Virus record (IMG/VR): IMGVR_UViG_3300049847_000269
Location: 1 to 27,570 of that record
DNA from: a virus
Strand: one strand, 5' to 3'
Length of the DNA: 27,570 nt
The first letter of the stretch is position 1; every line of letters starts with the position of its first letter. The translations under genes and the position numbers were made by a program. The notes under the pieces are model-generated. The model worked only from the letters and a program-made list of their open reading frames with translations. It did no database searches and had not been told where the DNA came from. Below are positions 1-27,570 of the stretch, one piece after another.

Positions 1-96
1 TCGGAGGGGGTGTGATACGTAAGGGAGTCCGTTGCGGTCCTTCACACCAGCGTGGCACATTGCAGAGAGGCGCATTGCGTTTTCAAGGTAGTTCAT
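1..96 (-). CDS. SpoT/MESH1-like HD-domain (p)ppGpp hydrolase, N-terminal fragment (partial)
   Basis: Only the first 32 codons lie in the window; the gene runs off the left edge. The start ATG at 96-94 follows AAAGGTATTTAA. The peptide contains AMRLSAMCHAGVKDRNG followed by LPYVSHPLR. This is the hallmark N-terminus of the SpoT/RelA/MESH1 HD hydrolase family, in which a helix with a metal-binding His (here H14) is followed by G-x-PY-x-HP. Family members hydrolyse the 3'-pyrophosphate of (p)ppGpp using Mn2+. The HD dyad itself would lie outside the window, so activity and full length cannot be judged. The stop of the upstream gene (97-99) abuts this start, implying co-transcription. A phage copy could reduce host stringent signalling; that role is inference. 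Confidence 0.7.
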   Translation of the reverse strand, partial: MNYLENAMRLSAMCHAGVKDRNGLPYVSHPLR

Positions 97-417
97 TTAA
101 ATACCTTTCTTTTCGTAAAGTTTGTCACAGTCATACTCTTTTCGTGGGTGCTTCTTATACCATCTTTCCATTGCTCTTTGTTCTGCTCTCAAGTCTTTAT
201 CAGGAATCAGTTTTCCACACTTCATACACGAAGGATATCCTGAGTAATAGTCCGATTGTTTCACATACTGTTCAGCATTACAGCATTTGCTCTTCCACTG
301 TACAAAAGGTGGGTACTTTTTGAAGTAGTCTGGATCAAACATGGCAGAATCCATGCGAACGCCCATACGGAATGCGCCCCGAGTGACTTGCTTAGTGTAT
401 TCGTCAACGAAGTCCAT
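97..417 (-). CDS. Small putative zinc-binding protein, unknown function
   Basis: This 106-residue protein matches no family I recognise. It has a Cys-Cys pair (C45, C46) and a CMKC pair (C64, C67), a spacing compatible with one treble-clef or ribbon zinc site. A strongly basic and acidic C-terminus follows (ERWYKKHPRKEYDCDK). I chose the ATG at 417; an in-frame TTG at 429 would add four residues. The start overlaps the end of the membrane-protein gene by 14 bases, and the stop abuts the SpoT-like gene, so the three genes are translationally packed. Confidence 0.7.
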   Translation of the reverse strand: MDFVDEYTKQVTRGAFRMGVRMDSAMFDPDYFKKYPPFVQWKSKCCNAEQYVKQSDYYSGYPSCMKCGKLIPDKDLRAEQRAMERWYKKHPRKEYDCDKLYEKKGI

Positions 418-610
418 ATACCCACGCAAGGAGAGTTATTAAGATTGTGATCATCGGAATAAATCCGACAATTCCGAACGCCCAAGGTATCTTTTTGCTC
501 TCACACCAAGTACTGATCTTATCAGATAATTTCCATGAGAGGATACCAGCACTAAAGAATGCAAAGGTATAAACGAAAGCAGTTAATGCAATTAAAAGTA
601 GTCGCACCAT
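404..610 (-). CDS. Small two-helix membrane protein
   Basis: A 68-residue protein beginning MVRLLLIALTAFVY. Two hydrophobic stretches (about residues 4-26 and 45-66) flank a short polar loop with Lys, Asp and Glu, which fits a double-pass membrane protein. The ATG at 610 is chosen because GAAAGGAAAT lies immediately upstream; earlier in-frame ATGs would leave the ribosome site inside the gene. Size and topology would suit a holin or an exclusion protein, but no sequence signature supports either. tRNA-Gln ends about 20 bases upstream. Confidence 0.65.
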   Translation of the reverse strand: MVRLLLIALTAFVYTFAFFSAGILSWKLSDKISTWCESKKIPWAFGIVGFIPMITILITLLAWVYGLR

Positions 611-631
611 ATTTCCTTTCATTATCTTTGT

Positions 632-703
632 CTTACTCGGCTGGATTCGAACCAACATTACAGGGATCAGAGCCCCGAGTCCTGCCAGTTAGACGACAAG
701 TAA
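632..703 (-). tRNA. tRNA-Gln (CUG)
   Basis: A cloverleaf can be drawn by hand: acceptor TTACTTG pairs with CGAGTAA, the D-arm starts GTCT, anticodon stem CGGGG pairs with CCCTG around loop CTCTGAT (anticodon CTG), and T-arm GTTGG-TTCGAAT-CCAGC follows. The discriminator is G. The CCA end is not encoded, unlike in most other tRNAs here. It is the only canonical tRNA in the window whose wobble base is not U. Confidence 0.93.
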
Positions 704-789
704 GCATTGTTTGGTGGACTCGTACCCCGCTCAGAGCCCTGTCTCTCTAGACACCACGAAATCCTTACTAGCTAGAGATCCCCACGCTT
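704..789 (-). other. Structured tRNA-like spacer, unassigned
   Basis: These 86 bases lie between tRNA-Gln and the next gene and hold no gene I can support. On the minus strand a 7-bp pair TCTCTAG/CTAGAGA is visible. A 6-bp pair GGGCTC/GAGTCC follows, enclosing a T-loop-like TACGAGT, and the segment ends in CCACCA. A proper T-stem forms only three of five pairs and no acceptor stem or anticodon can be assigned. It could be a decayed tRNA or a processing spacer. Confidence 0.3.
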
Positions 790-1017
790 TTATACTCGTG
801 TTACCAACTCCGTCCACACCATCGTGGCCGTTACTGGACTTTCCATATACAGATATCGCCTATGCCCACTTGGACACTTAACCTCGGTCGTAGTGTCTTC
901 TGAAATTATTGCCCCGTCTACCACGCCAAATTTAACCGGAGCAGGAAGAGTAATTGGGACTAAGGCTAGTCCGCATACTTCACAGTACGCAGGTTCATCT
1001 ACTAATTCAGTTGTCAT
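790..1017 (-). CDS. Small zinc-ribbon-like protein, unknown function
   Basis: A 75-residue protein with an N-terminal CEVC pair (about residues 12-15) and a later KCPSGHRRY segment (Cys about 48, His about 51). This is compatible with a one-zinc ribbon. The rest is a short beta-rich sequence. The start follows CCCGAGTGAGG-TCGT, one of five exact copies in this window of an 11-mer whose GAGTGAGG part may serve as the ribosome site. It sits between tRNA genes on the same strand and is likely co-transcribed with them. No function is proposed. Confidence 0.65.
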   Translation of the reverse strand: MTTELVDEPAYCEVCGLALVPITLPAPVKFGVVDGAIISEDTTTEVKCPSGHRRYLYMESPVTATMVWTELVTRV

Positions 1018-1021
1018 ACGA

Positions 1022-1032
1022 CCTCACTCGGG
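1022..1032 (-). repeat. Dispersed 11-mer CCCGAGTGAGG, copy 1
   Basis: An exact copy read on the minus strand, ending five bases before the ATG of the 790-1017 gene, in the ribosome-site position. Confidence 0.7.
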
Positions 1033-1052
1033 TGGGTATATCGTGTGTAGTA

Positions 1053-1128
1053 TGGAGCCCCCGATGGGATTCGAACCCACAATCCCGAGTTTAGAACGCT
1101 CGTGCCCTTCCATTTGGGCTTCAGGGAC
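1053..1128 (-). tRNA. tRNA-Arg (UCU)
   Basis: Acceptor GTCCCTG pairs with CGGGGGC using two G-U wobbles. The D-arm runs from GCCC to GGGC. Anticodon loop GTTCTAA gives TCT on a stem CGAG/CTCG. T-arm is GTGGG-TTCGAAT-CCCAT. The discriminator is U and CCA is encoded at 1053-1055. It reads AGA/AGG, codons that are rare in many bacterial hosts. Confidence 0.93.
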
Positions 1129-1131
1129 ATA

Positions 1132-1206
1132 TGGTACACGCAGAGGGATTCGAACCCCCGACCCTCTCCTTGTAAAAGATACGCTCTACCACTGGGCTAT
1201 GCGTGT
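1132..1206 (-). tRNA. tRNA-Val (UAC)
   Basis: Acceptor ACACGCA pairs perfectly with TGCGTGT. The D-arm is GCCCAGTGGTAGAGC. Anticodon loop TTTACAA gives TAC, and T-arm GGGGG-TTCGAAT-CCCTC follows. The anticodon stem TATCT/GGAGA has one A-G mismatch at its second pair. The discriminator A and CCA are encoded. Confidence 0.93.
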
Positions 1207-1212
1207 AAAATT

Positions 1213-1306
1213 TGGCCGACAGCGAGGACTTTAACCCCTCCAAGCACCTGCCGGTACGTGCTTTTACTCCTCCGCTACGTAAGTGTTACCCTACGCAGCG
1301 CCATCG
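1213..1306 (-). ncRNA. tRNA-like RNA with encoded CCA but no recognisable anticodon arm
   Basis: On the minus strand CGATGGC (1306-1300) pairs over seven bases with GCTGTCG (1223-1217). A 17-base T-arm-like hairpin, GAGGG-GTTAAAG-TCCTC, lies directly against the acceptor strand, followed by G-CCA. Two acceptor pairs and one T-stem pair are G-U on the minus strand and would be mismatches on the plus strand, which favours minus-strand RNA. Between them lie a 9-bp hairpin (CGCTGCGTA/TACGTAGCG) and an AGCAC/GTGCT hairpin instead of normal D and anticodon arms. It may be a divergent class II tRNA, a pseudo-tRNA or a tRNA mimic. Confidence 0.5.
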
Positions 1307-1355
1307 CCTCTCCCATATGGTGGTAGAAGAACATCTATACTACACTACGCTAATA

Positions 1356-1431
1356 TGGTTGGTCTAGTGAGACTCGGACTCACTCTACGAATTTATAAGA
1401 TTCGTGTGCTTATCCCTTACACTATAGACCT
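1356..1431 (-). tRNA. tRNA-Ile (UAU)
   Basis: Acceptor pairs 2-7 (GGTCTA/TAGACC) are perfect, with A-A at position 1-72. The D-arm GTGT/GCAC has loop AAGGGATAA. Anticodon stem CGAAT/ATTCG carries loop CTTATAA, anticodon TAT, which reads AUA. T-arm is GTGAG-TCCGAGT-CTCAC. The discriminator A and CCA are encoded. The mismatched first pair and the T-loop starting TCC rather than TTC are slight oddities. Confidence 0.88.
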
Positions 1432-1551
1432 GTAATATGGTATTTATAAGGCCGCCCGCTCTGCATTAAGCTATAGAGCCAAATTCTGGAGATGATGGAG
1501 TCATCGGTTCCCTGTTTTTCGGACGCGGGTTCCTCGTCCACCATCTCACGT
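1432..1551 (-). other. Spacer with a tRNA 5'-half remnant and an 11-bp stem-loop
   Basis: This 120-base spacer lies between tRNA-Ile and tRNA-Gly. Near tRNA-Ile the minus strand reads GGCTCTA-TA-GCTTAATGCAGAGC, which fits an acceptor strand plus D-arm with no matching 3' half, so it may be a truncated tRNA. Nearer tRNA-Gly, GAGATGGTGGA (1547-1537) pairs over 11 bp with TCCATCATCTC (1499-1489), with one G-U on the minus strand. It encloses a GGACG/CGTCC hairpin that competes for three of its bases. No U-tract follows, so a terminator is unlikely. Confidence 0.4.
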
Positions 1552-1625
1552 TGGAGCGGCTACGGGGACTCAAACCCCGACCGTCAGGTTGGAAGCCTAA
1601 CACGCTATCGTTACGCCATAACCGC
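1552..1625 (-). tRNA. tRNA-Gly (UCC)
   Basis: Acceptor GCGGTTA pairs with TAGCCGC. D-stem GCGT/GCGT pairs with G-U ends. Anticodon stem TTAGG/CCTGA has loop CTTCCAA, anticodon TCC. T-arm is CGGGG-TTTGAGT-CCCCG. The discriminator U and CCA are encoded. Its 5' end abuts the stop codon of the phosphoesterase gene, so the two are almost certainly on one transcript. Confidence 0.93.
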
Positions 1626-2345
1626 TTAATACACTACGTTAATCATCCTCAGTGTATCCTTCTCCGGTCCCACAACCACTAGCTGCTTACTCGGGAGCCA
1701 CATCCCCACGAGGGACCCATTACACTTGGATGCTGTATCAATGCAATAAGATGTTCCGTACTGACGCACATCGCCCCGAGTGTGTCCGAAAATTTGAGGT
1801 ACACCATTCCAGAGTGGCTCATCAGCATCACGCCAGAGGATTCCTCCTGTGGGGTCATAGCCACCTCGTCTAATTCCAATAGCCGCATCAACGATGGTGT
1901 CGAAGAGTTTGACATTAAGGGCACTTGCGATATCCTTTACGTTGTCACATCCGGATATGAACTCGACATACGTGGGAGACAGCCCCGCGTGTGTAAGTAG
2001 ATATTCTCCCGCACATGCTGCATTCTGTGGATTGACTTGTTCCATGAGGTCTTTCATCTGGTCATCAGGTTCACAATACCCACGGAAGCGGTGCTGGTCA
2101 GAGATGACTGCTCTGTCATGATTTCCCCAAAGTACTCGCATGTCCATCTTTATAGCAAGTTCGTAGCATTTCTTATCAAAATACTGTGCCTCATAATCAA
2201 ATTGTCCAAGGTCACCGAGTTGGGTGATTTGTACCTCGGGGCGCAGCCTATTCTCATCCTTGTCCATCAGGCCAGCAGCAAAGAGAAGTTCTTTGAGTGT
2301 CTCAATATGCCCGTGAACGTCACCGATTACGAAATGCGTATCCAT
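1626..2345 (-). CDS. Calcineurin-like metallophosphoesterase (lambda-phosphatase/ApaH/PrpE type)
   Basis: A 239-residue protein with the full set of metallophosphoesterase motifs in order: GDVHG (8-12), GDLGQ (44-48), GNHD (74-77), THAG with H119, and GHT (187-189). These coordinate two metal ions. Relatives of this length dephosphorylate phosphoproteins or cleave dinucleoside polyphosphates such as Ap4A; the substrate cannot be decided from sequence. The start overlaps the preceding small gene by 19 bases. It lies upstream of a tRNA run and of a SpoT-like gene on the same strand, raising the possibility of a nucleotide-signalling role (inference). Confidence 0.9.
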   Translation of the reverse strand: MDTHFVIGDVHGHIETLKELLFAAGLMDKDENRLRPEVQITQLGDLGQFDYEAQYFDKKCYELAIKMDMRVLWGNHDRAVISDQHRFRGYCEPDDQMKDLMEQVNPQNAACAGEYLLTHAGLSPTYVEFISGCDNVKDIASALNVKLFDTIVDAAIGIRRGGYDPTGGILWRDADEPLWNGVPQIFGHTRGDVRQYGTSYCIDTASKCNGSLVGMWLPSKQLVVVGPEKDTLRMINVVY

Positions 2346-2548
2346 TCTTTCCCTTTCTTAATGTATATCGAGTGTACCCAAGGGCACCATAAATCGTATT
2401 CATCTGATGTAGGTTTTCCCGTCCACGCATCCCATTTATTCGTACGTCTCACTTCTAATTTACCTCTACACTCTGGACAGTACTTTGGTCGTGATCCATC
2501 GTCTACCAAGTCAATGAACCAGTATACAAACCATTCTTTAAGTGTCAT
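2327..2548 (-). CDS. Small zinc-ribbon-like protein, unknown function
   Basis: A 73-residue protein starting MTLKEWFVYWFIDLVDD. It has a CPEC pair at about residues 24-27 and a later Cys in DLWCPW, suggesting a partial zinc ribbon. The ATG at 2548 is chosen because longer in-frame starts would run through tRNA-Ala, whose CCA end lies at 2550. Its 3' end overlaps the phosphoesterase start by 19 bases, suggesting coupled translation. The N-terminal third is aromatic but too short and charged to be a clear membrane helix. Confidence 0.65.
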   Translation of the reverse strand: MTLKEWFVYWFIDLVDDGSRPKYCPECRGKLEVRRTNKWDAWTGKPTSDEYDLWCPWVHSIYIKKGKEWIRIS

Positions 2549-2549
2549 T

Positions 2550-2625
2550 TGGTGGACCGCATCGGAATTGAACCGACCACAGATTGCTTGCAAAGCATTC
2601 TCGCCCCCTTGGTACATGGCAGCCC
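2550..2625 (-). tRNA. tRNA-Ala (UGC)
   Basis: Acceptor GGGCTGC pairs with GCGGTCC, including G3-U70, the alanine identity pair. The anticodon loop TTTGCAA sits on stem AATGC/GCAAT (one mismatch) and gives TGC. T-arm is GTCGG-TTCAATT-CCGAT. The discriminator A and CCA are encoded. The D-arm is weak. It is the 3' neighbour of a large structured non-coding segment and would be on the same transcript. Confidence 0.9.
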
Positions 2626-3240
2626 ATAAGTTGGTGAGTCGTCCGAGCAAGGCCCTTAGGACTGTATATGCACCCATAGGCGACTCATAAATTGGGGTCG
2701 TCTCTCCGACCTGTCAAGCCTAGATAAGCGGCGGCTTTCCCATACCCTACGGCCTAGGGGATTGAACTCCCCTATTACCCATGAGCATTATCATGGAACC
2801 GTATCTTCGTTACTTTAGAATAGGGCACCGCGTCAGAGATATGCGTTCTTCTCTCGGTGTTCCGCATACCTGCCTCCACCGCCGACAAGTTCCCGCGTTG
2901 CTGGGAGTTGTTCCGAAGAAGGTGGTGCCCTAAAATCGCCCGCGTTCCCCCACTTCTATGCGCTGTGGAGTCAAGCTGTCTCTGCGGGTTCGGCCGTGTC
3001 AATTGAATGACGTTGCTTGAGCCTAGATGTACGCCTCTCCCACGCCAGCGCATAGTTGGTTAGTGGTACCCACGTACTTTGTCTGATACGTATTGCTCGG
3101 TGGGATCACAACCCACAATTCTCGGTTATTCTTTTTGCACATGTAACGTCCCGAAGGGCAGTCCAGTGCATTAAATGTTATTCCCCGATGCGTCCGCTGT
3201 CCGGTACCCTGTCACTATCCACGGTGCGAGCAATTTAATC
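2626..3240 (-). ncRNA. Large multi-domain structured non-coding RNA candidate (GOLLD/ROOL-like size and context)
   Basis: This stretch of 615 bases holds no plausible gene but shows nested pairing. Domain 1: ATTGCTCG (3234-3227) with CGAGCAAT (3099-3092), 8 bp, carrying a T-arm-like GTGGG/CCCAC hairpin and a UUCG-capped hairpin inside TGCAC/GTGCA. Domain 2: CTATGCGCTG (3055-3046) with CAGCGCATAG (2965-2956), 10 bp, enclosing TCAAGC/GCTTGA. Domain 3: TAGGGCACC (2932-2924) with GGTGCCCTA (2829-2821), 9 bp, enclosing TATGCG/CGCATA and an ACAA..CCC/GGG..TTGT hairpin. Domain 4: the element at 2748-2803. Hairpins AAGCC/GGCTT and GGTCG/CGACC follow. tRNA-Ala lies immediately 3'. Large ornate phage RNAs such as GOLLD and ROOL have this size and tRNA proximity; I cannot confirm homology. 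No group I/II intron, RNase P or tmRNA signature was seen. Confidence 0.6.
2748..2803 (-). ncRNA. 56-nt three-stem tRNA-like element inside the large RNA
   Basis: TACGGTT (2803-2797) pairs with GGCCGTA (2754-2748) over seven bases. Two of the pairs are G-U on the minus strand and would be A-C on the plus strand, so the minus-strand RNA is favoured. Inside are a CATGA/TCATG hairpin with a six-base loop and a T-arm-like TAGGGG/CCCCTA hairpin with loop AGTTCAAT stacked directly on the acceptor strand. No D-arm and no seven-base anticodon loop exist, and no CCA follows. Confidence 0.45.
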
Positions 3241-4023
3241 TTAGAAGATCAGTCGTACTCCGGCACGCCCTTCCGCTTCGGTCTTAAGCCCATCAAGGAA
3301 GATTGCGCGAGCCTCGCCAAATACCTGCGGCCCAAAGCCATTTGTCTTGCCAGCATTGGACTGTACTCCGATGAGTGCAGATGGGCGAACGAGTGTTCCC
3401 CAAGTGTTATAGTCCAGTGTGCCCACACCCACAAAACGAGGGCGACCACAACGAAGTCTATAAACATCGTACTCAAAGCGATTAGCGAATCGAGTGTTAT
3501 CAACAACTACGCCTCCACCGAGATAAGCAATTGGGCAGATGAATAAGAGCCCATCACCAGTGAAGCGATAGAAATGCTCTGCTCCACCTAAGGAGATGCG
3601 TGCCCCTACACTCTTATAACGTGCACCACCCTCAAATGCACCAAAGTTACGAATGAGTGAACGATCAGTTACAACTGCATTCACACCTACCCATGTCTTC
3701 GTATTCTTAGCAGGAGCCGATGTGAGGTACACAGTCGTTGTCTTCATCACCGATACTGTGTCATGCACCACATAAGGTACATTTACTGCACGATCCACAG
3801 TGACGTATCGCACAACCGAGTCACACGGGGCACTTGCCTTAGCCACAATCTTAGGTGTGGTGTGCTTGACTCGGGGGGCTGCTGTCACTGTATGCTTGTG
3901 CGGTCGCGTGGTGGTCACATGAGTGCGTTTGGTGGTCGGTGTGTGCTTCTCGCAGGGACACGGATCGGCGCAACTTGCTGTAGCGATGAGGAGTGCTGCG
4001 AGAATTGTGGGGATGATTTTCAT
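3241..4023 (-). CDS. Putative lipoprotein with outer-membrane beta-barrel-like C-terminus
   Basis: A 260-residue protein. Residues 1-18 form a lipoprotein signal (MKII, hydrophobic core, ATAS before C19). A Cys-rich start (ADPCPCEK) is followed by a low-complexity Thr/His/Lys/Pro linker to about residue 60. From about residue 110 on, alternating strands rich in Gly and aromatics end in the sequence GRAGVRLIF. A C-terminal Phe on a beta-strand is typical of Gram-negative outer-membrane barrels. The start follows AAGGAGAACAA. Phage-encoded envelope proteins of this sort can alter the surface of a lysogen or act in lysis; which applies here is unknown. It lies just upstream of the large RNA candidate. 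Confidence 0.75.
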   Translation of the reverse strand: MKIIPTILAALLIATASCADPCPCEKHTPTTKRTHVTTTRPHKHTVTAAPRVKHTTPKIVAKASAPCDSVVRYVTVDRAVNVPYVVHDTVSVMKTTTVYLTSAPAKNTKTWVGVNAVVTDRSLIRNFGAFEGGARYKSVGARISLGGAEHFYRFTGDGLLFICPIAYLGGGVVVDNTRFANRFEYDVYRLRCGRPRFVGVGTLDYNTWGTLVRPSALIGVQSNAGKTNGFGPQVFGEARAIFLDGLKTEAEGRAGVRLIF

Positions 4024-4131
4024 TTGTTCTCCTTGTTATTCGTTGCCTATCATATGGAGGCAGGATGCTTCCATACTATACTTTCGTAGGATTGTAAGCG
4101 TGTCACGACGCCTCGTTAGTTATAAAAGCGT

Positions 4132-4203
4132 GGGGGCAGGAGGATTTACACCTCCGACTCATCCCCGGTTGGATGCGATGTTGTTAGTTACATCCATGCC
4201 CCC
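4132..4203 (-). ncRNA. tRNA-sized four-arm cloverleaf lacking a normal anticodon loop
   Basis: All four stems are perfect on the minus strand: acceptor GGGGGCA/TGCCCCC, D-like GATG/CATC, anticodon-like CATCC/GGATG and T-like GGAGG/CCTCC. The length is 72 bases plus a discriminator A, exactly tRNA size. However, the anticodon-position loop is six bases (AACCGG) with no U33, the T-loop is TGTAAAT rather than TTCRANY, the D-loop lacks the GG that docks with it, and CCA is not encoded. It lies between two protein genes. It may be a tRNA mimic, a processing signal or a tRNA that has lost decoding function. Confidence 0.55.
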
Positions 4204-4222
4204 GTATACCTTTTATCTCTTC

Positions 4223-4549
4223 CTACGTATTCTTCTTCTTCTTTTTCTTCCCGTATTTAACCTTCCAACTTTGTTTGATAAACTCATCATCATACTTGTC
4301 CCACTGTATGTCGCCATTATTATCACGGATCTTATCTTTAATACTGTCCATTAATTTATCATACTGATGATCTGATAGATAAGGGAATATAATTTCTTCC
4401 ATAAGCCAACAGGCGTGAGCAGGGTTAAAAGACTGAAGTCCTTTAAGTGTGATCCGGACAGTACGATCCCCGTACTTTCCACGGAATTCTCGGACACCAT
4501 ATGGACAAGCACCCATCTTAACGAGTTTTTCTGCGTTAATCGAACGCAT
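4223..4549 (-). CDS. Hypothetical protein with Lys-rich tail
   Basis: A 108-residue protein starting MRSINAEKLVKMGACPYGVREF. The central part is mixed charged and hydrophobic. The C-terminus ends in a run of eight residues dominated by Lys (KYGKKKKKKNT), which suggests nucleic-acid contact but is not diagnostic. The start follows GAAAGGAAAAG. It lies directly downstream of tRNA-Thr and its promoter and ends 19 bases before the cloverleaf element. I do not recognise a family. Confidence 0.75.
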   Translation of the reverse strand: MRSINAEKLVKMGACPYGVREFRGKYGDRTVRITLKGLQSFNPAHACWLMEEIIFPYLSDHQYDKLMDSIKDKIRDNNGDIQWDKYDDEFIKQSWKVKYGKKKKKKNT

Positions 4550-4566
4550 CTTTTCCTTTCATTTTC

Positions 4567-4642
4567 TGGAGCCGCAGAGCGGGGTCGAACCGCTGGCCTG
4601 TCGCTTACAAGGCGACTGCTCTACCACCTGAGCTACTGCGGC
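4567..4642 (-). tRNA. tRNA-Thr (UGU)
   Basis: Acceptor GCCGCAG pairs perfectly with CTGCGGC. The D-arm is GCTCAGGTGGTAGAGC. Anticodon stem GTCGC/GCGAC has loop CTTGTAA, anticodon TGT. T-arm is AGCGG-TTCGACC-CCGCT. The discriminator U and CCA are encoded. It is the most canonical tRNA here, with its own promoter immediately upstream. Confidence 0.96.
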
Positions 4643-4652
4643 GAGGTCGTGA

Positions 4653-4681
4653 ATGTTACCATGATGGGGTAGGTGTGTCAA
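4653..4681 (-). promoter_or_regulatory. Sigma-70-type promoter for tRNA-Thr
   Basis: On the minus strand a perfect -35 TTGACA (4681-4676), a 17-base spacer and TAACAT (4658-4653) lie 10 bases ahead of the tRNA-Thr 5' end. The same two hexamers with the same spacing recur at 9447-9419. Confidence 0.7.
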
Positions 4682-4713
4682 GGACTATTTGTAAGTCCTT
4701 ATGGAACAATGGG

Positions 4714-5028
4714 TTAGACGTATCGAAGCCCATCAATTTCAGAGTCCCCAAGGATATCTGGGGGGATCACCTGAACGATACGCCACTCACAGTCACGCAA
4801 TCCTGTCCAGCTACCTTTAACACCGGCGTACTTGTCATCAAACGTAATCACTTCCCCCGGGTATACGGCATAGAAGAGCCACCTACCACTACGACTAGAC
4901 TTGTACATTAGGTAGTACATTGGGTGAATAGGGGTCTTCGGAGGAGGGGCAGTAAGTTGCTTTACCAACTCAGCCTTCTGTGCTTCAGTCATCTCCAACA
5001 CAGTTCCATTCGGCAGATTAATTTTCAT
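4714..5028 (-). CDS. Hypothetical protein with LPNGT N-terminal motif
   Basis: A 104-residue protein starting MKINLPNGTVLEMTEAQ. The first 25 residues align with an internal segment of the 5150-5683 gene (MNFTLPNGTKMDLTKEQ), so the two share a small domain or are paralogues. The remainder contains a beta-rich segment (YYLMYKSSRSGRWLFYAVYPG). The start follows AAAGGAACACA. The family is unknown. It is flanked by tRNA-Leu upstream and the tRNA-Thr promoter downstream. Confidence 0.7.
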   Translation of the reverse strand: MKINLPNGTVLEMTEAQKAELVKQLTAPPPKTPIHPMYYLMYKSSRSGRWLFYAVYPGEVITFDDKYAGVKGSWTGLRDCEWRIVQVIPPDILGDSEIDGLRYV

Positions 5029-5049
5029 TGTGTTCCTTTCGGTTTAGTT

Positions 5050-5135
5050 TGGTGCCCTCACTCAGATTCGAACTGAGATGCCTTTCGGCGGAAGATTTTA
5101 AGTCTTCTGGGTCTAACCAGTTTCCCCATGAGGGC
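5050..5135 (-). tRNA. tRNA-Leu (UAA)
   Basis: A class II tRNA with acceptor GCCCTCA/TGAGGGC perfectly paired. Anticodon stem GAAGA/TCTTC has loop CTTAAAA, anticodon TAA. The long variable arm is CGCC-GAAA-GGCAT, and T-arm CTCAG-TTCGAAT-CTGAG follows. The discriminator A and CCA are encoded. Confidence 0.95.
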
Positions 5136-5149
5136 GATTGGATTAGTCG

Positions 5150-5683
5150 TTATGCTTCTTTCCGCTCGTTCGCCACAATTCCATTCCAATTCGGGAGGCT
5201 AGTTGGCCGATCCGTCACAATTTCAAACGTAGGATTTGAGAAGAAGTCCAACCACCAAGGGGTGGGTCGGTGTAAATTGGGGAGCATTCCGAATCCACTA
5301 CTATGAAATCCCAACGTACAATCCCGATAAAGAGCCGATACCCATGTCTCACTATAAACACGCATAATCAAGTATGCTTTAGGAGGGATTGTCTTCGGTT
5401 CAAACTTCATCTCACTCAGTGCCTTAAGCATCGCTGCGTGCTGCTCTTTCGTGAGGTCCATCTTGGTGCCATTGGGGAGTGTGAAGTTCATTTCATTCCT
5501 TTCTGTGTAGTGTTTAAGTAGATCAAGTTCTGCTTTGGAGAAATCACCTACAAAATAATACGTAGGAATAAACTGCCTCTCAAGTTCTGCATTTCGTTTC
5601 ATCCACTCTAGGACTGGTCCTGATGGGTTGAGCCAGTTGTTAAGGGACATTTCCATCATCTCTTTTGCATAGTTAACGGCCAC
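5150..5683 (-). CDS. Hypothetical protein, two-part, with internal LPNGT domain and possible second start
   Basis: A 177-residue open frame from a GTG at 5683. Residues 1-64 are a helical segment (LNNWLNPSGPVLEWMKRNAE). Residue 65 begins MNFTLPNGTKMDLTKEQ, closely matching the N-terminus of the 4714-5028 protein. AGAAAGGAATGAA directly precedes codon 65 (ATG at 5491), the usual ribosome site in this region. The frame may therefore encode both a full-length protein and a shorter 113-residue product, or be an in-frame fusion of two once-separate genes. It overlaps the upstream small membrane-protein gene by 11 bases. Function unknown. Confidence 0.65.
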   Translation of the reverse strand: MAVNYAKEMMEMSLNNWLNPSGPVLEWMKRNAELERQFIPTYYFVGDFSKAELDLLKHYTERNEMNFTLPNGTKMDLTKEQHAAMLKALSEMKFEPKTIPPKAYLIMRVYSETWVSALYRDCTLGFHSSGFGMLPNLHRPTPWWLDFFSNPTFEIVTDRPTSLPNWNGIVANERKEA

Positions 5684-5840
5684 GGTGGGTCAGCCCCTGA
5701 ATTAATCCACTCAAGAGCATGGTGAGAAGAGATCCATAAAACCAATTCTGGTCATGAAGTGCTGCATAGATGCTTGGTGAAGAGAGACAGGAAAGGAATC
5801 CGGCGGTAAAGGAAAGAAGTACAACTAGATACTTAGCCAA
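5673..5840 (-). CDS. Small membrane protein (TTG start)
   Basis: A 55-residue frame starting AKYLVVLLSFTAGFLSC after a TTG at 5840. The first about 25 residues are hydrophobic. A second hydrophobic stretch (FYGSLLTMLLSGLIQGL) ends four residues before a basic tail HRGR. GTGAGG lies eight bases upstream as the ribosome site. The start overlaps the end of the 5833-6027 gene by eight bases, and the end overlaps the next gene by 11. Holin-like in size and shape, but unproven. Confidence 0.5.
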   Translation of the reverse strand: MAKYLVVLLSFTAGFLSCLSSPSIYAALHDQNWFYGSLLTMLLSGLIQGLTHRGR

Positions 5841-6027
5841 GGAAAAACCTCACAATTCTAGAAAGTGGATCTTGTGCCTTAAAGTGGTCAATCGCCCATT
5901 CAGCACGCCACCCGAGTGACCTGACCACACCCTGAGAGGGCAATCTACCATAAACGGGGGACGTTGTAAAGAGCGTTCTTCGGGAGTAGTTTGACCCCCA
6001 CCAGACATCTTGTTTCAGTAGTTTCAT
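5833..6027 (-). CDS. Small hypothetical protein
   Basis: A 64-residue basic protein, MKLLKQDVWWGSNYSRRT at the start, with no recognised domain. The ATG at 6027 lies just after CCCGAGTGAGGGCT, so the dispersed 11-mer occupies its ribosome-site position. It is the first gene downstream (minus direction) of the putative attachment region and the integrase. A second, 9-base partial copy of the motif lies inside it at 5911-5919 on the other strand. Confidence 0.5.
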   Translation of the reverse strand: MKLLKQDVWWGSNYSRRTLFTTSPVYGRLPSQGVVRSLGWRAEWAIDHFKAQDPLSRIVRFFLG

Positions 6028-6030
6028 AGC

Positions 6031-6041
6031 CCTCACTCGGG
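6031..6041 (-). repeat. Dispersed 11-mer CCCGAGTGAGG, copy 2
   Basis: An exact copy on the minus strand, three bases before the ATG at 6027, again in ribosome-site position. Confidence 0.7.
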
Positions 6042-6104
6042 GGGGTTAGTGTCCTTAGATTTACCCCTCAAATCATTGGGGTTTTCGATAGGTGAATGTC
6101 GTAG

Positions 6105-6120
6105 TGCGTTGAACGCCTTC
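6105..6120 (+). repeat. 16-bp direct repeat near integrase, copy A
   Basis: TGCGTTGAACGCCTTC, identical to the copy at 6178-6193. It contains GCGTT/AACGC arms around one G. Confidence 0.85.
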
Positions 6121-6177
6121 GTGTTAGATAGGGTGATTTTTTCAAAAAGTGGTCCGATGCCCTCCATTATGCTGTAA

Positions 6178-6193
6178 TGCGTTGAACGCCTTC
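6178..6193 (+). repeat. 16-bp direct repeat near integrase, copy B
   Basis: Identical to 6105-6120, in the same orientation, 73 bp away (about seven helical turns). Confidence 0.85.
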
Positions 6194-6307
6194 AGTTTAA
6201 CCCCTGTCTCTGGGGTGTGAAAAACGCACATTGCTAACCTGTTGCGGCGCAACGGATTAGGGGAAGATAAAGTGGCCTATTATATACACCACTCTGTGGC
6301 TGTGGGT

Positions 6308-7378
6308 TTAGGTGGGCTGTGGCCCACCCGCTGACGCGCCCACTGCCACTACTTGAGACTGTCTCCCCAGCAAATTTAATTTCGATACGGCAGCCTCCAT
6401 GTCACTCTCAGAAACGATTGCGTAACGCCGGTACACACTCTCCGTTTTGTGACCCGAAAGCTTCATGGCTACAGACCGGGGGATTCCAGCCTGTTCGAAA
6501 TTGCGGATAGCGGACCTTCGTAGATCGTGTACTAATGCGTCAGGGATGCCCGCAGAACGAGTTGCAGCCCTCCATGCACCTCTGTAGTCCCGGATAAAGT
6601 TACCTAAGTTGTGGAAGACGTAGGGACCGTTACGGTTAACGTGTTGCCGTTCAATGAGATCTGCCAGTTCTGGGAGGGCTTTGCAGGGAAAAGTTCTGGA
6701 TTCTCCGTTTTTTGCGTTTCCAATGGAAACTGTACAAGTTCCCGAATCAAGGTTAACTTGGCTCCACCGTAGTGAGAGAACTTCAGAGATTCTCCATCCA
6801 GTAAGGAAGGCAAAAAGAATCGCTCCTTGTAGCCAGCATGGGAGATAGCTTCGTATTCGTTGTACCGCGTCAGTTGATAGAAAGCCTTCGCGGGCATTGT
6901 TCACCTTTATTGTCGGAAGTTTGGGACGGAAGGCAAGCATTCCATTTTGAGCACCGAGAGTGAGCATCCTGCCCATGATCGCTAACTCTCTTTGGATGGT
7001 AGCGGGCTTCGCCCCCTCTCGGTGCCGGTGCATTGAGTATCGTCTGAGTGCATCGGAGTCTATCTCTGTTGCACGCATGCCTAAGTGAAAGAATTGCGTG
7101 AGGCGCGAGGTACAACTGGTCATGCGTGATGAGTCTTTGCGTGTGTTGATGACGTAATCTTCGTTGATGAGTTTGACTAGGTCTGCAAGTGTTGTGGAGG
7201 ATGCTTTGATGAGTGCATCGTGGGTGCCCTTACCAATTTCGCCTAGGCGCTTCTGCAATAGTTGTGTGGCATCACCTTGCAGATGTGAATGACTGCTTTC
7301 ACGATATCGCTTGCCTTGGCTGTAGTAGGACACCCACCATGTGTCTTTGCGTTTGTAGATCTTGCCTAGACCACGCAT
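6308..7378 (-). CDS. int: Tyrosine recombinase / phage integrase
   Basis: A 356-residue integrase. The N-terminus has the arm-binding pattern GKIYKRKDTWWVSYYSQGKRYRE. A SAM-like core-binding domain spans about residues 62-155, and the catalytic domain follows. Catalytic residues are R196 (TGWRISE), K223, H284-R287 (HDLRR), H310 (SGHKT) and nucleophile Y319 (H plus nine). All are present, so it should be active in site-specific integration and excision of the phage genome. Its start overlaps the upstream gene stop by one base (TAATG). A 7-bp GGTGGGC/GCCCACC hairpin (6311-6328) lies over the last codons. The presence of this gene marks the phage as temperate. Confidence 0.96.
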   Translation of the reverse strand: MRGLGKIYKRKDTWWVSYYSQGKRYRESSHSHLQGDATQLLQKRLGEIGKGTHDALIKASSTTLADLVKLINEDYVINTRKDSSRMTSCTSRLTQFFHLGMRATEIDSDALRRYSMHRHREGAKPATIQRELAIMGRMLTLGAQNGMLAFRPKLPTIKVNNAREGFLSTDAVQRIRSYLPCWLQGAILFAFLTGWRISEVLSLRWSQVNLDSGTCTVSIGNAKNGESRTFPCKALPELADLIERQHVNRNGPYVFHNLGNFIRDYRGAWRAATRSAGIPDALVHDLRRSAIRNFEQAGIPRSVAMKLSGHKTESVYRRYAIVSESDMEAAVSKLNLLGRQSQVVAVGASAGGPQPT

Positions 7379-7794
7379 TAGTCAATCCGGGAGATATCAA
7401 ATCCCATATTCACAAGAGTCCCTACGTAAGTCTTAAGCTCCTTTGCCAAAGCTGCATCTCCCTTACGCTTGGACTTCAACAGACGGAGGTAGAGGGATAC
7501 AAAAGCAGAAGAAGCATGTGCCATGAAGTGGAGATTAGGACCGGTCGCGGGACGAGCATTCCTCTTCATGTAAGAAAGAGCCTCAGAGATTGAGTTTGCA
7601 TAATTGCCGTGGATGTTAACCGTGGGAGGATTGTAGGCAATATGGGCGTAGCCAGAAAGAATAACGTTACGCTGACCAGCAAGATAGCGAATGACACAAG
7701 TGAAGATGGTCTTGTGATAATTATTACCATTATCAGGTCCACGCATTCCACACATAATGTCATAGTCTCCACGATTCAACGGATTGAATTTCAT
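7378..7794 (-). CDS. Hypothetical protein co-transcribed with integrase
   Basis: A 138-residue protein, MKFNPLNRGDYDIMCGMRG at the start, with a central beta-rich part (VILSGYAHIAYNPPTVNIHGN) and a helical basic C-terminus (LRLLKSKRKGDAALAKEL). The start follows GAAAGGAAACAA, and the stop overlaps the integrase start as TAATG, implying coupling. I recognise no family. Its position suggests a role connected with lysogeny or early functions, but no motif shows one. Confidence 0.7.
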   Translation of the reverse strand: MKFNPLNRGDYDIMCGMRGPDNGNNYHKTIFTCVIRYLAGQRNVILSGYAHIAYNPPTVNIHGNYANSISEALSYMKRNARPATGPNLHFMAHASSAFVSLYLRLLKSKRKGDAALAKELKTYVGTLVNMGFDISRID

Positions 7795-7812
7795 TTGTTT
7801 CCTTTCAGTTAA

Positions 7813-7968
7813 TTATTCAGAACCGCCCCAGATTTCCCAAAGGGCGTGCTCATCACGGGGGTCCATAGAGGGATCAAATAGGTCTGCATCTTCCAGAAAA
7901 ATTGCATCATCAGGAATTTCGTCTTCGTCGTCGTCCCATTCTCCATTAGGTGTAATTCGTGGGTCCAT
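7813..7968 (-). CDS. Small highly acidic protein
   Basis: A 51-residue protein, MDPRITPNGEWDDDEDEIPD at the start, with about 18 Asp/Glu and very few basic residues. Its ATG overlaps the stop of the zinc-knuckle gene by one base (TAATG), and GAGGAGAT precedes it. Strong acidity is seen in DNA-mimic inhibitors and in partners of basic proteins, so it could act on the adjacent zinc-knuckle protein or on a DNA-binding host factor. That is inference only. Confidence 0.6.
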   Translation of the reverse strand: MDPRITPNGEWDDDEDEIPDDAIFLEDADLFDPSMDPRDEHALWEIWGGSE

Positions 7969-8345
7969 TATCTCCTCGCAGCCTTGTAGGCTTTATCTGC
8001 TTCTGGACAATTGAATGCACGATGCCCGGGGTTGCGACAGATAGAACAGGCACGCTTACCCTTTGCTAACTTAGGAGTAACTTCCATTCGGGCAGTTACA
8101 GGTGCTACAACAGCCCCGAGTGAGGGTTCTACAGGTGCATCATACTTTACAACCCGTGCCTTTGGCAACTTGGATTCATCACCAGTTTCATCTGCTGCCT
8201 TTACCTTGTATGAATCAGATGCAGCGATTAGATCTGCACTGATCTTTGCAAGCTTCATAATTTCAGCAGAGAACTCTTGCTTCATGCGATGGATGTTATT
8301 TGAGCATTCTAGTAATTCGTCTTTGAGTGTATTGAAGTCTCCCAT
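7968..8345 (-). CDS. CCHC zinc-knuckle protein with coiled-coil N-terminus
   Basis: A 125-residue protein. Residues 1-45 are helical and heptad-like (LKDELLECSNNIHRMKQEF). A basic, Pro/Val-rich linker follows. Near the C-terminus C100-x2-C103-x4-H108-x4-C113 is an exact CCHC zinc knuckle (CSICRNPGHRAFNC), followed by a basic tail ending ARR. Zinc knuckles bind single-stranded nucleic acid and are best known from retroviral nucleocapsids and eukaryotic RNA-binding proteins; they are unusual in phages. An RNA- or ssDNA-binding role is likely. It lies in a tight run with the acidic protein. The dispersed 11-mer (8115-8125) runs antisense through it. Confidence 0.8.
   Translation of the reverse strand: MGDFNTLKDELLECSNNIHRMKQEFSAEIMKLAKISADLIAASDSYKVKAADETGDESKLPKARVVKYDAPVEPSLGAVVAPVTARMEVTPKLAKGKRACSICRNPGHRAFNCPEADKAYKAARR
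8115..8125 (+). repeat. Dispersed 11-mer CCCGAGTGAGG, copy 3
   Basis: An exact copy on the plus strand inside the minus-strand zinc-knuckle gene, preceded by CAGC as in copies 4 and 5. It cannot serve as a ribosome site here. Confidence 0.7.
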
Positions 8346-8573
8346 TTAGTCCTCGTCAAAAGGTTTGAATACTGCATTCGGATAATCACGAGATACAGCC
8401 GTGAGACATTCTACGGGGTCATCGAATCCGTGGAACTCATCTTTCCACATCTTTGTCTCTGTGTCAAATATTTTTGCAATGTACCTTCCCCATTTATCCT
8501 CAATGAGATAGACACGGAGGGAATCACCGGGCCTATCATCAAGGGGGAGAGAGGGGAGATTAAGCGGGAACAT
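8346..8573 (-). CDS. Hypothetical small protein
   Basis: A 75-residue protein, MFPLNLPSLPLDDRPGDSLR at the start. The middle is a compact beta pattern (VYLIEDKWGRYIAKIFDTETKMWKDEF) and the end is acidic. The start overlaps the preceding gene by 14 bases, and its stop abuts the zinc-knuckle start. No family recognised. Confidence 0.65.
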   Translation of the reverse strand: MFPLNLPSLPLDDRPGDSLRVYLIEDKWGRYIAKIFDTETKMWKDEFHGFDDPVECLTAVSRDYPNAVFKPFDED

Positions 8574-8994
8574 TTTCTACACGGACAGAGCGGAGGATGC
8601 GAGCAATCTCATACTCTTCCTCCCCCCGTTTGCGAATGATGAGATCACCGATTTCGATATAAGTCTTATACTTATTCGCCGGACTAATAATCGCTGCGAG
8701 GATTTCTTCTTCAGTCTTCTTTTCATCAGCCCACAGATACGTTGTCTTAAGAGTAGGCTTAGTCTTGGGGGTGTGCATAGGAAGATTGACAATACCCAGA
8801 TTTGTCATCTTACTAAGGGTGAATGCCTTCGTGAAGTCTACATTTACTTCCTTGGCATAGAGATTGAAGTCATCATAATTTGCCGCAGGTTTGATCTCAA
8901 GGGGGATGACGTAGCGAGCTTTTCCATCGTACATAAAGGTAACGAGGGACTTGTTCTTGATTGCAGTGGTGAGGCGTGTCTTAAGTGTGGACAT
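8560..8994 (-). CDS. Hypothetical protein
   Basis: A 144-residue protein starting MSTLKTRLTTAIKNKSLVTF. GGAGAAAA directly precedes the ATG at 8994, which fixes this start against longer in-frame options. The N-terminal half looks like a small beta-alpha domain (VTFMYDGKARYVIPLEIKPA), reminiscent in pattern of WYL-type ligand domains (short helix, then TFMYDGK). The C-terminal half is charged. Function not known; the WYL resemblance is weak. Confidence 0.65.
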   Translation of the reverse strand: MSTLKTRLTTAIKNKSLVTFMYDGKARYVIPLEIKPAANYDDFNLYAKEVNVDFTKAFTLSKMTNLGIVNLPMHTPKTKPTLKTTYLWADEKKTEEEILAAIISPANKYKTYIEIGDLIIRKRGEEEYEIARILRSVRVENVPA

Positions 8995-9004
8995 TTTTTC
9001 TCCT

Positions 9005-9400
9005 TTAAAGAATAGTATAGCGTTGGTAGAGTGTGCGACGGTAACAGGGGTGAGATGCGGGATAGACTCCTCTTGGGAACCAGTTGTCGTATATCTTGAA
9101 TCCATCGTAATACATTGCATGTGTGTAGCGTGGTGATTTGGTGATGAAGATACTTGGTGGAGAGGTTTCGATGACATGCTGTAGTCGGATTCTAGGTACT
9201 ATTTTCACGTAATCATGATGGTAATTTGAACAGCGATACTTAAAACCACGCATCCGTAGAAACTTACACATATGATGTACGTATACGTAAGTGAGTTTGT
9301 TGGGTGGGATTTTCATCATGCTTGCCAACTCATCCCTAACTTCACGATATGGAAGTTTGCACGCATAGTGCAAGGCAGTCGGTAAACACCAACGTGTCAT
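9005..9400 (-). CDS. Putative papain-like cysteine peptidase (C39-like arrangement)
   Basis: A 131-residue protein. Near the N-terminus WCLPTALHYA puts Cys5 at the head of a helix, as in papain-like and C39 peptidases. Near the C-terminus H94 (THAMYYDG) and D105/N106 (KIYDNW) follow in the Cys-His-Asp order of that fold. It is shorter than typical C39 domains and has no Gln seen with confidence, so it could also be a catalytically dead relative. It starts after GAAAGGATCCC and has its own TTGACA/TAACAT promoter. Its target could be a phage or host protein. Confidence 0.6.
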   Translation of the reverse strand: MTRWCLPTALHYACKLPYREVRDELASMMKIPPNKLTYVYVHHMCKFLRMRGFKYRCSNYHHDYVKIVPRIRLQHVIETSPPSIFITKSPRYTHAMYYDGFKIYDNWFPRGVYPASHPCYRRTLYQRYTIL

Positions 9401-9418
9401 GGGATCCTTTCTGGCGGT

Positions 9419-9447
9419 ATGTTAACACAGGGTAGGGGGAGTGTCAA
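9419..9447 (-). promoter_or_regulatory. Sigma-70-type promoter ahead of the peptidase-like gene
   Basis: On the minus strand TTGACA (9447-9442), a 17-base spacer and TAACAT (9424-9419) lie 19 bases before the ATG at 9400. The hexamers and spacing equal those of the tRNA-Thr promoter. The -35 overlaps the stop codon of the upstream gene. Confidence 0.7.
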
Positions 9448-9662
9448 GGGCTTTTACTGAGCTGGTCATCATTGAATACGGCTGTCTCACTAAGGAATTT
9501 CTGAGTAGTGGTATCAATTACATGAAATTGGTCAAATGCATCCTTAAATTCAAGTAACTTAGGATAAACTTCACTGAGTGTATCATAGTCTCCTTTGAAA
9601 TCATGCCATCCACCATAAGGGTAGTACGTAGAGAATCCGAACAAAAGGTATCGTTTGAACAT
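9444..9662 (-). CDS. Hypothetical small protein
   Basis: A 72-residue protein, MFKRYLLFGFSTYYPYGGWH at the start, rich in aromatics, with an acidic middle (DFKGDYDTLSEVYPKLLEF). AAAGGATAAA precedes the ATG at 9662, which excludes the longer frame. It is the last gene before the promoter at 9419-9447. No family recognised. Confidence 0.65.
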   Translation of the reverse strand: MFKRYLLFGFSTYYPYGGWHDFKGDYDTLSEVYPKLLEFKDAFDQFHVIDTTTQKFLSETAVFNDDQLSKSP

Positions 9663-9673
9663 TTTATCCTTTC

Positions 9674-9934
9674 TTAGTCGCGTGCTGCACACTCCGGACA
9701 TACACCACTAGGTGGAATTTCTGCATTGTTGAAAGGTTGTCCGCATGTGCAATCCTCAGGAGCGTTGAATTCATGGATGATTGCTTCGTAGACTTCGATG
9801 AACTCTTCTTTCTGTGGTTCAAAGTCGAGCTTGAATCGAGTAATAATTTCATCTTCAAGTGGCTTGGTTGGATGACGGACAATCCAACTGTCAGTTCCGA
9901 AGCGATGTTGGTAGAGAATGATCCAGAGTTTCAT
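9674..9934 (-). CDS. Small zinc-binding protein, unknown function
   Basis: An 86-residue protein with a C-terminal CTCG...CPEC arrangement (CTCGQPFNNAEIP, then GVCPECAARD), consistent with a four-Cys zinc ribbon. The N-terminal part is an alpha/beta segment (LWIILYQHRFGTDSWIV). Its ATG overlaps the stop of the upstream 19-residue frame as ATGA. Function unknown. Confidence 0.7.
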   Translation of the reverse strand: MKLWIILYQHRFGTDSWIVRHPTKPLEDEIITRFKLDFEPQKEEFIEVYEAIIHEFNAPEDCTCGQPFNNAEIPPSGVCPECAARD

Positions 9935-9990
9935 TCAATGTCCTTTGCAATTTCAATAAGGGTAGTATGGTATTCAAGCTCTTCTTTCAC
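9931..9990 (-). CDS. Possible 19-residue micro-gene (GTG start)
   Basis: A GTG at 9990 preceded by GGAGATTTAA begins KEELEYHTTLIEIAKDIE and stops in a TGA that overlaps the next ATG. Its start overlaps the upstream frame's stop (GTGA). The double overlap and ribosome site argue for translation, perhaps only as a coupling element. Confidence 0.4.
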   Translation of the reverse strand: MKEELEYHTTLIEIAKDIE

Positions 9991-10085
9991 TTAAATCTCC
10001 TTTTCCATTGCCCATTCTTTGCGCTCCACAAGTCAGGGGCAAGCGCATTGTAGATGAGATCAGACAACAAATCCAGAATGATCAT
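9987..10085 (-). CDS. Small protein of 32 residues
   Basis: The frame begins MIILDLLSDLIYNALAPDLW and continues SAKNGQWKRRFK. The N-terminal half is an amphipathic or hydrophobic helix and the C-terminal half is basic. It starts inside the end of the GP88-like gene in another frame, after AAAGGCAAAGC, and its stop overlaps the next GTG. Sequence character supports translation. No function can be assigned. Confidence 0.5.
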   Translation of the reverse strand: MIILDLLSDLIYNALAPDLWSAKNGQWKRRFK

Positions 10086-10761
10086 GCTTTGCCTTTCCTT
10101 TTGGAGTCAAGACGACGAGACTTTTTGGTTTGTCAAGAAAGCGTAGGTCATTCTCATCCCCGTCAATTACATTCGGATAGGTTTCAAACCAATTGATTCT
10201 CCTGAGGAGACTGTCTTTTGGTGAACGAGTTACGATAGTGACGTTCAAACCTCGATTAAATTCGTCACGACACGTATCTAAGTTATTCTCAGACATTGAG
10301 AATGTCAGATGGTAATTAGGTGGAGTTACTCTGTTGGGACGCTTCGTGTAATCATAGAACTGGAGATTAGGGAATGTCTCCATGATTGTACATCCACCAG
10401 TTCCCTTAATCTTTTCCCATGCAATGTCTGACGTTCCATTAAGACGAACGCATGGAATTAGATCTAGTTTCTTTGCACGAGTAATGAGTTTGATAATGTC
10501 AGTGTAGAGCATATCTACAAACTTAGAGGGGGATTCCACGAATAGCTTTGTCTTGCGAATCCTACCATCACGAGTATGGGGCATGATACCACGGCCAGCA
10601 GTGAAAAGGCAAGCACTTTTACAGCCGGGGGAATGGTTTGGGCAAAGATTTGGCAATCCGAATTGCCCTGCGGGAACAAGATATAGGATGCCAGTTAGGT
10701 AACCTTTAGCCTGTCCCTTGACTGTCTTTGCATTGCCACAAGTTAGGAGGTTCCAGCCCAT
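10060..10761 (-). CDS. GP88-like phage protein with conserved Cys cluster
   Basis: A 233-residue protein. Residues 37-55 read LPNLCPNHSPGCKSACLFTA, then GRG. The C-P-x-S-x-G-C-x3-C-L-x-GRG pattern (C40, C47, C51) is, from memory, that of the phage gene-product-88 family, whose function is not known. The three Cys could hold a metal. Downstream segments such as IPCVRLNGTSDIAWE and NLQFYDYTKRPNR are also typical of it. It starts one base into the stop of the upstream gene. No radical-SAM CxxxCxxC motif is present. Confidence 0.65.
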   Translation of the reverse strand: MGWNLLTCGNAKTVKGQAKGYLTGILYLVPAGQFGLPNLCPNHSPGCKSACLFTAGRGIMPHTRDGRIRKTKLFVESPSKFVDMLYTDIIKLITRAKKLDLIPCVRLNGTSDIAWEKIKGTGGCTIMETFPNLQFYDYTKRPNRVTPPNYHLTFSMSENNLDTCRDEFNRGLNVTIVTRSPKDSLLRRINWFETYPNVIDGDENDLRFLDKPKSLVVLTPKGKAKHDHSGFVV

Positions 10762-11159
10762 TAGACAATATCCTCGCGGTGGTCATCGTCAGAGGAGAAC
10801 ACTTTGAACTTAGCCTCACCATTCGGAAAGATGATGAGAATTGAGAAAGAAACGTAGCGTAGCTTTTCGTTCCCTCCAGCAATTACTTGCAAATAAGAAT
10901 CGTCTGCAAGACGCTTTGCCATTTCTTTTCCAAACTCCTCAAGATCCCACTCAGTGGAGTCTTTGTCGTCAGACCAAGGGGTGTTGGGAAAAGCCACTGG
11001 GTATTGCTCATATCCTCCGAAGGAAAAGGAATCAGAAGTATCTCTCCATAGCTGAATGTTCTCTCCGAATCGGACGTGGGTAGTGAACCATGCTTCAAAC
11101 GTATTAGGATCTTTTACTTTGAACGTGTTACTTTTGACTGCTCCATACATGTCAGACAT
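10761..11159 (-). CDS. Hypothetical protein
   Basis: A 132-residue acidic protein, MSDMYGAVKSNTFKVKDPNT at the start, with a central YEQYPVAFPNTPWSDDKD and a C-terminal beta segment (RYVSFSILIIFPNGEAKFKV). The start overlaps the upstream stop (TAATG), and its own stop overlaps the GP88-like start. Family unknown; it belongs to the densely overlapping run 9674-13680. Confidence 0.7.
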   Translation of the reverse strand: MSDMYGAVKSNTFKVKDPNTFEAWFTTHVRFGENIQLWRDTSDSFSFGGYEQYPVAFPNTPWSDDKDSTEWDLEEFGKEMAKRLADDSYLQVIAGGNEKLRYVSFSILIIFPNGEAKFKVFSSDDDHREDIV

Positions 11160-11422
11160 TAGCGAATTTGCTCCACAGTTCCATCAGGGTTGAGTGCATA
11201 CTCCACGTATGAGTTTGGTGCATTCTCAAGTGTGGTGGAATTTTCATTACTTCCACCAGTAAGTTCGAAGCAAACTACGTCCCGCCCGAGCGAGTCAATT
11301 CTCATTGATACACATCCACCAATATTCCATCCTCGGACGTGAGCAGAGATGGAATTATCACCACAACGTGTGACTGTCTTTCTGAAACTTCGGCCCATCA
11401 TACTTCCGTAGAAGTGACTCAT
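11159..11422 (-). CDS. Hypothetical small protein
   Basis: An 87-residue protein, MSHFYGSMMGRSFRKTVTRC at the start, followed by a beta-rich middle (GWNIGGCVSMRIDSLGRDVVCFELTGG). Its ATG overlaps the upstream stop as ATGA-type coupling, and its stop overlaps the next start. No family recognised. Confidence 0.65.
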   Translation of the reverse strand: MSHFYGSMMGRSFRKTVTRCGDNSISAHVRGWNIGGCVSMRIDSLGRDVVCFELTGGSNENSTTLENAPNSYVEYALNPDGTVEQIR

Positions 11423-11640
11423 GTGTCCATTTCCTCTCTTCGTTGTTCAATAATACGATCGAGATGTTGCATGATGTTATACCAGAAGTTTTCATCCTTC
11501 TTAAATACTTGGTATCTTTCCCACACCTCTTCTGCAATGGGGACCACAGAAACTAATGTTCGTTGTTCTGGACGTGCCTCTTTCATGTCAAAATATCCAT
11601 CTGTATAATCAAGATGAATATAGACGTAATTCTTGGTCAT
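11419..11640 (-). CDS. Hypothetical small protein
   Basis: A 73-residue protein, MTKNYVYIHLDYTDGYFDMK at the start, then a helical, charged C-terminus (VWERYQVFKKDENFWYNIMQHL...EQRREEM). Overlaps of four bases with both neighbours indicate translational coupling. Function unknown. Confidence 0.65.
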   Translation of the reverse strand: MTKNYVYIHLDYTDGYFDMKEARPEQRTLVSVVPIAEEVWERYQVFKKDENFWYNIMQHLDRIIEQRREEMDT

Positions 11641-11912
11641 GCCTTCCTCTTTTTACGAGTGCAAAGGAGAACATCTCCAACGATATACATTGGATAATTA
11701 TGTGCCTTGGTTGCAAGAATAGATGCATTGTGATTGAGTGGGAGTTGTAGGCCCAATCCATCTTCATTAAGCCACATTTCTCCACCGATTACAGACACAC
11801 GTTCAATGAGTCCACCTACAATCTTTTGCATCTCTTGGAGTGTGGGTTTCTTTCCATTTGCAGGGATGAAATCCACTTCACGTCCATCGGTGTATAGGAT
11901 TTTGTATGTCAT
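11637..11912 (-). CDS. Hypothetical small protein
   Basis: A 91-residue protein, MTYKILYTDGREVDFIPANG at the start. The opening beta-hairpin and the internal WLNEDGLGLQLPLNHNAS segment recall the short DUF3846-like phage proteins (beta strand, acidic turn, NEDGL...LPLN). That resemblance is from memory and moderate only. Four-base overlaps with both neighbours. Confidence 0.65.
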   Translation of the reverse strand: MTYKILYTDGREVDFIPANGKKPTLQEMQKIVGGLIERVSVIGGEMWLNEDGLGLQLPLNHNASILATKAHNYPMYIVGDVLLCTRKKRKA

Positions 11913-12118
11913 TCTAGAGTGAACCCTTCTTCTCGCATATCATCTGCAAGATCTTTTGCGTATCTGTGACTTACACAGAGGGAAGAACCAAGCCACATAT
12001 CGTCAGATTGCGTATTATTATCGAGCCACTCCATCGTGCGTTTATTGCATGGAGTGAATGTGTAGATTGATCCTTCGTTACGAATTAGGCAATCAGCGGG
12101 AGTGCGTGTCATTTGCAT
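11909..12118 (-). CDS. Hypothetical small protein
   Basis: A 69-residue protein, MQMTRTPADCLIRNEGSIYT at the start. The second half (WLDNNTQSDDMWLGSSLCV, then ADDMREEGFTLE) is acidic. The start lies inside the end of the 12093-12257 gene, without a strong ribosome site, so coupling is likely. ATG at 12118 or 12112 are both possible. Function unknown. Confidence 0.6.
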   Translation of the reverse strand: MQMTRTPADCLIRNEGSIYTFTPCNKRTMEWLDNNTQSDDMWLGSSLCVSHRYAKDLADDMREEGFTLE

Positions 12119-12257
12119 ACCAGCATTCGAAGTACCACTTGTGAGTGGTTAGATTATGTACAATGTCACAGTGATTGAACTCTTGATGCTTTGCATAGTA
12201 GAGTTCCATCGCCTTTTCAGCTTCATCGGCAGATGTATATTCATGCTTTGATCGCAT
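12093..12257 (-). CDS. Small protein of 54 residues
   Basis: Begins MRSKHEYTSADEAEKAMELY after AATAGGAGTTTTCC and ends WYANDTHSR. The SADEAEKAMELYYAKH part is a clear amphipathic helix, and two Cys lie near residues 30 and 45. It bridges the gap between the 12270-12554 and 11909-12118 genes and overlaps the latter by 26 bases. No family assigned. Confidence 0.6.
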   Translation of the reverse strand: MRSKHEYTSADEAEKAMELYYAKHQEFNHCDIVHNLTTHKWYFECWYANDTHSR

Positions 12258-12269
12258 GGAAAACTCCTA

Positions 12270-12554
12270 TTAGAAGTTATTCGGGCCGCGTGTTTCCTGA
12301 GAGTCGACGATTCGATTGAGAATCTGCCGTGCCTGAATGTGTGACAATCCGGGGAGTGCTGCACAAATTGCGCCACACGCTGCACTTTGTCCACCACAAG
12401 TACTCATTGTGTACCAGTTTCGGGGGGTTCCACAATGACGACAAGTACTGTCATACGGGACAAACTTATTCTTAAACCTCCGCTCACTTGCGGGAATCTC
12501 ATGACTCTTACGAATGTACGTATACTTCAGCAGGAATCCGACGATGCGGTTCAT
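12270..12554 (-). CDS. Small Cys-rich putative zinc-binding protein
   Basis: A 94-residue protein. RHCG (after DST-C) supplies C-x2-C near residues 38-41, and CGG and ACGAIC follow near residues 53-65, enough ligands for a zinc site. A Gly/Ala-rich helix follows. The start overlaps the upstream stop (TAATG). Function unknown. Confidence 0.65.
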   Translation of the reverse strand: MNRIVGFLLKYTYIRKSHEIPASERRFKNKFVPYDSTCRHCGTPRNWYTMSTCGGQSAACGAICAALPGLSHIQARQILNRIVDSQETRGPNNF

Positions 12555-12808
12555 TACTTCACTCCCACGATAAGGTTATTCTTCACAGTCACGTTCGCAA
12601 ACTTTGTCCGCTTTGGGTGGTCCATACACACACAGAATGTACCATTCTCTTTCAACTCACTTCCGAAGAATGACGTTTCGATAAAGTAGTCTCCTGCGAC
12701 GAGGTATGGAATCGTGATCACACCATGTGGTCCTGCAACTTCAGTTCCACTCTTTGCAATGCGTTCCTTGAGTTCTTTCTTTGACTTGAAGCCACGGAAG
12801 TGCATCAT
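12554..12808 (-). CDS. Hypothetical small protein
   Basis: An 84-residue protein, MMHFRGFKSKKELKERIAKS at the start: a basic helix followed by a beta-rich domain (GVITIPYLVAGDYFIETSFFG, then KFANVTVKNNLIVG). One-base overlaps with both neighbours. No family recognised. Confidence 0.65.
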   Translation of the reverse strand: MMHFRGFKSKKELKERIAKSGTEVAGPHGVITIPYLVAGDYFIETSFFGSELKENGTFCVCMDHPKRTKFANVTVKNNLIVGVK

Positions 12809-13203
12809 TACTCATCCCTCCAGATGTCATCTTGTTCGGGAAGTGTACCTTTACGCTCGGAGTCAAGAATTTCATTCTCATAGATGAATAGACACTCTGG
12901 ATTCTTCTTGTAATCCTCCAGTGGGACGAATTCTCCGGAGTACTTTTTCGACGACTTTCTTTCGACATATTCACCATTTACATAATCACACTGTCGGTGA
13001 TATCCAGTGAGTTGATACAGAGAAGAATTTTCTTCTACAGCGTAATCAGCGCCGCAACAAGTGCATGTCACTCGGAGGGGATTGTGTCCGAATCGATTGA
13101 AGAAGATGATACACGCTTCAGTTTCAGGTGCCTCAATGTAGATGATTGCGTATTTTTCTTTTTTACCACCACCAGAATTCATGTCCCAGAATCGTGTCCA
13201 CAT
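12808..13203 (-). CDS. Hypothetical zinc-binding protein
   Basis: A 131-residue protein. A beta segment (EKYAIIYIEAPETEACIIFF) precedes TCTCCGADY (about residues 46-54), with further Cys in RQCDY (about 72) and NPECLF. The CTCC...C pattern suggests a treble-clef zinc site. The C-terminus is acidic (PEQDDIWRDE). The start lies two bases after the stop of the upstream gene. Function unknown. Confidence 0.65.
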   Translation of the reverse strand: MWTRFWDMNSGGGKKEKYAIIYIEAPETEACIIFFNRFGHNPLRVTCTCCGADYAVEENSSLYQLTGYHRQCDYVNGEYVERKSSKKYSGEFVPLEDYKKNPECLFIYENEILDSERKGTLPEQDDIWRDE

Positions 13204-13204
13204 A

Positions 13205-13330
13205 TTAGAATCCCTTTTCAGTGAGTGCCAGCATGAGTTTCACGGCATCCTCTGCCGTTTGTGCATAGTGGACGCGATCACCGCGTGTGACATGCCACTC
13301 GTTTTTATCCATTTGCGTAATAGTCCACAT
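13205..13330 (-). CDS. Small protein of 41 residues
   Basis: Starts MWTITQMDKNEWHVTRGDRV after GGAGAAATAAC. A short beta-hairpin is followed by helix AEDAVKLMLALTEKGF, a pattern like very small beta-beta-alpha phage proteins. It fits exactly between two neighbouring genes with single-digit spacing. Unknown function. Confidence 0.6.
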   Translation of the reverse strand: MWTITQMDKNEWHVTRGDRVHYAQTAEDAVKLMLALTEKGF

Positions 13331-13331
13331 G

Positions 13332-13499
13332 TTATTTCTCCGAATGTCCACACTCGGGGCACTTCAAACAATTTTCAAGTGTGGTAGAAAGGTGATTGTG
13401 ACTACGATCTTCTTTGCGGATGATTGCTTTGGAATACTTGAGGGTAACTTTCACATTTTTCCGAGCACAAACTTTGCAGTAACGCTTTTCGAAAGACAC
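13332..13499 (-). CDS. Small zinc-ribbon protein (GTG start)
   Basis: A 55-residue protein from GTG at 13499, preceded by AAAGAAAGGGTAAC. CKVC at residues 8-11 and CPEC at 47-50 (with GH following) form a classic four-Cys zinc ribbon; the basic stretch between suggests nucleic-acid contact. Its start is two bases past the stop of the 13501-13680 gene. Function not assigned. Confidence 0.65.
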   Translation of the reverse strand: MSFEKRYCKVCARKNVKVTLKYSKAIIRKEDRSHNHLSTTLENCLKCPECGHSEK

Positions 13500-13500
13500 G

Positions 13501-13680
13501 TTACCCTTTCTTTAGCTCCCTATTGAATGATAGGGACGCTTTGTGGAGTGCATTGTACTTCTGAATCGAGGGAGAGTCAAGATATTTCTGTGCCGCGTCT
13601 TTTACAGCTTGTTCCATTGCATCTAATCCACCAAGGCGGATTCGTTGTGCAATTACTAGGTCACGGAAGCCATATTTCAT
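13501..13680 (-). CDS. Small helical protein of 59 residues
   Basis: Starts MKYGFRDLVIAQRIRLGGLD after TTGGAGAATAG and is almost entirely helical (DAMEQAVKDAAQKYLDS), ending basic (NRELKKG). It is the first gene after tRNA-Lys on this strand, 13 bases from the encoded CCA. Function unknown. Confidence 0.65.
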   Translation of the reverse strand: MKYGFRDLVIAQRIRLGGLDAMEQAVKDAAQKYLDSPSIQKYNALHKASLSFNRELKKG

Positions 13681-13693
13681 CTATTCTCCAATA

Positions 13694-13768
13694 TGGTGCG
13701 CCCCGAGAGACTCGAACTCTCATCTAATAGGTTAAAAGCCTATTGTTCTACCATTGAACTAAGGGCGC
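13694..13768 (-). tRNA. tRNA-Lys (UUU)
   Basis: Acceptor GCGCCCT pairs with GGGGCGC. The D-arm is GTTCAATGGTAGAAC. Anticodon stem ATAGG/CCTAT has loop CTTTTAA, anticodon TTT. T-arm is AGAG-TTCGAGT-CTCT. The discriminator A and CCA are encoded. A structured non-coding block lies immediately 5' of it, the same arrangement as at tRNA-Ala. Confidence 0.95.
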
Positions 13769-14120
13769 AAGGAACCTGTGTGGCCTAGGGTCCGGTGCGA
13801 TTCCACGTTGTGGTGCAATCCGGCAGACGTTCCACACAGGTAGAATATTTCGGCATGGTATCTATCGTATCCGATAGCTTTTTCGCACAATGCACACTCA
13901 GACTGTGTTGTCTTGCAAATTTGTTGTGTGCAAGTCACTCTCTAGTGCGCTAGGCGCAAGGCGATTGTGATTTATACTTGCACACTCAGATTGCCTAAGC
14001 CTTTACGCTTATCTCACTCCTCAACGCGGAGTGTAGCTAGGGGCAATCTACGTCAAGATGGATAGTGTATGAATCGTGTGCCGAGGATTTATTGGTCACC
14101 CCGATGAGCTTTGACGAGCC
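13769..14120. ncRNA. Second structured non-coding segment beside a tRNA
   Basis: No gene fits these 352 bases. Visible pairs are ACCTGTGTGG (13774-13783) with CCACACAGGT (13832-13841), enclosing CCAC/GTGG; GTGTGCAAGT (13926-13935) with ACTTGCACAC (13976-13985), enclosing TGCGC/GCGCA; and AGATTGCC (13988-13995) with GGCAATCT (14042-14049), enclosing TAAGC/GCTTA and ACTCC/GGAGT. TGCACACTCAGA occurs twice (13891-13902, 13979-13990), so GTGTGCA between them can pair with either copy. Stems are free of wobbles, so the strand is not settled. Neighbouring genes are minus, but a U-tract hairpin at 13862 points plus. Confidence 0.5.
13862..13883 (+). terminator. Plus-strand intrinsic terminator candidate
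   Basis: CTATCG-TATC-CGATAG (6 bp, four-base loop) followed by C and TTTTT. It would end a plus-strand RNA containing the 13774-13841 hairpin or antisense to tRNA-Lys. The stem is short and only moderately GC-rich. Confidence 0.45.
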
Positions 14121-14168
14121 GCATAACTTGTTTCCAGTCCGCGTCAACGGGTGGACTTTTCGTTATGC
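14121..14168. other. Stem-loop at the 3' end of the 14163 gene
   Basis: GCATAAC (14121-14127) pairs with GTTATGC (14162-14168), with GTCC/GGAC inside. The arm overlaps the stop codon of the upstream minus-strand gene. No U-tract, so a processing or stability element is as likely as a terminator. Confidence 0.4.
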
Positions 14169-14390
14169 TATGTAATCGTATCGCACACGATCATATACTA
14201 GGGGATTGCGTTCCACAGTGGCCGAGTAATTAGCTAGAGTCTCGGAAATATCGCACTGGCAGATTAGGCATTGCCGCATCGGCTCTGGAACGGGTTTCAC
14301 CCGTTGATACGCTGGGGTAATCTCATTGTGCATTGCATTCAATGGGATAGTTGATTGCGTTCCCCTTGGATTCCCAGCGTACTTCGGCAT
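14163..14390 (-). CDS. Possible small Cys-containing protein
   Basis: A 75-residue frame, MPKYAGNPRGTQSTIPLNAM at the start, with CLICQC near residues 41-46 and an aromatic, basic end (YDRVRYDYIA). A shorter start at 14333 (MHNEITPAYQRV) would reduce overlap with the 14323-14448 frame to 11 bases. Neither start has a convincing ribosome site. Coding is plausible from composition only. Confidence 0.45.
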   Translation of the reverse strand: MPKYAGNPRGTQSTIPLNAMHNEITPAYQRVKPVPEPMRQCLICQCDISETLANYSATVERNPLVYDRVRYDYIA

Positions 14391-14448
14391 GGAATCTTGC
14401 CTTGCCTAAACTTTGCGCGTTATGATATGCGCGCCCCATTTGTTGCAT
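14323..14448 (-). CDS. Possible 41-residue protein
   Basis: The frame MQQMGRAYHNAQSLGKARFH continues to INYPIECNAQ. It starts five bases after the stop of the 14453-14812 gene, consistent with coupling, and it reads like protein sequence. It overlaps the 14163-14390 frame; if that gene starts at 14333, the overlap is only 11 bases and both can be real. Confidence 0.4.
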   Translation of the reverse strand: MQQMGRAYHNAQSLGKARFHAEVRWESKGNAINYPIECNAQ

Positions 14449-14452
14449 TGGA

Positions 14453-14812
14453 TTACGAAATCTTTTCCCACAGCTTGACCGACTCTGCCCACAACTTGAA
14501 ATTCTCAGGCGTGGTATTGAACAAGAGACACGACGGAACAGCGTCCTTTTCGGCAATTTCAACCTTGTTCACGATGACACAGAAGTCATCGGTTTCACCA
14601 GTGGAACGGTACGCCGCTGCAATCTTGGCAACAGCAATGAGAATCTGAGAGAACGGGCGGAAGATTTCAATTCCCTTGTCGTTCATCGTTCCAGTTGCGA
14701 CAGGGAGCGCCATCGCATCGTCAATTGCGGCGCGAATATTAGACTTTTCGCGGACCGGAACTGAGAATACCGCAGGGCGATTGCTAACCGTGATACTGCG
14801 TGGAGCGTTCAT
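14453..14812 (-). CDS. Hypothetical protein, first gene of the minus-strand unit
   Basis: A 119-residue protein, MNAPRSITVSNRPAVFSVPV at the start. The middle is helical (FSQILIAVAKIAAAYRSTG), followed by a beta-turn-beta segment (DDFCVIVNKVEIAEKDA) and helix NFKLWAESVKLWEKI. GAAAGGTTACACA precedes the ATG. As the most promoter-proximal gene of the leftward unit it is probably expressed early. Its mRNA would carry the structured leader described at 14813-15600. Family unknown. Confidence 0.75.
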   Translation of the reverse strand: MNAPRSITVSNRPAVFSVPVREKSNIRAAIDDAMALPVATGTMNDKGIEIFRPFSQILIAVAKIAAAYRSTGETDDFCVIVNKVEIAEKDAVPSCLLFNTTPENFKLWAESVKLWEKIS

Positions 14813-14863
14813 TGTGTAACCTTTCGTGTTATGTTTGGGTTTGGTTTGTTTCGTGGTATTGAA

Positions 14864-14961
14864 AGAGTGTGAACCCCTAGCAATTCGGGGTCCCGCTTTT
14901 CTCTAGTATTGTGCATCCCGGTTACGTTTCATTCCAGTAACTTGAACGGGGTCCACACTCT
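14864..14961 (-). promoter_or_regulatory. 14-bp long-range stem in the leader of the leftward operon
   Basis: Bases 14864-14877 pair with 14948-14961 without a gap on minus-strand RNA (AGAGTGTGGACCCC with GGGGTTCACACTCT). One pair is G-U on the minus strand but A-C on the plus strand, so minus transcription is favoured. It closes a 70-base loop containing GTTAC/GTAAC and CCCC/GGGG hairpins, 50 bases before the first gene. Confidence 0.55.
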
Positions 14962-15363
14962 CAAAGTTTTTGGATTGCGCTTGGTCATTCTCTCAAACGT
15001 AAGAGCCTGATTAAATCGAGTGACTAGGTTCACTCACGAGCCGGGCACTAGGTTCCGGTAGTTTCTCGCATTGCCGCCCTAAGTCAATTTGACTTGCCAA
15101 GTCAGGGATTGCTTACTATGGGTTGTAGTTTTTCATGACTTTCCGGCGGTGAAGCTTGCACGATGGATTGTGCGATGCTACCGGCCTAAGCCTCGTTCGC
15201 ATTCATTGTGCAGCGCGAACCATTTGCGACACTTCTAAGCTACTGCATCCTGCGTGCTACGTCAAGCTTTTTGTCGCTGGTCACGTTCTACGCTTTTCGA
15301 TTGCTTACTAACGTCAGAGTATTTGCCGCCCGTACAGGCTAGGCCATTTGTCCCTAGTTAGGC

Positions 15364-15474
15364 TCACAATCGGCGACACTTGCACAACCCGTAGTCTAGT
15401 GGCCGATACTTTTTGTTACTCGCCGAACCGCCGTTTCCCGCTTGGATCGCGTTAGCGTCCTTTGCGTTCTTCAT
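15364..15474 (-). CDS. Possible 36-residue leader peptide
   Basis: Frame MKNAKDANAIQAGNGGSASN continuing to GLCKCRRL. An in-frame ATG at 15507 would add 11 residues. CAAGCGGGAA lies upstream but is a weak ribosome site. It is the longest of the leader micro-frames; composition is protein-like (basic, CKC end). Low certainty. Confidence 0.3.
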   Translation of the reverse strand: MKNAKDANAIQAGNGGSASNKKYRPLDYGLCKCRRL

Positions 15475-15662
15475 GCGTTCCCGCTTGCGACACCCTGATA
15501 AGATCATACTTTGTGGCTTGTGTCTAGTCTTTTCTTTCGGCCGATCCTATCGGGCCGATGTCCACTGTGTACGGTTATAACGTATTGCACGCAGCGTACC
15601 AGAGTGCCAGTTATGCAAATAAACGAGTTAGCAGCCTTGCACAAGTGTGTAGTGAGACATAT

Positions 15663-15691
15663 TTGGTCATGGGATTGTCAAGCAATACTAT
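15663..15691 (+). promoter_or_regulatory. Rightward sigma-70-like promoter candidate
   Basis: TTGGTC, 17-base spacer, TACTAT on the plus strand. It lies about 520 bases ahead of the small terminase gene, in the gene-free divergent region. Confidence 0.35.
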
Positions 15692-15837
15692 AACCTATTG
15701 GGATGCAATGGCTTGCGAGAGTGAGACATAATGTCCACTACTGGGTCAAGGTGTCACACAGTAGATCTACGTACTTAACAGTGTTAAATGACCTTAACAT
15801 TTGTTATGGTATAAATCTTGCATATTCACCGATTTTG

Positions 15838-15893
15838 GAGTGTGTCAAATTTGACACACTCGGGAGTGTTCAATTCTGTTACACTTACAGTGT
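15838..15893. promoter_or_regulatory. Divergent operator cluster with perfect 24-bp palindrome
   Basis: GAGTGTGTCAAA at 15838-15849 is followed directly by its exact reverse complement to 15861. Overlapping it is ACACTC-GG-GAGTGT (15856-15869), and ACACT-TAC-AGTGT follows (15881-15893). Together they give repeated ACACT/AGTGT half-sites. The palindrome supplies a perfect -35 TTGACA on each strand: rightward at 15851-15856 with a weak -10 (TTCTGT) at 17 bases, leftward with TATGCA at 18 bases. The site separates the leftward and rightward gene blocks, as expected for a repressor-controlled switch. No repressor gene is in the window. Confidence 0.65.
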
Positions 15894-16065
15894 GGGCGCA
15901 CAGTATAAAGGACGCGCACACGCGTCGCAAGACTAGTGCCAACATGCATCAGTCACACGAGAGACACAAATACGCGACACTTGTGCCGTAAACCCTTGTC
16001 ACGCATAGGCTTTGCAAAGCATTGTATATGCTCCACGCGATAGAATCTAAAGGATAGCAAGGATC

Positions 16066-16140
16066 ATGCCAACGTCGCCCGAGCGTGGCGAGCACGCGAT
16101 GACGCGGGCGGGGGGACGACCCCAACGTGCGGGGTGGCGC
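16066..16140. other. GC-rich segment upstream of small terminase, candidate packaging site
   Basis: Within otherwise moderate-GC DNA, this stretch is dominated by G and C (for example GCGGGCGGGGGGACGACCCC). It contains alternative hairpins TCGCC/GGCGA and GCGTG/CACGC. It lies 75-150 bases before the small terminase gene, the usual position of cos or pac sites. The rest of 15894-16216 contains a GCTTTGCAAAGC palindrome and no gene I can support. Confidence 0.35.
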
Positions 16141-16216
16141 TCTGTGCCTTCTTTGATCTCCGAATGTACAAAAAATTAGACAGACAGACGTTTTGATACG
16201 GAAAGGTGCTAACTCC

Positions 16217-16909
16217 ATGCGGGACTTACGTTTAACGGTTACTGAACAGCGAATTGAGAAAATTAAGAAATTCTGGCTTCAAAATCCACACGCTGTAAAC
16301 CGGCAAGTCCAAGACGCCTGTCTTTGTAGTGAACAGATGGCCCGTAAGATCCGAAAGGAACTAGTTGAGGCCGGTATCCTACAGCCCTCCACGTTCCTCC
16401 GTAATCAGCCACTGTTGACCCCAGACAGCCTTCCACCTGACAAACGGTCCAAGATGTCACTTAGTGACATACCTATGCCTGACAAGCCTGAGGAATTCGG
16501 AGCGGATGACCTCACAAAGTACATGAAAGATGAGTTCGGTGTAGAAGATCCGAACCGGGACCTCACCCCTGAAGAATTCAAGGGAATTTTATCACGCATC
16601 GCACGAAACCCAAAGGTCCCGTTTCAGATCGTTATCGCCGCAGGCAATGCAAAATTCAAGGTAGACCAAGACCTTGCAAGCCAGCATGACTTAGGACCCG
16701 GGTTACCCATCACGGAAGAGGACGCCACTGTACGACTGACACTAATGAATAAGGCTGTGGGCATTAAGATTGCTACGGCTGCATTCGAACGAGCCTTCAT
16801 TGACCTAAAGGAAATCCCTGATGCGGCGAATGACAGTCCCAAACCTCCTGACGGAACTCCGCAGACTATTGATCCAGCCCTCAACGAAGATAAAAAAGAG
16901 GAAACTTAA
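16217..16909 (+). CDS. terS: Terminase small subunit candidate (DNA-recognition)
   Basis: A 230-residue protein starting MRDLRLTVTEQRIEKIKKFW; GAAAGGTGCTAACTCC fixes the ATG at 16217. Residues about 8-50 look like a helix-turn-helix (NRQVQDACLCSEQMARKIRK), as in DNA-binding small terminases. An acidic linker with DLTKYMKDEFGVED follows, then a helical domain (PEEFKGILSRIARNPKVPFQ) and a disordered acidic tail. It is the first gene of the virion module, though separated from the large subunit by seven genes. The assignment rests on HTH, size and position. Confidence 0.6.
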   Translation: MRDLRLTVTEQRIEKIKKFWLQNPHAVNRQVQDACLCSEQMARKIRKELVEAGILQPSTFLRNQPLLTPDSLPPDKRSKMSLSDIPMPDKPEEFGADDLTKYMKDEFGVEDPNRDLTPEEFKGILSRIARNPKVPFQIVIAAGNAKFKVDQDLASQHDLGPGLPITEEDATVRLTLMNKAVGIKIATAAFERAFIDLKEIPDAANDSPKPPDGTPQTIDPALNEDKKEET

Positions 16910-17198
16910 GATCTGTGGGCACTCAACTTGGGAGATAGATCACGAAACGAAAAAGATAACTAATATAACGATGTACCTCGATCTTCGACGCGATGGTGTT
17001 GTCCGACTTGTTCTTCATGAATTACTTCATGTCTATATGTCTGCACATTTCCGTATCGAAGATTTTTTTGTTTACGAACTCTCGGAGCCTCCGATGCTTG
17101 CATGGGAGACAACGGTATACAATCATCTGCACAGCCCCGCCCGAGTGAGGCAATTAGAGAGTTGGGCTAAAGCAATAGACCGAAAATTGAAAGGATAA
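16821..17198 (+). CDS. HExxH zinc metallopeptidase-like protein
   Basis: Up to 125 residues. VVRLVLHELLHVYMSAHF places an HExxH zinc motif at H66-H70, with a candidate third ligand among the later Glu/His residues (E95, H101). The true N-terminus is uncertain. The frame opens at 16821 inside the terminase gene, yet the best ribosome site, GAGGAAAC, lies near 16900 with no in-frame ATG after it; the conserved-looking part starts at ICGHSTWEID. HExxH proteins near packaging genes occur in several phages, with unproven roles. Stop and next start are separated by two bases. Confidence 0.65.
   Translation: MRRMTVPNLLTELRRLLIQPSTKIKKRKLKICGHSTWEIDHETKKITNITMYLDLRRDGVVRLVLHELLHVYMSAHFRIEDFFVYELSEPPMLAWETTVYNHLHSPARVRQLESWAKAIDRKLKG
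17140..17150 (+). repeat. Dispersed 11-mer CCCGAGTGAGG, copy 4
   Basis: An exact copy within the HExxH gene on its coding strand, preceded by CAGCCCCG and followed by CAATT, similar to copy 5. Confidence 0.7.
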
Positions 17199-17200
17199 TC

Positions 17201-17758
17201 ATGCATGATGCAGTGATGAAATATGTAGAGGAGCAGCTACGTGACCATGTATTCGAAGACAAGTCAATCCTAGACGTTGGTAGCCTTAATGTAAATGGTT
17301 CTCTTCGTGAGGGACTCGTTTGTCTAGACAAGCTCGATTACACAGGGATCGACATGTGTGACGGACCTGATGTAGATATTGTAACTAAGGTTGAGGACTT
17401 CAACCCGGGGAGACAGTACGATTACGTTTTCTCTGCGAGTTGTTTGGAGCATTGTAAGTATTGGAAGCTGGCTTTAACACGAATGAAAGAATTAGTAAAG
17501 CCGGGTGGATACCTCCTTGTTACTACACACTCTCCTCTTGCTGGATTCCACGCATATCCGTCTGATTACTGGCGATGGACACCGGATCAGTGGAGGGCCT
17601 CGTTTACTGACATGGAGATCCTCAATATCGTGGATGGATGTGGAATGGACGTCATGGTCCTTTGTAAGAAACCCCTCGACTATAGACCCTGTGCATTACC
17701 TAATGCAACCCCTGTAGTACTGCCCGATTGGGCAACTGAAGATAGGAGTTCCCTTTGA
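17201..17758 (+). CDS. Class I SAM-dependent methyltransferase
   Basis: A 185-residue protein with Rossmann-type methyltransferase features. Motif I is ILDVGSLNVNGS (23-34). An acidic strand follows (YTGIDMCDGPDVD), then DYVFSASCLEHC (motif IV region with the catalytic-region Ser-Cys-x-Glu-His), then the post-motif helix and VKPGGYLLVTTHSP. The PGG-YLLVTT signature matches the Methyltransf_11 type, which acts on small molecules, sugars or lipids more often than on DNA. No DNA-methylase NPPY motif is present. GAAAGGATAATC precedes the ATG. The stop overlaps the next start by four bases. Confidence 0.85.
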   Translation: MHDAVMKYVEEQLRDHVFEDKSILDVGSLNVNGSLREGLVCLDKLDYTGIDMCDGPDVDIVTKVEDFNPGRQYDYVFSASCLEHCKYWKLALTRMKELVKPGGYLLVTTHSPLAGFHAYPSDYWRWTPDQWRASFTDMEILNIVDGCGMDVMVLCKKPLDYRPCALPNATPVVLPDWATEDRSSL

Positions 17759-18057
17759 TTACAATTCGCTGTCAAAACTGTGGTGATTCGAAGCCCCCTT
17801 CATCTGAACTCTGCTCTGCCTGTCAGGACCTCCTCGTTAATGTAGAGAAGCAGATTGAGACAGAGAAGATTGAAGACATGTTTAAGAAGGATGCCCTTCG
17901 TCAGAATATACTATTCACTCGGCGTAAGGCTCTAGGTATTGCAGCCCGCCCTGACCCTCGCCAACTTTTCAATACATTAGACTCACGAGATTTTGATGCA
18001 CGCATTGCTGTGTCCCCCGGATCTCCCGGTGACCCACGGCGTTCAGGAGGGATTTAA
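17755..18057 (+). CDS. Small zinc-ribbon protein (TTG start)
   Basis: A 100-residue protein from TTG at 17755, overlapping the methyltransferase stop as TTGA. CQNC (6-9) and CSAC (20-23) form a four-Cys zinc ribbon. A helical charged segment (VNVEKQIETEKIEDMFKKDA) and a Gly/Pro-rich tail follow. The stop directly abuts the next ATG. Function unknown. Confidence 0.7.
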   Translation: MITIRCQNCGDSKPPSSELCSACQDLLVNVEKQIETEKIEDMFKKDALRQNILFTRRKALGIAARPDPRQLFNTLDSRDFDARIAVSPGSPGDPRRSGGI

Positions 18058-19512
18058 ATGAAACTTCGTTCACTCTTCCTAGCCCTTATTTCCACATGTA
18101 CACTGGTAGGAGCGGCGTTTGCTGGTGGAATCCCTGATCCTCCTCCTCCTCCTGATCCGCCTGCATATCAGGCACCGGCCTCAATTCGAAATACAATGTA
18201 TGTCGCTCCGGGTGCTGGTGGAGCAGGTACATCGGCAACTGCCCCAATGTCTTTGGCAGCGGCGTGTCTCGCTGCTGGAAAGGGTGATATCGTATACGTC
18301 CTCCCGGGGGACTATACTACGGAGACATTTTACCCAGATTCTTCAGGGACGTCTGACAACGAGATTCAATACCTCGGGGACGTAAATCATCCAGAGTCTG
18401 TGATCATGCCAGCATTAACAACATCTCGTTCATATCTGACGATCAAATACATGAGCTTTCAGGGTCCAGTAACACTAACACGCGGCCGAGAGGGGGTTAC
18501 AGCAGATTCTGCAAAGGTAGCTTCTCACGTTTGGGTTAGTAAGGGGATGGCAACAGGAATTAACTTCTATGGAGCCCAGAACTGTCGTGTAGATAACATG
18601 GTGATTAATAGTGCAGGCGGGACGGCGATTTCCTTTAGCGGTGGTTTAAGTGGTGTAGAGTCTGCTGCTCTTGATGCTTCCGCCCCGCGCCAGTCTGCGG
18701 CACAGTATGACACATTGCAGGATTGTACAATCACTGTTGGAGTTCTTGCTCGTGCATCTGGTTACGCATTTGTGAGTAAGGCTTTTGCAAATCATAATTT
18801 CATCCATCGTAATAGAGTAACGACGACACTTCGTTGGGGCAAAGATGTAGTAATCCAGCGGGCACTTTTTAACTCCCGGACGAATACCTTCTCAGACAAC
18901 ATGTGGGAGAGCAACTTCCCTGTAGCACAGACAGATGGAGTAGGGTATGAAGGAACAGGTCCTGCGTGTGCATTTTCTCTCGCAGATTCCTCAATTTCAA
19001 ACACATTTACTCGTGACAGTATCGTTGCTGGACAGGCTCAGGGTAATGGAGCCCCGGGAATTTTTGTGGACCTGATCAGTCTTGGTAATTCTAGTTATAG
19101 GGGACGTTGTACAGGGAATAACTGGACTTTTTGCTACATTAAGACGAATGCAGAGAATAAGATTAGTATTGCGAGTAACAGTGCAAAGAATTACTTAACT
19201 CAGTCACGTATTGAGACAACAGTGGGTGCTCCATCAATCACATTCTATGGATGTCCCTCGGTTGATACAACCAGTGTGAAATTTAAGAATTGGTACATAC
19301 AGGGTAATACATTCTTAACGACTGGACGAGAGAGCACAAATTTTAATTTTACAGGAAGTTGCTCTGTTTCGGCTGTCCCAGACACATCGTTCATTTCCGA
19401 CTCAAATATTTTCGTCGGAGATACAGACCACTCTCTTTGGGGTGGAAAATCAACATTACAGAGTGTCTCACTTTACGGTCTAGAAGAGCATAGTCTCTCT
19501 AGCGCACGATAA
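18058..19512 (+). CDS. Secreted right-handed beta-helix protein A
   Basis: A 484-residue protein. Residues 1-22 form a Sec signal peptide (MKLRSLFLALISTCTLVGA, then AFA before GG). A Pro-rich stretch (DPPPPPDPPAY) follows. Then comes a parallel beta-helix opening, NTMYVAPGAGGAGTSATAP and GDIVYVLPGDYTT, as in pectate-lyase-like and DUF1565-type proteins. Repeated N-x-I/F turns run to the C-terminus. It is paralogous to the next gene. Beta-helices occur in phage tailspikes and surface polysaccharide enzymes, but a signal peptide is unexpected for a virion part. It lies between small and large terminase genes. Confidence 0.75.
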   Translation: MKLRSLFLALISTCTLVGAAFAGGIPDPPPPPDPPAYQAPASIRNTMYVAPGAGGAGTSATAPMSLAAACLAAGKGDIVYVLPGDYTTETFYPDSSGTSDNEIQYLGDVNHPESVIMPALTTSRSYLTIKYMSFQGPVTLTRGREGVTADSAKVASHVWVSKGMATGINFYGAQNCRVDNMVINSAGGTAISFSGGLSGVESAALDASAPRQSAAQYDTLQDCTITVGVLARASGYAFVSKAFANHNFIHRNRVTTTLRWGKDVVIQRALFNSRTNTFSDNMWESNFPVAQTDGVGYEGTGPACAFSLADSSISNTFTRDSIVAGQAQGNGAPGIFVDLISLGNSSYRGRCTGNNWTFCYIKTNAENKISIASNSAKNYLTQSRIETTVGAPSITFYGCPSVDTTSVKFKNWYIQGNTFLTTGRESTNFNFTGSCSVSAVPDTSFISDSNIFVGDTDHSLWGGKSTLQSVSLYGLEEHSLSSAR

Positions 19513-19538
19513 CCCACCCGAGATAACAAGGAGACTAG

Positions 19539-21557
19539 ATGAAGAATTTTATTGCAATAATGGTGACCCTCCTCGTCCTTTTTTCCGCCTCGGTTACGGG
19601 AGCGGCAACCAAATACGTATCCCCAACAGGAGCGGGAGTAGGAACGGTTGAAAGTCCGTGGAGTATGACGAGGTGTAATGACAGTCTTGCTGTGGGAGAT
19701 GTGGCAATTCTCGCTGCGGGGGTGTATTCAACAGCAATTAACCCGACGGCGACTCCTACAGGGGTAAATCGACTTACATATATTGGAAGTATCTCGTACC
19801 CGTCAGCAACGATTGTCCCATCGATTAACATGGATAAAAGTTACATCACATATAAAGGACTAACTTTTTTGGCTACTACTACCGGAGGGTTTAATGGTAC
19901 TAATGGGTCAGGAGTGCATGAGGCTGCTTTTTCAGCACATCACGACTCCCTTTTGTACGTAAATGACTCAACGGCTGTCTGGAATCAGGGGCAGTTTGCA
20001 AGTTATAATTATTTCAAGAGTATGCGTTTCATTAATATTGAGCGGTTAAAAATCAGAGGTGGTGGACTTTTCGGTAGTGGTGTCGCTGATACTGTAGATG
20101 CATCGTCACCATCGGCAAATAAATTTGTAGACTGTTCCTTTGATATACAGCGTGTCGGAGAAAACTCAACTGGAGGATTCGTTCTTTCTTGGACGGATAG
20201 TAACCAGTTTACTCGGTGTAATATTGCAATTACGTGTACTCCATCAGGTAACAATGGGATGTTGAAATTGTATACTGCACGTAGAAACACATTTACTGAC
20301 TGTCGTTTCACTTTTACAAACAACAGAACAGGATCATGTGACGAATGTGGAATGACATACCTCCGGGACAGGACATATTTTACAACGTTTGAACGGGATA
20401 CATTCTTACTTCGCGGTGTAGCTTGGCAGCAGTTTTACGCTTCAGGATCTGGTGTAAATGATAGTGTTACACCAACGATGGGGACACGTTTTTCTTATTG
20501 TGTCTTTCGCCACTCAGCCGTTGCCGCATCGGGACAATCAGGATTCCTACCGACATGGCAAGGTGGAATGCGAGATGACGTATTTGAATTCAACTCTGTC
20601 GTAGGTAACTCTCTTGGTGGATGGGGGACTCTTGGAACAGTAGTAAACGCTGGTGTACGAGTTCGAAACAATGTATTTATCCGTGCCGACGGTGGACCCA
20701 TCCTTGGTGGTGATGCCGTCACTGCGGGGGCAAAAATCCGGAATAACATCTATGTACAGGGAGACACACACTGGGATCTAAGTAAGAACAATGGTAACTG
20801 GATGGGGTTTATGCCAGCAGCGACTCCCTCTGACTCTAACCTCTACTGGTGTTATGATTACTCGACTTTGACCAAGAGCAATTTCATTAAGGCTCCTAGT
20901 GGTGCAATGAGTGGTGTCGGACCCGGAACACCCCTAGCAAGTGCAGGAATCGATGTCCATAGTAACTATGCAAATCCAAACTTTATTAACGGTCCAATTG
21001 GAAACCAGTTAGGATGTGCCTCTCCTAATTATGTCCCATGTGCGATGGGTGCAGGGACATTCTGTGGGTTGAACACACAGGCTGTGATTGAGGGATTTGA
21101 TACTCGACTATCTGCTTCGTCCCCCGCTCGTGGTGCAGGAGGTGGGGCATTACATGAAGATATTGGTCCCGTTGCATATAGTAAACCAACGGCGTATATC
21201 CTTTCACCAAATGATTCACTAGTCCTCTCTACAGCAACACATGCTCTTGTCAAACTTCGCATCACACCTCAATCATGTAGTGGGGGAAATTATGTAAAGA
21301 GTCTTTGGGCATCTGATTCAACCGGATTTGCAATCCCAGAGGTTCTATTCTACGGAGATTCCCTTGGTGTGACTCAAGATCAGGAACTATCGGAGCGAGA
21401 TGGGCGAGCCATTCAACTTGGGAATGAGGAACAAGTGTTCTGGGTTAAAGTAAATTCTGACTCCTCCCGAACAGGACGAGGCGTGATTAACTTCAGAAGT
21501 AACGACACGAACAATACCGATCTTCATTTACCCGTTTCTATAACGGCTTCTCCGTAA
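19539..21557 (+). CDS. Secreted right-handed beta-helix protein B with C-terminal Ig-like domain
   Basis: A 672-residue protein with signal peptide MKNFIAIMVTLLVLFSASVT ending near GAA-T. The beta-helix begins KYVSPTGAGVGTVESPWSM, aligning with protein A (YV-P-GAG-GT), and includes DAVxIL-AGVYST and DASSPSANKFVDCSF-type turns shared with A. After the helix, residues about 545-672 form a beta-sandwich-like tail ending LPVSITASP. AAGGAGACTAG precedes the ATG. The Ig-like tail could anchor it to an envelope or partner. Polysaccharide binding or cleavage is plausible but no catalytic residues can be named. Confidence 0.75.
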   Translation: MKNFIAIMVTLLVLFSASVTGAATKYVSPTGAGVGTVESPWSMTRCNDSLAVGDVAILAAGVYSTAINPTATPTGVNRLTYIGSISYPSATIVPSINMDKSYITYKGLTFLATTTGGFNGTNGSGVHEAAFSAHHDSLLYVNDSTAVWNQGQFASYNYFKSMRFINIERLKIRGGGLFGSGVADTVDASSPSANKFVDCSFDIQRVGENSTGGFVLSWTDSNQFTRCNIAITCTPSGNNGMLKLYTARRNTFTDCRFTFTNNRTGSCDECGMTYLRDRTYFTTFERDTFLLRGVAWQQFYASGSGVNDSVTPTMGTRFSYCVFRHSAVAASGQSGFLPTWQGGMRDDVFEFNSVVGNSLGGWGTLGTVVNAGVRVRNNVFIRADGGPILGGDAVTAGAKIRNNIYVQGDTHWDLSKNNGNWMGFMPAATPSDSNLYWCYDYSTLTKSNFIKAPSGAMSGVGPGTPLASAGIDVHSNYANPNFINGPIGNQLGCASPNYVPCAMGAGTFCGLNTQAVIEGFDTRLSASSPARGAGGGALHEDIGPVAYSKPTAYILSPNDSLVLSTATHALVKLRITPQSCSGGNYVKSLWASDSTGFAIPEVLFYGDSLGVTQDQELSERDGRAIQLGNEEQVFWVKVNSDSSRTGRGVINFRSNDTNNTDLHLPVSITASP

Positions 21558-21571
21558 AGAAGGTGATCCAA

Positions 21572-21616
21572 ATGGCAAAGTGTGGAAAGAAAGGTAAGAA
21601 AGGGAAGGGTTGCTAA
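21572..21616 (+). CDS. 14-residue Lys/Gly/Cys micro-protein
   Basis: ATG at 21572, after AAGAAGGTGATCC, encodes MAKCGKKGKKGKGC. Cys at positions 4 and 14 flank a Lys-Gly repeat. The ribosome site is good and the next gene follows after 39 bases. The strong bias argues for a real product that binds nucleic acid or polyanion. Comparable tiny Lys/Gly-rich frames occur in some phages near terminase genes, from memory. Confidence 0.5.
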   Translation: MAKCGKKGKKGKGC

Positions 21617-21639
21617 CCTTCTCTCACATGGGGCAGCCC

Positions 21640-21650
21640 CCCGAGTGAGG
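21640..21650 (+). repeat. Dispersed 11-mer CCCGAGTGAGG, copy 5
   Basis: An exact copy five bases before the ATG at 21656. It can also pair with CTCAC upstream (near 21622), enclosing GGGGC-A-GCCCC, so translation of the 29-residue gene may be controlled by a hairpin. Confidence 0.7.
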
Positions 21651-21655
21651 AATTT

Positions 21656-21745
21656 ATGCTTGATGTAAAGCCCGAAGCATCGTGTGGCCCTCCTGAGGGA
21701 GACTCCACACCATTAGTTCCAACGACATTACCACCTAAGAAGTAA
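21656..21745 (+). CDS. 29-residue Pro-rich small protein
   Basis: MLDVKPEASCGPPEGDSTPL is followed by a short VPTTLPPKK end. GAGTGAGG lies at ribosome-site distance. It fills the gap before the large terminase gene. Low complexity and a single Cys; no function can be suggested. Confidence 0.45.
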   Translation: MLDVKPEASCGPPEGDSTPLVPTTLPPKK

Positions 21746-21762
21746 CTACAACTGGAGCGCAG

Positions 21763-23619
21763 ATGGAAGAGAAGACATTTAATTGGGATCTCAATAGTGA
21801 GAGAATTCTATGGCGAGCTATCTGCGCTCCTAAGCGTTGGCACAATGAAAAGAAGGAAGTAGATACACACCCGGATAGTCTATGGTGGTTCATTTCAATT
21901 GCATGGGGGGCAGAATGGTATTTTCGGACAACACGGAAGCGTCGGTGGCTAGTCGAACGTTTTCACGGCCCCTATTTACGCTGGCTTCAGGAGCACAGGT
22001 TATCTTGGTTGAACGAGAGAGCGACCGGAAGAGGCACGCGGCGAATGATCGCTACTATCGTCCCTCGTGGATGTGGGAAGACAGTGACGGGGACAAAGGC
22101 AGCAACGTTATGGACCCATTTAGATCAGCCTGATTTAGCCTCTGTAGTTGCAGCAGAAGATAAAGACCTCGCGCAAGACATCCTTGGTGCAATGAAAGAA
22201 GTACTTTCTGGGACAGATCCAAATTCATGGTTCTGTTGGTTATATGGACAATGGAAAACCAGTGATCGTGACTGGTTAAAGGGTAAGGTTACACATGCTT
22301 ATCGTAGATCTACTGCGATCTCAGAACCATCTATCGCCTCCGCATCTGTGGAAACTGGTATTACTGGGTATCACCCTGATGATTGTACTTGGGATGACCC
22401 CCTATCCGCTAACAAATTAAGAGACTCAGGCGGACACTTAGCAGCAGCCCACACTGCGTTTGATGCGACATATTACGCCCTCTCAACCGATGGTTGGATG
22501 GCAATGACATTGACCCGATACCTTGACGATGATATCGCGGGACGACACTTGAAGAAAGAGGGTGTGGCCGAGTGGCATGGCATGGACCCTCCGAATCGTT
22601 CATACTTCGAAGATATCCCTCTCGGGCGGGGCCGCTGGCACGTTTGGTTCATGCAGATTGAAGATGCAAATGGAGAACCTACGCTGCCAGAAGTCATGTC
22701 AGCAGATGAAATCGCTCTTGCAAAGAAGCGTGACCCAATTGACTTTGCTTGCCAGTATATGAACGATCCACAGCATGGTGAAGCCGTACAGATAACGGAA
22801 GCCCATGTAAATTCTTTACGGATAGATCGGTCGAAGCTAAGGGATATCCCGATTGCTTTCGCCTCTGTCCATCTCGATACAGCATTTAAAACTGAGAAGA
22901 CAATCGCAATGGGTGATGATTCAGCCATTGTTACTTTCTTGCATGATTCTCGCCCAAATGGACTTGTCTACCTAGACTCAGCCCATGCGTCTAATGAGTG
23001 GCGAGATACACAGTTCTTCGCAAAATTGATATCTGTTCTTTTAGATTTACGCCGCCGAGGTATATGGGTAAAGTGTATAACAGATGAGGTAGAGCCTAGT
23101 GGAAAGACACGAGAACTCTTTAAGAATCACCTTATCGGAATCATCAGACAGGCTGGAATACCCTCAGTCCCAAAAATTATTCAACTTACAAGACAAGGAA
23201 CAAAGAAAGAGCAGCGTCTACGAGATGCAACGAGCTTCTGGTCAGATGGATATGTTCGCGTCCTTGTCCACTGTGACCAAGCCGGAAACTTCATAGATTC
23301 TACATGCCCCGGATTCGTTAAGTATCGTAGTCAACTGGTTAAAGGCCGGGGTTCAATCCATGATGACATTGCTGATGCAGGTAGTGATGTTTGGTCTTCA
23401 GACGTATGGCGTCGTCCTACTTCGGCGACTTATGGGTTGGCTCGTGATGAAGGTCAAGATGTTATTAACCCAACGGACTATGGACTAAAAAACTTTCTCT
23501 CCGGACGGGCGAATGCAGCCTTAAACGATCTTCTTATTGAACAGGATACTAGAAATAGAAACTATCGCTCAGTCGATATGGATGTTATTGATAGCCCATA
23601 CTCAAATGATCCGATATAG
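21763..23619 (+). CDS. terL: Terminase large subunit (ATPase/nuclease)
   Basis: A 618-residue packaging motor protein. Walker A is PRGCGKT (101-107), and Walker B lies in HPDDCTWDDP (204-213), with the acidic pair preceding the coupling region. The RNase H-like nuclease domain starts near residue 365 with VHLDTAF (D372) and DDSAIV, continues through ITDEVEPSG (E443), and ends with SIHDDIADAGSD (D534/D535), giving the expected acidic metal-binding set. It translocates and cuts genome DNA at the portal. GGAGCGCAG precedes the ATG. The next gene starts 10 bases after its stop. Confidence 0.93.
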   Translation: MEEKTFNWDLNSERILWRAICAPKRWHNEKKEVDTHPDSLWWFISIAWGAEWYFRTTRKRRWLVERFHGPYLRWLQEHRLSWLNERATGRGTRRMIATIVPRGCGKTVTGTKAATLWTHLDQPDLASVVAAEDKDLAQDILGAMKEVLSGTDPNSWFCWLYGQWKTSDRDWLKGKVTHAYRRSTAISEPSIASASVETGITGYHPDDCTWDDPLSANKLRDSGGHLAAAHTAFDATYYALSTDGWMAMTLTRYLDDDIAGRHLKKEGVAEWHGMDPPNRSYFEDIPLGRGRWHVWFMQIEDANGEPTLPEVMSADEIALAKKRDPIDFACQYMNDPQHGEAVQITEAHVNSLRIDRSKLRDIPIAFASVHLDTAFKTEKTIAMGDDSAIVTFLHDSRPNGLVYLDSAHASNEWRDTQFFAKLISVLLDLRRRGIWVKCITDEVEPSGKTRELFKNHLIGIIRQAGIPSVPKIIQLTRQGTKKEQRLRDATSFWSDGYVRVLVHCDQAGNFIDSTCPGFVKYRSQLVKGRGSIHDDIADAGSDVWSSDVWRRPTSATYGLARDEGQDVINPTDYGLKNFLSGRANAALNDLLIEQDTRNRNYRSVDMDVIDSPYSNDPI

Positions 23620-23629
23620 AAAGGTACGA

Positions 23630-24238
23630 ATGGTAGGGAATAGGGTTGTAGTATTCGACATCGAGACACGCTTAGGCCCAGATGACAAACGCTTTGAAAA
23701 CAAAGACATGGGATGGGATGCCCTCCGTCGAGGTGAGGGAGGGATCAGTGCCATTGCAATCTGGGACTCAAAAGACAACTGGTGCTATTTATACGACGAT
23801 CATGAGATAGAAGATGCCGTAGCCCATCTTGAATTAGCGGATCAGGTTGTTGGTTACTCTTCAGAGAATTTTGATATACCCTGTATCGAAGGTGTCATTG
23901 ACCGGAAGATTCGGATAAAAGAACACATCGATATCTTACCGATCATTTGGGACGCTATCCGCGCCCGAGATAACTTCGAACGGATGAAAGGCTACAAATT
24001 AAAAGAAGTTGCTTTTCGTTGTTTAGGCCGGGGCAAAATTGAACACGGTAGTAACGTTTCTGATCTATTAGAAAAGGGGCGTTACGGGCGCGTCTTTAAT
24101 TACTGTCTTGATGATGTCCACCTAACCCGCGATATTCTAATTTTCATTCAGAAAGAAGGCGGAATCGTTGATGCAAAAGGACAGTTTTTAGCTCTTGATC
24201 TTCCTAAAGATCTACCCTACTTGGGTACGAAGGATTAA
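23630..24238 (+). CDS. DnaQ/RNase-H-like 3'-5' exonuclease candidate
   Basis: A 202-residue protein starting MVGNRVVVFDIETRLG after GAAAGGTACGA, which fixes the start at 23630. The DEDD motifs are in order: FDIET (D10, E12) for motif I, VGYSSENFDIPCIEG for motif II, and YCLDDVHLTRD for motif III with a Y/D arrangement. This matches YprB/RNase_H_2-type 3'-5' exonucleases. Such a nuclease between terminase and portal might trim DNA ends or intermediates. That role is inference; the fold assignment is firm. Confidence 0.85.
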   Translation: MVGNRVVVFDIETRLGPDDKRFENKDMGWDALRRGEGGISAIAIWDSKDNWCYLYDDHEIEDAVAHLELADQVVGYSSENFDIPCIEGVIDRKIRIKEHIDILPIIWDAIRARDNFERMKGYKLKEVAFRCLGRGKIEHGSNVSDLLEKGRYGRVFNYCLDDVHLTRDILIFIQKEGGIVDAKGQFLALDLPKDLPYLGTKD

Positions 24239-24241
24239 CTA

Positions 24242-26182
24242 ATGAATTACAGACTAGAGCGGGAACGAACTCCAGAAGCCCGACGCGATCAAATTATAGA
24301 TTTCGTGGTCACTAAGATGAAGAGATCCGAAGCGGATCAGGTTGGAATTCGTCTACGCTTACCACGCCTCTATGATCTATGGCGTGGAGTCTATACTGGA
24401 AGGTTCCATCCCCACAAGAACAACGTGCATTTACCCTTAATTTTCAGTGCAATTTGGTCAGATGCTGCACGTAAGGCTGCAACATCGATGAACACATTCC
24501 CGATTGTACGCTTCACTGGTTACGGACCTGACGACGCAAAAATTGCACGCAAACGTGAGGCATTAATCAGTGCCCAGTTCTCAGACATTAACATATTTAT
24601 GAAGATGGTTGACCATTTCGTGACCGCTGACCTTTACGGTGTTGCAATCACACAGGTAGGATGGACACGTAAGGAAGAACTTAGGGCAATTTCAAATACT
24701 GTACGCCTTCCACTCTCAGGAAAGATCATAAAAACTGTTCGTCGTGGTAAAGTCATTATGTTTGACGGCCCCGACATAGAAAATATCGACCGTTTGGACT
24801 TTTTTCCGCAAGAAAAGGTCAAAACAATTGCAAAAATGCGCGGATACGTCCGTAGGTACATCCGGGATATCGATGACGTGCGTGCTTTGGCTGAATCTGG
24901 AATGTTTAACAAGGCAGAACTTCGCAGAATGGAAGAGGAAGGTGGAGTAAATGCTACCATTGCTGCTGACGAAGCCTTAATTCGTAGATTCCAGCCGTAT
25001 ACGTCAACATCTAGTGATCAGATGGAGACTCTAGATAAGTTTAGTCGTCCAGTTGAACTCCTAGAATACTGGGGCTACGTCCCCTCCGAGTTATCTGACG
25101 ACGGTGTTCTCTGTCGTGTTATTACAATTGCAAATCGGCGTTACGTGATGCGTAATGAGCCGAATCCATACGATCATGGTGACTTACCGGCGATAGAATT
25201 TGCACCAATGCCTGACCCACATTACTTCGACGCACCGGGTAAGGCTGAAGTTGCAGAGAAGTTACAGTTGACAGCGAATCGGTATGTGAATCAGGGTCTT
25301 GATGCCGCTGAGTTCAGGATTGATCCGATGTGGTTCTATGATAAGGGATCGGGGCTAAACACAAACAAGTTATATTCGAAACCCGGTCGATTTATAGGTG
25401 TCAACGGTAATCCGAAAGATGTGATCGCAAATCTTCAAGGTGACACAAGTGGTATCGCAGTTGCTCAGGGTCAGGTTCAAATGGCCAGTCAGTTTGCACA
25501 GATGGCAATGGGCATCTATGATGATGTGAATCAAGGTGGGGGTGGAGATAGTCGTCAGACTGCGCGAGAGTTCTTAGGGCGTAGAGAAGCGGCTGGTACT
25601 CGTCTTAATCTTGAGTCTATGATCTTTGAGCGGAATTATCTTGAGCCACTTGCAAATATGTTCGTAGCATTAGACAAACAGTTCCTTGAGACACCTACTG
25701 AGGTTCTTATCTTAGGTGATAATTCTAAGTTTGACCCAGTTACAGGTGATCCAATTGAAGCAACTCGGGAGGTGTTGGACGGATTTGATTTAACTCCGAA
25801 CTACGCCGCTCGTGCGTATGGTGCTCTTTCAGCACTTTCGAAGGGAACGATGCAGGGTAACTTGATGCAATTAGCACAGGCTGTTTCTGCTAATCCACAG
25901 GTTGCCGGTGCAATCAATATGTTGAACTTCTGGCGAGGGATCTTCAAGGAGTTTGAAATTCCAAATGTGAATGAGATCTTCCAGAAGGCTGACTTTCAAA
26001 CAATGATCAATCAGGCAAATGGTGGGGCTCCCGGTGGATTGGGTGCTGTACCTACAAGTAAGCAGCTTGTTGGTGGGGCAATCCCACCAGCTATGGCAGC
26101 TAACATCCCGGGACTTGCGGGTGGTGGTGCTGGTGAGCAGGATATGCCTCCACAAATGATGGCTGCACCGCAACAGGGATAG
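24242..26182 (+). CDS. Portal protein
   Basis: A 646-residue protein that follows large terminase and exonuclease, in the size range of phage portals. Features include a basic N-terminal helical region, PLIFSAIWSDAARKAATSM, a wing-like segment with DFFPQEKVKTIAKMRGYVRR, LPAIEFAPMPDPHYFDAPGK, a long clip/stem helix part ending TAREFLGRREAAGTRLNLES, and a Gly/Met/Pro-rich disordered tail. The SQTAREFL-type segment and AEKLQLTANRYVNQGLDAAE are typical of portals of podo- and siphophages. AAGGATTAACTA precedes the ATG. It forms the dodecameric channel for DNA at the capsid vertex. Confidence 0.85.
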   Translation: MNYRLERERTPEARRDQIIDFVVTKMKRSEADQVGIRLRLPRLYDLWRGVYTGRFHPHKNNVHLPLIFSAIWSDAARKAATSMNTFPIVRFTGYGPDDAKIARKREALISAQFSDINIFMKMVDHFVTADLYGVAITQVGWTRKEELRAISNTVRLPLSGKIIKTVRRGKVIMFDGPDIENIDRLDFFPQEKVKTIAKMRGYVRRYIRDIDDVRALAESGMFNKAELRRMEEEGGVNATIAADEALIRRFQPYTSTSSDQMETLDKFSRPVELLEYWGYVPSELSDDGVLCRVITIANRRYVMRNEPNPYDHGDLPAIEFAPMPDPHYFDAPGKAEVAEKLQLTANRYVNQGLDAAEFRIDPMWFYDKGSGLNTNKLYSKPGRFIGVNGNPKDVIANLQGDTSGIAVAQGQVQMASQFAQMAMGIYDDVNQGGGGDSRQTAREFLGRREAAGTRLNLESMIFERNYLEPLANMFVALDKQFLETPTEVLILGDNSKFDPVTGDPIEATREVLDGFDLTPNYAARAYGALSALSKGTMQGNLMQLAQAVSANPQVAGAINMLNFWRGIFKEFEIPNVNEIFQKADFQTMINQANGGAPGGLGAVPTSKQLVGGAIPPAMAANIPGLAGGGAGEQDMPPQMMAAPQQG

Positions 26183-26192
26183 AAAGGCAAGT

Positions 26193-26567
26193 ATGAGTTT
26201 CGTTGAAAAATTTGGAATAAAGTCTCCAACTGATGACGAGATGAGGCAGATACAGTATATCCTTGTTTCACCAGCATGGCGGGGATGTTTCCGGGTGTAC
26301 CTAGAACGAATGCGTGACTCGTCTATGGATATTTTAAAGGACCCAGATAAGGGTAGAGAGGATCGGTTACCCGACGATTTTTTGCGGGGGCAGATCGCTA
26401 CACTTGAAGGATTCCTTAAATTTACAGATGATCTAATGCAGGACTTCACTGAATCAATGGGTAGAAAACCGGAGCTTACACCAGAACAAGAATACGATAG
26501 ATTACGTGCAGAAGGAAAGATCGGACCAGCGGGGCAGTATACCGAAGAAGATCCAGAAGAACTCTAA
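26193..26567 (+). CDS. Hypothetical structural-module protein
   Basis: A 124-residue acidic, mainly helical protein, MSFVEKFGIKSPTDDEMRQI at the start, ending in EEDPEEL. It follows the portal by ten bases after GAAAGGCAAGT. The position between portal and scaffold-like gene suggests a head-assembly or packaging accessory, but no domain is recognised. Confidence 0.7.
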   Translation: MSFVEKFGIKSPTDDEMRQIQYILVSPAWRGCFRVYLERMRDSSMDILKDPDKGREDRLPDDFLRGQIATLEGFLKFTDDLMQDFTESMGRKPELTPEQEYDRLRAEGKIGPAGQYTEEDPEEL

Positions 26568-26599
26568 CTTTAGGGGCGACCCCTAGAGTGTGGCGAAAG
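26568..26599 (+). promoter_or_regulatory. Tandem hairpins ahead of the scaffold-like gene
   Basis: CTTTAGGGG-CGA-CCCCTAGAG (9 bp with one U-G pair) is followed by GGC-GAAA-GCC with a GNRA tetraloop, 17 bases before the start codon. There is no U-tract, so an mRNA stability or processing element is more likely than a terminator. Confidence 0.5.
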
Positions 26600-26615
26600 C
26601 CCGAAAGGATTTAAT

Positions 26616-27570
26616 ATGTCAATGAATTTAGAACCAGTGCTTTCCACAGAAGACGACCTCATTAAAGACTTAGCTTCAACGTATGGTAATGATGTCCGAA
26701 TCGCATTGGACAAGGCTGGTTGGCAGCAAGGTGTCCCTGCTCCGTTTGTACCGAACGCCTCGGTTACTCCGGCAGCACCACCAAGTACCACAGTACCCCC
26801 TGTTACTACACCAGCATCGGTCACCCCGCATGCCGTAGAACCAGTGGTTACGACTCCTACGACCACCCCAGAGACACCTCAGACTGTGACAACCACAGAC
26901 CCACTTGAGTTATTGAAAGATCCTGATGGTAGGTACTTAGGGAAATATACAGACCCCGAAGCAGCAAAGCGGGGCTACCACTCGATTCTACAGTTAGCCA
27001 AGCAGAATATGGCTGAAGTAGATCGGCTAAAAGCAGAACTGGCAAATCGGCCTAGTCAGCCTCTTGCGCCAGTCGTGACCACCCCCGAGAGAGGGCTAAC
27101 AGAAACACCGTTGGTTCGTTCGGCAAAGCGTGACGAGGTACTTAATGCGCTTAAGACAGGGTACAATATTGAGCCTACAGACATTGATAATCTAGTCAAT
27201 GTGCTTACTGAAGAGGCCCGTTTGGCAGCGTCACAGGCTGTGTCACAGCAGTTTGAGCAGCAGAAACGTGTTGCATCGGAATGGGCTGAAGCTGATCGGT
27301 ACATGGCTAAGGAACATCCTGATTCTCTTCAGCACGGCGACGATCTTGAACTGTTCGTTAAAGCAAACCCACGAGTGGCTAAAAATATAGACGATCTTAT
27401 TGCAAATAACAATCGTGTTGGTGCATTAGAACACGCTTGGCTTGCATTTAAGAATGCAAATGGCAGCGCAATCTTAAACTCTGAAGTACAGCGGGAACGT
27501 GAGCTTCTGGCTCATGCAGCGGTAACAAAAGAGGAGCAGGATAAAGCCCGTATTCAGGCTGGTCTTGTCC
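26616..27570 (+). CDS. Scaffold-like capsid assembly protein (partial, runs off right edge)
   Basis: The open frame from ATG 26616 (after CGAAAGGATTTAAT) continues for 318 codons to the window end. An N-terminal helix (LSTEDDLIKDLASTYGND) leads into a long Thr/Pro/Val-rich linker (about residues 40-95). Then comes a GKYTDPEAAKRGYHSILQLA segment with a helix of coiled-coil character. The LGKY-DPEAAxRGYxxxL pattern and low-complexity linker are typical of phage scaffolding proteins placed between portal and major capsid genes. It would chaperone procapsid assembly. The end, and the expected capsid gene, lie outside the window. Confidence 0.7.
   Translation, partial: MSMNLEPVLSTEDDLIKDLASTYGNDVRIALDKAGWQQGVPAPFVPNASVTPAAPPSTTVPPVTTPASVTPHAVEPVVTTPTTTPETPQTVTTTDPLELLKDPDGRYLGKYTDPEAAKRGYHSILQLAKQNMAEVDRLKAELANRPSQPLAPVVTTPERGLTETPLVRSAKRDEVLNALKTGYNIEPTDIDNLVNVLTEEARLAASQAVSQQFEQQKRVASEWAEADRYMAKEHPDSLQHGDDLELFVKANPRVAKNIDDLIANNNRVGALEHAWLAFKNANGSAILNSEVQRERELLAHAAVTKEEQDKARIQAGLV

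Follow-up and report, generated by a model that had tools for sequence, protein, structure and literature searches.

A non-coding interval directly upstream of a phage tRNA-Ala gene is a candidate structured RNA

Large RNAs of elaborate fold occur beside the tRNA genes of phages, and a stretch of 615 bases lying against a tRNA-Ala gene raises the question of whether it encodes such an RNA or is simply spacer. To our knowledge, GOLLD and ROOL are the giant phage RNAs found near tRNAs, and their functions are unknown. The window analysed here is a whole IMG/VR virus record of 27,570 bases that encodes an SU10-type portal, a terminase and an integrase; the best likeness of the terminase and portal in the phage collection is only about 21–24% identity. 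It carries nine tRNA genes on the minus strand with small genes between them, and seven of these, besides tRNA-Ala itself, lie inside 5.2 kb in the neighbourhood of the tRNA-Ala gene. For the tRNA-Cys at 1132-1206 (minus strand), the anticodon was called as ACA, the usual one being GCA. The small protein encoded at 7968-8345 (minus strand) has a zinc-knuckle-like C-terminal motif, CSICRNPGHRAFNC, which is unusual among phage proteins. The locus in question is composed of the following features:

3241-4023, minus strand: upstream gene for a 260-aa protein with a lipoprotein-like start and without a family match
2626-3240, minus strand: RNA1, a candidate structured non-coding RNA with stems, lacking a coding signal in six frames and an Rfam match
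2550-2625, minus strand: tRNA-Ala (TGC) with encoded CCA, directly downstream of RNA1

The tRNA-Ala gene is real. ARAGORN misses it at default settings and calls it with the -ps90 setting, and it is 79.5% identical to a sequence in LR756511 and 74.4% identical to one in Vibrio phage EniLVp02 that is annotated there as tRNA-Ala. The preliminary description was correct in placing the interval directly upstream of this tRNA. The gene has an odd D-arm, CATGTNCCAAGGGGGCGAG, which is also present in the 595-kb phage LR756511; default ARAGORN misses both copies. LR756511 was considered as a source of an RNA1 relative and rejected: the tRNA-Ala is common to both, but tRNA-Pro lies directly upstream there and no RNA is present.

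RNA1 fills the space between the stop codon of the 3241-4023 gene and the 5' end of tRNA-Ala, with a G+C content of 53%. Its codon scores were negative in all six frames (-0.09 to -0.24, with 6–10 stops per frame), while nearly all genes of the same phage scored +0.13 to +0.27. The two open frames within it, of 92 aa at 2775-3053 (minus strand) and 60 aa at 3056-3238 (plus strand), could be taken as remnants of a decayed gene or as a small unrecognised protein gene; however, they scored -0.17 and -0.25, and neither a PHROG match nor an IMG/VR relative was found, so that we disfavour this explanation as very improbable. The interval is non-coding, on the minus strand and adjacent to a tRNA, and the earlier statement that it holds no plausible gene stands. 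No sigma-70-like promoter was found just upstream of RNA1 on the minus strand.

The interval had been assigned to GOLLD, to ROOL or to a new class, with Infernal cmscan against Rfam proposed as the check. Both families are located near phage tRNAs, ROOL close to the tRNA islands of phages and prophages (PMC12286853), and RNA1 shares this setting. Further hallmarks are assembly into a homo-oligomeric RNA cage for ROOL and, for GOLLD, a conserved 3' region and an expression that increases in the course of lysis. The ROOL model (RF03087) covers about 574 positions, close to the 615 bases of RNA1, while many GOLLD members exceed 800 nt. A diverged member that the Rfam models overlook would agree with this size and tRNA adjacency, and with the report that the sequences of these families are not highly conserved (PMC12286853). 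In contrast, permissive cmscan at E<=10 gave no family match for RNA1, and neither did the ROOL model or the GOLLD model (RF02032) run singly at E<=10. The ROOL model recovered the known copy on plasmid pMP118 with 130 bits; the GOLLD model was used without a positive control in a GOLLD-carrying genome. Local alignment of RNA1 to the pMP118 ROOL was no better than alignment to shuffles. Membership in either family was therefore not borne out, and we regard an overlooked divergent member as highly unlikely.

The four stems named in the preliminary description are all in the sequence. Those of 8 bp (3227-3234/3092-3099), 10 bp (3046-3055/2956-2965) and 9 bp (2924-2932/2821-2829) are perfect Watson-Crick helices, and the 7-bp stem (2797-2803/2748-2754) contains two G-U pairs that, as had been noted, pair on the minus strand only. 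Although described earlier as nested, they lie side by side, and together with a further 7-bp stem (2681-2687/2635-2641) they delimit five consecutive domains, the first of which is domain I (3092-3234). The main elements are as follows:

3226-3236, minus strand: 5' strand of an 11-bp helix with two G-U pairs, P 0.91, closing domains I and II
2933-2943, minus strand: 3' strand of the same helix, pairing with 3226-3236
2956-3055, minus strand: domain II, closed by the 10-bp stem, stem P 0.97; domain z -2.5, the domain being a post hoc choice
2821-2932, minus strand: domain III, closed by the 9-bp stem, stem P 0.98 in the 615-nt fold
2748-2803, minus strand: domain IV, a three-way junction with two perfect hairpins (2796-2791/2784-2779 and 2774-2768/2761-2755), domain z -3.5
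2635-2687, minus strand: domain V, closed by the further 7-bp stem, ending 9 nt before tRNA-Ala

The stems differed in their weight in the predicted ensemble. The outer 8-bp stem, though present in the sequence, reached only P 0.01 because 3226-3236 prefers 2933-2943. The P of the 9-bp stem of domain III dropped to 0.16 once flanking sequence was added. In domain IV the helices had P 0.69–0.97 and the enclosing 7-bp stem P 0.65. Domains II, III and IV folded singly gave z -2.4 to -3.5, values for domains that were picked for their stems.

Compared with shuffles, long perfect stems are mildly enriched in RNA1, and the energy of the whole fold is ordinary. At least two perfect stems of at least 9 bp were matched by 6 of 300 dinucleotide shuffles; the best non-crossing total of stems of at least 7 bp was reached in 2–6 of 200 shuffles, and that of stems of at least 6 bp in 10 of 200. 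The minimum free energy gave z -1.1 to -1.4, and 25 of 150 shuffles were equally good. When stems were counted in 133 tiles across the window, about 10 outscored RNA1, some of them in gene regions. What had been called a candidate giant structured RNA is upheld as a non-coding, tRNA-adjacent, minus-strand interval with mildly enriched stems, but not by its folding energy; modest evidence suggests a selected structure within 2626-3240.

These values bear directly on the simplest alternative, namely that RNA1 is ordinary spacer, either the leader of the tRNA or the 3' untranslated region of the upstream gene, with stems that 615 bases at 53% G+C would form by chance and no selected large fold. 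The unremarkable folding energy is what spacer would give, and the stem excess is at the few-percent level only and is surpassed elsewhere in the window. On the other hand, 615 non-coding bases are long for a tightly packed phage, the excess of long stems is present, and a second such stretch lies beside another tRNA (see below). We judge spacer a little less likely than a structured tRNA-linked RNA, but nearly as likely.

The weight of a weak z depends on what genuine RNAs show. The genuine ROOL RNA of pMP118, in the same energy test, gave a z of only -1.84 for the RNA strand and 0 for its complement, so that the weak z of RNA1 is compatible with a real RNA. Conversely, a 601-nt unannotated gap directly 5' of tRNA-Lys in phage DSS3_MAL1 (L110:2366-2966) gave z -5.8 and was rejected as a candidate, since it contains an open frame whose counterpart in relatives is annotated as a hypothetical protein. 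A strong z alone is therefore no proof of a non-coding RNA, and the coding signal was checked apart from the fold z for both RNA1 and the second stretch.

A published precedent in placement is the long non-coding RNA (lncRNA) of Staphylococcus phage K at 37679-38832 (minus strand), which was detected by RNA-seq (PMC9241854). In the record inspected here it ends one base before tRNA-Asp, and the phage K record gave no match to the ROOL and GOLLD models. Like it, RNA1 is long, non-coding, on the same strand as the tRNA and ends at the tRNA 5' end; "tRNA-linked phage lncRNA (phage K type)" is used here as a description, not as a curated family. Unlike RNA1, the phage K RNA has its expression shown by RNA-seq and a folding energy well under that of its shuffles (z -4.6 to -5.8, and about -4.6 for its last 615 nt). 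It has no sequence similarity to RNA1 or to the second stretch. Table 1 and the text of PMC9241854 interchange lnc001 and lnc002 of phage K, in both name and place.

The second stretch lies in the same phage, in the same position relative to a tRNA gene:

13769-14452, minus strand: RNA2, a second and stronger candidate of 684 nt, ending at the 5' end of tRNA-Lys
13694-13768, minus strand: tRNA-Lys (TTT), directly downstream of RNA2

RNA2 gave z -6.36 over its full 684 bases, a value that none of 60 shuffles reached, and its last 394 bases (13769-14162), a core without a long frame, gave z -4.7, likewise reached by none of 150 shuffles. Neither a coding signal nor a family match was found for a 75-aa frame at 14163-14390; RNA2 is probably non-coding over its whole length, although a real small gene is possible there. 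No Rfam match above noise was found for RNA2. It looks the better structured-RNA candidate of the two, and alignment of RNA1 with RNA2 revealed no shared sequence.

We favour, at a probability of about 0.42, the reading that RNA1 is an untranslated, tRNA-linked minus-strand leader that is released as a stable, large, folded phage lncRNA. RNA1 would probably be co-transcribed with tRNA-Ala, and RNase P cleavage at the tRNA 5' end would generate its 3' end. The released RNA, about 600 nt long, is predicted to form about five successive domains, each closed by a stem, and may act as a stable tRNA-linked lncRNA. This reading draws on the lack of coding in six frames, the excess of stems of at least 7 bp, a folding energy within the range of genuine ROOL (z about -1.4 versus -1.84), the strongly folded, probably non-coding RNA2, which abuts the 5' end of another tRNA, and the precedent in phage K; the resemblance of RNA1 to GOLLD, ROOL and the phage K RNA is one of placement and size. 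It is weakened by a whole-fold energy inside the shuffles, by the disfavoured 8-bp stem and the flank-sensitive 9-bp stem, by the higher-scoring tiles, by the failure to find a homologue or, just upstream, a sigma-70-like minus-strand promoter, and by the absence of common sequence between RNA1 and RNA2.

A broader reading, which we consider unlikely, is that RNA1 and RNA2 (615 and 684 nt) are two large structured RNAs of a single phage, unrelated to each other, both abutting the 5' end of a tRNA so that RNase P makes their 3' ends, and that they are part of a broad, sequence-orphan, tRNA-linked set outside GOLLD and ROOL. If this arrangement recurs in unrelated phages, with a different large RNA immediately before the tRNA in each, this would point to a shared production route, RNase P processing, and to a shared need. 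It would also provide a search rule for such RNAs that is free of sequence similarity.

Relatives were sought widely. Searches of phages and plasmids with blastn returned none, and scans of IMG/VR with the phosphoesterase, the terminase, the 260-aa neighbour and the integrase returned no RNA relative, nor did IMG/VR probes made from open frames spanning RNA1 and RNA2 and used at the nucleotide level. A GP88 alignment yielded 80 loci with hardly any further likeness to the phage and no RNA relative, and a scan of genome contigs with the integrase gave only 26–29% matches, in methanotrophs, and likewise no RNA relative. Phages, plasmids and IMG/VR yielded no homologue in which covariation could be read, so that a new class cannot be claimed.

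Another long spacer, of 1.38 kb, separates the leftward and rightward gene blocks at 14813-16192 and has no coding signal. Pairwise alignments among RNA1, RNA2 and this spacer did not go beyond shuffles, except for RNA2 against the spacer minus strand (4 of 100). A guanidine-II riboswitch match at 16083-16124 (plus strand) is below threshold (14.3 bits against a cut-off of 32) and is probably due to chance. The first half of the spacer folds on the plus strand with z to -3.5, and a perfect 24-nt palindrome, GAGTGTGTCAAATTTGACACACTC, is located at 15838-15861; the spacer is possibly a control region or a replication origin.
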